Assembly (NCBI GenBank): GCA_902626365.1
Contig: CACOFE010000003.1
Span: forward strand, 33,145-97,144
Direction of reading: 5' to 3'
Origin: an uncultured Bacteroidota bacterium
Lineage (GTDB): Bacteria > Bacteroidota > Bacteroidia > Flavobacteriales > Flavobacteriaceae
Length of the DNA stretch: 64,000 nucleotides
In this document: one piece after another, positions 1-64,000 of the stretch
Position numbering within the stretch: the first letter of the stretch is position 1
Layout of the letters: each line of letters opens with the position of its first letter
Made by a program: the position numbers and the translations under genes
Notes under the pieces: generated by a model
Told to the model about the DNA's origin: nothing
The model's database searches: none
Seen by the model: only the letters and a program-made list of their open reading frames with translations

Positions 1-497
1 TAATACATATAGTATGATCCGTCATCATCTTTAAATACTGCAGGATCAATTGAATAACTGCCTTTGATTGGTTCATCTTGTGGAATAAATGGACCATAAG
101 GTTTATCACCTATAGCAACGCCAATTCTAAAAATTCCATCATAATCTTTGGCAGGAAAAAAGAGATAGAACTTTCCATCTTTTTCATTAGCATCGGGGGC
201 CCACATTTGTCTTTCAGCCCATTTAACATCATCAACATGAAGAGCCATTCCATGGTCGGTAATATGACCACCAATATTATCCATTGAAAGAACATGATAA
301 TCCTCCATTGCAAAATGACTGCCCAAATCATCAAAAGCATCACCCGTATCAATGTCATGAGACGGATAAATATAAATTTTCTCGCCAAAAACATGTGCCG
401 AAGGATCAGCAGTATATAAGTGAGTTACAATTGGTTTAGAAATTGCTCTTTTGTTTAAGTCTTCAAAATCTATATGATCTATACTTTCTTCAGGCAT
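1..497 (-). CDS. Glycoside hydrolase family 43 enzyme (beta-xylosidase/arabinofuranosidase type), 3' part beyond window
   Basis: The frame is open from an ATG at 497 to the window edge, so only about the first 165 residues are visible. The start has no signal peptide, which suggests a cytoplasmic enzyme. GH43 hallmarks are present: Asp31 in a TADPSAH motif (expected catalytic base), WAPD at about 99-102, and Asp151 in SIDPAVF (expected pKa-modulating Asp). The catalytic acid Glu lies outside the window. It follows the GPH symporter gene after 11 bases, so it probably cleaves imported xylo-oligosaccharides to xylose or arabinose. Sequence style resembles the GH43 group of intracellular xylosidases; exact specificity cannot be read. 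Confidence 0.88.
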   Translation of the reverse strand, partial: MPEESIDHIDFEDLNKRAISKPIVTHLYTADPSAHVFGEKIYIYPSHDIDTGDAFDDLGSHFAMEDYHVLSMDNIGGHITDHGMALHVDDVKWAERQMWAPDANEKDGKFYLFFPAKDYDGIFRIGVAIGDKPYGPFIPQDEPIKGSYSIDPAVFKDDDGSYYMY

Positions 498-508
498 AAT
501 AAATCGAA

Positions 509-1942
509 TTAATCCTTTCTTCTATTCAATAAATCTTGTTCAATTTTATCTTCAAGATTCTTGTCAATGATATAAAATAACAGTAGTCCTGCTGCAAGTA
601 AAAATGGTATTGATGGAAATACACTAACAAGCATTTTAGTTCCTAAAATCGCGGATTCAGTTTGCTCACCAGCACTGTTGGGAATATATCCATAACTTGC
701 TAATATAGATGCTACTAATGCACCCCCAATACTTAAGCCAAGCTTTAGGCCTACCATCATTGCTGAAAAAATTATTGCTGTAGCTCTTCTATTGTTTTTC
801 CACTCTGAATAATCTGCTACATCAGCAATCATAGCCCAGAGCAGTGGTATTGTTATACCATAAAAGAAACCATGAAATATCTGAGCTCCAAAAATCAAAC
901 TAATTGAATCAGGTGAAAGAATATAAAAGACTAAAATAAATAAGGTTGAAATAAATAAAAAGACTGCAAATACATTTCTTTTGCCATACTTATCAGCTAA
1001 CATTTTTGATAAACCAATTCCAATTATCATAAATATAATTCCACCTGCATTAAACAATCCAAAGCCAGCAGAAACAGGATCATTCCCAAAAAAATTAATA
1101 CCAATATTTGATAAAAAATCTATTATTGGAGAGATGAAATCACTCAAAGAATTTTTTGAAACATAGTTCTCAAAATAATAGACATATGCGCCCCCTTTCA
1201 TAGCAAGGGTAGTGAACTGTAAAATGGTAACCGTTAGCATGATAACCCATGGAATATTTTTTACTAAATCTTTCAAATCATCCGATAAACTAGATGATTG
1301 TTCAGGCTTAGGAACAATTCTTTCCTTAGTGGTTATGAATGTGATGAGTAATAAAATAGTTCCTATTACAGCAAGCCATGTCATAGTTATTTCGATCCCA
1401 AGTGCTTTATCTCCATCACCAACATAATTTATAATAGGGAGCATGAAAACCTGAACAAAGAATTGGGCAAACATTACAGCAACAAACCTATAAGCTGAAA
1501 TACTATTTCTCTCTTTCATGTCGCCGGTAATTACTCCACTTAATGCCGAGTACGGAAGATTGCTTCCAGCATATAATAACAATAATAATGTGTAGGTAAC
1601 TACAGCATAAATAACTTTGCCACTGTATGAAAAGTCAGGCGTAGTAAATGCTAGTAAGGATGTAATACCTAAAGGTACCGCAGTCCATAATATCCAGGGT
1701 CTAAACTTTCCCCATTTACTATTTGTTCTATCAGCTAATGCCCCAACTATTGGGTTAAAAGCAAAAGCAGCAACAGTTCCAACGGTAAATATAATTTTAG
1801 TTGCATCATCAGCATTTAATCCATAAATATCAGTGTAGAAATATGCTAAGTATGTGATTAAAGTTTGGAATACAAGATTAGCTGATAAGTCTCCAAGACT
1901 ATATCCAATTTTTTCTTTTATAGAAAGTGGTTGTGTTATCAT
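509..1942 (-). CDS. GPH-family sugar:cation symporter (XynP/MelB type)
   Basis: A 477-residue membrane protein of the glycoside-pentoside-hexuronide:cation symporter family (MFS fold, normally 12 transmembrane helices). The N-terminus IKEKIGYSLGDLSANLVFQ and the following YFYTDIYGL stretch are typical of the family, as is the conserved ADRTNSKWGKFRPW loop at about 90-103. It probably moves xylose or short xylo-oligosaccharides across the inner membrane. It sits between the GH10 xylanase (gap 3 bases) and the GH43 gene (gap 11), so the three are likely co-transcribed and act in sequence: periplasmic cleavage, import, cytoplasmic cleavage. The substrate is inferred from context. Confidence 0.9.
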   Translation of the reverse strand: MITQPLSIKEKIGYSLGDLSANLVFQTLITYLAYFYTDIYGLNADDATKIIFTVGTVAAFAFNPIVGALADRTNSKWGKFRPWILWTAVPLGITSLLAFTTPDFSYSGKVIYAVVTYTLLLLLYAGSNLPYSALSGVITGDMKERNSISAYRFVAVMFAQFFVQVFMLPIINYVGDGDKALGIEITMTWLAVIGTILLLITFITTKERIVPKPEQSSSLSDDLKDLVKNIPWVIMLTVTILQFTTLAMKGGAYVYYFENYVSKNSLSDFISPIIDFLSNIGINFFGNDPVSAGFGLFNAGGIIFMIIGIGLSKMLADKYGKRNVFAVFLFISTLFILVFYILSPDSISLIFGAQIFHGFFYGITIPLLWAMIADVADYSEWKNNRRATAIIFSAMMVGLKLGLSIGGALVASILASYGYIPNSAGEQTESAILGTKMLVSVFPSIPFLLAAGLLLFYIIDKNLEDKIEQDLLNRRKD

Positions 1943-1945
1943 ATA

Positions 1946-3058
1946 TTATTTAATATTTGAAAGATCAATCTCAAGTAGCTCAAAATATGCAGGCTTCTTA
2001 TTGTAGACTCTATCGAATAATAAGGGGTAGTCTGTTCTGCCTCTAATAGGATTTTCATTTCTCCACGTATACTTATCGGTAGTTCCCCAAAAAGTTACCC
2101 TGCTAATTTTATCATGATGTTTCAGAAATAGCTCAAAAATCTCTTTATATCTATTGGTTAATTTTTTCTGGATATTGTGAGGTATTCCCGATTGATATGG
2201 ATCCCATTTTTTATCACCTTCAAATTTTTTAAATTCTTCTCTTGCAATTCCCGCCAACTCATATGGGTTTGGTATTACCGTTATGTCAAGTTCAGTTATC
2301 ATTACATCAACTCCAGTGGCTGCTAGATCAACAATTGTTTCTTCAATTTCTTTAATGCTTGGAAAGTGAAGATCCCAATGAGCTTGGATTCCAACAGCAT
2401 CAATTCTAATTCCTTTTTCTTTTAAAGAATTAATGATTTTAATTGCACCCTTTCTCTTTTTTGGTTTCCAAAGATTATAATCATTATAGGCAAGTTCAAC
2501 ATTTGGATCAGAATCATTTGCATATTGAAATGCTTTTTCAATGTAATCATCCCCAATCATTTCAAGAAATACAGTCTCTCTCAAAGTTCCATCATCATTT
2601 AAGGCTTCGTTTACAACATCCCACATGTCAACTTTTCCTTTGAATCTTGTAACTAGTTGGAATATGTGATTTTTTAAATGTAGATTGAATTTAGCTTTGT
2701 CGTTAATTTCCGAAACATACTCAGGAACTTGATTGTGCCAAACTAAGGCATGGCCCAACAAATACATGTCATTATCTTTAGCAAAATCTGTAATTTTCTG
2801 AGCATTTGAAAATGTAAACTTTGAATACTCTGGATGAGAGTGCATCCACTTCATTGAATTTTCTGGAGTTACAGAACTAAAATCTTCAGAAACAATTTTT
2901 AAAATCTTTTCGTCTTTATCGATAATTTGATAATCCTCCTGATTAATAGTTGCTCCAATTAAAAAGTAATCTGCAAATTTTTCTTTTAAACTTTCTTTTT
3001 CTTGTGAATAAGCAAAGAAAGGTATAGAAGCAAAGAGAAAAATAAATATCTTTTTCAT
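1946..3058 (-). CDS. GH10 endo-beta-1,4-xylanase
   Basis: A 370-residue secreted enzyme with a signal peptide at about 1-19 (ends FFAYSQ) followed by one GH10 domain. Visible GH10 signatures are TPENSMKW (about 64-71), GHALVWHNQVP (102-112), WDVVNEAL with the acid/base Glu151, and MITELDI with the nucleophile Glu256. FWGTTDKYTWR lies near the C-terminus. It has no carbohydrate-binding module and no T9SS sorting domain, so it is probably periplasmic rather than displayed on the surface. The upstream gene is separated by a terminator-like hairpin (3080-3107), so this gene and the transporter/GH43 pair behind it may be expressed at a different level from the rest of the PUL. Confidence 0.95.
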   Translation of the reverse strand: MKKIFIFLFASIPFFAYSQEKESLKEKFADYFLIGATINQEDYQIIDKDEKILKIVSEDFSSVTPENSMKWMHSHPEYSKFTFSNAQKITDFAKDNDMYLLGHALVWHNQVPEYVSEINDKAKFNLHLKNHIFQLVTRFKGKVDMWDVVNEALNDDGTLRETVFLEMIGDDYIEKAFQYANDSDPNVELAYNDYNLWKPKKRKGAIKIINSLKEKGIRIDAVGIQAHWDLHFPSIKEIEETIVDLAATGVDVMITELDITVIPNPYELAGIAREEFKKFEGDKKWDPYQSGIPHNIQKKLTNRYKEIFELFLKHHDKISRVTFWGTTDKYTWRNENPIRGRTDYPLLFDRVYNKKPAYFELLEIDLSNIK

Positions 3059-3074
3059 AGTGGTTTAAATTATT

Positions 3075-3107
3075 TAAAAAATGCCAGATAAAAATTTATC
3101 TGGCATT
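3075..3107 (-). terminator. Perfect hairpin with U-rich tail inside the PUL
   Basis: Arms 3080-3092 and 3095-3107 are a perfect 13-base inverted repeat (AATGCCAGATAAA and its complement) with a 2-base loop. Read on the minus strand the hairpin is followed by about six U residues, the form of an intrinsic terminator. It lies in the 71-base gap between the T9SS surface-protein gene and the GH10 gene, which run in the same direction. It may end or attenuate the transcript, or protect the 3' end of the upstream part. Confidence 0.8.
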
Positions 3108-3129
3108 CTTTATTTATAGGCTTAATAAA

Positions 3130-4866
3130 TTATCTAACAACTAGTTTAGATACTTTACTTTGTCCATTGATTGTAACCTTAAGCATATAGAATCCGCTGT
3201 TGAATGAACTCACATCTAATGTGTTTCCATTAATAACAGTATCCATTACTTTTCTACCAGTTACAGTGAATACTTGGATTTCTTTTGATCCTTGTACCGG
3301 AGATAGAATATTAACGTAGTTACCATCTACTGGGTTAGGATAAACCATCATATCAAGTATTTCATTATCTGCTGTAGAAAGTCCAGCTTGAACGCACACA
3401 TCATCAATATACCAGTCGTCACCGTCATCATTTGTCATAACAAATGCAACATAAATTGGGACTCCGATATAATCAGCTAAGCTAAATTCAATTGATGTGA
3501 ATTCACTTGGCTCAAAATCAGCTTCAGTCCAAGTAGCTATGTCAGTAAAGTCAGCATGTGTTGTTTGACTTACTGTAGAAACTTTTACAGCGTATGTAGA
3601 ACCATAATCCGATCCATAAGCTTGTCTGTGGCTGAATGAAATATGATTATTTGAAGCATCAGGAATAAACATTGGTGTAACTAACCAGTCTTCTGCAAGA
3701 CCACCGGTAACATTTTCATACCTAACGTGAGCTGAATTAGCTCCACTAACTGAATATGTTGAACTAGCTTCCCAGTCATATCCTTCACCAAGGCCATTTT
3801 CGCCTCTGAATGTTGCCCAACCTTCAACTGGGAATGATTCTCCATCAAAATCCTCACACCAGGATCCTTCAAGGGGAGCATCTGAAGGATTAATAGATTC
3901 CATAGCAAATAAAATTTGTTGAATATCCATTGAGCCTGCCGATGCGACAGCTCCATCACCTGGATTTTCAACTAGCTGGAACCACCAGTTTGCTTGAGTC
4001 CCATTCCAATTAGTAAATGCTGATAAATCTACTTCAACTGTTTGAGCTTCAGCGGAATTTGGGGTCATATCAGAAGTTGAAAATTCATTTCCTCCACTTG
4101 GTGATACAAATGTTAATTTATTTTTAGGTGAATTATTTACAAGTGTTACCTGAACATATTTATAAGTATCAGCATCAACACTATAAAGCCCTGTTTGTTC
4201 CAACTTAGGGTAAGGACTTTGGTTTGCTATTTCAAGATGAAGTTCTCCAGCAACTGGCTGGGACATAGTAACACCATTAGCCGTGGTAAATCCTTCAGAA
4301 TCAGAAGTATCATCAAAAGTATAATCAACTCTTGGTGTTGCGGGAATTGATTCAACTATTTCAATATGATCAAATAAAACATCTCCTGCATATACATTGT
4401 TGTTAACACCATTTCCCTGTTTAAATCTAAAGTTAATCGTGTCAACTGTCCCGCTCCAATTTGCATTACTACTCATATTTATATAATGAGTAACAAAATC
4501 TGAATTGTTAGATGAAAGTCCGTCAAAGTTTGTGAAGGCATTACTACCATTCACAGTTGTTATGACTTGTAATTTAGCATTACCTGTCAAATTCTGCATG
4601 GTAATAGCAACATAATTTCCTGCGGATGTATCAATATTAGCTGATGTATTTTTGAAATTTGGATTGGCTGAATCACCATTTCCATCACCATCATTATCCA
4701 CTATAGTGTAAGTAAGATAAGTGTCCCCAACAGCTAAATTAGAATAGTTTTGAGCAACAAACCCATGGTCTGTTCCATTAAAATCCCAAGGCGGACCATC
4801 CTGAGCAAATAAACTTATATTAAAAAACATCAAAAAAGCTACAACAATTGAGTAAAGTTTTTTCAT
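3130..4866 (-). CDS. T9SS-secreted non-catalytic surface protein with two binding-like modules and a choice-of-anchor J-like domain
   Basis: A 578-residue secreted protein with a signal peptide at about 1-21 (FNISLFAQ). Two successive beta-sandwich-like modules follow (about 25-172 and 180-330); both contain a WNG/NWSGT-type stretch and end in a short DHIEIV or QQILFAME strand. Residues about 335-490 (from WCEDFDGESFPVEGW to DDWYIDDVCVQAG) have the form of the choice-of-anchor J or cleaved-adhesin domain. The last 75 or so residues are a T9SS sorting domain (MVYPNPVDGNYVN to the terminal KVSKLVVR). No catalytic signature was recognised. The place in the PUL suggests a surface glycan-binding protein, the job SusE/SusF-like proteins do elsewhere. 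Its ligand is unknown. Confidence 0.75.
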   Translation of the reverse strand: MKKLYSIVVAFLMFFNISLFAQDGPPWDFNGTDHGFVAQNYSNLAVGDTYLTYTIVDNDGDGNGDSANPNFKNTSANIDTSAGNYVAITMQNLTGNAKLQVITTVNGSNAFTNFDGLSSNNSDFVTHYINMSSNANWSGTVDTINFRFKQGNGVNNNVYAGDVLFDHIEIVESIPATPRVDYTFDDTSDSEGFTTANGVTMSQPVAGELHLEIANQSPYPKLEQTGLYSVDADTYKYVQVTLVNNSPKNKLTFVSPSGGNEFSTSDMTPNSAEAQTVEVDLSAFTNWNGTQANWWFQLVENPGDGAVASAGSMDIQQILFAMESINPSDAPLEGSWCEDFDGESFPVEGWATFRGENGLGEGYDWEASSTYSVSGANSAHVRYENVTGGLAEDWLVTPMFIPDASNNHISFSHRQAYGSDYGSTYAVKVSTVSQTTHADFTDIATWTEADFEPSEFTSIEFSLADYIGVPIYVAFVMTNDDGDDWYIDDVCVQAGLSTADNEILDMMVYPNPVDGNYVNILSPVQGSKEIQVFTVTGRKVMDTVINGNTLDVSSFNSGFYMLKVTINGQSKVSKLVVR

Positions 4867-4895
4867 AAATAAAATTTTAATAATAATTTAATGAT

Positions 4896-5432
4896 TTATA
4901 TTGAGATGGATACATCGTCTAAGAAAAATTCTGTTCCCTCAGTCATGTACCAAAATCTAATTGCTTGGTTTGAACTATCAGATTTTAAACTAAAAGTATG
5001 AGAATATTTAGTCCAATCTTCGGTAAGAATAAAATCCTTTCCTTGATAACTTCCTTGAACATCGGACTGAATAACTAATTTCATTTTTCCCTTTCCGCCC
5101 TTATTCTTCGCATGAAAAGTTATTGTTACCGCATCTCCTTCTTTGCCCTTAAACTTTTGATTGTACTGTGAACTTAAATGAAAACCTTTTTCACCCAGCC
5201 TATGAGTTTCTACTTTAAGGGCCCTTTGACTGCCTGGGTTTGTATCGAAGTCTTCTACAGAAAATGTAGCATCAGCCCCTTTTCGTGTTACGTTATTCCA
5301 CCACCAAAACTTACCCTCAGGGCTTACGCCTTCCAAATTTGAATTCTTTAATTCTAAACTTTTTTGAGAAAACGAATTGGTGTAAAATAGAAATGTAAAT
5401 AGAGCTAAAATAAATTTAATTGTTAGTTTCAT
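4896..5432 (-). CDS. Solitary secreted carbohydrate-binding-module-like protein (CBM4/9-type fold)
   Basis: A 178-residue protein with a signal peptide at about 1-22 (NSFSQ) and then a single beta-sandwich module to the last residue. The module matches, stretch by stretch, the N-terminal module of the GH30 enzyme in the same PUL (12458-14614): shared features are the SYQG motif, MKLVxQS, a W-x-(K/R)-YSHTF strand, (I/V)RFWYM, and FLD(D/E)VSIS at the end. Neither an enzyme domain nor a T9SS signal is attached, so it is probably a periplasmic or outer-membrane-associated binder of the same glycan. It is co-directional with its neighbours (gaps 29 and 25 bases). CBM family assignment needs a profile search. 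Confidence 0.75.
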   Translation of the reverse strand: MKLTIKFILALFTFLFYTNSFSQKSLELKNSNLEGVSPEGKFWWWNNVTRKGADATFSVEDFDTNPGSQRALKVETHRLGEKGFHLSSQYNQKFKGKEGDAVTITFHAKNKGGKGKMKLVIQSDVQGSYQGKDFILTEDWTKYSHTFSLKSDSSNQAIRFWYMTEGTEFFLDDVSISI

Positions 5433-5457
5433 AATTGATTATTTAGTTTATATAATA

Positions 5458-7953
5458 TTATTGTTTTATTAACCTTAAGGTTTTTAATTGCCTGGTATTT
5501 ATATCTTCAATTATTATAAAGTAAATCCCCAAATCAAGATTTGAAATATTGATAGAAATTGAATTATTTTCAATATTATTTATTTGAATGGATTTATAAT
5601 TTTTTCCTAATATGTCATAGATAGAAATATTTTTTTCTGAATAAATATTATTAATACTGACAATGTTTTCTGCAGGATTTGGAGATAAATATATATTTTC
5701 AATATAGTTTTCCGAAATGGATAATGGATCGAAAACCGTAACCTCCACCTGACTACTTGTAGAATTTCCAGAATAATCAGAGGCTGTAAAAGTAACTAGG
5801 TATATGCCTGTTGTTGATGTATCTACATTATGAGAAACATCGTAGCTAACATTACCATCACAATTATCTGTTACCGTTGGCGGTTCGATATCATCTACAT
5901 CAAATGTCGAATCTATCTCATACTCATAATTACATCCTGGTCCTCCACAATCTGATAATTCTATTACAGGCGGAGTCGTATCATTTGCACATTCATTAAA
6001 ACTAAACTCATATGCTCCGATATCAACTATATCTCCAGAATTTTCAAAATCAACCTCAGGAGAGCCTTGAGTAACAAGTGAAAAATCATCAATATAATAG
6101 TCAGCTCCAACACCGCCTTGAACCGGTGGTCCTTTCACATACAAAAAGAAATTATTAGAAATATTGTGAGTAAAATCAGCAGTTAATAAAGTCCATTGTT
6201 GATCTGAAGCATCAATAGGCTCAGTTAAATTATAATACTCGTTTTGATCTGTATCCTTTATAGTTAATTGAGAGGTGCCTGTTTCTCCCTCAGCTAATTT
6301 TACCCAAACATAAAATGTATATGTCTCACCTTGATCTAATAAATTGTTTAATACAATTCTAGGGCTATGCCAATTAGCTGTCCTGTCTGTTGTAAATAAA
6401 CTTCTATCGCCAGACAATGATTGATCAGATGTTGTTTCAATTGTGGACCCAAATGCGGTCCATCCGCCAGTTGCATTTTCAAAGCTTGTGGATGCAATTG
6501 CGCTGCCCACAACCGGTCTTGGGTTTCCTTCTATATCATGAGTAGGGCTGTAACTTGGGTTTCCAGCATTTATTGCTGGAGACCCTTCAGTAAGTGAAAA
6601 ATCAGTTCCTTCAATAGTCAATGGGCCATCGACAGTTTCAGGTGCTGAAGTAAACATAGGATCTACATTGATAAGGTTATTGCTTTCAGTAGCCGGCCAT
6701 GCATAGGTACCATTTACAATTATATTGTCAACGGCAACTCTCGTGCCGTATACATTATTTAACTGAAGGGCTGAAAACTCATTATCTCTAGTTACTATTA
6801 TATTATTTACAACAGTTGCATTTAACACATGGTTTGCTTTTATCCCGCCTACTTTTTGTCCTCTATGTGCTGGATTACCTTCAGCTTCAGAGATGTCTTG
6901 TATAATTTCATGGACACCATTATAGTAAAGCGTATTGTTTTGATAAATTGCCGAGGCAGAGTGTGAATGGTCAAAATTAATTCCATTTTTACCATTATTT
7001 AAACATAAGTTATTTTCAAATAAGAAAGTTCCGTTATAGTCAGGATCACTTCTTGTTACATATATTCCTTGACCATCCCATATAGATTGAAAATTTGCTG
7101 TTCCATAATTTGGATTATTATTACCTGAATTATCTGGAAGTTGAGTCACATAAAATCGAATTCTATTCCAATTATTATAAACAATATTTCCACGAATTAT
7201 CATTTTAATATCATTAGTATTATCACCTGAAACCGCAACAGATTCAGCCAAAACAATTGCACTGGAAGCTGAGGAAGTCCACCAGTTAGAGTTATAAACT
7301 ATATTGTTTTCTATTAATATATGATCGCTGTCATTGAATCTAATTGCAGAACCACAAGTGTCATGTACAATATTATTTCTTATTATGATATTGTGGTGAG
7401 CTCCGTAGCCTCCCCAAATTCCTTTTCCTCCAAAATAAGAATGGTTATAATTTGTGGAATCATCTTCATCTTCGGCCATCTCAATTTTATAATTTCTGTC
7501 TGCCTCTGCCATTTCATAATCAATGTCTTGTGCTGGCCCTTCAACCTCAAATCCCTGGACAATTATATAATTCATATTATTAGAAATAACTATACCACCT
7601 CTTCCATCAAATTGAATTTTGGGTGTATGTCCTGGGTAATTTCTTAATGTAATATATGCACCTTCAGCCCCTGATTTATTTATAGTAACCACGTGTGGAT
7701 TATCCATGTTCGTATTTGTTGAAGGGTCAACAGTACCATAATTTGCGTTTTGATAAATACCATCCATAACATATACTGTTCCACCAGCACTTACCATTGA
7801 AATTCCTTTATTTATGGTCTTAAAAGGAGACTCAATTGTTCCTGAATTATTGTCTGAACCATTTGAATCAGAAACATAGAAGTCCTGTGCTGTCACCAAC
7901 TGAATACTTAAAAAGAAAAAAAGAAAAAATATATATGTTTTGAATATTGTCAT
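5458..7953 (-). CDS. T9SS-secreted right-handed beta-helix protein with inserted binding module
   Basis: An 831-residue protein. Signal peptide at about 1-22, then DFYVSDSNGSDNNSGT...SPFKTINKG, the usual entry strand of DUF1565/right-handed beta-helix proteins. Repeated IIIRNNIVHD / ILIENNIVYN / AIYQNNTLYYN rungs run to about residue 470. The C-terminal cap motif is split: GNPRPVVG (about 478) and VDIGAYEF (about 643) are separated by a module that ends YYIDDFSLV and looks like a CBM4/9 or CBM22 fold. A bacterial Ig-like domain follows (TPPVIELS...), then a T9SS sorting domain (LSPNPAENIVSINN). Beta-helix enzymes include polysaccharide lyases and some glycosidases, but I could not fix an enzyme family or catalytic residues. 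A glycan-active surface enzyme is an inference from context. Confidence 0.7.
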   Translation of the reverse strand: MTIFKTYIFFLFFFLSIQLVTAQDFYVSDSNGSDNNSGTIESPFKTINKGISMVSAGGTVYVMDGIYQNANYGTVDPSTNTNMDNPHVVTINKSGAEGAYITLRNYPGHTPKIQFDGRGGIVISNNMNYIIVQGFEVEGPAQDIDYEMAEADRNYKIEMAEDEDDSTNYNHSYFGGKGIWGGYGAHHNIIIRNNIVHDTCGSAIRFNDSDHILIENNIVYNSNWWTSSASSAIVLAESVAVSGDNTNDIKMIIRGNIVYNNWNRIRFYVTQLPDNSGNNNPNYGTANFQSIWDGQGIYVTRSDPDYNGTFLFENNLCLNNGKNGINFDHSHSASAIYQNNTLYYNGVHEIIQDISEAEGNPAHRGQKVGGIKANHVLNATVVNNIIVTRDNEFSALQLNNVYGTRVAVDNIIVNGTYAWPATESNNLINVDPMFTSAPETVDGPLTIEGTDFSLTEGSPAINAGNPSYSPTHDIEGNPRPVVGSAIASTSFENATGGWTAFGSTIETTSDQSLSGDRSLFTTDRTANWHSPRIVLNNLLDQGETYTFYVWVKLAEGETGTSQLTIKDTDQNEYYNLTEPIDASDQQWTLLTADFTHNISNNFFLYVKGPPVQGGVGADYYIDDFSLVTQGSPEVDFENSGDIVDIGAYEFSFNECANDTTPPVIELSDCGGPGCNYEYEIDSTFDVDDIEPPTVTDNCDGNVSYDVSHNVDTSTTGIYLVTFTASDYSGNSTSSQVEVTVFDPLSISENYIENIYLSPNPAENIVSINNIYSEKNISIYDILGKNYKSIQINNIENNSISINISNLDLGIYFIIIEDINTRQLKTLRLIKQ

Positions 7954-7956
7954 GAC

Positions 7957-9396
7957 TTAATTTGATTGATTTTGAAAAGGGTCATCATTTACATAATTTC
8001 TCATTTCTTCTAATTTAATACTATATTTTTTAACTAACTCCTTATTTTCGGGTAGTTTCGAAATATCTATATTTTGCTTTTTATCGTTTTTCATGTCATA
8101 AAGCATATTTCCTAAATATTTTTCTCCTATTACAAATTCAGTGTATGAATAGTTTTTGTCTATAACTGCTTCACCCTGCTTATATCTTGTATAAATCTCA
8201 TCTTTTAAAATAGTTTTTGGGTTTTTAAGAACTGGTGTTAAGCTTTGTCCCTGTATGTAATTTGGTGGTTTTATTCCCGCAAGTTCACAAAGCGTTGGAT
8301 ATATATCAACTAACTCTGTGAAAGAATCTGAATTGTCTTTCGCGCTATATTTTGGAGAAGATATAATCAACGGAATTTGGACTGCTTCGTAAAAAGTACT
8401 ATGCTTACACCAGAAGCCATGTTCACCCAAGAAGTATCCGTGATCACTCCATAAAATTATTGTTGTATTTTCTCTTAATCCAGCTTCTTCTAATCCTTCA
8501 ATTAATTTTCCAATCATTGCATCCATGTATGAAACACTGGCATAATAACCATGAATCAAATCCTTTGATAATTCATCGTCAAGTAGACCTTCTGCGGGAA
8601 TTCCAAGATAATTTTTTCTTAATTCAGCTGAATTATGCTGTGCTTCAATTGCTATGTCAGGTGAATTTAAGGGTTGATATAAGTTGTCTGCTAATTTAAT
8701 TTTATCATGGTCATACATATCCCAATATTTTTTGGGTTGTATAAAAGGAAGGTGTGGAGAAACATATCCGATAGCCATAAAAAAAGGTTTTCCATTGCTA
8801 CTAAACTCATTAAATTTTTTAATGGCTTTAAGTGTAATTTTTCCATCATTATACGCATAGTCATCTACATCTGGATATTCAACAATGGGATTTTTCTTTC
8901 CGTACTCACCTGTTTCGGCATTGTCTCTTAATCTAATAGATTCGGGATCTTGAAAATCAGCCTGATCAGCACCTCCATCTTTCTCAGTCCAATGTTGTGC
9001 AAAGTCATCGTTATGATGATAAATTTTTCCATATGAAATAGTTTCATATCCGTTCTCCTTAAAAATCTGATTTAGTGGAATTGCATGTGGAGCATCAACT
9101 GATGCTCTTGTAGAGAAGTCATTGAACCTTTTCTCACTAGGTCTAACACCGGTCATAATACTTGCTCTGCTTGCGCCACATACTGCTATGTTTGTAAAAG
9201 CATTATTAAATTGTACACCCTCCGATGCTAACTTATCCATGTAAGGGGTAATCATTGTTTCCTCTTCATAATTATATGAGTTCATGGTTGGTCTTAAGTC
9301 ATCAATTGAAATAAAAAGTATATTGTGTTTTTGTTCAACTTTATTATTGCATGAAATTAGAAATACTCCTAAAATGATTACTAAAATTTTTTTCAT
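7957..9396 (-). CDS. S1-family sulfatase, iduronate-2-sulfatase-like lipoprotein
   Basis: A 479-residue sulfatase. The N-terminus MKKILVIILGVFLISCNN has a lipobox with Cys16, so a lipid-anchored protein. Metal-binding Asp32 and Asp33 lie in FISIDDLRP, and the sulfatase motif CGASRASIMTG starts at Cys73, the residue expected to be converted to formylglycine. SDHGYFLGEHGFWCKHS further on is typical of the iduronate-2-sulfatase-like subfamily (about S1_7 in SulfAtlas terms; this is my estimate). It needs a formylglycine-generating or anSME enzyme encoded elsewhere. It is one of three adjacent sulfatase genes, followed after 3 bases by the beta-helix gene. The substrate is inferred to be a sulfate ester on the PUL glycan. 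Confidence 0.9.
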   Translation of the reverse strand: MKKILVIILGVFLISCNNKVEQKHNILFISIDDLRPTMNSYNYEEETMITPYMDKLASEGVQFNNAFTNIAVCGASRASIMTGVRPSEKRFNDFSTRASVDAPHAIPLNQIFKENGYETISYGKIYHHNDDFAQHWTEKDGGADQADFQDPESIRLRDNAETGEYGKKNPIVEYPDVDDYAYNDGKITLKAIKKFNEFSSNGKPFFMAIGYVSPHLPFIQPKKYWDMYDHDKIKLADNLYQPLNSPDIAIEAQHNSAELRKNYLGIPAEGLLDDELSKDLIHGYYASVSYMDAMIGKLIEGLEEAGLRENTTIILWSDHGYFLGEHGFWCKHSTFYEAVQIPLIISSPKYSAKDNSDSFTELVDIYPTLCELAGIKPPNYIQGQSLTPVLKNPKTILKDEIYTRYKQGEAVIDKNYSYTEFVIGEKYLGNMLYDMKNDKKQNIDISKLPENKELVKKYSIKLEEMRNYVNDDPFQNQSN

Positions 9397-9403
9397 TATA
9401 AAT

Positions 9404-11059
9404 TTAGTTTGATGTTATTTCTGAAGCCTTATATCCGATCCTAATTGCTCTTGCAACAATTTTTTGTTTATCTCCGATTGTAATCGGTGTGTGATATAAG
9501 CTCCAACTATTGGTTCCTATTTTTTCATCTATTTGATAGCCTATTGATGCTCCATTTGTAATTGAAGTCAATTCATATAATCCGTCATTCCTAATTTTAA
9601 ACTCAACATTTTCTGTCTTTGGTTGAATCATGTTTGGCCAAAATGATTCAACTAATTTATTCTCAGGAATAAAGCCCTGATCATTAATTTCTTTCTGCCA
9701 ATTTTCTAAAGCAATTCTAAAGTTGTTTATCCTGTCCGCATGTTTTGGGTCATCGATAATATTATTAACCTCATAAGGATCATTAAGTAAATCATAAAAC
9801 TCCTCTAAAGGCTTTGTTTTCATAAATATGTATTTTGCATCTCCATCCAACATATCTAAACTGTCCATTTGAATAAGTTTAGAGTTCATTGTAATTCGCT
9901 CTCTATATTTATTACGATAAATCAAAGGTTGCTCTGGCATAAAGTTTTTGATATAGACATATCTTCCATCTAAAACAGACCTTTGCATATCAGTACTTTC
10001 ATCGAATCGATCTGCTGTACCAAATGCATATTGTCTAGGACTATCTTCATATATTCCAGCTATAGCCTTGCCATCATAATGCTTAGGAGGCTCAATATTT
10101 AAAAGAGATAGTACAGTAGGACCTAGATCCATTAACGAAACTATTCTTTCATCAACTTTACCGGCATCCATTTTATTTGGGTATCTAATAATTAAAGGGA
10201 CATTTAGCCCACTGTTTCCAACAGCTCTTTTTTGTCTAAGTAAATTTCCTCCATGGTCGCTCCAAAACATAATAATAGTGTTTTCCAACAACCCATCCTC
10301 TTCTAGTTGGCTAATCAGCTCTCCAACTTTTTTATCCATTGCTTCAATATTAGAATACTTTCTTGCAATATCAGTTCTAACTTCTGGAATGTCTGGGAAA
10401 TATGATGGAATTATAATATCCTCTGGGCTAACCGTTAGAGGTTGATTGCTTCTTTCCCATATTCTAGATTCGTGTGTTAGTAAAGTATTCCATACATAAA
10501 AAAATGGCTTATCTTTTGGTGCGTCCCTATAACTTACTGTTGACGAAACCTCATCCCAAGCTGTAAATGGGGCGTTGAATTGATAATCACATTTAAAGTT
10601 ATTGGCGCAATAATATCCATTAGTTCTCAGAATCTCAGTAAATGGTTTGACATAAGTTGGAGGGACAACTTCGTATTCAGGAATATTTTTTCCTTCTTTA
10701 TCAATAACACCAATATTTTTTCTGTATGATACCTGTTCAGGAGTTTTATAATTATGATAATCTCCTGTCCTCATATTATGAGCTCCAAGCCTAGCTGAAT
10801 ACATTCCGGTTATAACAGAAAATCGACTTGGTGCACATACTCCAGCAGTTGAATAGGCATTAGTATATCTAACCCCCTCAGATGCAAGCTTATCAAGGTT
10901 TGGTGTTTTGATTATGTCATTTCCATATGACCCCAAAATAGGTCCCATATCTTCACAGCTTATCCATACAATGTTAAGAGGCTTTTCGAGAACTTTTAAA
11001 TTATTAGAGCATGAATAAAAAAGCAACAAAAAGGATAATATGAGTTTGATTTTATACAT
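9404..11059 (-). CDS. S1-family sulfatase, predicted lipoprotein
   Basis: I place the start at the ATG at 11059, which gives 551 residues beginning MYKIKLILSFLLLFYSC, a clean lipoprotein signal with Cys17. An upstream ATG at 11104 would add 15 residues that run into the previous gene and spoil the signal peptide. The sulfatase motif CAPSRFSVITG starts at Cys75. Metal-site residues Glu36-Asp37 replace the commoner Asp-Asp (WISCEDMGP), a variant known in some S1 subfamilies. WSDHGGNLLRQKRAV carries the second metal-binding part. The start lies one base after the preceding sulfatase stop (11061), so the two are probably translationally coupled. Confidence 0.87.
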   Translation of the reverse strand: MYKIKLILSFLLLFYSCSNNLKVLEKPLNIVWISCEDMGPILGSYGNDIIKTPNLDKLASEGVRYTNAYSTAGVCAPSRFSVITGMYSARLGAHNMRTGDYHNYKTPEQVSYRKNIGVIDKEGKNIPEYEVVPPTYVKPFTEILRTNGYYCANNFKCDYQFNAPFTAWDEVSSTVSYRDAPKDKPFFYVWNTLLTHESRIWERSNQPLTVSPEDIIIPSYFPDIPEVRTDIARKYSNIEAMDKKVGELISQLEEDGLLENTIIMFWSDHGGNLLRQKRAVGNSGLNVPLIIRYPNKMDAGKVDERIVSLMDLGPTVLSLLNIEPPKHYDGKAIAGIYEDSPRQYAFGTADRFDESTDMQRSVLDGRYVYIKNFMPEQPLIYRNKYRERITMNSKLIQMDSLDMLDGDAKYIFMKTKPLEEFYDLLNDPYEVNNIIDDPKHADRINNFRIALENWQKEINDQGFIPENKLVESFWPNMIQPKTENVEFKIRNDGLYELTSITNGASIGYQIDEKIGTNSWSLYHTPITIGDKQKIVARAIRIGYKASEITSN

Positions 11060-11060
11060 G

Positions 11061-12461
11061 CTAATAATGGAGTTTAACATAATCGTCATCATTAAGTTTA
11101 CCAATTAAATCATCTGGAACGTTGTTCCATTTAGACTTTTTATCCAAAGGATGAAGAGTAGGCTTCAATACTGAAATTGGATTGTCTAAAAGAAAATCCT
11201 CTTGACTTTTCATCCAATTTTCAAGAGCAACTGACAGCCTGTTTCTTATTTGTTTGTATTTAGGATTGTCTATTAGATTTACTTTTTGATATGGATCTTT
11301 TTCCAAGTCATATAATTCTTCATAAGGAACATTTGGAAACGATTCAGCTCCAATTTTAGCAAATTCATTTATAACTGGGTTGTTGCCTAAGTTTGAATTA
11401 ACAACTTCAACAGAATTAAAGTTTCTTATTAGCTTATACCTGTTACCTCTTATCATTCTTGATGGAAATATTTTACATTCTCTTATGTTTTGTCTTGTCG
11501 AAACCCCAAAAACATAATCATGAATTTTCATCTTACTTCCATTTAAAGTCTCAAGAAAACTCTTTCCATCTATTTCGCTTGGAATTTCAGTATTGGAAAC
11601 TTCTAATATAGTGGGCAAAACATCAACAAGGGTCAACAATGTTTCAGATTTAGTGTTTGGCTTAATTTTTCCAGGCCACCTAACAATAAATGGCACTCGC
11701 AATCCCTGCTCTTTTAAACTCCACTTGCCACTTAAGCCGTGGTCTGATGCATAAATAAACATTGTATTTTCTTTAAGGCCATAATTATCAACCATATTTA
11801 AAACTTGCCCTAGTTGATCATTATCATCTTGAATATTTTGATAATAACCTGGCTTGTGATTTCCTATATAAGATGGGTCGTATGGTAATTTAAAAATATC
11901 TGCTTTACTATAATTTGATGTTTGTGGATATGGGCCATGTGGATAATCTGATGCAATAATTAAACAAAAAGGGTTGTTTACATTTTTTAGGTAATCATCA
12001 ATTTGGTCAAGAGGTAAGTACCTATTATTAATTTTTGGAAAATAATGAGTCCAGTCAAATACTTTGTTTGGTTTAACATGGCTTTTTCCTGCTAAAACTA
12101 CTTCATAACCTGATTCCTTTAATAATGATGTGATGCTTTTAATATCAGGTTTAACACCAATATGATTAGCCATACATCCGTTTTTCACAGGATACATTCC
12201 TGTAAAAATTTGAGATCTACTAGGGGCGCATATTGCCTGACCTGTGTAAAAGTTTGAAAACTTCATGCCTTGGCTAGCAAGAAGATCAGCATTACTCGTT
12301 TGAACATTTGGGTTTCCATACACCCCATAATCTAGTAAATCCTGATCATCAGAAAGATAAAAAACTATGTTAGGTGTTTTTGGTTCTTGCTGAGCATAAA
12401 AGGGGTTGAAATACAATAAAGATATTAGGAGAATATAATAAGTAAGTCTGTTTTTTCTCAT
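11061..12461 (-). CDS. S1-family sulfatase with ordinary signal peptide (heparan N-sulfatase-like type)
   Basis: A 466-residue sulfatase with a signal peptide at about 1-24 (FNPFYAQ) and no lipobox, so a soluble periplasmic protein is likely. Asp38-Asp39 in FYLSDDQD bind metal; the motif CAPSRSQIFTGMYP starts at Cys78; YASDHGLSGKWSLKEQG carries the later conserved Asp-His. Overall form resembles the N-sulfoglucosamine sulfohydrolase-like group, but sulfated marine glycans are also known targets of that group. The start overlaps the GH30 stop by four bases (ATGA-type junction), which indicates translational coupling. The three sulfatases differ clearly from one another, so they probably remove different sulfate esters. 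Confidence 0.88.
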   Translation of the reverse strand: MRKNRLTYYILLISLLYFNPFYAQQEPKTPNIVFYLSDDQDLLDYGVYGNPNVQTSNADLLASQGMKFSNFYTGQAICAPSRSQIFTGMYPVKNGCMANHIGVKPDIKSITSLLKESGYEVVLAGKSHVKPNKVFDWTHYFPKINNRYLPLDQIDDYLKNVNNPFCLIIASDYPHGPYPQTSNYSKADIFKLPYDPSYIGNHKPGYYQNIQDDNDQLGQVLNMVDNYGLKENTMFIYASDHGLSGKWSLKEQGLRVPFIVRWPGKIKPNTKSETLLTLVDVLPTILEVSNTEIPSEIDGKSFLETLNGSKMKIHDYVFGVSTRQNIRECKIFPSRMIRGNRYKLIRNFNSVEVVNSNLGNNPVINEFAKIGAESFPNVPYEELYDLEKDPYQKVNLIDNPKYKQIRNRLSVALENWMKSQEDFLLDNPISVLKPTLHPLDKKSKWNNVPDDLIGKLNDDDYVKLHY

Positions 12462-14614
12462 TGCTTAATTATCTTTTTAGTCGTTGTCTTATGATTAAAT
12501 GTGGATGTAATATTGAGTAAATATGTGCCGTGTTCTAAAGTTGATATATCAATTATAACTTCTTTATTATTACCAAACCTTTCAATTAATTTTTGACCCT
12601 GCAAATTAAAAATCTTAATATTATAATTTGAATAATCAGGTAGAATCAAATTGAGTTGATCTTCTGCTGGATTAGGGAATAACTCAACTTGAAAATCATT
12701 ATTATTTACATAATTAAACTCACTGCTAGAAAGAGACTCGTCAATATCAAAGACTAGTGAAGTTAGAGATAGTTCGGGCAGAGTAGCTGTAAAATATCTA
12801 TTATAATAATCTATTTGATTTATGCCCAACGATGAAAACTCCTCAGAATCATTATTAGTAGTTAAAAAAGTTTCCACTGATGTTGCGCCAAGCGGAACAT
12901 CTATTGAAAAATCTTTTTCATTTCCCTCATTAAATATTTGAACTATTACTTTAGATTCATCATCTGAAATAAAACCCCCAACATAAACTCCGTTTTCGTC
13001 GGTGGAATTTGAACTTATCAAACTATAGCCTTTCTTAACAAGGTTTGTAAAATGCTTAAATGAATAGTATCTTTTTGGTAAAATTATTTCACCTGTAGGG
13101 GTCCACGCAACTAAACTAGAATAACCATTGTTATCAGCTTCCTCATAAAATAAGTGTAGCATATAAGCAGTAACTCCACCTTCATTAAACCCTCTTATTA
13201 TCCACTTAATATAATTTGCTGCATCTGTCATTGATTGATCTGTACTATTGAGATTAGCAGATTCTGTTACCCATACTGGTTTACCATTAGCCGCTACTTT
13301 TAATGCATTCCAATTAGCATTATGATTTGGGTCTGCATAAGTATGGGTGCCGACAATGTCAATAGCAGCTTCAACAGCTGAATTTTCAAACATTGTGTTA
13401 ATATAATTTGTAGCAGAGGTTCCCGAATTTTGAGATTCAACTCTAAAGCATTCGGGTGAAACTATATTAATATGATCCAAGCCAGAATTTGATAACCTAG
13501 CATTTAAGTTTATTAATATACTTGATAATTCTGAAGGTGTGGTATTCATTGACTCGTATGAAACCTCATAATCAGGCTCATTTGTAGGAGAAATTGCAGT
13601 GACTTCAATTCCATATCTAGACTCCATACCATTTAAAAATGCAACAAGAAATTCACTAAATTCAGACTCTCCTCCAGATATTAAAGTTCCTCCATTATCA
13701 TGCTGACCATTAGTCTTTAACCATCCAGGAGCGCTATTACAATTTCCAATAATATGATCAAAGCCATTGATACTTAAGTCAAAGGCATTTTGTAGAGCTT
13801 CACCAACATAACGAGTTCTCCAAATATTAGGATCACTGTCATATCTTGTCCAATCAAGCTGTGATTCGTCTAAGTCGTAAGGATCATCATTATCATTTTC
13901 AGGTTCTAAATCATGATATACAAAAAAGCGAATCATATTAACCTCTAGGTCACTAAAACAATATTCCTCAATCTGCTCTCTAAAAGAATCATTTAACACA
14001 TATAATTGTTCAGTTCTCCTTTTAATTCCAGCCCCAAAACCATCAACTATTTGCAATTTTTCATTAGGTGCAAAAGTGATTCTATCACCAGGAGAAATAC
14101 TTACTTCGTCTAAGAAATATGTAACATCGGACTGCATATACCAAAACCGAACCCTATTGTTATCACTAGAGTGCTCAACGGTAAAGGTGTGACTATATCT
14201 TTGCCATTCATTTGTAATCCAAATATTTTGACCTTGATAACTTCCGGAAACCTCTGATTGAAAAACAAGTTTCATTTGTCTGGAGTCAGCTCCTTCAACT
14301 TTTGCATAAAAAGTAACGGTATACTTTTGGCCGGCAATCACTTGAAATGGATATTCGCTTTTTGAGCTAACATGCCATCCATTTGTGCCAAGTGAGTGTA
14401 CTTCACACTTCAAGGCTTTAGTACTTCCTTCAACTAAATCATCAGTTGCAATTGAATATGTTGCATCGCCCCCTTCGTTGGCTTGATGACTCCAATATTG
14501 AAAATCATTATTTTCAATATCTTCTAAAAAACCATTAGCAAGAGGAAGTTGATTCTGTGATATCGACGGATACCAAAATAAATTAAGTAATATTATTAAT
14601 ACTAATTTCCTCAC
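12458..14614 (-). CDS. GH30 family endo-acting glycosidase with N-terminal CBM and T9SS signal
   Basis: A 718-residue surface enzyme. It starts with GTG at 14614 and has a signal peptide at about 1-19. Residues about 21-175 are a CBM4/9-like module nearly the same in plan as the solitary protein at 4896-5432. The GH30 domain starts near IVDGFGAGIKRR (about 190) and carries ISPTNEPD with acid/base Glu346 and VWVTESANL with nucleophile Glu451. A GH30 beta-side domain follows. The C-terminal 75 or so residues are a T9SS sorting domain (LFPNPAEDQLNLILP). GH30 members cleave glucuronoxylan, xylan, or beta-glucans; the neighbouring GH10 and GH43 favour a xylan target. It is the first gene after susD. 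Confidence 0.9.
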   Translation of the reverse strand: MRKLVLIILLNLFWYPSISQNQLPLANGFLEDIENNDFQYWSHQANEGGDATYSIATDDLVEGSTKALKCEVHSLGTNGWHVSSKSEYPFQVIAGQKYTVTFYAKVEGADSRQMKLVFQSEVSGSYQGQNIWITNEWQRYSHTFTVEHSSDNNRVRFWYMQSDVTYFLDEVSISPGDRITFAPNEKLQIVDGFGAGIKRRTEQLYVLNDSFREQIEEYCFSDLEVNMIRFFVYHDLEPENDNDDPYDLDESQLDWTRYDSDPNIWRTRYVGEALQNAFDLSINGFDHIIGNCNSAPGWLKTNGQHDNGGTLISGGESEFSEFLVAFLNGMESRYGIEVTAISPTNEPDYEVSYESMNTTPSELSSILINLNARLSNSGLDHINIVSPECFRVESQNSGTSATNYINTMFENSAVEAAIDIVGTHTYADPNHNANWNALKVAANGKPVWVTESANLNSTDQSMTDAANYIKWIIRGFNEGGVTAYMLHLFYEEADNNGYSSLVAWTPTGEIILPKRYYSFKHFTNLVKKGYSLISSNSTDENGVYVGGFISDDESKVIVQIFNEGNEKDFSIDVPLGATSVETFLTTNNDSEEFSSLGINQIDYYNRYFTATLPELSLTSLVFDIDESLSSSEFNYVNNNDFQVELFPNPAEDQLNLILPDYSNYNIKIFNLQGQKLIERFGNNKEVIIDISTLEHGTYLLNITSTFNHKTTTKKIIKQ

Positions 14615-14628
14615 TCTTATAAATTATA

Positions 14629-14661
14629 ATGCTACCACTAATAATTTACTAATGGCAGCAT
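14629..14661 (-). promoter_or_regulatory. RNA hairpin directly after susD
   Basis: In the 63-base gap between susD and GH30, bases 14629-14644 and 14646-14661 form a long stem. Three positions that mismatch as DNA on the plus strand (A/C pairs at 14634/14656, 14638/14652 and 14641/14649) become G-U wobble pairs in the minus-strand RNA, so the stem is complete only in the transcript of this operon. No U-run follows, so it is more likely an RNA-stabilising or processing hairpin than a full terminator. Such elements are one way to keep susCD message above that of the downstream enzymes. Confidence 0.65.
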
Positions 14662-14677
14662 ATTGTAAATTTAATTT

Positions 14678-16201
14678 TTAGTCAATTAAATCATTGGTAT
14701 TGATTTCAATTAACGGAATCGGTAATGACATTACTTGAGCCTCATCAGTACTCAATGTTAGGTCAACAGAAGGGTTGTGGATAGGATTATTGTTGTGGAA
14801 TAAAATCGTTTTATTTAAAAAATAATCGAACCCTCTTCTTCTATTGTTGTGAGCGTCTTCGCCTTCACCTAACATTTCAAATCTATATTCATACATTACT
14901 GCCTCTCTAAACTCATCTTGAGTTCCAAAATAAGCACCTTGCGGGCTCATTCCCACTCTACTTAAAAGCTCTGTAATAAATCCTAATTGTTGCCCATTAT
15001 CTAATTCATTAGAAATTTCGGCCAACATTATTAATACTTCACCATACCTGTATATAATTACATTTTGATCTCCATATTGATTGCTGTGTTGTGTGTCCTT
15101 TTCAGTGAATTTAAAAAAGTATGGATGTGCTTTTGAAAAATTTGGCCTACCTGGATTTGAAGGATAGACAGTTATTAGATTGCCATTGTCTGCTCTATTA
15201 TAACTATGCAAATAGGTTCCTTCTAATCTAGGATCATTTGGATATGTCGAAGCATGGTGGTCATGAACATCTGCGCTAACTCTTAACCATCCAAAATGCT
15301 GTCCTAATTTATATTTCCAAGGGGTAAAGTTTCTTCCCATCTGTGAGTTAGCTGCATCTTGACTAATTTGTAATTCCCATATTGACTCAGGTGAATTTTC
15401 ATTAGTATCTGTAAATAAACTGCTGTAGTCAGCAACCAAACTATATTGACCATAAACCTGCATTGCTTGATCATAGGCTAATTGCCAATAATCCATTTCA
15501 CTTACTCCAGCAGCTCTTAAATCTGGATTAGTAGCTAGTGTCATATAAACTTTTGCTAATAACATATTAGCAGCATACTGTTTAGGATATCCTGTTCCAA
15601 AATTACCATTCATTAGAGAAGCTGCCATTTCAGCGTCAGCAATTATTTGCGCATAAACATCTTTTGACGGAGAAGTTGCTAAATGTAAATTTTCATTGTT
15701 AGGTAATGACAACCAAAGTGGGATATCGCCCCAAAGTCTAGTCAATGAAAAATATGACCATGCCCTAACAAAATATGCTTGACCCGCAATATCGTTGAAG
15801 CCAGATTCATCTGAAGTTGAAGGCTCTATAACAGTTACCACATTTTGTATCGCGCCATTACATCTTGCGATTACAGAATATAATCCTCCCCACATTGCCT
15901 CCGAGTCAGCATCATAAGTTGGCTTAAGTGAAAAAAGGTTTGCATTATTTATGTTGTTTACATTATTGCCGCCATTTTTTCCTGCAGTAAATAATCCAGA
16001 AAATCCATTGATTGCAAATATTCTTCTTTCTTGCGCATTGTAGCTAGTCAATGCCTGGTAGATCCCATCTAATGCGCCTTTTGCAACATTTATATCAGTG
16101 TATACCGCTTCAGAATCTAAAAATATAGGATCTTCATCAAGGTCACATGACATTGAGAATAACCCAATTATAGCTAATAATATTATTTTAAAATTTTTCA
16201 T
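14678..16201 (-). CDS. SusD/RagB-family glycan-binding lipoprotein
   Basis: A 507-residue outer-membrane lipoprotein with signal MKNFKIILLAIIGLFSMSC and lipid-anchor Cys19 followed by DLDEDP. The TPR-rich SusD body is visible in AYTDINVAKGALDGIYQAL, GQAYFVRAWSYFSLTRLWGDIPLW (about 140-165) and the late VIIYRYGEVLIMLAEISNEL. It forms the lid of the SusCD uptake complex. It follows the SusC gene with a 29-base gap, so the two are one transcription unit. The ligand is inferred from the PUL enzymes to be a xylan oligosaccharide, probably sulfated. The final residues differ from the more usual basic ending but no truncation is apparent. Confidence 0.95.
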   Translation of the reverse strand: MKNFKIILLAIIGLFSMSCDLDEDPIFLDSEAVYTDINVAKGALDGIYQALTSYNAQERRIFAINGFSGLFTAGKNGGNNVNNINNANLFSLKPTYDADSEAMWGGLYSVIARCNGAIQNVVTVIEPSTSDESGFNDIAGQAYFVRAWSYFSLTRLWGDIPLWLSLPNNENLHLATSPSKDVYAQIIADAEMAASLMNGNFGTGYPKQYAANMLLAKVYMTLATNPDLRAAGVSEMDYWQLAYDQAMQVYGQYSLVADYSSLFTDTNENSPESIWELQISQDAANSQMGRNFTPWKYKLGQHFGWLRVSADVHDHHASTYPNDPRLEGTYLHSYNRADNGNLITVYPSNPGRPNFSKAHPYFFKFTEKDTQHSNQYGDQNVIIYRYGEVLIMLAEISNELDNGQQLGFITELLSRVGMSPQGAYFGTQDEFREAVMYEYRFEMLGEGEDAHNNRRRGFDYFLNKTILFHNNNPIHNPSVDLTLSTDEAQVMSLPIPLIEINTNDLID

Positions 16202-16230
16202 AATTAAAGAATTTAGTTTTTTTAATTTTT

Positions 16231-19200
16231 TTAAAATCCAACGTTAAGCCCTACAATAAATGTTCTTGCATTTGCTCGACCATTCCAATCAACTCCATTT
16301 ATTAAACCATTATAAAGGAAGCTTGAAATTTCAGGGTCATATCCTGAGTAGTCTGTCCAAGTAAGTAAATTTTGTCCGGCTATAAATAATTTTAAATTAC
16401 TGATTGAATCATTATTATTTACGTCAAAGTCATAACTAACAGTTAAATTACTTAACCTCAAATAGCTTCCATCCTCAATAATTCTATCAGTCATTGCTGG
16501 TTGTCCATTAGTTGAATAACCAATTCTTGGGTAGGTGTTTGTTTGGGCGTCAGGTCTCCAAGCATTATAATAAGCATCGGGTGCTATATTTAAATATGTT
16601 AAGCCCTCTGCATTATCTAATTGTAGTAGATTACCATTAGCTATATCATTACCATAAACACCATTAAATAGAATACTCGCTGTTAGTCTTTTGTAGGTTA
16701 GGTTAAAATTAAATCCATAAATAAAATCAGGGTTTGGATTACCGATGAAAGTTCTGTCATTTAAGTCAATTATTCCGTCTCCATTTTGATCAACAATTCG
16801 AACATCACCGGGAACAGCAGTTGTTCCAAAAACATCTGGTAAAATATCTCCTGTTTGGTAAATTCCGTCTGTTTCTAAACCATAAAATAAACTTGTTTCT
16901 TCACCTTCAACAAATACATTTGCTGGATACCTAAATAAATTACTTCTAGTGACCTCAGATCCAAAATAGAATCTTCTTTCTTCTGCTATTCCATCAACAT
17001 AAAACTCATCCAAAGGTTGTGAAGATAAATCAGTTATTTTTGTTTTATTAAAACCAATATTTCCTCCCATTGTTAGCTGTAAATCATTGCCAGAAATTAG
17101 ATCCATGTTTAATGAAATTTCCAGTCCCTTGTTTGTTATTTCTCCTTGGTTAACCAGAATATTAGAAAAACCTGACGATGTTGGAATACTAACTCTTTGA
17201 AGAAGGTCTTTAGTTACCTTTTCATAAATATCAACTGTACCTGTTATTTTTTTATTATTTGTAGCAAAGTCAGCCCCAAAATTTACCTGCTCTGTTGTTT
17301 CCCAAGTTAAATCAGGATTTGCAACATTTTGTAAAGCAATTGGAACATTTGTTCCTCCGTCAGAATTTCCGTATAAATTTGGTGAAACCCCGTAATTAGA
17401 TAAAGTTCCATAGGATCCGATTCCATGATTACCAATTTGACCCCAACCAGCTCTTAACTTAAGTTCTTCAAATAACTTTAAGTCATTGTTCTGATGAACA
17501 TTCCATGCTAGTGCAAAAGACGGGAAAAAACCATAACGATTATTTTGAGCAAACTTTGAAACACCATCTTTTCTAAACGTTGCTGTTAAGATATATGTGT
17601 TATCATAAGTATAATTAAATCTTCCTAATAAAGAGAAAATTTGCTGATCGCCCTTAATGTAGGTTAGTGGTCTTGTTATAACCTGACCATAGGCAGGGTT
17701 TTGTGTTGTAAATTGTGTTGTAACAAAATCCTCAACAGCATAAATATTATTAGACACCTTTCTTACGTCATAAGTGACACCAAGTACACTATTAATCCTA
17801 TGCTTTCTTTTTAAAGTTCTATTAAACCTTAAAAAATTATTCACTTGAAAAGATGAATTATTCAGTCCCGTAATTTGCAATGATCCGTTAGCATTGTTTC
17901 CTTGCCATGTGGTTGTTCCAAAAAATCTTCTTCTTTCTTTATTTCGAATATTACCGCCAACTTTAACCTGATATCTTAAACCTTGTACCGGTAATTTATA
18001 TGTTAATGCAAGGTTACCAATATACCTGCTTTCTTTGGAAATATCTTCAAAATCATTTATCCATGCATAAGGATTAGAAATGTCTAAATCTTCACCAAAA
18101 TCTTCAAACTCTTCTGTAATGATAGGCCTAAATGAAATTGCTTGTTTAATAAAGCTTTGATTTGATCCACCCAATAAATCACCACTTTCAGCGAAATTTG
18201 TTGAACTAATATAACCACTCATTCTTGCTTCAAGTATTAACTTATCGTTTAAATCCTGATTGAAATTTATTCTCATATCACCACTTTGAAAAGATGATGT
18301 AGGAACAATACCTTCTTGATCATCAAATCCCGCAGAGATATAGTAGTTTCCATTGTCAGTTCCTCCAGAAACAGAACCTCCAACTTTTCTGCTAATACCA
18401 TTTCGATAGATTTCATCCTGCCAATGATAAGAACGGGCTGGGATGCCTGAAATAGTACCATCCGATTCAACACCATAAATTGCGTAATCATCATCTACAA
18501 AATATCTTGGAGCTAAACCATTGTTTGCCTGTACTTCATTTGCGTAAGCAGCAAAACCATAAGGATCTAAAACATCATATTTTTTTGACATGACTCTAAC
18601 CGAAGTATTTGAAAAGGTTTCGATTTTAACTTTTCCGCTCTTACCTTTTTTTGTGGTTATTAACACAACTCCATTAGCACCTCTGGAACCATAGATTGCA
18701 GTTGCTGACGCATCTTTTAAAACCTGAATACTTTCAATATCTCTTGGATTAATGCCATTTAAACCATTTTGGCTTTCTTGGCCTAAATTTCCTACCCCTG
18801 CTGGTAACACATCTTCCCCGGCAGATGAAATAATTACGCCATCTACAACATATAATGGTTCGTTATTACCTCTCAAACTATTTGTTCCTCTAATTTTAAC
18901 ACTTATTCCAGCGCCTGGCGTAGCAGAATTTTGAACTACTTGAACACCTGCGGCTCTACCCTGCAATAATTGATCAATAGAGTTAGATTGATTTGCAACT
19001 TCTTCCTCGACCTCGACCTGAGACAATGAACCTGTTAAATCTTTTTTCAATACCGATCCATAGCCTATTACTACAACTTCCTCAAGCTGCTCAAGATCTG
19101 GTATCATCATAATACTAATATTATCTGAGGACGAAACATCAACCTCCTGAGTTGTGTAGCCTAAATAAGAAAATATCAAGACCTTTTCTTTATCAGATGG

Positions 19201-19380
19201 AATTGCGATTGAATAGTTTCCATCAAAGTCTGTCAAAGCTCCAATATTAGAGTTCTGAACGGTGATATTCACCCCCACTAGTGGAAGATTATTTTCATCA
19301 TTAACAGTTCCCGAAATCGTTTTCGTTTGTGAGAAAACTAAAATTGGGAAAAGAATAAATACTACAAGTAAGTTTTTCAT
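16231..19380 (-). CDS. SusC/RagA-family TonB-dependent outer-membrane transporter
   Basis: I use the ATG at 19380, giving 1049 residues from MKNLLVVFILFPILVFSQ, a normal signal peptide. An upstream start at 19425 would put 15 residues in front of it. A CarboxypepD-regulatory-like domain covers about 20-95 (ISGTVNDENNLPLVGVNI...), then the LEEVVVIGYG segment, the plug domain with the SusC hallmark DIESIQVLKDASATAIYGSRGANG, and a long beta-barrel ending in FIVGLNVGF. It forms the import channel for oligosaccharides with the SusD protein. It is the first gene of the minus-strand operon; its promoter must lie in 19381-19605, where I found no exact -7 element. Confidence 0.95.
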   Translation of the reverse strand: MKNLLVVFILFPILVFSQTKTISGTVNDENNLPLVGVNITVQNSNIGALTDFDGNYSIAIPSDKEKVLIFSYLGYTTQEVDVSSSDNISIMMIPDLEQLEEVVVIGYGSVLKKDLTGSLSQVEVEEEVANQSNSIDQLLQGRAAGVQVVQNSATPGAGISVKIRGTNSLRGNNEPLYVVDGVIISSAGEDVLPAGVGNLGQESQNGLNGINPRDIESIQVLKDASATAIYGSRGANGVVLITTKKGKSGKVKIETFSNTSVRVMSKKYDVLDPYGFAAYANEVQANNGLAPRYFVDDDYAIYGVESDGTISGIPARSYHWQDEIYRNGISRKVGGSVSGGTDNGNYYISAGFDDQEGIVPTSSFQSGDMRINFNQDLNDKLILEARMSGYISSTNFAESGDLLGGSNQSFIKQAISFRPIITEEFEDFGEDLDISNPYAWINDFEDISKESRYIGNLALTYKLPVQGLRYQVKVGGNIRNKERRRFFGTTTWQGNNANGSLQITGLNNSSFQVNNFLRFNRTLKRKHRINSVLGVTYDVRKVSNNIYAVEDFVTTQFTTQNPAYGQVITRPLTYIKGDQQIFSLLGRFNYTYDNTYILTATFRKDGVSKFAQNNRYGFFPSFALAWNVHQNNDLKLFEELKLRAGWGQIGNHGIGSYGTLSNYGVSPNLYGNSDGGTNVPIALQNVANPDLTWETTEQVNFGADFATNNKKITGTVDIYEKVTKDLLQRVSIPTSSGFSNILVNQGEITNKGLEISLNMDLISGNDLQLTMGGNIGFNKTKITDLSSQPLDEFYVDGIAEERRFYFGSEVTRSNLFRYPANVFVEGEETSLFYGLETDGIYQTGDILPDVFGTTAVPGDVRIVDQNGDGIIDLNDRTFIGNPNPDFIYGFNFNLTYKRLTASILFNGVYGNDIANGNLLQLDNAEGLTYLNIAPDAYYNAWRPDAQTNTYPRIGYSTNGQPAMTDRIIEDGSYLRLSNLTVSYDFDVNNNDSISNLKLFIAGQNLLTWTDYSGYDPEISSFLYNGLINGVDWNGRANARTFIVGLNVGF

Positions 19381-19605
19381 GATTAGTTTATTTCTGTTAT
19401 TAAATATAATGGCTAAATATAACACTATAGCTTATTTTAGAAAAGGTGTTTGTAAATAATACTGTAAATTTTTGATGTTTTAATATTTTTATAGCTCAAA
19501 TGCTGCAATATTCATAAGTTTTTATAGAATAATTTGTCAATTTTCTCACGAAGCATTCATTAAAAAATCCTTCGCATGCATAGTATTTTTTTTTATATTC
19601 GAATC
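19381..19605. other. Divergent intergenic region between susC and a PUL surface protein
   Basis: A 225-base AT-rich region with no credible gene. It must carry the promoters for the minus-strand PUL operon and for the plus-strand surface protein. No exact TAnnTTTG element on either strand was found, which would be in keeping with control by an activator or by an alternative sigma factor. No HTCS, AraC or ECF sigma gene is visible in the window, so the regulator is probably encoded left of position 1 or elsewhere. Confidence 0.5.
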
Positions 19606-20913
19606 ATGAAAAAAAATAGTAGCTACTTCTTATTTATTCTATGCTCTTTATTTTTTATAAATCCAATTGAGGCGCAAATCAATTTACCTATAGATTTTGA
19701 GAATGAGCAAATTACTAATGATGATATTATTCATTTTAATGGTGGCTCAGGATATGTTGTGTATAATCCTCAAATCGATAATGACAACCCAAGTGAATAT
19801 GTTGGTGTAATCATAAGAGATGGGGGTGATATTTGGGCGGGAACCTATATTGAACTTGATAGTTATTTAGACTTTTCAACCAATACTACGTTAAACATGC
19901 GTGTTCTTTCACCCTACCCAGGTTTATTGGTCAAGTTTAAAATTGAAGGTGATCAAGGAGCTTTTCCCTCTGAACCAGCAACAGAAAGGGATAGTTATAC
20001 AACTAAGACTAATGAGTGGGAAATACTATCATGGGATTTCTCTGGCGAACCTTCAAACACATATAGAAAGCTTGTTTTAATGTTTGATTTTGGAAATGTT
20101 GGTGACGGTACTGCCAACTCTACATTTTATTATGATGATATTTATCAAACTGACCCAAGTGGAGGTCTTAGTCAAATGGATTTACCAGTTACCTTTGAAG
20201 ATCCTGGTGTATATTATGTATTGACAGACTTTGGAGGGAACGGTCCTTCAACAATTTTAGAAACAGTTGACGGCAATTACGCAAGAGTAGAAAAAAATAG
20301 CGGCGCTGAAACATGGGCTGGAGTTACAATCGGTTCTGGAGCTGGATTTTTGAACGATATTCCAATTACGAATAACGATAAAAAAATGTTTGTACATGTT
20401 TATGTCTCTGGCACAACTCAAACTGGGATTCCTATAAAATTAAAAATCGAAAATTCACAGGACCCTACTCAATCCGTTGAAACGGACACCTATACGACAG
20501 TTGCTGGGGAATGGGAAATAATGGAGTTTGACTTTTCAAATGAGTCAGAAGGAACAGCTGCACTTAACACAAATTATGTTTTTGACATGGCCTCTATATT
20601 TTTTGATTTTGGATCTACTGGAAATCAAAATACGGTATATTATTTTGACAATGTTTCATTTGGCTCTCCGCTTAATGTTGATGAAAGCTTATTTTTATCC
20701 TATAGAGTTTATCCGAACCCATTTACAGAAATAATTAATATTTTTGGAATTGAAGGGGCTGAAATCATTGTTGTTAATGATATTCTTGGAAAGGAGATGT
20801 TTAGAGGAGTTGGGGTTAGAAAAATTAATTTATCAAATTATCAAAAAGGAACATATTTCTTGACCGTTACAAAAAATACACTAAGTAGTACTTTTAAAAT
20901 CATAAAAAAATAA
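19606..20913 (+). CDS. T9SS-secreted surface protein with two tandem binding-like modules
   Basis: Start taken at the ATG at 19606 (435 residues), because the signal peptide MKKNSSYFLFILCSLFFINPIEAQ follows directly; an ATG at 19576 would add ten residues. Two related modules follow, about 25-180 and 190-350. Each begins LP(I/V)(D/T)FE, contains (I/T)WAG, a (D/T)SYTT/DTYTT...GEWEI / NEWEI strand and YYDDI/YFDNV near its end. A T9SS sorting domain (VYPNPFTEIINIFGIEG) closes the protein. No enzyme signature is visible. Proteins of this layout are commonly found beside SusCD operons; I read it as a surface glycan-binding protein for the same substrate, divergently transcribed from susC. Confidence 0.75.
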   Translation: MKKNSSYFLFILCSLFFINPIEAQINLPIDFENEQITNDDIIHFNGGSGYVVYNPQIDNDNPSEYVGVIIRDGGDIWAGTYIELDSYLDFSTNTTLNMRVLSPYPGLLVKFKIEGDQGAFPSEPATERDSYTTKTNEWEILSWDFSGEPSNTYRKLVLMFDFGNVGDGTANSTFYYDDIYQTDPSGGLSQMDLPVTFEDPGVYYVLTDFGGNGPSTILETVDGNYARVEKNSGAETWAGVTIGSGAGFLNDIPITNNDKKMFVHVYVSGTTQTGIPIKLKIENSQDPTQSVETDTYTTVAGEWEIMEFDFSNESEGTAALNTNYVFDMASIFFDFGSTGNQNTVYYFDNVSFGSPLNVDESLFLSYRVYPNPFTEIINIFGIEGAEIIVVNDILGKEMFRGVGVRKINLSNYQKGTYFLTVTKNTLSSTFKIIKK

Positions 20914-20917
20914 ATTT

Positions 20918-21097
20918 ATGAGTAATTTTTGGAATCCATATAATTATCGTAGACTTTTCAATCTAGCTATTTTTTTAATACTTCTTGGCGGAGTGCTTTC
21001 TATTATAGAATTACTTACTGAAAATAGTAGCTCAATATTTATCTCTGGAGTTGTTTTGATAATCCTAATAAATATTTTTAAATCAAAGTTTCACTAG
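20918..21097 (+). CDS. Small two-helix membrane protein
   Basis: A 59-residue frame starting MSNFWNPYNYRR, only 4 bases after the stop of the PUL surface protein. It has a hydrophobic segment at about 14-31 (FNLAIFLILLGGVLSIIE), a short polar turn (LTENSSSI) and a second hydrophobic segment at about 41-53, then a basic end (KSKFH). The hydrophobic-turn-hydrophobic plan and positive N-terminal flank (YRR) make a real small membrane protein likely. No family recognised. It may be co-transcribed with the gene before it. Confidence 0.55.
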   Translation: MSNFWNPYNYRRLFNLAIFLILLGGVLSIIELLTENSSSIFISGVVLIILINIFKSKFH

Positions 21098-21100
21098 ATC

Positions 21101-21598
21101 TTATTTTCTAAGTGAAGTAGGATTTGCAAAGTCTGTAGTAACATACGCATCAGGATTTACTGACCTGATTATTCCAAGCACCTTGCTCAGTTTTTTCCTA
21201 GGAACAATACACCAAGAAATAGTTACAGCCCCATCTCTACCTTTTGCATTTATGTCTGTTACTAAGAAGCCCTTTTCTCTAAGTATTTTAGAAATGCTTG
21301 TTGACTTAGAAGGGCTAAAAACTCGTACTACTGCACTGCCTAAACCAATAAATTTTTCAAGCTGAATACCTAGTAATGTGCCTGCGGCAAAACCAAATGC
21401 ATAAGCAGCAATTAAAAATGGGTCATTTATATCTTTGATCACTTGTGAAACAGCCACGATCCAGATTGCTGATTCGATTAAACCAATAAATGCACCAAGC
21501 ACTGGGTTTTTTGTTACTACTAAGGCCCTAACTGTAGTTAGAGACTGGTCGATTAGTCTTAGCACAAAGATTAAAAGTGCTGATAAGAAAAGAGTCAT
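21101..21598 (-). CDS. UPF0316/DUF2179 family membrane protein
   Basis: A 165-residue protein. The first 85 or so residues form three hydrophobic segments with the conserved LRLIDQSLTTVRAL and FIGLIESAIWIVAVSQVI stretches of the UPF0316 (YebE-like, DUF5698) membrane domain. The remainder (from about 95, SKSTSISKILREKGFLVTDINAKGRDG) is a soluble DUF2179 domain. Function is not established for the family; the soluble domain resembles small ligand-binding regulatory domains. It is followed by nothing on its strand and preceded after 3 bases by a small protein gene, probably in one unit. Confidence 0.85.
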   Translation of the reverse strand: MTLFLSALLIFVLRLIDQSLTTVRALVVTKNPVLGAFIGLIESAIWIVAVSQVIKDINDPFLIAAYAFGFAAGTLLGIQLEKFIGLGSAVVRVFSPSKSTSISKILREKGFLVTDINAKGRDGAVTISWCIVPRKKLSKVLGIIRSVNPDAYVTTDFANPTSLRK

Positions 21599-21601
21599 AT
21601 A

Positions 21602-21823
21602 CTATTTTTTATATATATCAACTTTAGGAATATTACTTTTTTTAATTCTTACAATATCTCCTGTCCTTGTATCTAGTCTATACAAAATGCCTGAATCAGA
21701 CATGGTAGCTATTTGATATGTTCCTGTTTCATTTTTTTGAATTTCTGAAATAGATAATAGCAAAGACAAAGTGCCTATACAAGCTAAAGAATAAAGTAGT
21801 GAATATTTTAATTTATTTTTCAT
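21602..21823 (-). CDS. Small membrane-anchored or secreted protein of unknown function
   Basis: A 73-residue protein with a basic start (MKNKLKYS), one hydrophobic segment at about 8-25 and an extracytoplasmic part (YQIATMSDSGILYRLDTRTGDIVRIKKS). The latter resembles the short strand pattern of proteins that display a value in a 'TRTG' turn. No family recognised. It lies 3 bases upstream of the UPF0316-type gene in the same direction, so the two are likely co-expressed. Confidence 0.6.
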   Translation of the reverse strand: MKNKLKYSLLYSLACIGTLSLLLSISEIQKNETGTYQIATMSDSGILYRLDTRTGDIVRIKKSNIPKVDIYKK

Positions 21824-21882
21824 GATAAAAATTTGAAATTAGTATTATCTAAAATTAGATGATTTTATAAAGCATTTAATTT

Positions 21883-21890
21883 TAAATTTG
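21883..21890 (+). promoter_or_regulatory. Bacteroidota -7 promoter element before the GNAT gene
   Basis: TAAATTTG matches the TAnnTTTG consensus exactly and lies 20 bases before the GNAT start codon, the right distance for a short leader. I did not find a clear TTG -33 element at the usual spacing. Confidence 0.4.
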
Positions 21891-21909
21891 TTTTTTTATT
21901 CACTTATTT

Positions 21910-22410
21910 ATGATAAGGCCTGCTAATATTTCTGAAATTGATCCGATACTGAATATTACAAAGTCTTGTGCGCTGCATATGATTGATAATGGTATATTTC
22001 AGTGGAATGAATATTATCCAGACAAAGAATCATTTATTAATGATGCAGAAAATCAGGAGTTATATGTTTATGTCTTAAACGGTAAAGTGGTTGCATGTAT
22101 TTCTCTTTGTCTGCATATGGATGAAGTTTATTTGCCAGTAAAATGGAAAACCAAAAATGATAATAATTTATATGTTCATCGATTAGCTGTTCACCCTGAT
22201 TTTCAAAAAAAAGGCTTGGGAAAATCTTTGATGGACTTTGCAGAAAATTATGCAAAGGATAACAGCCATGTTTCAGTACGACTTGACACATTTTCAAAAA
22301 ACAAAAGAAATTTAAAATTTTACGAATCAAGAGGATACCAAAGACTAGACGGAATTTATTTTCCAAAACAAAGTGAGTTTCCTTTTTATTGTTATGAACT
22401 AATCCTTTGA
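21910..22410 (+). CDS. GNAT-family N-acetyltransferase
   Basis: A 166-residue protein with the single GNAT fold. The acetyl-CoA binding motif A appears as VHRLAVHPDFQKKGLGKSLM (about 97-116), with the Q-x-x-G-x-G-like QKKGLGK loop. SVRLDTFSKNKRNLKFYESRGYQ at the end is the usual motif B. The acceptor cannot be told from the sequence. The stop overlaps the TTG start of the MATE gene by two bases, so the two are translationally coupled. Confidence 0.88.
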   Translation: MIRPANISEIDPILNITKSCALHMIDNGIFQWNEYYPDKESFINDAENQELYVYVLNGKVVACISLCLHMDEVYLPVKWKTKNDNNLYVHRLAVHPDFQKKGLGKSLMDFAENYAKDNSHVSVRLDTFSKNKRNLKFYESRGYQRLDGIYFPKQSEFPFYCYELIL

Positions 22411-23732
22411 CAAAATCTATTAAAATTTCCGACATTCAAAAACTGGCAATACCTGCTTTAATTTCTGGTATTGCAGAACCAATTTTATCAATAACTGATA
22501 CAATCATTGTAGGAAATATGGCTGAAAATGCAACCATATCGCTTGGAGCAGTTGGTATTGTAGGTAGTTTTATTTCCATGTTAATTTGGGTGTTTGGTCA
22601 AACAAGAAGTGTAATTGCCTCTATTATTGCTCAAGCACTCGGTCAAAAAAAATTAGAGGAAGTTGAGGATCTCCCTGCTCAAGGAATTTTAATCATTATA
22701 TCCAGTAGCTTTCTGATTATATTGCTAACATACTTTAACTCCGAGGGTTTATTTAAATTTTACAATGCAAGCGGTAATCTTCTCAAATTTTGCGTTGAAT
22801 ATTTTAATATTAGGGTTTGGGGGCTGCCCTTTACTTTATTAACCATAGGCATATTTGGAATATTTCGAGGATTGCAAAACACATATTACCCGATGATAAT
22901 TGCTATTGTTGGGACGATATTAAATATAGTATTAGATATAATTTTAGTATATGGAATTGAAGGTTTTATAAATCCAATGTTTATTCAAGGAGCTGCCTAT
23001 GCTAGCTTGGTTGCTCAAGTAACTATGGCATTTCTTGCCGTTATATTGTTGTACAAAAAAACAAATATCAAGCTTGCTGTCAAATTTCCTTTTAATCCCA
23101 AGATTAAATCTTTTATGCAAATGTTTGGAAATTTAGTAATTAGAACTGCTTCACTTAATGTGACCTTATATTTCTGTAATGCCTTTGCTACTAAATACGG
23201 GGATGAGTTTATCGCTGCTTATACCATAGCAATTAATTTGTGGTTCCTTGTCGCGTTTATTATTGATGGCTACTCAAGTGCAGGGACAATACTTTCCGGA
23301 AAATTATATGGTGAAAAATCATATGGTGTGCTGATGAAATTTGGAAATGATTTAACAAAAATCGGTGTCAAAATCGGTTTTATTATGTGTATTATTGGGT
23401 TTGTTTTTTATTATCCTCTAGGAAGAATATTTAATAATGACCCTGTTGTTTTACAAGAGTTTTACAATATTTTTTGGATTGTATTAGCGATGCTCCCACT
23501 TTGCTCAATTGCATTTATTTTTGATGGTATATATAAAGGTTTAGGGTGGATGAAAGGTCTTAGAAATGTATTATTATTCTCAACTTTTATAATCTTTGTT
23601 CCCTTTGTTATTTTATTTGACCATTATGATCTTGGGCTGCATGGAATCTTTTACGCGTTTACTCTTTGGATTTTATCAAGATCAATTCCGCTAATAATTA
23701 AATTCAGAAAAACATTTAATAAGCTTTCATAA
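22407..23732 (+). CDS. MATE-family multidrug/toxin efflux transporter
   Basis: A 441-residue integral membrane protein of the MATE (NorM/DinF) family, which exports cationic compounds by Na+ or H+ antiport. Typical features are the N-terminal IPALISGIAEPILSITDTIIVG and, half-way, TASLNVTLYFCNAFATKYGDEFIAAYTIAINLW. Twelve hydrophobic segments are expected. The start is TTG at 22407 in a TTGA overlap with the GNAT stop; the next codons TKSIKISDIQKLA give a sensible amphipathic N-terminus. The substrate is unknown. Confidence 0.9.
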   Translation: MTKSIKISDIQKLAIPALISGIAEPILSITDTIIVGNMAENATISLGAVGIVGSFISMLIWVFGQTRSVIASIIAQALGQKKLEEVEDLPAQGILIIISSSFLIILLTYFNSEGLFKFYNASGNLLKFCVEYFNIRVWGLPFTLLTIGIFGIFRGLQNTYYPMIIAIVGTILNIVLDIILVYGIEGFINPMFIQGAAYASLVAQVTMAFLAVILLYKKTNIKLAVKFPFNPKIKSFMQMFGNLVIRTASLNVTLYFCNAFATKYGDEFIAAYTIAINLWFLVAFIIDGYSSAGTILSGKLYGEKSYGVLMKFGNDLTKIGVKIGFIMCIIGFVFYYPLGRIFNNDPVVLQEFYNIFWIVLAMLPLCSIAFIFDGIYKGLGWMKGLRNVLLFSTFIIFVPFVILFDHYDLGLHGIFYAFTLWILSRSIPLIIKFRKTFNKLS

Positions 23733-23765
23733 AAAATGTACATTTGGAGCTCAATAATTAACTAA

Positions 23766-24215
23766 ATGCCAAAGATTAGAATTACCAAAAAGTTTAGATT
23801 TGAAGCTGCACATGCTCTTTATGGTTATGATGGAAAATGTAAAAATATTCATGGTCATAACTACAATCTTTTTGTAACCGTAATCGGAGTTCCTGTTAGT
23901 GATAATTCTAACGTAAAGTGTGGAATGGTTATGGATTTTGGTGATCTAAAAAAAATAGTCAATTCTGAAGTTATTGAGAAATTTGATCACTCTGTAATTT
24001 TTAATAAAAACTCACCACATAAAGAGCTTGCTAAAAATTTAGCAAATGATGGCCACAAAGTGGTTATGGCTAATTATCAGCCAACAATTGAAGAAATGGT
24101 AATAGATTTTGCGAATAAAATCTCATCAAAGCTTCCTGATTATATCAGTCTTCACTCGCTAAAATTAGAGGAAACTGAAACATCATATTCAGAATGGTTT
24201 GCTGCTGACAATTAA
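23766..24215 (+). CDS. queD: 6-carboxy-5,6,7,8-tetrahydropterin synthase / PTPS family (QueD)
   Basis: A 149-residue enzyme of queuosine/7-deazapurine synthesis that converts 7,8-dihydroneopterin triphosphate to 6-carboxytetrahydropterin. Zinc ligands His16 (FEAAHALYG), His29 and His31 (IHGHNYN) are present, with the catalytic Cys25 before them (GKCKNIHGH). The acidic end LEETETSYSEW carries the pterin-binding Glu region. It is a full-length family member. It stands between the MATE and LpxH genes with short gaps (33 and 29 bases). Confidence 0.92.
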   Translation: MPKIRITKKFRFEAAHALYGYDGKCKNIHGHNYNLFVTVIGVPVSDNSNVKCGMVMDFGDLKKIVNSEVIEKFDHSVIFNKNSPHKELAKNLANDGHKVVMANYQPTIEEMVIDFANKISSKLPDYISLHSLKLEETETSYSEWFAADN

Positions 24216-24244
24216 TCTTTTACATATCTTTGAGCTAAGAAGTC

Positions 24245-24997
24245 ATGAAAGTAACTGAAGGAAAAAAAATATATTTTGCATCTGACAACCACTTAGGTCT
24301 TCCGAACTCAAAATCTAGTTTACTTCGCGAAAAGAAGTTTGTTAAATGGTTGGATATTATTAAAGAAGATGCACATTCAATTTATCTTCTGGGAGATCTA
24401 TTTGATTTTTGGTTTGAATACAAAACCGTTATCCCTAAGGGATTTACCAGGGTCTTAGGAAAAATCGCGGAAATTTCTGATTCTGGAACTCCAATTTACT
24501 TCTTCACTGGAAATCATGATATGTGGGTAAACGACTACTTCCAAATGGAGCTTGGAATAAAAGTGATCACTGAACCCCAGCAATTTGAAATGAATGAAAA
24601 AAGCTTTTTTATTGGCCATGGAGATGGTTTGGGTCCAGGCGATAAATCTTATAAATTGATGAAAAAATTCGTGACTAATAACAAATTTTTTAAATGGTGC
24701 TTTAGCTGGATTCACCCTGACATAGGAGTTAAGCTAGGTCAATTTTTATCAAGAGAAAAGAAAATCATGTCTGCAAAAAAGGACATTGGAGACATTGAAA
24801 ATCAATGGCTAACCCAATACTGCAGAAAAAAGTTAGAAACTAACAATTACAATTATTTCATATTTGGGCATTCACACACTCCAGTTGAGTTAGAGTTAAA
24901 TTCTGAGTCCAAATACATAAATCTTGGGGATTGGATTACAAATTTTACCTATGCTGAATTCGACGGGGAAAATTTATCCCTAAATAGATTTGATTAA
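24245..24997 (+). CDS. lpxH: UDP-2,3-diacylglucosamine hydrolase (LpxH type)
   Basis: A 250-residue metallophosphoesterase of lipid A synthesis that cleaves UDP-2,3-diacylglucosamine to lipid X and UMP at the inner membrane. Motifs in order: ASDNHLG (Asp14, His16), LLGDLFDFWFEYK, FFTGNHDMW, FIGHGDGLGPGDKSYK and FGHSHTPVEL. All metal-ligand positions expected for the calcineurin-like fold are seen. Its last four bases overlap the convergent TonB-receptor gene, so no terminator lies between them. Confidence 0.93.
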   Translation: MKVTEGKKIYFASDNHLGLPNSKSSLLREKKFVKWLDIIKEDAHSIYLLGDLFDFWFEYKTVIPKGFTRVLGKIAEISDSGTPIYFFTGNHDMWVNDYFQMELGIKVITEPQQFEMNEKSFFIGHGDGLGPGDKSYKLMKKFVTNNKFFKWCFSWIHPDIGVKLGQFLSREKKIMSAKKDIGDIENQWLTQYCRKKLETNNYNYFIFGHSHTPVELELNSESKYINLGDWITNFTYAEFDGENLSLNRFD

Positions 24998-26961
24998 AAA
25001 TTAGTTGACAAACTAAATAAATAGGATCTTAAACTTGCAGGCTCATAAAATCTGTTGCCAAATGCATTTAGCCTAATGTTGTCAAAATACTTTTCGTCAA
25101 ATAAATTTCGTATTTGCAGGCCTGCTGTAATTTCTAAATCTTTTATTCTGTAGGAGTTTTTTAAAGCAAGATTTGACAAGAAAAATGAAGGAACTTTAAC
25201 CTGATTCATATCATCAGCAAATAATGAATGTGCATACTTTAGGTCAAACTTTGCATAAAAGCTGTCTTTATTATAAATCCATTCAACTGAAAAATTTGAT
25301 TTCGGCACACCAGGTAGCTGCCCATTAATAAGTTGGTTTGTGAACTCATAATTTGCTTGAGTATAAGAAGCATTAAAAGTGTTTAGCTTACTTGGCCTGT
25401 AAGACCCTTCGAGTTCAATTCCATATCTTTTTGAGGTTCCGAGGTTTCTATAATAATTCATTCCCCAAATTTCATAACTCACAATTTCATCTTCAGTATC
25501 AATATAAAAAGCTGTTAAATTATAAGAAATATTTTTATGAGATTTTCTAAAACCTAGATCTGCACCTTTTGAAATCATTGGTGATAGTTCTTCGTTAAAA
25601 CCTGATCCAAACGGGTTTGATGAAAGCTCGCTTAGCGAAGGTGTTTCATAGGCATGACCATAGTTAATATAAATTTCTCCATTTTTAGTTGCTTTAAAAA
25701 TTAATCCCAGATTTGGCGATAATGCGTTTAATGATTTTGAGTAGTCAATATATTGTTGGTCTATCCCAATATTGTCATCCAAAGAAATTTCATGCCCGTC
25801 ATATCTCAACCCAGCTTGTATACTATATTTTGGTTTATTATATGAGCCCAAAATAAATGCTCCATAAGACCTGAAGGATTCTATTTGGTCCATTACTTTG
25901 ACTCCTTTTTCACCGTCATTGTTTTCAAATCTTTTTCTGTCATCTTTCTGACCTTGAATAGATGTACCGACTATCCATTCAAAATTCTGAGATTTGTCTT
26001 TAATACTTAATTCTACTCCAGAAAAATCTCTGTTTAATTCAACATAACCTCCATTTGTAAATGGAAGTAGTCCAACAAAATCTCTATTACTGTAATATAA
26101 GTTTGAATTAATCTGGCCTAGTTTTGTATCCCATTCTAAAACCACCCCCGTTTGTATTTGTTTGATTGATTCTTGGGAATTGTAAAGCACATTTCTATCC
26201 CTAGCTTGAGATCTGTTTTCCTCTACTGATTCAATATTTAATCCTCCAGGATCAAAAGCATACGGGCTATCAAAATAAAGCAAATTGAATTTCAAATTCA
26301 TGTTTTGAAATTTCCTGGCATGCTTAAAAAACAAGGACTTATTTAAGTAGCTGCTATGATCTCTATAGCCATCACTCTCAGCTTGAGAGATGTTTAAAAT
26401 AGTGGATGACTTTTCACTTTCTTTTGAATATATTCCTCTGATATTTTTATATCCATAACTTCCATAGCCAGCTTCAATAATATAATCGTCAGAAAGATTA
26501 GAATAGGTGTTTATACTTACTAACCCTCCAGAAGCATTACCATGTCTTGTGGATGACAGGCTTTTCATAATCTCAACATTCTCAATTAGCTCAAAAGGGA
26601 TGTTATCTACTTGTGATTGGCCATCTGGTGTTGTAAGTGGTATTCCATCTAGAATAATTTTTAACCCCCTAATTCCAAAAGCTGAACGGGCACCAAAACC
26701 CCTAATTGCCATTCGGTTGTCTTGTGCTTGATTTTCACTATTTGTAATCCAAAGTCCAGCAGAAAAATCAATTGCATCTTGAAAATTCACAGGTCTAATT
26801 TGATATTCATCATAAGAAATTTCTGATACCGATAGTGCAGGGTTAGTCTGATTAATTAGTGCGCTCTTAAGCACCACCTCATCCAAATTCAAAGTGTCTG
26901 ATTGTATGGCAAATACATTGATTTGAATAAAAAACAAAACAAATGAAAATGTTTTTTTCAT
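24994..26961 (-). CDS. TonB-dependent outer-membrane receptor (siderophore/cobalamin type)
   Basis: A 655-residue receptor with a signal peptide at about 1-18 (INVFAIQ), a plug domain (about 45-160; RMAIRGFGARSAFGIRGLKIILDGIPLTTPDGQSQ and HGNASGGLVSINT) and a beta-barrel ending in a terminal aromatic (FSLSTNF). It lacks the CarboxypepD-like N-terminal domain of SusC proteins and has no SusD partner, so it is of the FecA/CirA/BtuB group. The ligand is unknown; iron-siderophore uptake is the usual role. It follows an MFS gene by 3 bases in the same direction. Confidence 0.9.
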   Translation of the reverse strand: MKKTFSFVLFFIQINVFAIQSDTLNLDEVVLKSALINQTNPALSVSEISYDEYQIRPVNFQDAIDFSAGLWITNSENQAQDNRMAIRGFGARSAFGIRGLKIILDGIPLTTPDGQSQVDNIPFELIENVEIMKSLSSTRHGNASGGLVSINTYSNLSDDYIIEAGYGSYGYKNIRGIYSKESEKSSTILNISQAESDGYRDHSSYLNKSLFFKHARKFQNMNLKFNLLYFDSPYAFDPGGLNIESVEENRSQARDRNVLYNSQESIKQIQTGVVLEWDTKLGQINSNLYYSNRDFVGLLPFTNGGYVELNRDFSGVELSIKDKSQNFEWIVGTSIQGQKDDRKRFENNDGEKGVKVMDQIESFRSYGAFILGSYNKPKYSIQAGLRYDGHEISLDDNIGIDQQYIDYSKSLNALSPNLGLIFKATKNGEIYINYGHAYETPSLSELSSNPFGSGFNEELSPMISKGADLGFRKSHKNISYNLTAFYIDTEDEIVSYEIWGMNYYRNLGTSKRYGIELEGSYRPSKLNTFNASYTQANYEFTNQLINGQLPGVPKSNFSVEWIYNKDSFYAKFDLKYAHSLFADDMNQVKVPSFFLSNLALKNSYRIKDLEITAGLQIRNLFDEKYFDNIRLNAFGNRFYEPASLRSYLFSLSTNF

Positions 26962-26964
26962 TAT

Positions 26965-28227
26965 TTATTTATTATCGTTCATGTCTTTAGTTAAATCTAA
27001 TTTTCTAAATGTTGGAAATTTAATTGCCGTAAACCCAACTGTCAATATTGTCATCACCCCTCCAAAAACCACAGCAGGCACAGTTCCCATTAGTTTTGCA
27101 GTTGCACCACTTTCAAATGCCCCTAGCTCATTAGATGAACCTACAAATATTGAATTCACAGAAGCAACTCTTCCTCTGAATTCATCTGGGGTTTTTAATT
27201 GTAAGATTGTTTGTCTTATAATCATTGAAACTCCATCGGTTAACCCATACATAAACAAAGCAAAGACCGATAGCCAGAATATGTCGGAAACTCCAAATAC
27301 AATTATGGAAATTCCAAAACAGAAGATAGCAAAGAGCAACTTCTTACCAGCATTTCTTGTAAGCGGTATATGTGCAGAAGCAATCATCATTAAAACTGAG
27401 CCAACGGCTGGTGCTGCCCTTAAAATTCCAAACCCCTCTGATCCCACATTTAATATGTCTTGAGCATAAATTGGAAGTAGTGCAATAGCTCCTCCAAATA
27501 ATACGGCAACCATATCAAGAGTCAATGCAACTAGTATAGATTTTGTTTTGTAAACAAAATTTAGTCCAGCCTTAAGGCTTTGAAATATTGGTTCGCCAAT
27601 CTTGGGATTTAAAATAGGTTTCTTTTTTATAAATCCGATTAATAAAAGTCCTATTACAATTGTAGCAAGTACTATTCCCATTGAATTGTGAACACCAATC
27701 CAAGCAATGGAAAATCCTGCAAATGCTGGGCCTAAGACTACAGCTAATTGCCAGGTTGAACTACTCCAGGTTGCTGCGTTTGGATAGACACGTTTTGGCA
27801 CAATCAAAGCAACTAATGAAAAAATTGTTGGACCAATAAACGCTCTTACAAATCCACCAATAAATACTAATATATAGATGCCAATTAAGATTTCAGAGTT
27901 TTCATAATTTTCATAAGCATAGGGGCTTGTAATGAAATAGTAGCCTATGGCAACCAATAAAAATGCTGTAATACATTGAAGAAATAGCATCTTTTTTTCC
28001 CGTTGATCAACTATGTGGCCCGCAAACAGTGCTGTTGAAATTGCAGGGACAACTTCCACTAGCCCAATCAAACCTAATGATAAGGGGTCTTTTGTTAAAC
28101 TGTAAACCTCCCACTCAACGATTATAAACTGCATGGACCAGCCAAAGACTAGAATGAATCTTATGACAAGAAAAAAGTTAAATTCCTTAAATCTTAGTGC
28201 TGCGTACGGGTCTAGTTTTTCTTCCAA
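26965..28227 (-). CDS. MFS transporter (EntS/MFS_3-like)
   Basis: A 420-residue 12-helix major facilitator protein. The N-terminal FLVIRFILVFGWSMQFIIVEWEVYSLTKDPLSLGLIGLVEVVPAI and the loop HIVDQREKKMLF fit the group that includes the enterobactin exporter EntS. TTG at 28227 is the start, one base after the preceding gene's stop. The next gene on the same transcript is a TonB-dependent receptor, so a metallophore exporter/importer pair is possible, but there are no synthesis genes nearby to support it. Confidence 0.85.
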   Translation of the reverse strand: MEEKLDPYAALRFKEFNFFLVIRFILVFGWSMQFIIVEWEVYSLTKDPLSLGLIGLVEVVPAISTALFAGHIVDQREKKMLFLQCITAFLLVAIGYYFITSPYAYENYENSEILIGIYILVFIGGFVRAFIGPTIFSLVALIVPKRVYPNAATWSSSTWQLAVVLGPAFAGFSIAWIGVHNSMGIVLATIVIGLLLIGFIKKKPILNPKIGEPIFQSLKAGLNFVYKTKSILVALTLDMVAVLFGGAIALLPIYAQDILNVGSEGFGILRAAPAVGSVLMMIASAHIPLTRNAGKKLLFAIFCFGISIIVFGVSDIFWLSVFALFMYGLTDGVSMIIRQTILQLKTPDEFRGRVASVNSIFVGSSNELGAFESGATAKLMGTVPAVVFGGVMTILTVGFTAIKFPTFRKLDLTKDMNDNK

Positions 28228-28228
28228 G

Positions 28229-29008
28229 CTAATTGCTTAATTCTTTTGCTTGATCAATCAAAAATTCTGCCTCTTTTTTCATCTCTGGTAATTTTAAATG
28301 TACATAGTCATCATAATTCGGATGTAAAACTAGCAAGTTCATTGAACTGATTTTCTTTTGATAGTACTTTTCAATTATATATTTATAAACATTTTGTTGA
28401 AGTGTGTATCTGTTAAAACTATTGTCTGCTACGTGAGATAAGCCATCATAACCAAAGTTAAAATCCTTCAAAATGGGGTGATTGTTTTGATCAATCAATT
28501 TCGAAGTTCTTTTCCAGTCAAAAATAAATAGTTCGCCGTTTTCTTTTTCATAAACCATGTCAACAGTACCAGCTAATGAAAGATGTTCGTCATAAATTCT
28601 CCACTCTGTTCTGTATGCTTTTAATCTTTTGTATTTATTGTGAAAATTTTTAAAGTATTGAAACTCAGGAGGATACTCTTTGTGGAGTTTTGAGTTGTAA
28701 AAATCTTCTATCTTCTCATGTAATATGGTCCCTTTTGATGCTGCATCAACTCTCTTATTTTCCCAATCATCCAAGATTTGTTTTATAACTGACTCTAATA
28801 TTTCAGAATCATAATCAATATAATCTCGTTCTAATTTTTCTTTAGCCTTTCTTTCTGCCCAGTAAGCTTTATCAAATTTTGGGAAAAACTTATCAATTAT
28901 TTCTGTAACTGAAAATTTAATCTTTTTGCCATCAACAAAATAATTGTGATTAGCCTCATCAAAACTAATCCTGTCATCGTTTATATGTCTATTAGATTCT
29001 GCTAACAA
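28229..29008 (-). CDS. PD-(D/E)XK superfamily nuclease (RecB/Cas4/MGME1-like)
   Basis: A 259-residue protein starting with TTG at 29008. It carries the ordered motif set of RecB-type exonucleases: GTILHEKIE with His97, GTVDMVY with Asp150, FIFDWKR with Asp164-x-Lys166, and LQQNVYKYIIEK (the Q-x-x-x-Y motif, about 204-210). The set is complete, so an active metal-dependent DNA exonuclease is expected. There is no cysteine cluster of the Cas4 iron-sulfur kind and no CRISPR array near. The motif spacing recalls the mitochondrial MGME1 single-strand exonuclease. It stands in a tight run with osmC and rsmI upstream and the MFS gene downstream. Confidence 0.8.
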   Translation of the reverse strand: MLAESNRHINDDRISFDEANHNYFVDGKKIKFSVTEIIDKFFPKFDKAYWAERKAKEKLERDYIDYDSEILESVIKQILDDWENKRVDAASKGTILHEKIEDFYNSKLHKEYPPEFQYFKNFHNKYKRLKAYRTEWRIYDEHLSLAGTVDMVYEKENGELFIFDWKRTSKLIDQNNHPILKDFNFGYDGLSHVADNSFNRYTLQQNVYKYIIEKYYQKKISSMNLLVLHPNYDDYVHLKLPEMKKEAEFLIDQAKELSN

Positions 29009-29010
29009 TT

Positions 29011-29427
29011 TTAATTGTACTTAATTTCAATTTTAACTTTAGAAAATCCTCTAAACATTTCCATTACTCCGCAATATCTTGTTACAGATAAATCAACAGA
29101 TTTTTTTATTTTATCTTTGTCTAAATCTGTTCCGAAAAAATGATATTCAACTGTGACTTCATTATAATATCTTGGGTGCTCATCTGTCAATGACGCTGTT
29201 GTATTTATTTTAAAATCGTCTAATTCAACTCTCATTTTTTTAAGAATTGCAATAACATCCAGGCCTGAGCATACTGCCAGCGACCCTAACATAATTGCTT
29301 TAGGTGAAGCAATTTTTTCTTCTCCATCCGTACTAGTTCCCAGAATTGTTGAAACGCCATTTGGGTTAATGCATTCAAACTCTGTCGTTCCTTTTTTCCA
29401 ATTTGTAATAACTGTATTTGTATCCAT
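29011..29427 (-). CDS. OsmC/Ohr-family protein
   Basis: A 138-residue OsmC-like protein, the family of thiol peroxidases that reduce organic hydroperoxides. The two conserved cysteines are seen: one in LAVCSGLDVIAIL (about 53) and one in TRYCGVMEMF (about 118). Central DDFKINTTASLTDEHPRYYNEVTVEY is the usual dimer-forming strand-helix. Length is normal for the YhfA/OsmC branch. It lies between the nuclease gene (gap 2 bases) and rsmI (gap 5). Confidence 0.9.
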   Translation of the reverse strand: MDTNTVITNWKKGTTEFECINPNGVSTILGTSTDGEEKIASPKAIMLGSLAVCSGLDVIAILKKMRVELDDFKINTTASLTDEHPRYYNEVTVEYHFFGTDLDKDKIKKSVDLSVTRYCGVMEMFRGFSKVKIEIKYN

Positions 29428-29432
29428 ATTTT

Positions 29433-30101
29433 TTAGTTTGGTGAAAGGACAATTACAAATTCTCCTTTCGGTTTCTTTTTTTCAAAGTGCTCAATTGCAT
29501 CTTTAATTTTTCCACGAAAAGTTTCCTCATGGATTTTTGTAAGCTCTCTAGAAACACTTACGCTACTCTCTTCATTATAGTAAGTTGATAAATCATTTAA
29601 TGTTTTTAGAATCCTATGAGGAGATTCATAAAATATAACTGTCCTGTTCTCTTCTGATATTTCCTTTAATCTTTTAGTTCTTCCTTTTTTTACCGGTAAA
29701 AAACCCTCAAATAAAAATCTGTCAGACGGCAAACCTGAATTAACCAGAGCTGGAATCAAGGCTGTTGCACCAGGCAGGCATTCAATCTCAATATTGTTCT
29801 TAATGGACTCACGAATCAATAAAAATCCTGGATCAGAAATCCCAGGTGTTCCTGCATCAGAAATTAACGCAATTTCAAAACCACTATTTAACTTATCAAT
29901 GATTGATATTAGCTTTTTGTGCTCATTGTGCATGTGATAAGACTCAACGCTGTTTTCAATATTGTAATGCTTTAATAATTTTAATGAGGTTCTGGTATCC
30001 TCAGCTAAAATTAAGTCAACTGATTTAAGAGTTTCAATTGCTCGAAATGTGATATCAGCTAAATTCCCTATTGGTGTTGGTACAATGAATAGCTTACTCA
30101 T
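29433..30101 (-). CDS. rsmI: 16S rRNA (cytidine-1402-2'-O)-methyltransferase RsmI
   Basis: A 222-residue SAM-dependent methyltransferase of the tetrapyrrole-methylase fold that modifies C1402 in 16S rRNA. Signature stretches are LFIVPTPIGNLADITFRAI at the start, AEDTRTSLKLLKHY, ALISDAGTPGISDPGFLL and LPGATALIPALVNSGLPSDRFLFEGFLP. It is on the short side for the family: a C-terminal extension found in some homologs is missing, which is normal for many Bacteroidota. It is probably the first gene of the run through osmC, nuclease, MFS and receptor. Confidence 0.95.
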   Translation of the reverse strand: MSKLFIVPTPIGNLADITFRAIETLKSVDLILAEDTRTSLKLLKHYNIENSVESYHMHNEHKKLISIIDKLNSGFEIALISDAGTPGISDPGFLLIRESIKNNIEIECLPGATALIPALVNSGLPSDRFLFEGFLPVKKGRTKRLKEISEENRTVIFYESPHRILKTLNDLSTYYNEESSVSVSRELTKIHEETFRGKIKDAIEHFEKKKPKGEFVIVLSPN

Positions 30102-30214
30102 TAAAAATCTTTAAATTAAATTTAACTTAGGTTAATATCAGCTTGTTTTTTACTAAATTTATTTGATTCAATTTTAAAAATCAATTAAGCTATCAACTTT
30201 TTTAAATTTACAAA

Positions 30215-30829
30215 ATGTTTCTTGAAAATACTTTAAACTTTAATAAACAAACTGGATGGATTGAGGTTGTTTGTGGATCAATGTTTTCTGGAAAAACTGA
30301 GGAGTTGATAAGAAGAATTCGAAGGGCTCAGTATGCTAACCTTAATGTGATAATTTTTAAGCCCAAATTGGATACAAGGGATAAAAAAAACACTGTAGTG
30401 TCTCATGATGGCACAGTTATTCAATGTGAAACAATTAGGAAATCTGAAGAAATCTATAAAAGAGTAAAAGATTATAAAGTTGTAGGAATTGATGAAGCAC
30501 AATTTTTCGATGATGGTATTGTTGAGGTTTGTAATACGCTTGCTGATCGTGGAATAAGGCTTGTCGTTGCTGGACTTGATATGGACTATAAAGGAGTTCC
30601 TTTTAAAAATATGGCCAATCTTATGGCAACCGCTGAATATGTCACCAAAGTCCACGCTATATGTCCAAAAACCGGCGGGCTTGCTCAATATAGTTACAGA
30701 AAAACAAAGAGTAAAAAAAGAATTCTATTAGGAAAAGAAGATGAATACATGCCTTTAAGCCGAGCAGCATACGTTGAAAAATCTGTCAAGAAAGCAAAAA
30801 AGGTGTCAGGAAAAAAAAATAAAGATTGA
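30215..30829 (+). CDS. tdk: Thymidine kinase (type II)
   Basis: A 204-residue enzyme that phosphorylates thymidine in the salvage pathway. The P-loop is GSMFSGKTEELIRR (about 22-35), the catalytic Glu region is VVGIDEAQFFDD (about 90-101), and the lasso part reads ICPKTGGLAQYSYR. Only one cysteine remains where type II kinases often have a Cys4 zinc site; the later pair is replaced (MPLSRAAY). That substitution is usual among Bacteroidota kinases as I recall them. The stop overlaps the TTG start of alr. Confidence 0.95.
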   Translation: MFLENTLNFNKQTGWIEVVCGSMFSGKTEELIRRIRRAQYANLNVIIFKPKLDTRDKKNTVVSHDGTVIQCETIRKSEEIYKRVKDYKVVGIDEAQFFDDGIVEVCNTLADRGIRLVVAGLDMDYKGVPFKNMANLMATAEYVTKVHAICPKTGGLAQYSYRKTKSKKRILLGKEDEYMPLSRAAYVEKSVKKAKKVSGKKNKD

Positions 30830-31914
30830 AAAAAACAATATTAGAAATTGACCTTAAAGCCCTTGGGCACAACTTCAATGTTATTTCTTCCAAATTAAGT
30901 TCTCAAACAAAGTTTATGGCTGTAGTTAAAGCCAATGGATATGGGTCTAACAGTGTAGAAATTGCAAAAAGATTAGAATTCTTGGGTGTCGATTATTTTG
31001 CGGTTGCATTTGTAAGCGAAGGGGTTGCTCTGAGGAAATCTGGAATTAAAACACCTATTTTGGTGTTACTTCCGCAGGTTGAATCCATTAAAGAAATTAT
31101 AAAATATAACTTAGAGCCAAGCCTCTATTCATTTTATTTTCTTGATAACTTTATTGATTATCTAAGTTCTAATGAAAGAAAAAATTATCCATGTCATTTT
31201 AAAATAAACACTGGGCTAAATAGAGTTGGATTTAATGAAAAAGAAACAGAAAAGGCTATAAGTAAAATCCAAAGTTGTGATTCTATTAGGTTAGTAAGCA
31301 TATATTCGCATTTAGCTGCAACTGATGATTCTCAGGAATCAAAGTTTACATTATCTCAAATAAATCTATTTAAAAAAATATCCTCAAATATAAAATCCGA
31401 GCTTTCATATAACCCTATTCTTCATATGTCAAATACTTCTGGAATTTATAATTATCGTGAGTGTGAATTTGATATGGTACGATCTGGAATCGGATTATAT
31501 GGTTATAATAATGAGCTTAACAAAGAGTTAAGGCCAGTTCATACGTTAAAATCTATTATTGCTCAAATAATTGAAGCTAAAAAAGGAGACTCAATTGGGT
31601 ATAACCGAGCCTTTATTTGTACAGAAAAAACAAAAGTTGGAATTATTCCTCTTGGGCATGCTGACGGAATTAATAGATATTTCTCAAATAACGGATATGT
31701 TATTGTAGGTGGTAAAAAAGCTAAAGTAATAGGGAATATATGCATGGATGTATTTATGGTAAAGCTAAATGATTTTGATGTGCATGAGGGAGATGAAGTA
31801 ATCATATTCGACGAAAACAATAATGCAGAAGATTATGCAAGAAGTGTTGGTACAATTTCCTATGAAATTCTGACAAATTTGTCAGAGAGAATCGAAAGAA
31901 AATATATCGGATAG
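30826..31914 (+). CDS. alr: Alanine racemase
   Basis: A 362-residue PLP enzyme that makes D-alanine for peptidoglycan. The PLP-binding Lys35 lies in MAVVKANGYGSNS; the second catalytic residue, Tyr, is in SIGYNRAFICTEKTKVGIIPLGHADGINR. ICMDVFMVKL near the C-terminus is the usual beta-domain motif. The start is TTG in a TTGA overlap with the thymidine kinase stop, giving MKKTILEIDLKALGHNF, the normal N-terminus. Confidence 0.95.
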   Translation: MKKTILEIDLKALGHNFNVISSKLSSQTKFMAVVKANGYGSNSVEIAKRLEFLGVDYFAVAFVSEGVALRKSGIKTPILVLLPQVESIKEIIKYNLEPSLYSFYFLDNFIDYLSSNERKNYPCHFKINTGLNRVGFNEKETEKAISKIQSCDSIRLVSIYSHLAATDDSQESKFTLSQINLFKKISSNIKSELSYNPILHMSNTSGIYNYRECEFDMVRSGIGLYGYNNELNKELRPVHTLKSIIAQIIEAKKGDSIGYNRAFICTEKTKVGIIPLGHADGINRYFSNNGYVIVGGKKAKVIGNICMDVFMVKLNDFDVHEGDEVIIFDENNNAEDYARSVGTISYEILTNLSERIERKYIG

Positions 31915-32005
31915 TATCATCAGGGACTTGTTTTAATTGATTTTTGTAGCTTTAGACTCGTTTGCAATGCAAAAAATGCGTGGTATTTTGAGACAAATTA
32001 TATTT

Positions 32006-33088
32006 ATGTTTGGCGGATTTAAACCCATTTTAAGAAAATTACTTTTATGTTTTATTCTTTTCAGCTACAGCTGTAGCGATGAGCCTTATGTTTTAGTAGA
32101 GTTTTCACCTGTAAATTATAACCTTGCTGAAATGCCTTATGATAATTTGTCTGAATACAATTTTTTTGAGGGAAATATGAAAGAACTAAGCCCTGTATAT
32201 GGAGTAATTCCTTATGAACTAATCAGCTCTTTATTTACTGATTACTCTGTTAAAAACCGTTTTCTTTGGATGCCTGATGGCAAAACTGCTAACTACATTT
32301 CAAGCTCAAGCGTATTTGACTTTCCAGTGGGTACCATTTTAATAAAAAACTTTTCTTATGATAATATTTTACCTGACTTAGTTAGTAAAAATATTGAAAC
32401 GAGACTTATGATAAAAAAAGACAGTGGTTGGATATTTGCTGACTATATATGGAATGAAGATCAAACCGAGGCAGAGTTCAGTTTGGATGGAAGTGTGGTT
32501 GATATCACCTGGCTTCAAAACGGAGTTGAAAAAACCGCTAATTATAGGATTCCAAGTGCAAGCGAATGCTTAACTTGTCATAAAATGTCTGATGTGGCTA
32601 TCCCTAATGGTGTAAAACCAAGAAATATAAATAAAACCCTTGAGTATAGTTCACATTCAATGAATCAGCTTGACAAATGGATGGAAATGGGTTATTTGAA
32701 TACCTATCCCGAGGATTTGGAATCTGTTGTAAATTGGAAAGATTTATCGGAACCGCTGGAAAATAGGGTAAGATCTTACATCGATATAAATTGTGCCCAT
32801 TGTCACTCTGATAATACTCACTGTGAATATAGGCCAATAAGGCTTAGTTATGAAGCAACACAAGATCTGGCAAATATGGGGGTTTGTTTAACTCCTGACA
32901 CCAATCTAGGAAATGGGACTGATATGGTAATTAACCCTGGTAATATTAATAGGTCTGTTCTACACTTTAGAATGACCAGTAACGAAGAACAATATAGAAT
33001 GCCATTAATTGGAAGAAGTATCGTGCATGATGAAGCAATTGCTATGATCGAAGAATGGATTACTTCTTTAGATGATGACTGTAACTAA
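32006..33088 (+). CDS. Di-haem c-type cytochrome lipoprotein (SO2930-like family)
   Basis: I choose the ATG at 32006 (360 residues) because it puts a lipoprotein signal, ILRKLLLCFILFSYSC, near the N-terminus; in-frame starts at 31937, 31967 and 31976 would lengthen the leader. Two haem c motifs are visible: CLTCHK (about 190-195) and CAHCHS (about 260-265). The body between, DGKTANYISSSSVFDFPVGTILIKNF and RIPSASECLTCH, matches the type of the SO2930/HNE_0200 conserved cytochromes. It is probably an electron-transfer lipoprotein facing the periplasm or the outside. The next gene, a VCBS/ASPIC surface protein, follows after 9 bases. Confidence 0.78.
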   Translation: MFGGFKPILRKLLLCFILFSYSCSDEPYVLVEFSPVNYNLAEMPYDNLSEYNFFEGNMKELSPVYGVIPYELISSLFTDYSVKNRFLWMPDGKTANYISSSSVFDFPVGTILIKNFSYDNILPDLVSKNIETRLMIKKDSGWIFADYIWNEDQTEAEFSLDGSVVDITWLQNGVEKTANYRIPSASECLTCHKMSDVAIPNGVKPRNINKTLEYSSHSMNQLDKWMEMGYLNTYPEDLESVVNWKDLSEPLENRVRSYIDINCAHCHSDNTHCEYRPIRLSYEATQDLANMGVCLTPDTNLGNGTDMVINPGNINRSVLHFRMTSNEEQYRMPLIGRSIVHDEAIAMIEEWITSLDDDCN

Positions 33089-33097
33089 AACAACAAT

Positions 33098-35209
33098 ATG
33101 AAAAAAACAATACTATTTATAATGCTTTTAATGATATACTCAGCTGAGATGTTATCTCAATCAGGTAATTCATGTGAAGATTCAATTCTAATAACTGCTG
33201 GAACTTATAATGTTGACGGAATAAATGGAGAGACCTTTGGCTCAAACTGTACTGAATATGATGCGTCTAATGGAGAGCTCGAATGGTACTCGTATACAGC
33301 TGCACAAGATTTTTTAGTTACAATTTCAACTGATTATGCGATTAATGATAATTTGGATACGCGATTTCACGTTTATGAAGGTACCTGCCAAGACCTTCAG
33401 TGTGTAGGAGGAGATGATGATAGTGGTGATGGGTATCTTTCTCATGGTTCTTTTTATGCATACACTGGAAACACCTATTATATTGCTTGGGACGATAGAT
33501 GGGGTACTGAAACATTTGAATTCACCCTTGAAGAAAGCGATCCGCCGCCTCCACCTCCTTTTGAGTTTACATCAATAAATGTAAATTCTACAGGATCAGA
33601 AAGAGGTTTAGTTGATATGAATGGCGATGGTCTTGATGATTTAGTTTCTATTCAAGCTAGTAATATTAATTTATTAGTACAGACTGAGGGAGGATTTGAG
33701 GAAATAAACATTTCAACTGATCAGGCTGATTACACCCCATCTTGGAGTATGGCTGCAGCAGATTTTGATAGAAATGGATATACAGACCTATTATATGGTG
33801 GTGGTAGTGGAGTTACGTTTATGCGAGCTAATAACGACGGAAGTGGATTTACTGAAATTTCTGGGAACGAATATGTGTTTTCTCAAAGATCTAATTTTGT
33901 TGATATAAATAATGACGGGCATCTAGATGCTTTTGTCTGTCACGATGTTCAACCAACTGTTTACTACATTAATGATGGTGAAGGAAATTTACAATTCTTC
34001 CAAGGACCAAACGAAGATGGTGTAGTCTCTGGAATAGGAGGTGTAGCATATGAACTGTCTCCATACCCTGGCGAGCAAGAGGGTGGAAACTATGGGTCTG
34101 TTTGGATTGATTTCGATAATGATAGAGATATTGATTTGTTTATTGCTAAATGTAGAGGTGGAAATATTCAGTGGAAGTATAATGAGCTTTGGAGAAATAA
34201 CGGCGATGGAACATTTTCTAATATTGCTGATGCCACTGGTTATTATAGTGGGTTCTATCCTCAAGGGGGTCATGACAACAGCTCAAATTTAGGAGACCCA
34301 GTACAGACGTGGTCTTCTGCTTGGGGCGACTTTGACAACGATGGTTATATGGATGTTTATGTTGGTGCAAGTGCAAGTGGAGATGGTAGCCATAAACTAA
34401 TGCAAAATAATGGTGACGGAACATTTATTGACAGAACAGATGGGTCAGGTGTTGAAGATGCGCCATATGGAATTGAAAATGATTCAGGTGATTTTAATAA
34501 CGATGGTTATATAGATATTCTTTCAAATGGAAGTATTCTTTTAAATAATGGAGATTTTACTTTTACTCGATATGATGCAGGCGTCCCAGGGCCAGGCGCA
34601 ATTGGAGATGCAAATAATGATGGATTCTTAGATGTTTTCAATGGAAATAACTTATATCAAAATAATGACAATGGCAATAATTGGCTAAAGATTATTACAA
34701 TTGGTACAACCTCAAATATCAATGGGATTGGGGCTAGAATTGAAATTACCTCACCTCAAATTGGAACACAAATCAGAGATGTTACAAGCGGTACAGGATT
34801 TCGATATATGGGTAGTCTTAACACCTATTTTGGTTTAGGAGAAGACACCAATATAACGACTCTTACAGTTTATTGGCCATCTGGAACAGTTGATACACTC
34901 AATAATGTCAGCGTAAATCAACCTTTAGAAATTATAGAGGGTCAAACACTGAGCACAGAGATATATAGCTTAGACCAAATAACTGTTTTCCCAAATCCAG
35001 CTGATAATTATATTACCATCAAATCTGATTATAACTTAGAAGATGCGATAATTAGCTTATTTGATTTAAACGGAAGAAGGGTGCTTAATTATAAAAACAG
35101 CAGTAATAATAATATTGTTGACATCTCTAGTTTAAGTGATGGGGAGTATGTTTTAAGAGTAATTTTATCTGAAGGTGGAATTTATTCTACTAAGGTCTTA
35201 AAAAGATAA
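33098..35209 (+). CDS. T9SS-secreted FG-GAP/VCBS repeat protein with ASPIC/UnbV domain
   Basis: A 703-residue surface protein. Signal peptide at about 1-20; an N-terminal PPC-like beta domain (about 25-150) with DTRFHVYEGTC; then a seven-bladed-propeller type region (about 165-520) with repeated calcium-binding loops such as DMNGDGLDD, DFDRNGYTD, DINNDGHLD, DFDNDRDID and DFDNDGYMD. An ASPIC/UnbV domain covers about 530-620 (GIGARIEITSP...VTSGTGFRYMGSLNTYFGLG). A T9SS sorting domain follows (VFPNPADNYITIKSD). Adhesion or ligand binding is likely. It is paired with the di-haem cytochrome gene, so the two may work together at the cell surface; that is inference. Confidence 0.85.
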   Translation: MKKTILFIMLLMIYSAEMLSQSGNSCEDSILITAGTYNVDGINGETFGSNCTEYDASNGELEWYSYTAAQDFLVTISTDYAINDNLDTRFHVYEGTCQDLQCVGGDDDSGDGYLSHGSFYAYTGNTYYIAWDDRWGTETFEFTLEESDPPPPPPFEFTSINVNSTGSERGLVDMNGDGLDDLVSIQASNINLLVQTEGGFEEINISTDQADYTPSWSMAAADFDRNGYTDLLYGGGSGVTFMRANNDGSGFTEISGNEYVFSQRSNFVDINNDGHLDAFVCHDVQPTVYYINDGEGNLQFFQGPNEDGVVSGIGGVAYELSPYPGEQEGGNYGSVWIDFDNDRDIDLFIAKCRGGNIQWKYNELWRNNGDGTFSNIADATGYYSGFYPQGGHDNSSNLGDPVQTWSSAWGDFDNDGYMDVYVGASASGDGSHKLMQNNGDGTFIDRTDGSGVEDAPYGIENDSGDFNNDGYIDILSNGSILLNNGDFTFTRYDAGVPGPGAIGDANNDGFLDVFNGNNLYQNNDNGNNWLKIITIGTTSNINGIGARIEITSPQIGTQIRDVTSGTGFRYMGSLNTYFGLGEDTNITTLTVYWPSGTVDTLNNVSVNQPLEIIEGQTLSTEIYSLDQITVFPNPADNYITIKSDYNLEDAIISLFDLNGRRVLNYKNSSNNNIVDISSLSDGEYVLRVILSEGGIYSTKVLKR

Positions 35210-35211
35210 GA

Positions 35212-36321
35212 TTATTTTTTTGACACTTTGTATATAACATTTCTTTCTTTTAAGTAACTGTTTATATAATCGAAATGGTCGCCCAGAAACTCTGGAGGTG
35301 ATATTCCTGTTTGACTAAACTTGTTTTCTAAAATAAGATTTACAACTGAAGTACAAGTAAACCCTGTTGTTCTAGCCATAGATATTGTATTATTCTGATA
35401 TCTGTCAAGTAGGGTGTATGTATATTGTCTGTCTTTACCCCCCTCTTTTCCAGAAATTTTTATTCTCATCACTGTGAAATCTTCATCGCCTTCTTTCATC
35501 TGCCATTTTGGAAATAGTAATTTTGCTGTTAAATCTATTGGCCTTATCGAATTCCCTTTTATTTGAACTGGGTCATATGAAAAATATCCACATTCACGAA
35601 GCACTTTTAAATATTCAACACAGCCTGGATATCTTAATGTTTTTTCAATCATATTTGGAACATGACTCATTGTTTGAATTAATGTTCTTAGGCCGTCTGA
35701 ATTCCAGCTTTCAAGTGTTCCAATTTCATCAAAATCAACCAGCTCAGTATCTGAAAGGGCCTCTTTAATTACTAGGGATTTATTTTGAACGTATCTGGCA
35801 GGTCTTATATATTCTTCAATAACATCAATTGGAGAAAAAACTGCCTGGTACTCAAATGGCCATTCTCTTTTTTTTGGTAATCCCCCAACCAAACATTCAT
35901 AATCTGTTATTTCCATTGACTTATCATGATGAGAAAAAATGATATTTCCCATTCCCGGTGCAACCCCACAATCCATTACAGCGACAACGTTATTTTCTTT
36001 TGCTAATTTGTCAAGTGTAAATGGATCTTCTGGGTAAAATGAAATATCTACGATATTTTTTTTTGCCATTATAACCCTTTTCATTGTCTCGTGACCCATA
36101 AATCCTGGTAGTGCACCAACCACCAAATCAAAATCTTTTATGATATAATTTAAAATTTTTGCATCAGAAACATCTTTACAAATTTTATCAACCTTCTTTG
36201 ATCTTATCTTATCTAAATTATCTTGGGAAATATCAACAGATGTGACGTTATGATTTTGTGAAAGATCCTCCGCCATTACTCTGCCCACAAGGCCACAACC
36301 TAAAACAACAATATTCTTCAT
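35212..36321 (-). CDS. Saccharopine dehydrogenase-like oxidoreductase (Lys9 type)
   Basis: A 369-residue protein with an N-terminal Rossmann fold (NIVVLGCGLVGRVMAEDL, a GxGxxG motif at about 8-13) and the saccharopine dehydrogenase C-terminal domain (from about 120: DCGVAPGMGNIIFSHH, GGLPKKREWPFEYQAVFSPIDVIEEYIRPA). The family uses NAD(P) in lysine metabolism and relatives act on other carboxyl-amine substrates. The closing TGFTCTSVVNLIL is typical. It starts one base after the accC stop, so it may be in the accB-accC transcript. The precise substrate is unknown. Confidence 0.88.
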   Translation of the reverse strand: MKNIVVLGCGLVGRVMAEDLSQNHNVTSVDISQDNLDKIRSKKVDKICKDVSDAKILNYIIKDFDLVVGALPGFMGHETMKRVIMAKKNIVDISFYPEDPFTLDKLAKENNVVAVMDCGVAPGMGNIIFSHHDKSMEITDYECLVGGLPKKREWPFEYQAVFSPIDVIEEYIRPARYVQNKSLVIKEALSDTELVDFDEIGTLESWNSDGLRTLIQTMSHVPNMIEKTLRYPGCVEYLKVLRECGYFSYDPVQIKGNSIRPIDLTAKLLFPKWQMKEGDEDFTVMRIKISGKEGGKDRQYTYTLLDRYQNNTISMARTTGFTCTSVVNLILENKFSQTGISPPEFLGDHFDYINSYLKERNVIYKVSKK

Positions 36322-36322
36322 A

Positions 36323-37663
36323 TTAATCTTCCATTGAAAAATCTTCCATAAACTTGGTGGTGTATTTTCCTTCTACATACGCCTTACTGTCCATTAACTT
36401 TCTGTGAAATGGAATAGTGGTTTTTATTCCTTCTATTACAAACTCATCTAATGCTCGTTTCATTTTATCAATTGCTTCTTCCCTTGTTTGAGCTGTTGTA
36501 ATTAATTTTGCAATCATTGAATCATAGTTTGGCGGGATGGTATAGCCTGAATATACATGTGTGTCAATCCTAATTCCATGTCCTCCCGGTAAATGTAAAT
36601 TAGTAATTTTTCCAGGTGAAGGTCTAAAATCGTGGTATGGATCTTCCGCATTTATTCTACATTCTATCGAGTGAAGCTGAGGCATATAATTTTTTCCTGA
36701 GATTTTGGTTCCTGCAGCAACCATAATTTGTTCCCTAATTAAATCATAGTCTATAACTTGTTCTGTAATAGGGTGTTCAACTTGAATCCTAGTGTTCATT
36801 TCCATAAAATAGAAATTCCTGTTTTTGTCCACTAAGAATTCTACTGTGCCAACACCTTCATATTTTATATATTCTGCTGCTTTAACTGCTGCTGCACCCA
36901 TTTTTTCCCTTAACTTATCTGTCATAAAAGGAGATGGAACTTCTTCTGTTAATTTTTGATGGCGTCTTTGAATTGAACAATCTCTTTCGGACAAATGACA
37001 TGCTCTTCCTTTTGAATCTCCAACAATTTGGATCTCAATATGACGCGGCTCCTCAATAAGCTTCTCCATATACATATCGTCATTTGCAAAAGCAGCTTTA
37101 GATTCAACCCTTGCGGAATTCCAAGCATCCTCTAATTGGTCAGCCTTCCAAACAGCCCTCATACCTTTACCGCCTCCACCTGCGCTAGCCTTTAACATTA
37201 CAGGATATCCTACTTCTTTAGCTAGTTTTTTACAGTGGTCAAAAGATTCAATGATTCCTTCACTACCAGGAACACAAGGCACACCAGCCTCAATCATAGT
37301 GGCTTTGGCAGTGGCTTTATCACCCATTTTATTAATCATTTCAGGTGATGCGCCAATAAACTTAATGTTGTGTTCTTCACATATTTTGGAGAACTTAGCA
37401 TTTTCTGAAAGAAAACCATAGCCTGGGTGAATAGCATCGGCATTTGTTATTTCTGCTGCAGCAATAATATTAGAAATTTTCAAATATGAGTCAGAACTTG
37501 GTGCTGGCCCTATACAAACAGCCTCATCTGAAAACTTTACGTGAATACTTTCTGCATCAGCTGTTGAATAAACAGCAACGGTTTTAATGCCCATTTCTTT
37601 ACACGTTCGGATTACACGTAGAGCAATTTCACCTCTGTTGGCAATTAATATCTTTTTAAACAT
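36323..37663 (-). CDS. accC: Acetyl-CoA carboxylase, biotin carboxylase subunit
   Basis: A 446-residue enzyme of the ATP-grasp fold that carboxylates the biotin on AccB, the first step of fatty-acid synthesis. Visible are [24 protein letters not shown] at the start, ATP-binding [14 protein letters not shown] (about 160-173), [27 protein letters not shown], and the [17 protein letters not shown] segment with catalytic residues. Full length. It follows accB by 14 bases. Confidence 0.97.
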
Positions 37664-37677
37664 AATAGCTTATTTGT

Positions 37678-38151
37678 TTAGGATGGATCAACTAAAAATA
37701 GGGGTTGATCAAATTCAACTGGACTCGTGTCATCAACTAAAATCTTTACAATTTTTCCAGAAACTTCGGATTCTATATCATTAAATAGTTTCATCGCTTC
37801 AATAACACACAAGACAGTTCCTTCGGAGATAGTATCACCAACTTCTACAAATGATGGTTTATCAGGTGAAGGTTTCCTGTAGAAAGTACCAATTATAGGT
37901 GATTTAATTGTAATGTAGTTGCTGTTTTCATCTGTTGATTTTACCTCTGGTGTATCTATTGAAGGGGATACTGATGGTGAGGGTGCAGATTGGATTTGTT
38001 GAGGAATAACAACTGGTTCTTGTACAACAACTTTAGGTGAATCATTAGATGTTTTAACAGTAATTTTAACGTTTTCCATCTCAAGACTAACTTCACTTGC
38101 ACCAGACTTGGCAACAAACTTTATCAAATTTTGAATTTCTTTTAGTTTCAT
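37678..38151 (-). CDS. accB: Acetyl-CoA carboxylase, biotin carboxyl carrier protein
   Basis: A 157-residue carrier protein. N-terminal helix region (KEIQNLIKFVAKSGASEVSLE), a Pro/Ser/Val-rich linker at about 40-70, and the C-terminal biotinyl domain with the biotin site Lys121 in CVIEAMKLFNDIES. PIIGTFYRKPSPDKPSFVEVGD contains the thumb. It is the first gene of the accB-accC unit; its promoter must lie in the AT-rich gap to its right, where I found no exact -7 element in its direction. Confidence 0.97.
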   Translation of the reverse strand: MKLKEIQNLIKFVAKSGASEVSLEMENVKITVKTSNDSPKVVVQEPVVIPQQIQSAPSPSVSPSIDTPEVKSTDENSNYITIKSPIIGTFYRKPSPDKPSFVEVGDTISEGTVLCVIEAMKLFNDIESEVSGKIVKILVDDTSPVEFDQPLFLVDPS

Positions 38152-38662
38152 AAATATCGATTAATTAAGTCAAAATTGAGCACTTTTTAGACAAAAAACA
38201 ACAAAAAATGATAAAAATTAAGCAATATTGATAAAAAAAGGAGTTAAAATAATGATTTATCACAGGTTAATAAATTATTAATATGATAAACGCGTATATT
38301 AATGGAATTTTTACTATATATAAGCGCTATTTAAGCCATAAATTGAATTATTTTAGAATTTTATGTTAATATTTAGCAATTATTTTACAAAAATTAACTA
38401 TTTAAAATTTACTTATTAATTGCGAATAATGTAATAATATTTTTAGCATTAAAAACAACTACTTTTACTCAAAACCATATAAATTTAACCGATTAATGTT
38501 AATAATTATATAAATATGACCTATTATTTAATTCATTAGCTCATTATTTATTATTTATAATAATTGCGAATTATATAAAATTTTAACACTTTTAATAACA
38601 CATTCATTGTATTTTGAAAAACAACTTCAAACTTTAGTATCTTAACTAAAAAATAATTTAGG
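38152..38662. other. 511-base AT-rich gene-free region with repeated palindromic elements
   Basis: No credible gene in either strand; one short antisense frame runs into the next gene and is rejected. The gap lies between the divergent accB and the YadA-head-like gene and must hold both promoters. It contains two copies of TAATTGCGAATnAT, at 38417-38430 and 38561-38574; the second sits in a perfect palindrome ATAATT-GCG-AATTAT (38560-38574). A further inverted repeat pairs 38277-38284 with 38296-38303. These may be operators, but AT-rich DNA gives such patterns by chance and I cannot test significance. Confidence 0.45.
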
Positions 38663-39688
38663 ATGAAAAAACCATTTACACTTTTAACACTAATATGCCT
38701 TTTTAATATGAATGCACAAATAAGTACTGGGGACACAAACAATTCTGGAACATATTCTTCGGCAATAGGCTATCAGACATCAGCAGCTGGAGACTACTCT
38801 ACCGCAATGGGCTATAACACAACTTCAAGCGCTAGCTATTGCACTGCAATGGGATATGCGACAACAGCAAGCGGGAGCACCTCCACGGCTATGGGGGTTA
38901 ACACAACGGCAAGTGGAGATGGCTCTACGTCCTTAGGTAACCAAACGATTGCAAGTGCTAACAACTCCAGCGCAATGGGGGCAAGCACAACTGCAAGCGG
39001 CGAAGTGTCTACTGCAATGGGATATGCGACAACTGCGAGTGGAAGTACGTCTACATCAATGGGCTTAAGCACAACAGCAAATGGTGACGTTTCTACAGCA
39101 ATGGGATTAGGTACAATGGCAAATGGTAGTGTTTCCGTAGCAATGGGAAGAAATACAACTGCTAGTGATTATGGTTCTTTAGTAATTGGACAATTTAACT
39201 CCGCAGGCTCCTCAGTTACAAGTGACCAACAATCAGCATTTGTATTTAGTCCAGTAAACACAGCTTTTGTGATAGGAAATGGAACAAATGTGTTAAATAA
39301 ATCTGATGCTTTTAAAGTGATGTTTAACGGAGATGCCACGGTTAGCAATAACCTTACTGTAGTGGGTGATGTTGAAGTTCAATCCGATGCAAGATTAAAG
39401 TCAAACATCACATCTTTAGGGTCTACAATCTCTAAGCTATTACTAATTGATGGTAAGTCATATGAAATGAAAGGCAAACAAAAGATTGGTGTCCTTGCGC
39501 AAGAGATTAAAGAGGTGTTTCCTGAGCTTGTAAGCGAGGATGATAATAAAATATTAGCAGTAAACTATCAAGGATTGGTGCCTGTGCTTATCAATGCATT
39601 GAAAGAGCAGCAAAGCGAAATAAACAGACTGAAAGAGCAAGAAAAAAGGATTGAAAGATTAGAGAGGTTAATTGCTAATATTAATTAA
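38663..39688 (+). CDS. Surface protein with YadA-head-like repeats and C-terminal S74 intramolecular chaperone
   Basis: A 341-residue protein. Signal peptide at about 1-18 (LFNMNAQ). Residues about 30-175 hold about ten imperfect repeats of some 14 residues with core STAMGxxTTASG, the YadA-head/Hep_Hag type that folds as a trimeric left-handed beta-roll. Residues from about 241 form a peptidase S74 chaperone domain: SDARLKSNI holds the Ser241-Lys246 pair used for self-cleavage in phage tailspikes. [16 protein letters not shown] and [13 protein letters not shown] follow, then a coiled coil (about 313-338, [23 protein letters not shown]). It has no T9SS or YadA membrane anchor. It is probably a trimeric surface or released fibre. 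Ligand unknown. Confidence 0.85.
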
Positions 39689-39882
39689 GCTTCAGTTTCT
39701 GCAGTGTTATCAAGCAGAACCTTGCCCCTGTAATATAGCTTACCCTCATGCCAGTAGGCTCTGTGGTATAAATGGCTCTCACCAGTTTTTGAACAAACTG
39801 CAACCTGAGGCATTTCAGCCTTATAATGAGTTCTTCTTTTGTCTCTTCTAGTTTTTGACGTTTTTCTTTTTGGATGTGCCAT
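39685..39882 (-). CDS. rpmF: 50S ribosomal protein L32
   Basis: A 65-residue protein starting [21 protein letters not shown], the conserved basic L32 N-terminus, and ending in an acidic tail. Of the zinc-ribbon cysteines only one is left ([17 protein letters not shown]), so this is a C-minus form that would not bind zinc in the usual way. It follows the yceD-like gene by 11 bases, the common bacterial order. Its stop overlaps the stop of the convergent surface-protein gene. Confidence 0.97.
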
Positions 39883-39893
39883 TGTAAACTATT

Positions 39894-40412
39894 TTATTTT
39901 TTTAAACTTTTTAGCTGTTCCCATCTAGGGTCGGCTAAATTACTATTTTCTTTTGGTTTAAGATCTTCTAATATTTCTAATATTTCTGACTTTAAGCTTC
40001 CGTCTTCAACGCCAGGATGAATTCTCTTAGGCGGTAAAGATAACACAATCAATTCAAATATGTACTGGTCAACATAAAGCTTGTGCTCTCCATGAGGCAA
40101 AACAAGTATTTCATCATCCTCATCATTGTATTCTTGACCAAACTTCACCACAAGAGAAGCTTCATGTTTTATTTGAAAATCAAAAGGCTCATTAGTTAAA
40201 TCGCAATTTAGATTTACTACACCCTTTAAGATAAATTCCAACTCAAGCAGTGTTGATTTTTTTGTTAAATCGATGTCTATATTTACAGAGACATCATTAA
40301 AATCAGAAAAATTAAATCTATCAAAGAACTTTTTGTCTGCATTAAAATCAAATTGATGGCTTCCGATCTTTAAACCTGCAAACTCAATTTTATATTTGCT
40401 ATCAGACTTCAT
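39894..40412 (-). CDS. YceD/DUF177 family protein
   Basis: A 172-residue member of the DUF177 family, whose genes lie before rpmF in most bacteria; the family is implicated in 23S rRNA accumulation. Typical features are the central LKGVVNLNCDLTNEPFDFQIKHEASLVVKF strand set and the acidic EYNDEDDEILVLP. The closing PRWEQLKSLKK, where the expected 'DPRWAALKKL' pattern is seen, is a family hallmark. It is probably co-transcribed with rpmF. Confidence 0.9.
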   Translation of the reverse strand: MKSDSKYKIEFAGLKIGSHQFDFNADKKFFDRFNFSDFNDVSVNIDIDLTKKSTLLELEFILKGVVNLNCDLTNEPFDFQIKHEASLVVKFGQEYNDEDDEILVLPHGEHKLYVDQYIFELIVLSLPPKRIHPGVEDGSLKSEILEILEDLKPKENSNLADPRWEQLKSLKK

Positions 40413-40483
40413 CTCTAAAATTTTAAGGCGAGCAAATATATAAATTTTCTTAAAAAATCTACAAGAAAAGAACCTGATTTAAA

Positions 40484-41524
40484 CTATTTTGATGTTTCTA
40501 ATTTATTTTTAGAGAACTCATCATAAATCTTTCTTCGCCTATAAACATCAATTGCAAGATAAATCGAACATAAAAATGATTCTGTAGACGCAACTCCTTT
40601 TCCGGCAATAGAATAAGCTGTTCCATGATCAGGGGATGTTCTAATTTTATCTAATCCTGAAGTATAGTTTACTCCCATTCCAAAAGACAGAGTTTTAAAG
40701 GGAATAAGACCTTGATCGTGATATGCTGCAATAATTAGGTCATACTTCTTATACTCAGCCGATCCAAAAAAACTATCAGCAGAGAAAGGGCCATAAACTA
40801 AAACTCCAGAGTCTTGCATTTTCTTAATTGCGGGGACAATTAAATTTTTATCATTTTCTGCAATTACACCTCCATCACCTACATGGGGGTCTATTGAGAG
40901 AAGCGCAATTTTTGGTCGCTCTATTTGAAAATCCCTCATCAGTGTTTCGTTCAGCGCGTCAACTTTGTTTTCGACAAGATTTGGTGTAATCGAGTCTGTA
41001 ACCTTAGCAACTGGAATATGCTCTGTCAACAAAGCTATCCTTAAATCATTTGAAACCATCATCATGGTTGAGCTGCCATTAATCTCACTATTAATATAGT
41101 CAGTATGCCCCATAAACAGGAAATCATCCGAGTGTATAGCTTCTTTATTAATAGGAGGGGTTACTAAAACATCTATTTTACCCTCTTTTAAATCCTTAAC
41201 CCCCATTTTTATCGACTCAAAAGCAGCATGTCCCACCTCTTTATTTAACACTCCGAATGAAATTTGGGGTGGGTTTTTAAAATCATCAACTACATTGATT
41301 TTGCCTTCTTTAGATTTGTCAGCAGAACTTATTTTGTTAAATGAAATGTCAAAACCCAAATGATTCAAAGTGTAGCTTAAGTTTTTTAATGGCCCGTAAA
41401 TGACTGGTGTACATAGAGATAGCAACTCATTATTTTGAAGAGAACTCAAAAGAATCTCAGGCCCAACACCATTCATGTCGCCTGTTGTAAATCCTACTTT
41501 AATATTGTTTTCTTGATCTTTCAA
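40484..41524 (-). CDS. pdxA: 4-hydroxythreonine-4-phosphate dehydrogenase
   Basis: A 346-residue NAD-dependent enzyme of vitamin B6 synthesis. Motifs: VGFTTGDMNGVGPEI at the start, VTPPINKEAIHSDDFLFMGHTDYI (about 121-145; metal-binding His), ALLSIDPHVGDGG and AAYHDQGLIPFKTL, with GVNYTSGLDKIRTSPDHGTAY near the end. The start is TTG at 41524. The gene is divergent from riboflavin synthase with a 56-base gap. Confidence 0.95.
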   Translation of the reverse strand: MKDQENNIKVGFTTGDMNGVGPEILLSSLQNNELLSLCTPVIYGPLKNLSYTLNHLGFDISFNKISSADKSKEGKINVVDDFKNPPQISFGVLNKEVGHAAFESIKMGVKDLKEGKIDVLVTPPINKEAIHSDDFLFMGHTDYINSEINGSSTMMMVSNDLRIALLTEHIPVAKVTDSITPNLVENKVDALNETLMRDFQIERPKIALLSIDPHVGDGGVIAENDKNLIVPAIKKMQDSGVLVYGPFSADSFFGSAEYKKYDLIIAAYHDQGLIPFKTLSFGMGVNYTSGLDKIRTSPDHGTAYSIAGKGVASTESFLCSIYLAIDVYRRRKIYDEFSKNKLETSK

Positions 41525-41580
41525 ATTGATTTTAGCTATATCCTAAGATTTCTGTAAATTTATCAAATTAAACAGAAATA

Positions 41581-42162
41581 ATGTTTACAGGAATAATAGA
41601 AAGTTTAGGAAAAGTTACAAATGTTAAAGTTGATCGTGGAAACATTGATTTCACAATTGAAAGCGAAATAAGCAACGAGCTTAAAATTGATCAAAGTGTT
41701 TCGCACAATGGGGTTTGTCTAACCGTAACTGAAACAAGTGATAACACCCACACGGTGACTGCAGTAAAGGAAACTTTAGAAAAATCGTCGCTTAAAAGCT
41801 TTTCGGTTAATGACCTTATAAATCTTGAACGCGCAATGAAATTAGGTGAAAGACTAGACGGGCATCTTGTTCAAGGCCATGTAGACGGTATTGCAAAATG
41901 CATAGGCGTCTCTGTTAATGATGGAAGTTGGATTTATAAATTTGAATTTGATATTAAAAATGAAATGCTGTTAATCGAAAAAGGGTCAATTTGTATTAAC
42001 GGTGTTAGCCTTACAGTTTTTGACATTGCGGAAAACACTTTTAAGGTTACAATTATCCCTTACACCCATGAAAACACTTCGTTTAAAAAACTTAAAGAGG
42101 GGGATATAGTTAACATTGAGTTTGATATGATTGGCAAGTATCTCGCTAGGTTTAATAAATAA
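41581..42162 (+). CDS. ribE: Riboflavin synthase, alpha subunit
   Basis: A 193-residue enzyme that makes riboflavin from two 6,7-dimethyl-8-ribityllumazines. It shows the internal duplication of the family: the first lumazine-binding repeat begins MFTGIIESLGKV and has VSHNGVCLTVTE; the second has GHLVQGHVDGIAK, then GSICINGVSLTV. The final IGKYLAR is also typical. No FMN riboswitch-like fold was recognised in the 56-base leader. Confidence 0.95.
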   Translation: MFTGIIESLGKVTNVKVDRGNIDFTIESEISNELKIDQSVSHNGVCLTVTETSDNTHTVTAVKETLEKSSLKSFSVNDLINLERAMKLGERLDGHLVQGHVDGIAKCIGVSVNDGSWIYKFEFDIKNEMLLIEKGSICINGVSLTVFDIAENTFKVTIIPYTHENTSFKKLKEGDIVNIEFDMIGKYLARFNK

Positions 42163-42180
42163 TAATTAAAATAATATAAA

Positions 42181-42720
42181 ATGAAAAATGTCTTAAAAAT
42201 AATTGGAGTATTGGTTTTAGCTTTTGTTGGCTATGTAACATATATGCTAATCAACCCTGTAAGCCCTAAGGACACTGTTGTTTACAGCTCAGACAATGCA
42301 AACCTAGAGGTGGTTTACAGCCGTCCATACAAAAAAAACAGACTAATTTTTGGCTCTGAAGAAGATGGTGCTCTGGTTCCATATGGAAAATACTGGAGAA
42401 CTGGGGCTAATGCCGCTACCACATTTGAAACTTCATCAGATATTTTATTTAATGGCAAAAAGTTAAGAGCAGGAAAATACCGACTTTACACAGTTCCTGG
42501 CGAAAAAGAATGGAAAATAGTGCTAAACTCTGAAGGTGATAAATTTTTTGCTATTTCTGAACCTGATTACTCTAAAGATGTTTTAGAGGCTATCGTGATT
42601 CCTCAAATAAAAGATAAAAATACTATTGAGCAGTTTACAATTGGTTTTTCAAAAAATATTGAAGGTGTTGAAATGTATTTAATTTGGGACACAACTGTTA
42701 TATCTATTCCTTTAAATTAG
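42181..42720 (+). CDS. DUF2911 family membrane-anchored protein
   Basis: A 179-residue protein with one N-terminal hydrophobic segment (about 5-25, VLKIIGVLVLAFVGYVTYMLI) and a DUF2911 domain from about 35: VVYSRPYKKNRLIFG, LVPYGKYWRTGANAATTFETS, KLRAGKYRLYTVPGEKEWKIVLN. The function of the family is unknown. It is probably anchored in the membrane and faces the periplasm. It lies 18 bases after ribE and 4 bases before an amidohydrolase gene, so the three are likely co-transcribed. Confidence 0.88.
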   Translation: MKNVLKIIGVLVLAFVGYVTYMLINPVSPKDTVVYSSDNANLEVVYSRPYKKNRLIFGSEEDGALVPYGKYWRTGANAATTFETSSDILFNGKKLRAGKYRLYTVPGEKEWKIVLNSEGDKFFAISEPDYSKDVLEAIVIPQIKDKNTIEQFTIGFSKNIEGVEMYLIWDTTVISIPLN

Positions 42721-42724
42721 TAAA

Positions 42725-43867
42725 ATGTTTAGCCTAAAAAACCTTCTTAAAACTTTATCATTTATTCTTGTTGTTGCCTTGGGAATCTATTTTGCTATTG
42801 ATACAATACAGAAGAAGCAAAACATTATGAGTTTTGAAGATTATGACCCCCCGTCTTCATTAATTGTTGAAGGTGAAGTGATTAAAAAGGCCAAGTATAC
42901 ATTTATAGACGTGCACAGTCACTTGTGGAATATGCCTGTAATGGATCTTGACGAGCTTGTGGCAGAAATGGATGAAATAAACATGGGTTATATTGTCAAT
43001 CTAAGCGGGTCTGGGTTTGGTCCTCAGGCAGCTAAAGACCTGTATTTTGATGAATCAGCAAAAAATATAGAAGAAAACCAACCTGGTCGAATTGGCTTGT
43101 TCGTAAACGTTGACTTTAATTCTGTTGATGTTGAAAATCATGTTGAAAATCAAGTTAATGTTATCAGAAACGCTGTTGCCAAGGGGGCTATTGGGCTTAA
43201 AGTATATAAAAGCTTGGGTCTAACTAATAAAGACTCTAAAGGAAATAGGGTTAGGGTTGATGATGAAAGATTGGGGCCAATATGGGAGGTGTGTGGTGAA
43301 TTGGGTGTTCCTGTGTTAATTCACTCTGCTGATCCTTTCCAGTTTTGGCTGCCAAAAGATGATCAAAACGAAAGGTGGTTTGAATTAAAAGAAAAGCCTA
43401 ACAGGTTTTATGGTGATTCAGATTTTATTCCTCCTTTTGAAGATATTATTCAAGAACAGCATACAATTTTCAAAAGACACAAGAATACAACATTTATCAA
43501 TGCTCATCTTGGGTGGATGGGTAATGATTTAAAAAGGCTTGGTGATCACCTAGATGAATTTCCCAATGTTGTCACCGAGTTTGGAGCTGTAATAGCAGAG
43601 CTAGGAAGACAACCAAAGACTGCTCGTCAGTTTTTCATTGACTATCAAGACAGGATTATGTTTGGAAAAGACTCGTATAATAAGGAAGAGTTTTATACGT
43701 ACTTTAGAGTTTTAGAATCAGATGATGAATACTTTAATTATTTTAGAAAAAGACACGCTTTTTGGAAAATGTATGGGTTAAACCTTCCCGACGAAGTTTT
43801 AAAGAAGATCTATTACGAAAATGCTCTTAATTTATTTCCTTCCATTCCTAGAGATCTTTTTGAATAA
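42725..43867 (+). CDS. Amidohydrolase-family (TIM-barrel) membrane-anchored enzyme
   Basis: A 380-residue protein with one N-terminal transmembrane or uncleaved signal segment (about 8-26) and an Amidohydro_2-type barrel. The metal motif His64-x-His66 lies in FIDVHSHLW; other barrel-end residues are in VLIHSADPFQFW, NAHLGWMGNDL and RIMFGKDSY (metal or catalytic Asp). Members hydrolyse or decarboxylate a wide range of substrates, so none can be named. It follows the DUF2911 gene by 4 bases. Confidence 0.82.
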   Translation: MFSLKNLLKTLSFILVVALGIYFAIDTIQKKQNIMSFEDYDPPSSLIVEGEVIKKAKYTFIDVHSHLWNMPVMDLDELVAEMDEINMGYIVNLSGSGFGPQAAKDLYFDESAKNIEENQPGRIGLFVNVDFNSVDVENHVENQVNVIRNAVAKGAIGLKVYKSLGLTNKDSKGNRVRVDDERLGPIWEVCGELGVPVLIHSADPFQFWLPKDDQNERWFELKEKPNRFYGDSDFIPPFEDIIQEQHTIFKRHKNTTFINAHLGWMGNDLKRLGDHLDEFPNVVTEFGAVIAELGRQPKTARQFFIDYQDRIMFGKDSYNKEEFYTYFRVLESDDEYFNYFRKRHAFWKMYGLNLPDEVLKKIYYENALNLFPSIPRDLFE

Positions 43868-43927
43868 AAACCATGTGATATTGGCATAAAACTACGATTT
43901 TACAAAAATTTCGTATTTTAGCAAGCC

Positions 43928-43948
43928 GTCTTACGCAGAACGTAAGAC
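43928..43948 (+). promoter_or_regulatory. Inverted repeat in the leader of the sortilin-like gene
   Basis: GTCTTACG (43928-43935) and its exact complement CGTAAGAC (43941-43948) enclose the loop CAGAA, 29 bases before the start codon at 43978. It could be a 5' leader hairpin or a protein-binding operator. No U-run follows, so it is not a normal terminator. Confidence 0.5.
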
Positions 43949-43977
43949 AAAGTGGACAAAACAAAAAAATAAATTAC

Positions 43978-46900
43978 ATGAAGAATTTGAAACTATTATT
44001 GGTTTCTTTAGCAATCCTTTTCTCTCATAATTTAACCATGGGACAGGGACCTAAGGATGGTAAAAACGAAAGAAATCCTATTAAATCTGCACTTAATGCA
44101 TTTAAATTTAGAAGCATTGGGCCTGCGTTTATGTCAGGAAGAATTGCTGATATTGCAATTGATCCAGAAAATGAAAATGTTTGGTACGTAGCTGTTGGGT
44201 CTGGTGGTGTATGGAAAACTGAAAACTCAGGGACTACATGGTCGCCTTTAGCTGACAACATGCCTTTTTACTCAACAGGGTGTATCACGATTGACCCACA
44301 CAATAATGCTTCTATCTGGTTAGGAACAGGAGAAAATGTTGGTGGCCGACATGTTGGTATTGGACATGGAGTATACCACAGTAAAGATGGTGGAAAATCA
44401 TGGAAGGATATGGGTTTAAAAAAATCCGAGCATATTTCAAAAATAATTGTACATCCAGATGACCCTAATACTGTTTGGGTTGCGTCTCAAGGCCCGTTAT
44501 GGAGCTCAGGAGGCGAGAGAGGTTTATTTAAAACAACTGATGGAGGTAAAACATGGAAAAATACTTTAGATATAAATGAGTGGACAGGTGTAACTGACCT
44601 TGTAATTGACCCCAATAACCCTAATACGCTTTATGCGGCGAGCTGGCAAAAGCACAGAAATGTTGCTGCACTTATTGGTGGTGGTCCTGGAACTTCTCTT
44701 TACAAGAGTGTAGATGGAGGTGACAATTGGTCAAAAATCGACAAAGGGCTTCCGAAGTCTAACAAAGGAAAAATCGGTCTTGCGATTTCTCCAATGCAAC
44801 CAAATGTTCTGTATGCAGCTGTTGAGCTTGATAAAAGGGCTGGTGCTGTTTACAGGTCGGACAACAGTGGTGGTAGCTGGAAAAAAATGTCTGATACGGT
44901 GTCCGGTGGAACCGGGCCTCACTACTATCAGGAATTAGTGGCGTCTCCCCACGTGTTTGATAAAATTTATTTAATGAATGTTCGAGTATTAGTTTCTGAT
45001 GATGGTGGGAAGAATTTTTACACAATGTCTGAAAGACAAAAACACTCTGACAATCATTCATTAACTTTTAAGGCTAATGACCCAAATTACATGCTAATTG
45101 GTACTGATGGCGGTATTTATGAGTCGTTTGACGACTCTGCTAGCTGGAAGTTTGTAGGGAACCTTCCTTTAACACAATTTTATAAGTTAGCTGTTGATGA
45201 TGCTGAGCCTTTTTATAATATTTATGGTGGTACTCAGGACAACAACACTCAAGGCGGACCCTCAAGAACATTTGAATACAGTGGAATTTCAAATTCTCAC
45301 TGGTTTGTAGTTCTAGGTGGTGATGGGCACCAGCCTGCTACTGAGCCTGGAAATCCAGATATTATATATGCTCAATCTCAACAAGGATATATTAATAGAA
45401 TTGATATGACTAATGGGGAGGCTGTGAGTATTAGGCCTCAAGAAGGTATTGACGAGCCATATGAAAGGTTTAACTGGGACTCTCCTATTTTGGTTAGTTA
45501 TCACGACCCTAAAAGATTATACTTTGGAACACAAAGAGTTTGGAGATCAGAAAACAGGGGTGATAGCTGGACTGCTGTTTCCGGAGATTTAACAAAAGAT
45601 GAAGAAAGATTATCTCTTCCAATTATGGGCAGGGTTCAAAGTTTTGACAATGCGTGGGATGTATATGCAATGTCAACATATAACACTGTTACCTCTTTAT
45701 CTGAATCAAGAATTGATGAAAACATCTTGTATGCAGGAACTGATGATGGAATAATTCAGTATACAAGAGATGGTGGGGAAAACTGGACTAAAATGACTGT
45801 TGACAACTTGCCGGGTACTCCGTCAAGCGCCTTTGTTAATGACATTAAAGCCGATCTTCATGACACTGAGACTGCTTATGTTTTATTAGACAATCATAAG
45901 TTTGGAGACTATAAGCCATATATGTTCAAAACAACTAATGGCGGAAAGAAGTGGGTTTCAATAACTAAAGGAATTCCTGATGGAACGTTACTTTGGAGAA
46001 TTGTTCAGGATCATGTAAATCCCAATTTATTATTCTTAGGAACTGAATATGGTGTATACATCAGTCTTGACCAAGGAGACAACTGGCATAAATTTTCTAA
46101 TGGCCTTCCTACAATTCCTGTGAGAGATCTGGCTATTCAGAAAAGAGAAAATGACTTAGTGTTGGCCACTTTCGGAAGAAGCTTTTATGTGCTTGATGAC
46201 TATAGTCCGTTAAGAAGCATGACAAAAGAAAACCTAACAAATGATGGTGTTATTTTTGAGCCAAGAAAAGCTCTTCAATTCAATCAAGTTTATGGTGGAA
46301 CCAGCAGTGATGGTGGTCAAACATATTATGCTAGCAACCCTCAATACGGTGCAAGCATCACATATTACGTGAAAGATGCTCCTGAATCGATGAAGGCTAA
46401 AAGAAAAAAATCTGAAAGAGCTAAAAAAGATGGCGATATACCATTTCCTGGCTGGGATGCTTTAGACGACGAGATGTCTGAGCAGAAAAACCAAGTAGTT
46501 CTTGTTGTAAAAAACAAAGATGGAGATATTGTTTCAAAAATTCCTAGCCCACTAAGAAAAGGGGTTTCTAGAGTTAACTGGAACCTTACAAGCTCTATTC
46601 CAACAACTGTTAGGGCTACATCAAGAACCTCAAGAAGGGGTTGGAGAGGTGGTTCCGGTGGCGGAATCACAACTCAGGTTGACCCTGGCACATATGATTT
46701 GTTTTTAATGAAAAGAGTTAACGGAGAGGTTAGTCAGATTGCTGGACCTGTCGAGCTTGAAGTTGAAAAAATCAGGTCAGGAACCCTGACTAATCCGATG
46801 AAAAGTAAGCATGATGAATATTATGCAAACTTAGCTGATTTTTCTGCAGTTGTCGCATCATATCAACATAAGTTTGAAAAGTCAAAAGCAAGGGTTTCAA

Positions 46901-47247
46901 CATATCAGAGAATGTTAATGCAAATCACATCTAATATTCCTGAAGCGAGCAAAATGCTTTATGATTTAACCGAAACAATGAATGCTCTAGATAGAAAAGT
47001 TGGTGGAAGCGATGCTAAAGCGGAAATTGGTGAAAAAGATTTTCTAACCATAAGTGATAGGCTTTCTACTGCTAGAGGTGGATGGTATCCAAATTCTTAT
47101 GGGCCTACAGAAACACATATGCGAAGTTTTGACATTGCAAAAGAATTGTTCAATAGGGTAAAGCCTGAAATGGACGCCTACTTTGAGGATGTAATGAAAG
47201 TAGGAAAGATCTTGGAGGAGGCCGGTGCTCCAATTGTGCTGGACTAA
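43978..47247 (+). CDS. Large secreted sortilin/VPS10-like beta-propeller protein (BNR/YVTN repeats)
   Basis: A 1089-residue protein with a signal peptide at about 1-23 (SHNLTMGQ). Repeated propeller blades with Asp-box-like motifs: SxDGGKSW, TTDGGKTW, SVDGGDNW, SDNSGGSW, TRDGGENW, TTNGGKKW, SLDQGDNW. The first blade starts FRSIGPAFMSGRIADIAIDP. A Ser/Arg/Gly stretch (RTSRRGWRGGSGGG) separates the propeller region from a helical C-terminal part. GH74-like and VPS10 domains share this layout, but no catalytic residues were recognised. In Bacteroidota this family is common and its function is unknown. It ends at a terminator and is followed by an M1 peptidase. Confidence 0.82.
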   Translation: MKNLKLLLVSLAILFSHNLTMGQGPKDGKNERNPIKSALNAFKFRSIGPAFMSGRIADIAIDPENENVWYVAVGSGGVWKTENSGTTWSPLADNMPFYSTGCITIDPHNNASIWLGTGENVGGRHVGIGHGVYHSKDGGKSWKDMGLKKSEHISKIIVHPDDPNTVWVASQGPLWSSGGERGLFKTTDGGKTWKNTLDINEWTGVTDLVIDPNNPNTLYAASWQKHRNVAALIGGGPGTSLYKSVDGGDNWSKIDKGLPKSNKGKIGLAISPMQPNVLYAAVELDKRAGAVYRSDNSGGSWKKMSDTVSGGTGPHYYQELVASPHVFDKIYLMNVRVLVSDDGGKNFYTMSERQKHSDNHSLTFKANDPNYMLIGTDGGIYESFDDSASWKFVGNLPLTQFYKLAVDDAEPFYNIYGGTQDNNTQGGPSRTFEYSGISNSHWFVVLGGDGHQPATEPGNPDIIYAQSQQGYINRIDMTNGEAVSIRPQEGIDEPYERFNWDSPILVSYHDPKRLYFGTQRVWRSENRGDSWTAVSGDLTKDEERLSLPIMGRVQSFDNAWDVYAMSTYNTVTSLSESRIDENILYAGTDDGIIQYTRDGGENWTKMTVDNLPGTPSSAFVNDIKADLHDTETAYVLLDNHKFGDYKPYMFKTTNGGKKWVSITKGIPDGTLLWRIVQDHVNPNLLFLGTEYGVYISLDQGDNWHKFSNGLPTIPVRDLAIQKRENDLVLATFGRSFYVLDDYSPLRSMTKENLTNDGVIFEPRKALQFNQVYGGTSSDGGQTYYASNPQYGASITYYVKDAPESMKAKRKKSERAKKDGDIPFPGWDALDDEMSEQKNQVVLVVKNKDGDIVSKIPSPLRKGVSRVNWNLTSSIPTTVRATSRTSRRGWRGGSGGGITTQVDPGTYDLFLMKRVNGEVSQIAGPVELEVEKIRSGTLTNPMKSKHDEYYANLADFSAVVASYQHKFEKSKARVSTYQRMLMQITSNIPEASKMLYDLTETMNALDRKVGGSDAKAEIGEKDFLTISDRLSTARGGWYPNSYGPTETHMRSFDIAKELFNRVKPEMDAYFEDVMKVGKILEEAGAPIVLD

Positions 47248-47268
47248 ATCAAGTTTTTAGTTAATATA

Positions 47269-47302
47269 AGCCCTCGCCCTAATCAAGCGGGGGCTTTGTT
47301 TA
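47269..47302 (+). terminator. Intrinsic terminator between the propeller gene and the M1 peptidase gene
   Basis: AGCCCTCGC (47269-47277) pairs with GCGGGGGCT (47287-47295) through nine pairs, one of them G-U, followed by TTGTTT. It begins 22 bases after the propeller-protein stop and ends only about a dozen bases before the M1 peptidase start codon, so it may partly attenuate that gene rather than isolate it. Confidence 0.8.
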
Positions 47303-47313
47303 AAAAATAGAAA

Positions 47314-49329
47314 ATGAAAAAATTATTTTTAGTTATTATCAGTTTTTTAATTTTTATAGGCCACGCCTATTCGCAAGAAAGAAGAGGGCCGAGAGCTGGA
47401 ATGCAAAAAAACACAGAAACAGATAATCAATCAACCTATGATTATGTAAAAGCTTTTGAAACTGCTTTTTATAATGACGGCTCAACTGCAACTAGGTCTG
47501 CTAGCGGAAAACCTGGTCATAAATATTGGCAAAATAGAGCCGACTATATTATTGATGTTGAGCTTGATACTCTTTCTGATATAATTATGGGTAAGGAAAT
47601 CATTAGGTATACCAACAACAGTCCTGATGATTTAGATTTCTTATGGCTACAAATGGATCAAAATCTTTTTATAGAAAACTCAAGGGGAAACGCCATAATC
47701 CCTCTTAGAGGTAGCAGAAACGGAACTAAGGGACAAACGCTTGATGGTGGTTTTAAAATTTCGGCAGTCCAAGTTATTTCTGGAAAAGGAAGGAGTCGAT
47801 CTATAAATGATGTTGATTACGAGGTTTATGACACAAGGATGAAAGTTGTTTTAACAGAGCCATTAAAGGGAAATGGAGGAAAACTCTCATTAAAAATTGA
47901 TTTTTCATTTTTGTCACCTGACTATGGGTCAGACCGTATGGGGATTCTTAGAACCGATAATGGGAAAGTTTATACTGTTGCACAATGGTATCCAAGAATG
48001 TGTGTTTATGATGATTTAAGCGGCTGGAATACTCAACCATACATTGGTCAGGGTGAATTCTATTTAGAATATGGAGACTTTAATGTAAACATAACAGCGC
48101 CATCAGATCACATAGTTGTTTGTTCAGGAGAGCTGCTTAACCCTCTTGAAACCTACACGCTAGATCAGCTTGACAGGTGGGCTAAAGCTGAAGCTAGTGA
48201 TGAGACTGTGATGATAAGATCGCAAGAAGAAATTAACGATCCAGGCTCAAGACCTTTAGGAAGAGATATGATAACTTGGAGGTTTAGGATTGAAAATGCC
48301 AGGGATGTTGCCTGGGCCTCATCATCAGCATTTATTATTGATGCTGCTAGGATTAATCTTCCTAGTGGAAAAAATTCTATGGCAATTTCTGCATATCCAA
48401 TAGAGAGTTACGGGGATAACGCGTGGGAAAGGTCTACGGAATACACCAAGTTTTCTATTGAGCATTATTCAGAAAGATGGTTTGAGTACCCTTATACCAC
48501 AGCTATTAATGTGGCTGGAAATGTTGCAGGAATGGAATATCCTGCTGTGTCTTTCTGCAGTTATCGTTCAAAAGGCGGAAGGCTTTGGGGTGTTACTGAT
48601 CATGAGTTTGGACATAATTGGTTTCCAATGATTGTTGGATCAAATGAGAGGTTGTATGGATGGATGGATGAAGGTTTTAATTCTTTTGTGAATGACATTA
48701 GCACTAAGGAGTTTAATGGCGGAGAGTACCACAGAGGGAAAATGAATATGCATATGGCAGCCCTTCAGTTTGGTTCTGAAAACATAGAGCCTTTAATTAC
48801 AGCTCCAGATAATCTTCGAGAAAGAAACATGGGGTTTCAATATTATAAAACTGCTATGGTTTTGTGGTTATTAAGAGACAATGTAATCGGTGCAAAAAGA
48901 TTTGATGATGCTTTTAAAGAGTATATTCACAGGTGGGCATATAAACATCCTGCTCCTAATGACTTTTTTAGAACAATTGAGGATGTTTCTGGTGAAGACC
49001 TTGGTTGGTTTTGGAGGTCATGGATTTTAAACAGCTGGAGGTTAGATCAGGCGATAACAAATGTTGAGTATGTTGAGGGTGATCCAACTAAAGGGGCTTT
49101 AATTACAATCAAAAACATGAAAGAAATTCCTATGCCTGTTACAATAGAAATAACAACTGTAGGGGATAAGAAGATTAGAAAAGAGCTTCCTGTTGACATA
49201 TGGAAAAAAAATGTGACCTGGAAGTTTATGGTTGATACTTCCGAGGCATTTGAGAAGGTTATGATAGATCCTGATTTTGAATATCCAGATGTTGATGCTA
49301 GAAATAATTATTGGTATAAGACAGAATAA
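47314..49329 (+). CDS. M1-family zinc aminopeptidase-like protein, secreted
   Basis: A 671-residue protein with a signal peptide at about 1-20 (GHAYSQ). The gluzincin site is complete: His430-Glu431-x-x-His434 in DHEFGHNW, with Glu453 (GWMDEGF) 18 residues later as third zinc ligand. The exopeptidase motif GxMEN reads AGMEYPAV here, close but not canonical. The N-terminal beta domain and the C-terminal part are of M1 type. It is likely periplasmic or outer-membrane-associated. It follows the propeller gene with only a terminator between. Confidence 0.9.
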   Translation: MKKLFLVIISFLIFIGHAYSQERRGPRAGMQKNTETDNQSTYDYVKAFETAFYNDGSTATRSASGKPGHKYWQNRADYIIDVELDTLSDIIMGKEIIRYTNNSPDDLDFLWLQMDQNLFIENSRGNAIIPLRGSRNGTKGQTLDGGFKISAVQVISGKGRSRSINDVDYEVYDTRMKVVLTEPLKGNGGKLSLKIDFSFLSPDYGSDRMGILRTDNGKVYTVAQWYPRMCVYDDLSGWNTQPYIGQGEFYLEYGDFNVNITAPSDHIVVCSGELLNPLETYTLDQLDRWAKAEASDETVMIRSQEEINDPGSRPLGRDMITWRFRIENARDVAWASSSAFIIDAARINLPSGKNSMAISAYPIESYGDNAWERSTEYTKFSIEHYSERWFEYPYTTAINVAGNVAGMEYPAVSFCSYRSKGGRLWGVTDHEFGHNWFPMIVGSNERLYGWMDEGFNSFVNDISTKEFNGGEYHRGKMNMHMAALQFGSENIEPLITAPDNLRERNMGFQYYKTAMVLWLLRDNVIGAKRFDDAFKEYIHRWAYKHPAPNDFFRTIEDVSGEDLGWFWRSWILNSWRLDQAITNVEYVEGDPTKGALITIKNMKEIPMPVTIEITTVGDKKIRKELPVDIWKKNVTWKFMVDTSEAFEKVMIDPDFEYPDVDARNNYWYKTE

Positions 49330-49797
49330 CTATATCGAAAGAAAATAAATTATTGTCGGCAGAAAAATTATTGCCGACAAATAAGCCACCCATTTAGGGT
49401 GGTTTTCTTTTGAGTGCCAATAAGCAATGACTATTAAAGGGGCTTGAAAAGGCATCCTTGTTAAAGCTTGTGTTTTGGAAACGCCTAGTAGTTGCTGTGG
49501 AATTTCGGAAAGATATAGGTATATATTTGCTGGAAAGACAATAATAAGAAGAAAAATAAGGGTGTATGCGCCAGCTTTTCTTGTCTTTTTGTTTAAAATT
49601 AAAAGCCCCCCTAAAACCTCCAGCGCTCCGGTAAAGTAAACAGCAAAACTTTTATATTCTATTTGTGGGGGGGTTATGTTTATAAAGTATTGAGGGTCGG
49701 TAAAATGTTTAACCCCAATAAACACATACATTAAGCTCATCACCAAAATAGTGATCGATTTATAATTTTTAATTAAACTATTTTCCAGGCTTAGCAT
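49330..49797 (-). CDS. DoxX-family membrane protein
   Basis: A 155-residue protein with about four hydrophobic segments: ITILVMSLMYVFIGVKHF, FAVYFTGALEVLGGLLIL, AGAYTLIFLLIIVFPANIYLYL and AYLSAIIFLPTIIYFL. The TGALEVLGGLLIL segment is the DoxX hallmark. Function uncertain; members are linked to redox or quinone-related roles. The last codons contain an inverted repeat (49353-49380). It is convergent with the M1 gene with no free space and is followed upstream by the threonine dehydrogenase gene (gap 10). Confidence 0.85.
   Translation of the reverse strand: MLSLENSLIKNYKSITILVMSLMYVFIGVKHFTDPQYFINITPPQIEYKSFAVYFTGALEVLGGLLILNKKTRKAGAYTLIFLLIIVFPANIYLYLSEIPQQLLGVSKTQALTRMPFQAPLIVIAYWHSKENHPKWVAYLSAIIFLPTIIYFLSI
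49353..49380. terminator. Hairpin embedded in the 3' end of the DoxX gene
   Basis: TTGTCGGCA (49353-49361) and its exact complement TGCCGACAA (49372-49380) form a 9-pair stem with a 10-base loop. It lies inside the last codons of the DoxX gene at the convergent junction with the M1 peptidase gene, where no intergenic space exists for a terminator. The minus-strand RNA continues into AU-rich sequence. It is a candidate bidirectional terminator written in coding sequence. Confidence 0.5.
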
Positions 49798-49807
49798 TTG
49801 TCTAGGA

Positions 49808-50731
49808 CTAGATTAGTTTTAGTATGTCTTTAGCTGTCGATTTTTCATCGAATTCAGGGGACCACAAAACATCTTTCCTAAATAGTGAATCATCAATCTT
49901 CTTAGGCCATGTGTCTGCAATACTTTGTCTAAAATCCTCTTTAAACTCTAATTTGAGCCTATACCCAAGTGATGTTATGGTCTTGTTCCACCGCTGAGGA
50001 GAAGTTTCAAATGAGCCAAGGTTATATGCGCTGCTTACAGATATTTTTTCTCTGTCTATGCTCATTAACTTTAAAGTTGCGCTAACTGCATCTTTTATGT
50101 GCATCATGGGCAGGACTGTATTTTTACCAAGAGGGGAAACATAGTTCTTGTTAAGTTTAGCTGCTTTTAACATCTCGACAACATAATCTGTTGTTCCGCC
50201 TCCAGGCTCTGAGGAAGATACTATTCCAGGAAACCTAATCGACCTAATGTCTATGAGCCCTTTAGTGTTAAAATATGACATTGCTTTCTCGCCCGCAAGC
50301 TTTGTAACTCCATACATTGTTGTTGGGAACATTGGGACTTCATTTTTTACGAGCTCCAAGCCTGATTGTTCTGAAAACACAGCAATCGAGCTTGGCCAAA
50401 ATATGGATTTTACTGAGGTTCCTATTGAAGCCTTTACCACGTTTAAAAAAGCCCCCATATTAATCTCCCAAGTTTTCATCGGGTACCTTTCGCCTTTAGC
50501 AGAAAGTACTGCTGCGAAGTTATAAATCTGAGAAATGTTATACTTTAATATTGTTTTTTTAATCTTTCGTGTATTTAATGCATCCAGAAAAACATAATCG
50601 CAGTTGAGTTGGTCGGGGGTAGGTGTGTGTATGTCACTAGCCAAAACAAAGTCTCCGTTTTCCAAAAGAGCGTCAACAAAAACCCCTCCAAGTTGACCTA
50701 ATGCACCAATAATTAAAACCCTATTATTCAA
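49808..50731 (-). CDS. NAD-dependent epimerase-type L-threonine 3-dehydrogenase
   Basis: A 307-residue extended SDR protein: VLIIGALGQLGGVFVDAL (GxxGxxG), YNFAAVLSAKGE, and the catalytic Tyr-x-x-x-Lys in MYGVTKLAGEK. The form and the partner gene fit the short-chain L-threonine 3-dehydrogenase, which makes 2-amino-3-oxobutyrate. The glycine C-acetyltransferase gene stands divergently with a 39-base gap and would complete threonine breakdown to glycine and acetyl-CoA. TTG at 50731 is the start. The role rests on the partner gene as well as the sequence. Confidence 0.82.
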   Translation of the reverse strand: MNNRVLIIGALGQLGGVFVDALLENGDFVLASDIHTPTPDQLNCDYVFLDALNTRKIKKTILKYNISQIYNFAAVLSAKGERYPMKTWEINMGAFLNVVKASIGTSVKSIFWPSSIAVFSEQSGLELVKNEVPMFPTTMYGVTKLAGEKAMSYFNTKGLIDIRSIRFPGIVSSSEPGGGTTDYVVEMLKAAKLNKNYVSPLGKNTVLPMMHIKDAVSATLKLMSIDREKISVSSAYNLGSFETSPQRWNKTITSLGYRLKLEFKEDFRQSIADTWPKKIDDSLFRKDVLWSPEFDEKSTAKDILKLI

Positions 50732-50770
50732 AAAACATGTAAATTAGTATATATCAAAATTCAGAAAAAA

Positions 50771-51955
50771 ATGTACAAATCCCTACAAAAAAGACTTAAA
50801 ATAGAGCTAGATGAAATCAAAGCTTCAGGAAGGTATAAAAATGAACGAGAGATAACATCGCCTCAAAACTCCAACATTCACACTGAAGCGGCTGGTGAAG
50901 TAATAAATTTTTGTGCAAACAACTATCTTGGGCTTGCCTCAAATAAAGAAATTATGGCGGCAGCTAAAAAGAGTATTGACTCTCATGGATTTGGGCTTGC
51001 TTCGGTAAGGTTTATATGTGGAACCCAGGATATTCACAAAAAACTTGAGGAGTCTATTTCTGATTTTCTTGGAACTGAGGACACAATATTATACGCAGCT
51101 GCTTTTGATGCAAACGGAGGTCTTTTCGAGCCACTTTTAGACAAAAGGGATGCAATAATAAGCGACTCCCTTAATCACGCGTCATTAATTGATGGGATAA
51201 GGCTTTGTAAGGCTGAAAGATACCGATATATCAATAATGATATGAATGACCTAGAGAATAAGCTTGTTGATTCACAACATTGCAGAACAAGGGTTATTGT
51301 AACAGATGGTGTTTTTTCGATGGACGGCACTATTGCCCAGCTTGACAAAATATGTGACTTAGCTGAAAAATATAATGCGCTAGTTTTTGTTGACGACTGT
51401 CATTCGACTGGTTTTGTTGGTAAAACGGGAAGGGGGACGCATGAGCATTGTGGTGTTATGGGTAAAGTTGATGTAATAACAGGAACTCTTGGGAAAGCTC
51501 TTGGTGGTGGAAGCGGCGGTTTTACCTCTGGAAAAAAAGAAATAATAGAAATCTTAAGGCAAAAGTCTCGCCCATACTTATTTTCGAACACATTAGCCCC
51601 AAGTATTGTGGGTGCATCACTTAAGGCTATAGAAATGGTGAGTGAAAACCCGAATATTATAAAAACCTTAAAAGACAACACAAAATATTTTAGACAAGAG
51701 ATTCAAAAAACCGGCTATGATATTAAAGGAGTTACACACCCAATCGTACCGATTATGATCTATGATGACCAAAAAGCAAGCGATATTGCTGAATATTTAT
51801 ACGAAAACGGGGTTTACGTCGTAAGCTTCTCATACCCGGTTGTCCCTAAAGGGCTTGCCAGAATTCGAGTTCAAGTTTCTTCAAGTCACACAAAAGAACA
51901 AATAGACAAGACTGTTTCCTTGTTTGCAAAAGCCAAAGAACTATATGGTATTTAG
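50771..51955 (+). CDS. kbl: Glycine C-acetyltransferase (2-amino-3-ketobutyrate CoA ligase)
   Basis: A 394-residue PLP enzyme of the alpha-oxoamine synthase family. N-terminal FCANNYLGLASNKEI, FVDDCHSTGFVGKTGRGTHEH, and the PLP Lys242 in TGTLGKALGGGSGG are seen. It cleaves 2-amino-3-oxobutyrate with CoA to glycine and acetyl-CoA. It is divergent from the threonine dehydrogenase gene, so both may share one control region. Length and end (RIRVQVSSSHTKEQIDK) are normal for Kbl. Confidence 0.94.
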   Translation: MYKSLQKRLKIELDEIKASGRYKNEREITSPQNSNIHTEAAGEVINFCANNYLGLASNKEIMAAAKKSIDSHGFGLASVRFICGTQDIHKKLEESISDFLGTEDTILYAAAFDANGGLFEPLLDKRDAIISDSLNHASLIDGIRLCKAERYRYINNDMNDLENKLVDSQHCRTRVIVTDGVFSMDGTIAQLDKICDLAEKYNALVFVDDCHSTGFVGKTGRGTHEHCGVMGKVDVITGTLGKALGGGSGGFTSGKKEIIEILRQKSRPYLFSNTLAPSIVGASLKAIEMVSENPNIIKTLKDNTKYFRQEIQKTGYDIKGVTHPIVPIMIYDDQKASDIAEYLYENGVYVVSFSYPVVPKGLARIRVQVSSSHTKEQIDKTVSLFAKAKELYGI

Positions 51956-52006
51956 ACTTTAATTTCTTTTGTGGCACGATTTTTTATAATGTGATAATAA
52001 AAAATC

Positions 52007-52567
52007 ATGAAAAAACTAATATATATTTTAAGCTTAAGCTGTTTTTTTGGCTTTTCTCAAGATCAAGTGAACCTAGAAGAAAGCTCTGTAAAATGGACAG
52101 GAGTGCAGCTCTCAGGAAAAACACATTATGGGACTCTTGCGTTTGAATCAGCTGACTTAAGCTTTAGCGAAGATCAATTGGTTGGCGGGAACTTTGTTGT
52201 TAATATGACCTCTCTTTCGGTTGACGATTTAACTGGAAGGGGTAAAAAGTCGCTTGAGGGGCACCTAAAGGCTGATGATTTTTTCTCTGTTAGCGACTTT
52301 AATTTTTCTGAATTAAAACTAAACAACGTTGATATGGTTTCAGAAAATGAATATAGTGCTGAAGGCGACCTTACAATTAAAGGGCGTACTCACAAGGCAA
52401 AAGTTTCTTTCTACACAGAAGAAGGTTCAAAAAATTTAAAAGCAAGACTGGTCTTTGACAGATCAAAATACAATGTTCGCTATGGCTCAGGAAGTTTTTT
52501 TGAAAACCTAGGGGACAAATTAATTCTTGATGATATTGAACTAGAGGTAACTCTGGTAATGATGTAA
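52007..52567 (+). CDS. YceI-family secreted protein
   Basis: A 186-residue protein with a signal peptide at about 1-17 (CFFGFSQ) and one YceI lipocalin-like domain: SSVKWTGVQLSGKTHYGTLAFESADLSF, then VDDLTGRGKKSLEGHLKADDFF and FDRSKYNVRYGSGSFFENLGD. Members bind lipophilic molecules such as polyprenoids in the periplasm. Free-standing, ended by the terminator at 52591. Confidence 0.9.
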   Translation: MKKLIYILSLSCFFGFSQDQVNLEESSVKWTGVQLSGKTHYGTLAFESADLSFSEDQLVGGNFVVNMTSLSVDDLTGRGKKSLEGHLKADDFFSVSDFNFSELKLNNVDMVSENEYSAEGDLTIKGRTHKAKVSFYTEEGSKNLKARLVFDRSKYNVRYGSGSFFENLGDKLILDDIELEVTLVMM

Positions 52568-52590
52568 TACTCTTAGAATTAGTCCAATGA

Positions 52591-52616
52591 AAAACCCCTC
52601 GATTGAGGGGTTTTTT
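52591..52616. terminator. Bidirectional intrinsic terminator between yceI-type gene and tRNA
   Basis: AAAACCCCTC (52591-52600) and GAGGGGTTTT (52605-52614) form a perfect 10-pair stem with loop GATT, with a T-run on the plus strand (to 52616) and A-run before, hence U-run on the minus strand. It serves the YceI gene and the tRNA that end towards each other here. Confidence 0.92.
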
Positions 52617-52617
52617 G

Positions 52618-52691
52618 TGGTCCCACCTGGACTCGAACCAGGGACCAAATGATTATGAGTCATCTACTCTAACCAACTGAGCTATAGGACC
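52618..52691 (-). tRNA. tRNA with anticodon CAT (elongator Met type)
   Basis: A 74-base cloverleaf on the minus strand. Acceptor stem GGTCCTA pairs with TGGGACC (one G-U), discriminator A at 52618; D-arm with AGCTCAGTTGGTTAGAG; anticodon stem around CTCATAA, giving anticodon CAT; T-arm with GGTTCGAGTC. The CCA end is not encoded. Elongator tRNA-Met is favoured by the GATGACTCATAATCAT anticodon arm, but tRNA-Ile2 (lysidine-modified CAT) cannot be excluded from sequence alone. Confidence 0.92.
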
Positions 52692-52737
52692 AAACAGTCT
52701 GCAATATTAATGAATGTTTTGTTAATCACAAAACATC

Positions 52738-53139
52738 TTAAATTTCTTCACAAAGCTCAACAAGAACCCCATTGGTGGTTTTAGGGTGAAGGAACACTAT
52801 CATCTTGTTATCAGCTCCTTTTTTTGGTGTTGTTGAGATAAACTCAAACCCAAGTGGCTCAAGCCTCTCAACCTCCTTTTGTATACTCTCCACGTGCAAG
52901 GCGATGTGATGAACGCCTTCTTTTCTTTTATCAATAAATTTCTTTATTGGAGAATCGTCACTTGAGGCATGAAGAAGCTCAAGCTTTTGGTCACCAACCT
53001 TAAAAAATGAAGTTGTAACAGCTTCTGATTGAATGTCTTCCTTTTTGTACGGTTTTTTTCCTAACAATTTTTCAAAAAGCTGCTCTGATTTACCAAGGTC
53101 TTGGACTGCAATTCCAATATGCTCAATTTTTTTAATCAC
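52738..53139 (-). CDS. mce: Methylmalonyl-CoA epimerase
   Basis: A 133-residue vicinal-oxygen-chelate protein that converts the (R) and (S) forms of methylmalonyl-CoA. Metal ligands lie in KIEHIGIAVQDLGK (His7), KLELLHASSD (Glu), GVHHIALHVES and GVLVELCEE. The start is GTG at 53139, giving MIKKIEHIGIAV. The -7 promoter element at 53144-53151 would place transcription start at or next to the start codon. It is divergent from rbfA. Confidence 0.9.
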   Translation of the reverse strand: MIKKIEHIGIAVQDLGKSEQLFEKLLGKKPYKKEDIQSEAVTTSFFKVGDQKLELLHASSDDSPIKKFIDKRKEGVHHIALHVESIQKEVERLEPLGFEFISTTPKKGADNKMIVFLHPKTTNGVLVELCEEI

Positions 53140-53143
53140 ATTA

Positions 53144-53151
53144 CAAATTTA
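53144..53151 (-). promoter_or_regulatory. -7 promoter element for the epimerase gene
   Basis: CAAATTTA on the plus strand reads TAAATTTG on the minus strand, an exact TAnnTTTG match. It lies 5 bases from the start codon at 53139, which implies a leaderless or nearly leaderless message. I see no clear TTG -33 element at the usual spacing. Confidence 0.45.
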
Positions 53152-53160
53152 GTTTAATTT

Positions 53161-53168
53161 TATATTTG
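53161..53168 (+). promoter_or_regulatory. -7 promoter element for rbfA
   Basis: TATATTTG is an exact TAnnTTTG match, 36 bases before the rbfA start codon. It stands 9 bases from the oppositely directed element at 53144-53151, so the two promoters overlap and probably exclude each other. Confidence 0.5.
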
Positions 53169-53204
53169 TTTAAATTAAAGGTGTAAATGTTCTAATTTTA
53201 CCCA

Positions 53205-53567
53205 ATGGAAACAACAAGACAAAAAAAAATCTCAAAACTTCTTCAAAAAGACATAGCAGAGATTTTACAAAACAAACTCAAAAGGCAGGGTAATTACGGG
53301 GTTTTGCTTTCAATCACCAAGGTTTCAGTTACTGTCGATTTTTCTGTTGCAAAAATCTTTTTGAGTGTGTTTCCATCAGAGATGTCTCAACAAGTTATGG
53401 GCGAGGTGTCTAAAATGTCTAGTAGAATTAGACATGAGGTGGCTCAAAAAGCAAAAAAACAGCTTAGAAAAGTTCCTGAACTATTGTTTTTTCTTGATGA
53501 CTCCCTTGATTATATTGAAAAAATTGAAGACTCCTTAAAGGGTCGTGACAACCCTCTAAAAAAATAG
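53205..53567 (+). CDS. rbfA: Ribosome-binding factor A
   Basis: A 120-residue KH-type protein for 16S rRNA 5'-end maturation. RQKKISKLLQKDIAEILQNK at the start, VTVDFSVAKIFLSVFP in the middle and KKQLRKVPELLFFLDDSLDYIEKIE at the end are all typical of RbfA. It is followed after 3 bases by the FtsX-like permease gene. Confidence 0.95.
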   Translation: METTRQKKISKLLQKDIAEILQNKLKRQGNYGVLLSITKVSVTVDFSVAKIFLSVFPSEMSQQVMGEVSKMSSRIRHEVAQKAKKQLRKVPELLFFLDDSLDYIEKIEDSLKGRDNPLKK

Positions 53568-53570
53568 GTT

Positions 53571-54758
53571 TTGAGTTTTTCTAGATACATATCGTTGCGG
53601 TATTTTTTTACAAGAAGCAAAAATACTGCTGTAAACTACATGTCAATTCTTGCAATAATTGGTGTTATAATAAGTTCGGCCGCAATGCTTATTGTTTTGT
53701 CTGGTTTCAGTGGGCTTAAAAACTACAGTCTTGAATTTATTTCGTCAATATCTCCCGAATTAAAGGTTTCTGTAACAAAAGGGAAGACTTTTGAGTTTAG
53801 CTCAGAAATAAAATCCTTTTTAGAAAAAGAAAACATAAAATACGGGTTGTCTTATGAAGACAAAGCTTTGATTTCTGTAAACGAAAACAACAGAATCGTA
53901 AGGCTAATAGGTTTGGATCAAGGTTTTCCAGAGAACAACATTGACTCGATAATGTATCAGGGCCGATGGTTTAATGTGGAGGAAAATGAAATTGTTGTTG
54001 GTTGGGGTGCTGCTTACGATTTAGGCATTAGTACCATGGATTTTTCAAACCCGGCCCTACTGTATGTTCCTAAAGCAGGAAAGGGTCAGGTTTACTCTGA
54101 AAAAGACATTATGAGTTCTCGTCGAGTAATAAGCTCTGGTGTTTTTTCTTTAAACGAAGAGCTAAACAACAGTCTTGTTTTTTGTAGCCTGGGGCTTGCA
54201 CGAGAACTGTTTGGGCTTGAGAGTCAAGCTGTGGGGGCTATTGATATTTACAGCAATGTCGATTCGGTTGAAAAAATAGTGTCTTTCTTTGGTTCTGATT
54301 TTGAAGTTGAAAACCGTGTGCAACAAAACTCAACGATTTATAAGATGTTAAATACCGAACAATTTGCTGTTTATTTAATTTTCTCTTTAATAGTAATTGT
54401 TGCTCTGTTTAATGTGTTTGGTGCTCTTATGATGATGGGGGTCGAAAAAAAAGAAAACCTTCAAACACTGCTTGTTTTAGGCGGGTCTAAGGAGCAGGTT
54501 GGTAAAATATTCTTTTATCAAGGGGTGATGATTACTGTTTCAGGCTGCTTTATAGGTGTGCTGATTGGCGCTGGGCTTATTTTATTGCAACAAAAACTGT
54601 CTCTTTTTATGATAACCCCCTCTCTTGCTTACCCTGTTGTTTTTGAGCTAAAGAATTTCTTATTTGTATTTTTTGTTGTGGTTATTTTGGGCTGTATTGC
54701 CTCTGCTTTCGTCTCTTATTATGTTAAAAAGAGTATTCCGCAAATTTCTCAGAAATAG
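53571..54758 (+). CDS. LolC/LolE-type FtsX-like ABC permease
   Basis: A 395-residue membrane protein starting with TTG at 53571. An N-terminal transmembrane segment (YMSILAIIGVIISSAAMLIVLSGF), a large periplasmic MacB/LolC-like domain (about 60-260) and three C-terminal segments (from about 265: FAVYLIFSLIVIVALFNVFGALMMMG) are visible. The family extracts lipoproteins for transport to the outer membrane, with a LolD ATPase not present here. Its last 35 bases overlap the end of dusB on the other strand. Confidence 0.88.
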   Translation: MSFSRYISLRYFFTRSKNTAVNYMSILAIIGVIISSAAMLIVLSGFSGLKNYSLEFISSISPELKVSVTKGKTFEFSSEIKSFLEKENIKYGLSYEDKALISVNENNRIVRLIGLDQGFPENNIDSIMYQGRWFNVEENEIVVGWGAAYDLGISTMDFSNPALLYVPKAGKGQVYSEKDIMSSRRVISSGVFSLNEELNNSLVFCSLGLARELFGLESQAVGAIDIYSNVDSVEKIVSFFGSDFEVENRVQQNSTIYKMLNTEQFAVYLIFSLIVIVALFNVFGALMMMGVEKKENLQTLLVLGGSKEQVGKIFFYQGVMITVSGCFIGVLIGAGLILLQQKLSLFMITPSLAYPVVFELKNFLFVFFVVVILGCIASAFVSYYVKKSIPQISQK

Positions 54759-55713
54759 AATCAAGAACCTCATATATCTCACCTGAAGATTCAGTTGTTA
54801 CCAGTTTTTGTCTAAATGGCTTAAAGTTTTCTATCCCTTTAAAGTAATTGGAATAGTGTCTTCTTGTTTCATAAACCCCCAGTTTTTCTCCTTTCCACGC
54901 AACTGACATTTCTAGGTGTCGTTTTGCAACTGCTGCTCTTTCCTTTATAGATGCCGGCTGCTTGTGAAGACCTGTTTCAAAGTAGTGTTTGACTTCGTTA
55001 AAAAACCAAGGGTTTCCGATTGAAGCCCTGCCTATCATTGCTCCATCTAAGCCAAGATTGTCTCTAATGTGCATTGCTCTTTCGGGGCTGTTTATGTCAC
55101 CGTTTGCAAAAACGGGAATGTGCATTCTTGGGTTGTTTTTTACTTTTTCTATATAGCTCCAGTCTGCCTCACCCTTATACATTTGAGCGCGAGTTCTTCC
55201 ATGAATGGCAATTGCTTTGCAGCCAATGTCTTGAAGTCTTTCTGCTACTTCAACTATTTTGATTGAATCATGGTCCCACCCCAATCTTGTCTTGACTGTA
55301 ACAGGTAGGCTTGTCCTCTCAACAATTGCTTTGGTTAAGCTTTCCATCAAGCATATGTCTTTTAGAATTCCTGCTCCCGCGCCCTTAGAAACAACTTTTT
55401 TAACAGGACAGCCATAATTGATGTCTATTATGTCTGGGTTTGATTTTTCAACTATGTCAACGGCCTGAAGCATTGAATCAAGGTTTGCTCCAAAGATTTG
55501 TATCCCAACCGGACGCTCTTTCTCATATATATCAAGCTTAATAACGCTTTTTGCAGCATCTCTTATTAACCCTTCTGATGAAATAAACTCCGTGTAAACT
55601 ACGTCAGCTCCATGCTCTTTGCAGAGGGCCCTAAATGGGGGGTCGCTCACATCTTCCATTGGGGCGAGCAATAAAGGAAAGTCTCCTAGCTCTATGTTTC
55701 CAATCTTTACCAA
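54724..55713 (-). CDS. dusB: tRNA-dihydrouridine synthase (DusB type)
   Basis: A 329-residue FMN enzyme that reduces uridine to dihydrouridine in tRNA. LLLAPMEDVSDPPFRALCKEHGAD, DINYGCPVKKVVSKGAGAGIL (catalytic Cys), VTVKTRLGWDHD, AIHGRTRAQMYKGEADW and ANGDINSPE are all as expected for DusB. TTG at 55713 is the start, supported by the -7 element at 55733-55740. The gene's last 35 bases overlap the convergent permease gene. Confidence 0.95.
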   Translation of the reverse strand: MVKIGNIELGDFPLLLAPMEDVSDPPFRALCKEHGADVVYTEFISSEGLIRDAAKSVIKLDIYEKERPVGIQIFGANLDSMLQAVDIVEKSNPDIIDINYGCPVKKVVSKGAGAGILKDICLMESLTKAIVERTSLPVTVKTRLGWDHDSIKIVEVAERLQDIGCKAIAIHGRTRAQMYKGEADWSYIEKVKNNPRMHIPVFANGDINSPERAMHIRDNLGLDGAMIGRASIGNPWFFNEVKHYFETGLHKQPASIKERAAVAKRHLEMSVAWKGEKLGVYETRRHYSNYFKGIENFKPFRQKLVTTESSGEIYEVLDSISEKFAEYSF

Positions 55714-55732
55714 ATTTTTAATTTTGTATTTG

Positions 55733-55740
55733 CAAAGATA
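55733..55740 (-). promoter_or_regulatory. -7 promoter element for dusB
   Basis: CAAAGATA on the plus strand reads TATCTTTG on the minus strand, an exact TAnnTTTG match about 20 bases before the TTG start at 55713. A CAA (TTG on the minus strand) at 55767-55769 could be a -33 element but its spacing is a few bases long. Confidence 0.5.
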
Positions 55741-55780
55741 ACCAAGTCTTTAATATAGCCTGATAACAATAATTTTTACT

Positions 55781-55788
55781 TACTTTTG
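55781..55788 (+). promoter_or_regulatory. -7 promoter element for lepA
   Basis: TACTTTTG is an exact TAnnTTTG match, 18 bases before the lepA ATG at 55806. About 18-20 bases upstream lies CTG (55760-55762), a near match for the TTG -33 element. Confidence 0.55.
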
Positions 55789-55805
55789 TTCACTCAGAAC
55801 AGCTG

Positions 55806-57602
55806 ATGAAAAACATAAGAAATTTTTGCATTATCGCTCATATAGATCACGGGAAGAGCACGCTGGCTGACAGGCTTTTAGAATTCACTGGAGCGATCAC
55901 TGATCGTGAAAAACAAGACCAGTTGTTAGACGACATGGACCTTGAAAGAGAAAGAGGTATTACAATAAAATCTCATGCTATCCAGATGTACTATAAGCAT
56001 GGCGAAGAAGACTTTGTTCTAAACCTAATAGACACCCCTGGCCATGTTGATTTTTCCTACGAGGTCTCAAGGTCTATAGCCGCTTGTGAAGGGGCGCTAC
56101 TAGTTGTTGATGCGGCACAAAGCATTCAGGCTCAAACCATTTCGAACCTTTATCTTGCTTTGGAAAACGATCTAGAAATAGTCCCTGTTTTGAACAAGGT
56201 GGATCTTCCAAGCGCAAACCCTCAAGAAGTAACCGACGACATAGTAGATCTTCTTGGTTGTCAAGCTGAAGATGTGATTCCAGCAAGTGCAAAAACAGGC
56301 CTCGGAATTGAAAACATTTTGTCTGCAATTATAGAAAAAGTTCCTTCTCCATCGGGAGACCCAACAAAACCCCTACAGGCTCTTATTTTTGATTCAGTTT
56401 ACAACCCGTTTAGAGGAATTGAAACCTATTTCCGTGTGATCAACGGTTCAATCAAAAAAAATCAAAAAATTAAATTTCTAGCTACTAATAAATCTTACGG
56501 AGCAGATGAGGTTGGAACCCTAAACCTTAAGCAAAAGCCTAAAACAGAAATTTTTGCGGGAGATGTTGGGTATCTTATTACTGGAATAAAAGAGGCAAAA
56601 GAAGTCAAGGTTGGAGACACTATTACAGATTTTGAAAACCCAACCAATGAGGCTATATCTGGCTTTGAGGATGTAAAGCCAATGGTTTTTGCCGGTATAT
56701 ACCCGGTTGACACAGAGGACTATGAGGAGCTTCGTGGTGCAATGGAAAAACTTCAGCTTAATGATGCGTCTTTGGTTTTTATTCCGGAAAGCTCTGCTGC
56801 ACTAGGTTTTGGTTTTAGGTGTGGTTTTCTTGGCATGTTACACATGGAGATTGTTCAGGAAAGGTTAGAGAGAGAGTTTGGTATGACTGTCATAACTACT
56901 GTTCCTAATGTTTCCTATCATGCTTTTTCAAAAAAACACCCCGAAGAAATCATTCTTGTAAATAACCCCTCTGATTTGCCTGATCCGTCATCTCTTGACA
57001 GAGTTGAGGAGCCTTTTATTAAAGCTGCTGTTATTACAAAGTCTGATTTTATCGGAAATGTTATGTCTTTGTGTATTGAAAAAAGAGGGGTAATAAAAAG
57101 TCAAACATATTTAACCACAACAAGGGTTGAGTTGATTTTTGATATGCCTTTGGCAGAAATTGTTTTTGATTTCTATGATCGGTTGAAAACTGTCTCAAAA
57201 GGTTATGCGTCTTTTGACTACTCTCCTATCGGACTTCAACAGTCTAAGCTGGTAAGAGTTGATATACTTTTAAACGGAAAACCTATTGATGCTTTGTCAG
57301 CCCTTATTCACACAGACAACGCATATCGAATGGGCAAAAAAATATGTGAGAAACTTAAGGAATTAATTCCTAGACAGCAATTTGACGTACCTATACAGGC
57401 TGCCATTGGTACAAAGATAATTGCCAGGGAAACAATCAAGGCGGTCAGAAAAGATGTAACTGCAAAGTGCTATGGCGGGGACATAACTAGAAAAAGAAAG
57501 CTTTTAGAAAACCAGAAAAAAGGAAAGAAAAGAATGCGTCAAGTTGGTAGTGTTGAAATTCCTCAAGAAGCTTTTATGGCTGTGCTAAAACTAAACGACT
57601 AG
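55806..57602 (+). CDS. lepA: Elongation factor 4 (LepA)
   Basis: A 598-residue translational GTPase that acts on stalled or mis-translocated ribosomes. G-domain motifs: [42 protein letters not shown] and SAKTGLG. Later LepA marks are [22 protein letters not shown] and the C-terminal CTD with [25 protein letters not shown] and the lysine-rich [25 protein letters not shown]. Full length. Its stop overlaps the APC gene stop by four bases. Confidence 0.98.
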
Positions 57603-59767
57603 TCCTTAAGGGTAATTCTTAAAACTGAGCAGGCCGCTCTTTCTGTGAACTTGTCTTTTCCTCCTCCAAACAAAACCTTAATCCAATTGTCTTTTTCGGG
57701 CGTACCAAGAATTAACAAGTCATAGCTGGCAGAAATTTCTGAAATTGTTTCAACAGGCTTGTCGCTTTTTACCACCTCAACAGTAGCTTTTACTTTTGAT
57801 TGTTTTAATTTTTCTTCTGACCTGTGTTTAATGGTTTCGGTTGTTCTGCTGTTCTCAGAAACAACATGAAGAAGGGTTAGAGTTGCTCCAAAGTGTTTAC
57901 AAACACTGTTGGCTATTCCGATAAAGTTTTTATCCTTTCTACCAGGCCTTAAGGCTAAGACTACTTTGCCAATATATCTCACTCCATTGTCTTTATATAG
58001 CGCAAGGTTTGAGTTTATATTCGCCAACAACCAGCCTATTGGATTGCTGATAAAAATACCAGAGTTTGGTCTTGCGCCCCAGCCCATAACAAGCCATTTA
58101 CATGTTTCTTGGGAGCTGAGCCTATTTATAGTTTGTGACAGCTCATAGGTTACTACCGCATCGAAACCAACTGAGAGGGTTTTTGAATCTGCAAGTCTTT
58201 GTATTCTTCTTTTTAATGATGTAGAAGCGGGAGAATCTTCCATAAAAACAGAGGAGTCTGTTTGGTTTGGCACCTCCGTAATATCAAAAGCTTGTATAGA
58301 GTTTTTATTGTTTAGTGCCGAGGCCATCTCGACAAGCATTTCTGGTGACTCTTCTTCTCCCAGCAAAGGAACAACAACTTCGGCATCAGTAGTAATAGCG
58401 TCTTCTGTAACGTCAGTGTCATCAGCATACTCTCTGATTTTTGATGCATCTTTAAAAAAGAACGACATAACGCCGTAGCTTGAAGCTATTCCGCTTCTGT
58501 CCGATTTGCTTCCGTAGAGCAAAAAGATAAAGAACCCCAAAGCTACCACACCTATCACTGAAACGACAGGCATAATGCCTAGAAATGCAAGAAGAACTAT
58601 TCCGCTTAGAATTCCGAAAATCTGTACATATGGATATAGGGGCGACTTAAATGTTGGCTTGTACCACTGTGCATTTGTTTCTCTCAAAACAATAACCGTG
58701 AGCTCATTAAATATAAACATCAAAACTTTAAATGCGCTTGCAAGTTTTGCTATCTTAACTACGTCTAAAAAAACAATCGCTAGTGCAATAAGGGTTGATG
58801 TTGTAAGAATTGCTGAAACCGGGGTCATAAACTTTGAGTTGATCCCTGATAAATAACCTGGAAGTAGTCCGTCTTTGGACATAGCAAACGGAAACCTTGA
58901 TGAAGCTAAAACCCCAGAGTTTGCCATTGATAAAAGCGTAAGTGCCCCAACCACACCAGCAACTAAGCCAAAGGTGTCTCCTCCAATTGTTTGAAAAAGC
59001 GTGTGTATAGGCTTAATGTCTGTTGCTAAAATTGAAGCCTCTACATTCCCAACCAGCGCAAGGGCAACCAAACAGTATATTGTAGTTATCAAAAACAAGG
59101 AAATGATCATTGTTAAAGGAAGGTTTTTGGCTGGGTTTTTAATCTCTCCTGCAATGGCAGCAATTTTTGTTACTCCTGCATAAGAAATGTATAAAAACGC
59201 CACTCCAGCTATAAACCCATTTGCGCCATCAGAAAAAACGGGCTCAGTTAGCTTTGTGTCAAAAGAGCTAAACCCAAGCACTATAATAACAATCAGAGAA
59301 ATTAAACTAACCGACACGATAAACAGCTGCGTCTTTTCAACTTTCTTTAGCCCAAAAACATTTAATAAAAATATTAGCAAAAGAGCTAGTAGGGCAATGG
59401 CCTTGGTATAAGCCTCGTCAATGTTTACAACCACATATAAGTATGCGCTAAGACCAACTAATGAAAATGCACTTTTTAGAAGAAGTGACAACCAAAGACC
59501 TATTCCTGCGATGGTTCCGAAAAGTGGGCCAAAAGCTCTTTCGATATATACATAGGTTCCTCCTGATTTTGGCATTGCTGTGCCTAGCTCAGACTTTGAA
59601 AGAACCGCCGGCAATATACATAGTGCTGCCACTAAAAACGCCAGCCACACAGAAGACCCTGTAATTCCTACTGCTAGGCCTGGGAGGACAAAAATACCGC
59701 TCAGCATTCCTCCAATACTCACCGCAATAGCCCCAGGCAAAGACAATGTTCTCTCTAATTTCTTCAA
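57599..59767 (-). CDS. APC-family amino-acid permease fused to two universal-stress-protein-like domains
   Basis: A 722-residue protein starting with TTG at 59767. The first 420 or so residues are an APC transporter (about 12 segments), with the family start [30 protein letters not shown] and [13 protein letters not shown]. From about residue 455 come two soluble UspA-like domains: the first ends near [20 protein letters not shown], the second has [15 protein letters not shown]...[10 protein letters not shown] and a final [12 protein letters not shown]...[19 protein letters not shown]. The soluble part probably regulates transport by binding a nucleotide. The substrate is unknown. Confidence 0.88.
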
Positions 59768-59811
59768 ATTATTGTTTTATATTTATTAAAAATACTAAAT
59801 ATATATTTCAA

Positions 59812-60663
59812 TTGAATTTATACCCCATAATTGCTGGAAACTTTATGCTTGACGGTGGCGCTATGTTTGGTGTTGTTCCTAAATCTATTTGGCAAAAAAC
59901 CAACCCGGCTGACAGCAACAATATGGTGAAAATTGCTGCTCGTTGTTTGCTTGTTGAAGACGAGGACAAGCTGGTTTTAATTGATGCCGGCATGGGCGAC
60001 AAGCAAAGTGAAAAGTTTTTCAGTTATTACTACAGGTGGGGAGAAGACACCCTTGAGTCCTCCTTAAAAAAACATGGGTTTCACCCCGATGATGTAACAG
60101 ATGTTTTTCTCACCCATCTACATTTTGATCATTGCGGCGGCGCTGTAATTAAGACCCGTGAAGGCTCTCTTGAAACTACTTTTAAAAATGCAAAATACTG
60201 GAGCAACAAAGATCATTGGGAGTGGGCAATGAAACCCAACAAAAGAGAGGCGGCTTCTTTTCTGAAAGAAAATATTCATCCGATTATTGGATCTGGTCAA
60301 TTGAATTATTTAGACAAAGACGAAAACAATTATTTAACCAAATCTAATCTTGGGTTTGATGTTTTGTTTGTTGATGGCCACACTGAAAAACAAATGATTC
60401 CGATCATTAGTTATAAAGGGCAAAAAATTGCCTTTGCTGCTGATCTTGTTCCCACGCATGGCCATATACCCCTGCCGTATATTCCGGGATATGATATTCG
60501 TCCGCTAATGTCTTTGCAGGAGAAAGAATTATTCTTAAATTATTGTCTTGAAAAAAACGTTCATCTGTTCTTTGAACATGATGCTTTTGTAGAGCTTGCT
60601 TCGCTTCAAAAAACAGACAGAGGTGTTCGTCTAAACAAAAAACTGAACCTGCTCGACTTATGA
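59812..60663 (+). CDS. Metallo-beta-lactamase-fold hydrolase
   Basis: I take TTG at 59812 as start, giving a 283-residue protein beginning MNLYPIIAGNFMLDGGAMFGVVPK, the usual start of this flavobacterial family; an ATG at 59746 would run back across the start of the APC gene. Metal ligands of the fold are in THLHFDHCGGAV (His102, His104, Asp106, His107), followed by VDGHTEKQ and ADLVPTHGH. An early VLIDAGMGDK marks the fold. The substrate is unknown. The stop overlaps the next start in an ATGA junction, so the next gene is translationally coupled. Confidence 0.85.
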   Translation: MNLYPIIAGNFMLDGGAMFGVVPKSIWQKTNPADSNNMVKIAARCLLVEDEDKLVLIDAGMGDKQSEKFFSYYYRWGEDTLESSLKKHGFHPDDVTDVFLTHLHFDHCGGAVIKTREGSLETTFKNAKYWSNKDHWEWAMKPNKREAASFLKENIHPIIGSGQLNYLDKDENNYLTKSNLGFDVLFVDGHTEKQMIPIISYKGQKIAFAADLVPTHGHIPLPYIPGYDIRPLMSLQEKELFLNYCLEKNVHLFFEHDAFVELASLQKTDRGVRLNKKLNLLDL

Positions 60664-62405
60664 AAAAACTATTATTCTTTTTTTTGTTTCCCTTTGTTGC
60701 GATAGCTCAGTCTAACGGAGTAATGGACGACTATTATAACTCGATTACTGACTGGAATATTTCAAGCGCCGCTTTAAAAACTGAGCTTAACACATTAATT
60801 TCAACAAATCATGTTAATTTGCCCTACACTTCTGCAAATGAAGATACCTGGGACGCTTTACAAATAAGTGACCTAAAAGAAAGCACAAATGATGTTTATT
60901 TAATTTATGGCTTTGATGAGGTTCTGACCGATGGCGTGCCAAAAAACGACTATACTAGAAGCAAAACTTTAATGCAGGGGGGCAGTAATGATATTGGTTA
61001 TTGGAACAGAGAACACATGTTTCCTAAGTCTCTTGCAACGCCTGCTCTTACGACATCCAATTCTTCCGGAGGGCCTTCGGGAAATGATTTGCATAATCTT
61101 AGGGCTTGTGATTTTCAAATGAATGCATCAAGGAATAATAATGTTTATGGCGACGGTTCTGGAGACTCTGTTTTAAATAGTGGTGTTTTTTTTCCAGGCG
61201 ACGGTAGTGGAACTGGAGGAGATGATTACCGTGGTGATGTCGCAAGAGCAATAATGTATATGTATATTCGATATCCTTCGGAGATAAACCCAAATGATGT
61301 TGCTTCTTCAAGCAACAATTACCATGAAGACATGCCTGATATTTTTTTAGAGTGGAACAGATTAGACGAGCCAAGCGACATTGAAAAATTAAGAAATAAT
61401 ACTTTTGAATCGAAGCAAGGAAATCGAAATCCTTTTATTGACAACCCATATCTTGCCCACCTTATCTGGGGTGGTCCAACGCCACCGGTCGCGGACTGGT
61501 GGGATCTTTCTTCTCCGAGGATTACTTTTAACAGCACAAGCTCTGTCAACGAGACCAATGGAGATGTCTCAACAAATATTAGTGCAACTATGTCGAGCTA
61601 CAGTGCTCCGGTTACCATAAGTATTTCTGTTGATGGATCTAGCACTGCTGAGAATGGAGACTATACTTTAGACACTTCTTCGCTAACGTTTAACAGCGAT
61701 GGCTCTCAAAATATTTCTGTTACAATAAAAAATGATGACGACAATCATAATGAAACGATCATTCTAACTGTTTCGGTTGATGAGGGATCGTCGGCAAATT
61801 TGGTTAATAGCCAGCATACTATTTCCGTTACCGACGATGAGAAAGAATTAATAATTACTGAGCTGGCTGACCCACAAAACACGTCTGGCTCTAATAGATA
61901 CAGATATGTAGAAGTTTATAATTCTTCTAATAGAAGCGTAGATTTATCAAATTATTATCTGTTACGATGGACTAATGGTAATTCAGACCCAACTTCTAAG
62001 ATTTCTTTAAGCTCTTCTTGTGGTTCGTCATTAGCGCCCAACACCTTTTGTATAATAAGTAATGATAATGTGGGTGACTCCGATTTTAGAACGATTTATG
62101 GTTTTGAGCCTGATGATAATGCTGATGACGGAGGCCCTGTAGATAGCAACGGAGACGACAACATTGCTATTGTTAGCTCGTCTAGCGGAATAACTTATGG
62201 GGACTCTTCAACATGGACAGTTATTGATATGTTTGGTGTAGCGGGTGAAGACGGCACTGGCACTGGACATGAGTTTGAAGACGGAAGAGCGGAAAGAGTC
62301 AGTACGACAACGATACCTAAATCTGTTTGGGATGTCAACGACTGGGACATTGATAATGATAGCGGGGGGGGGGAGTGGAAATCAATATGCTCCTACAGGT
62401 TTTGA
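60660..62405 (+). CDS. Secreted endonuclease I with Calx-beta and lamin-tail domains, N-terminal part before a frame change
   Basis: A signal peptide covers about 1-17 (FVAIAQ). Endonuclease I (EndA/NucM type) follows, to about 270: WNREHMFPKSL holds the catalytic-base His119, and KQGNRNPFIDNPYLA is the second family motif. A Calx-beta domain (about 285-395) and a lamin-tail domain (about 398-565, from ELIITELADPQNTSG) follow. The frame then meets a run of ten G at 62364-62373 and stops at 62405 after ten foreign residues (EWKSICSYRF). The natural protein very likely continues in the next frame to the window end. Extracellular DNA degradation, perhaps for phosphate or nitrogen, is the expected role. 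Confidence 0.85.
   Translation: MKKLLFFFLFPFVAIAQSNGVMDDYYNSITDWNISSAALKTELNTLISTNHVNLPYTSANEDTWDALQISDLKESTNDVYLIYGFDEVLTDGVPKNDYTRSKTLMQGGSNDIGYWNREHMFPKSLATPALTTSNSSGGPSGNDLHNLRACDFQMNASRNNNVYGDGSGDSVLNSGVFFPGDGSGTGGDDYRGDVARAIMYMYIRYPSEINPNDVASSSNNYHEDMPDIFLEWNRLDEPSDIEKLRNNTFESKQGNRNPFIDNPYLAHLIWGGPTPPVADWWDLSSPRITFNSTSSVNETNGDVSTNISATMSSYSAPVTISISVDGSSTAENGDYTLDTSSLTFNSDGSQNISVTIKNDDDNHNETIILTVSVDEGSSANLVNSQHTISVTDDEKELIITELADPQNTSGSNRYRYVEVYNSSNRSVDLSNYYLLRWTNGNSDPTSKISLSSSCGSSLAPNTFCIISNDNVGDSDFRTIYGFEPDDNADDGGPVDSNGDDNIAIVSSSSGITYGDSSTWTVIDMFGVAGEDGTGTGHEFEDGRAERVSTTTIPKSVWDVNDWDIDNDSGGGEWKSICSYRF
62364..62373 (+). repeat. Ten-base G homopolymer at a frame junction
   Basis: A run of ten G in otherwise AT-rich coding DNA. 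With nine G the codons read AGC GGG GGG GGG AGT GGA AAT, giving SGGGSGN, and both flanking frames join into one long gene. With ten the frame closes at 62405. Confidence 0.95.
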
Positions 62406-64000
62406 TCCTGGATATTGGATTGGAGCCACAGACATAGACACGTGGACCGGCCGCTCAAATACCAGCTGGGCAACAGCCGGCAACTGGTCAAGCGGCGTTA
62501 TTCCTGCAACAGGAGATAAGGTTTTTATTCATAATGCCGCTAATGATCCTGATATTTCAACCGACATAACTCTTACAGATATTACTGTAAAAACTAATGG
62601 TGTTTTAGACATTGAAGCTACTGGATCACTAAGCCTTTCTGGCAATTATTCAAATAGCGGTACAGTAAATCTAAATTCTTCTTCGTCTACATACTCATCT
62701 TTAATTATTCAGGGAACTTCGTCTGGAAATATAACTTACCATCGATATGTAAATTCTGTCAGTAACGGTTCTGGATGGGATTTGATCGGTTCACCTGTTG
62801 GTGGCTTGTCAATTAATTCATTTGCTACCACAAATGATACGCCGCTAGCAACTGGAGGGGGAAGTGGTTCAAATCAATATGCTATTGGAACCTTTGATAA
62901 CTCGCAAAGCTCAACAGTAGCTGCGTGGGAAAATTATACAAGTGATGGGGCGGGCTCTACCACTAACATAAGTGACGCTGGGAACTTTACAAAAGGAAAG
63001 GGGTATCAAATGGCAACTGATAGTGGTGCAACATTAGCCTTTACCGGAACTGTTGATACTGATGCAACCGAGACCGTTTCTATTGAAAGCTTTACAGATG
63101 CTTCTGGGTATAGATGGAATTTAATTTCTAATCCTTATCCATCCTATATTACAATTGGGCCTAATACAACGGCCGACACCTTCCTAGAAGTTAATGATGA
63201 TGTAATTGATGACACGTTTGTTGGGGTATATGGATATGATGCGAATACTGATAATGATGGTTTAAGTGAGCTTTTCGATATTTATAATAATGCTTCATCA
63301 GCGAAGATCGCACCAGGCCAGGCATTTATGGTGGCTGCTAGAAGTACTACTGCTGCCAACATTACATTTAAAGAAGAAATGCAAACAGTCACTGGATCAG
63401 ACGACTTTATCTCTGGTGATATAATGGAAAACACAGAGGTTGAGCTTAGAATTTATAATGATGGCACTGGCATTGGTAAAACGAGATTATTCTTTGACGA
63501 GGGGCTTGGTATGGGTCTAGATCGTGGATGGGATGCTGGTCATTATTATGAAAATGCCGCTATCATGACGAGATTAATTGAGGAAGATGAAGGTCATGGG
63601 ATGGCGATTAACGCTATGGGACTTGATGCTATGGAAAACGCAGTGATTCCCCTTGTGATTAATCAATCAGCTGGTCAAGAGTTTAGAATTAATCTTCACA
63701 CAGCAACTATTCCAGATCCTAATGTTTACCTGGAAGATATTGAGGAAGGAACCTTCACCAACCTTTATGAAGGCGATTTTGTTTACACTCCTACTAGCGA
63801 TTTAGAAGGAGTTGGAAGATTCTTCATCCACATGAGTACTGATACAATGAGTGATGAAGAGGTATCAACAAGTATGTTGAATGCTTACAAAGAAATAGAT
63901 GCTAGCTACATCACAATAGAGGGATTAGCTACACAAACAAATGAAACTAACGTTAGTTTATATAATATTCTCGGAAGAGAAGTATTATCTACTACTCTTA
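62374..64000 (+). pseudogene. C-terminal continuation of the endonuclease in the +1 frame, running out of the window
   Basis: The frame is open without a stop from the G-run to position 64000, over 540 codons, and starts SGNQYAPTGFDPGYWIG, the natural follow-on of a lamin-tail protein. A beta-strand region follows (TWTGRSNTSWATAGNWSSGVIPATGD) and then several repeats, with the start of a T9SS sorting domain at the window edge (NVSLYNILGREVLSTTL). It has no start of its own near 62374, so alone it would not be translated unless the frame shifts. I list it as pseudogene only because of the frame break; it may be a working part of a phase-variable gene or a sequencing artefact. Confidence 0.8.

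What the first reader, a model, noticed from the sequence alone, without database searches (positions are those of the whole stretch)
62364..62373. G10 tract splits a secreted endonuclease gene: phase variation or sequence error
The frames either side of the ten-G run belong to one protein and rejoin cleanly with nine G. Poly-G tracts in coding DNA of AT-rich genomes are typical slippage sites, and the gene makes a secreted surface protein, the usual class of phase-variable genes. In the ten-G state the T9SS signal is lost, so the nuclease would not be exported by that route.
Basis: partly seen in the sequence, partly recalled or inferred. Interest (0 to 1): 0.65.

Follow-up and report, generated by a model that had tools for sequence, protein, structure and literature searches.

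The report
G-run length error splits nuclease gene
A run of ten Gs breaks the reading frame of a secreted DNA-cutting enzyme gene in a marine flavobacterium, but equally long runs in draft genomes of its relatives break housekeeping genes in the same way, so this is most likely a sequence-length error and not a genetic on/off switch.

Summary
A G10 run at 62364-62373 splits one protein: an Endonuclease_1/Calx-beta/LTD N-terminal half (ORF 60660-62405) and a C-terminal half one frame over, open to the window end, which is also the contig end. Four congeneric orthologues are single open frames. The two complete ones end in a T9SS sorting domain. They encode the same glycine linker with mixed codons and no run longer than five G.

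The phase-variation reading is not supported. In this genus, G/C runs of 10 disrupt the reading frame in 5 of 5 cases, and in 6 of 7 readable runs of 9 or more other than this one. The victims are mostly housekeeping genes: LepA, PurD, RadA, PorX, a rhomboid and an AGCS symporter. Runs of 7-8 are almost always in frame (31 of 34). Two congeners are single-cell amplified genomes, from a workflow with a published 3.0 indels per 100 kbp.

One G10 is also unremarkable in 1.3 Mb (about 0.3 expected by composition). The likeliest account is an intact nuclease gene with a +1 length error in a single-cell-type assembly. A real but unselected slippage mutation comes second, and evolved phase variation is unlikely. 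No reads or same-species strains were available, so the artefact is inferred.

The parts
62364..62373 (+). G10 homopolymer in an inter-domain glycine linker (DSGGG|SGNQY); one base too many for the conserved frame
60660..62405 (+). N-terminal part of the secreted nuclease: signal-peptide-like start, Endonuclease_1 (residues 37-263), Calx-beta (287-393, sub-threshold), Lamin Tail Domain (394-506, sub-threshold); stops 11 codons after the tract in the ten-G state
62365..63999 (+). C-terminal part of the same protein in the shifted frame, cut by the contig end; the orthologues end in a T9SS type A sorting domain
59746..60663 (+). Upstream metallo-beta-lactamase-like gene (HxHxDH motif seen by eye), overlapping the nuclease start by 4 bases; same order in G008 and G014

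Best explanation
The gene is an intact, conserved ~1,150-aa Endonuclease I-family nuclease exported by the type IX secretion system. In this species the glycine linker is encoded by a natural G-run, and the ten-G length that breaks the frame is a +1 length error made during whole-genome amplification, library PCR, sequencing or assembly of a draft genome that is probably single-cell derived. Shown: the frame break, the intact orthologues, the variable non-G coding of the linker in relatives, and the same kind of break in housekeeping genes across sister genomes. Inferred: that the true length is in frame, that this genome is single-cell derived, and that the extra base is technical and not present in the cell.
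For: Orthologues in G008, G014, G007 and G015 are single open frames of more than 1,000 aa with linker codons GGC-GGA-GGA, GGG-GGA-GGC-GGC, GGA-GGG-GGT and GGC-GGT-GGT. Other G/C runs of 9 or more in the genus break RadA, LepA, PurD and PorX, with one NCBIfam profile continuing across each run, plus an AGCS symporter by motif. A rhomboid is broken in G012, while 14 of 16 other congeneric hits, this genome included, keep a longer frame there (250-253 aa). PorX is C9 and broken in G010, C8 and in frame in the close relative G008. G8 runs are 23 in frame and 3 out; all 8 readable own G7 runs are in frame; runs of 9 or more are 1 in and 7 out, this one included (Fisher p 3e-5). These plate numbers belong to a single-cell set whose workflow gave 3.0 indels per 100 kbp (PMC6122165). 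Both halves evolve under constraint (dN/dS 0.11-0.26 against G008 and G014).
Against: No reads were available, and the window genome itself is not named, so its single-cell origin is inferred from its 68% completeness, 0% contamination, 63 contigs and its sisters. Sorting runs by observed length enriches for over-called runs, because shorter true lengths are commoner; the length trend is therefore expected from any slippage, technical or biological. dN/dS over species-level distances cannot see a recent or reversible mutation.
Confidence: 0.75

Rival explanations
1. Real but unselected slippage: the sequenced cell truly carried G10, an ordinary replication-slippage mutation in a fortuitously long G run. 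The allele is a sporadic loss, or low-level heterogeneity, of the C-terminal half and the T9SS signal.
For: Runs of 9-10 G are intrinsically unstable in vivo (established knowledge), and the tract is peculiar to this genome. If a single cell was sampled, its private mutations would show.
Against: It would require private frame breaks in LepA, RadA, PurD and PorX in other cells of the genus as well, which are unlikely to be viable or tolerated.
Confidence: 0.16
2. Evolved C-terminal phase variation: reversible G9/G10 slippage toggles between a T9SS-exported full-length nuclease and a truncated nuclease without its sorting signal.
For: It is the longest G run in the genome, lies in a secreted-protein gene, and the in-frame state is one base away. 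C-terminal phase variation by poly-G is documented in Helicobacter canadensis (PMC2823697). Long poly-G tracts (13-15) occur at surface-related genes elsewhere in the family.
Against: The tract is not conserved in any of four orthologues. It is mid-gene. Run length is near chance for the genome, and same-length breaks in the genus hit housekeeping genes.
Confidence: 0.06
3. Transcriptional or translational slippage on a fixed G10 restores the frame in a fraction of products, so the gene makes both short and long proteins.
For: Homopolymers of this length can cause polymerase slippage (established knowledge), and the downstream frame is constrained.
Against: Relatives have no slippery run, and the constraint is explained as well by an intact gene.
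Confidence: 0.03

Closest known systems
Homopolymer-length indel errors in single-cell (MDA/WGA-X, Illumina, SPAdes --sc) assemblies
   Same: One-base length change at the longest G/C runs, regardless of gene function; named sister genomes come from this kind of data (3.0 indels per 100 kbp, PMC6122165)
   Different: Not proven here by reads; the window genome's own record is not named
Poly-G C-terminal phase variation (Helicobacter canadensis, PMC2823697)
   Same: G10 in a coding region; a one-base change swaps the C-terminus
   Different: There, read data showed a mixture of lengths at every tract and the late tracts were all G10 or more. Here there is one mid-gene tract, no conservation in relatives and no read data
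T9SS-secreted Endonuclease I family proteins (PF04231 + LTD + Por_Secre_tail)
   Same: Domain order and C-terminal sorting domain in the orthologues
   Different: The window copy is split by the G10 and truncated by the contig end

Membership tests
Poly-G phase-variable (contingency) gene | Repeat tract whose one-base length change toggles the frame | tested here: met
   upstream and downstream frames differ by one base across G10
Poly-G phase-variable (contingency) gene | Tract kept in orthologues or strains | tested here: not met
   Four congeneric orthologues have interrupted glycine codons; no same-species strain was available
Poly-G phase-variable (contingency) gene | Length mixture within the population or read set | not testable with these tools
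   No reads held
Poly-G phase-variable (contingency) gene | Out-of-frame tracts concentrated in surface/contingency genes of the organism and not in essential genes | tested here: not met
   Runs of 9 or more in the genus break LepA, RadA, PurD, PorX, a rhomboid and an AGCS symporter
Homopolymer assembly error in a single-cell genome | Frame breaks depend on run length, not gene function | tested here: met
   runs of 7-8 in frame 31 of 34, runs of 9 or more in frame 1 of 8 (includes this tract)
Homopolymer assembly error in a single-cell genome | Source data are single-cell amplified | tested here: inconclusive
   Two sister genomes are AG-333-B03 and AG-390-P14; the window's own record is unnamed
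T9SS-secreted Endonuclease I | Endonuclease_1 domain | tested here: met
   PF04231, E 7e-33, residues 37-263
T9SS-secreted Endonuclease I | C-terminal T9SS sorting domain | tested here: inconclusive
   Present in orthologues (TIGR04183); the window copy is cut by the contig end inside this region

The most novel reading that the evidence does not exclude
A marine flavobacterium reversibly switches the T9SS export of a nuclease by poly-G slippage in an inter-domain linker, giving an exported long form and a short form without the sorting signal.
Probability: 0.06. Interest if true: 0.55.

Novelty: not a real feature. Interest (0 to 1): 0.13.

Why it matters
The nuclease gene should be annotated as one protein with a suspected length error, not as a pseudogene or a phase-variable locus. 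More generally, G/C runs of 9 or more in draft genomes of this genus should not be read as phase variation or gene loss without reads: here they falsely suggest loss of LepA, RadA, PurD and PorX.

Tried and rejected
Viral contigs: no relative. Genome contigs: only the two sister genomes already seen, no second genome of this species. Metagenome scan: cap 0, not used. Papers: none found reporting poly-G phase variation of T9SS cargo or a poly-G tract in this genus; F. psychrophilum 'phase variation' is a colony-type remark without a homopolymer. A two-colour chemistry origin of over-called G was considered; the data paper's text does not mention NextSeq, so it is not claimed. The automatic frame classifier mis-scored L035, L036 and L037; these were read by hand and L035 was checked against congeners. 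One Pfam call failed on a wrong frame.

Full report
What is there. The window contains G10 at 62364-62373. Upstream, an ATG frame from 60660 encodes a signal-peptide-like start, an Endonuclease_1 domain (PF04231, E 7e-33), and weaker Calx-beta and Lamin Tail domains, and stops at 62405. Downstream, the frame one base over is open to 63999. The window end is the end of contig C3, so the C-terminus is missing from this assembly.

One protein. Protein search of the 21 held genomes of the genus found four full orthologues (G008 73%, G014 70%, G007 56%, G015 55% identity over the N-terminal half). Each is a single open frame of more than 1,000 aa that continues straight through the linker. Two complete orthologues (1,151 and 1,141 aa) end in a T9SS type A sorting domain. 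At the linker they read DSGGGSS, DTGGGGS, DTGGGDS and VSGGGDG with mixed glycine codons and at most five consecutive G. The window copy reads DSGGG and, shifted by one base, GGGSGNQY. The observation and the nine-G rejoining are therefore right. Both halves show constraint against G008 and G014 (dN/dS 0.11-0.14 upstream, 0.23-0.26 downstream), though that cannot date a recent change.

How unusual is the run? It is the longest G run in the 1.3-Mb genome and the only one of 9 or more; two runs of 8 and nine runs of 7 also exist. From the window's own base and neighbour frequencies, 0.016 runs of 10 or more are expected per 64 kb and 0.33 per 1.3 Mb. The run needs no special explanation at genome scale. 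In the window, no other long homopolymer breaks a gene: every other A/T run of 8 or more and G/C run of 6 or more is in frame or upstream of a gene start.

The key test: what do equally long runs do elsewhere in the genus? I listed all G/C runs of 9 or more in 21 congeneric genomes and runs of exactly 8 (30 of 32 had a locus), and read the frames around them. Of eight readable coding runs of 9 or more, seven break the frame, this one included. The others are RadA (profile positions 1-87 before, 91-452 after), LepA (1-178, 184-594), PurD (1-234, 240-422) and PorX (2-201, 209-513), all by NCBIfam, plus a rhomboid and an AGCS symporter. The rhomboid frame is cut to 77 aa in G012 but is 250-253 aa in 14 of the 16 other genomes with a hit, this genome included; the remaining two are shorter (70 aa close to a contig end, and a divergent 208-aa one) and were not examined. 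PorX is C9 and broken in G010, C8 and in frame in the near-identical G008 stretch. By contrast, 23 of 26 readable runs of 8 and all 8 readable own runs of 7 are in frame. The split into readable and unreadable runs was made by hand. Runs of 9 or more versus 7-8: Fisher p = 3e-5. Part of this trend is expected from sorting by observed length. What matters is that the broken genes are mostly housekeeping genes and that the breaks compared with relatives (PorX, rhomboid, LepA) are private to one genome.

A further case outside the genus points the same way. In G101 (66% complete), a G13 run disrupts ffh, an essential gene by established knowledge, in the middle of its conserved GDSRGG motif.

Where the data come from. 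AG-333 and AG-390 are sort plates of a marine single-cell genome set assembled with SPAdes --sc after MDA or WGA-X, for which the authors give average error rates of 1.5 misassemblies, 3.0 indels and 5.0 mismatches per 100 kbp (PMC6122165). At that rate about 39 indels would be expected in 1.3 Mb. The window's genome (63 contigs, 68% complete, 0% contamination) has the same profile, but its record is not named, so this is inference. Short-read platforms lose accuracy with homopolymer length, clearly by 8-mers (PMC11140927).

Phase variation weighed. In its favour: a one-base toggle, a secreted protein, and the known phenomenon of poly-G C-terminal switching in Helicobacter canadensis (PMC2823697). 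The family also contains longer poly-G runs at plausible surface loci (an MBOAT-like acyltransferase with G13 in G047, G15 upstream of a membrane-barrel-like protein in G043), so such switching may exist in Flavobacteriaceae-type relatives. Against it here: no relative keeps the tract, the tract is mid-gene, and same-length breaks in the genus fall on housekeeping genes.

Verdict. A real, unselected slippage mutation is next (0.16), evolved phase variation 0.06, slippage rescue 0.03. The deciding evidence would be reads, which I could not access.

Noticed in passing
L081 1498-1510 (reverse strand; G047:C2:353240-353252): G13 splits an MBOAT-like O-acyltransferase (78 aa / 355 aa frames; identified by eye) in a 99%-complete genome of the same family: a better poly-G phase-variation candidate than the finding itself.
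   Followed up: partly
L083 1496-1510 (reverse strand; G043:C1:1093744): G15 about 45 bases upstream of the start of a secreted membrane-barrel-like protein; G043 (99% complete) holds several other G10+ runs, so promoter-type poly-G switching is possible there.
   Followed up: partly
L090 1501-1515 (G044:C2:2981905): G15 at the beginning of a 255-aa membrane-protein reading frame that looks like an acyltransferase; possible phase-variable gene.
   Followed up: no
L089 1498-1510 (reverse strand; G101:C19:10974): G13 breaks ffh within its conserved GDSRGG motif in a 66%-complete genome; almost certainly a sequence error.
   Followed up: partly
L034, L035, L036, L037, L045, L047 near position 1501: G/C runs of 9-10 break PorX, rhomboid, PurD, AGCS symporter, RadA and LepA in sister genomes; in the rhomboid the run also seems to replace a conserved Ile codon next to a natural G5.
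   Followed up: yes
window 62379-62391 and 62871-62883: Identical 13-mer AAATCAATATGCT just after the G10 and again 492 bases downstream, each preceded by a G-rich stretch and AGTGG; orthologues have a different linker at the first site, suggesting local recombination or copying.
   Followed up: no
window ~63642-63996 and G000:C2:5675-6032 (L002): The region before the T9SS tail is 81% identical in DNA to another locus of the genome; such shared tails probably explain why the contig ends here.
   Followed up: no
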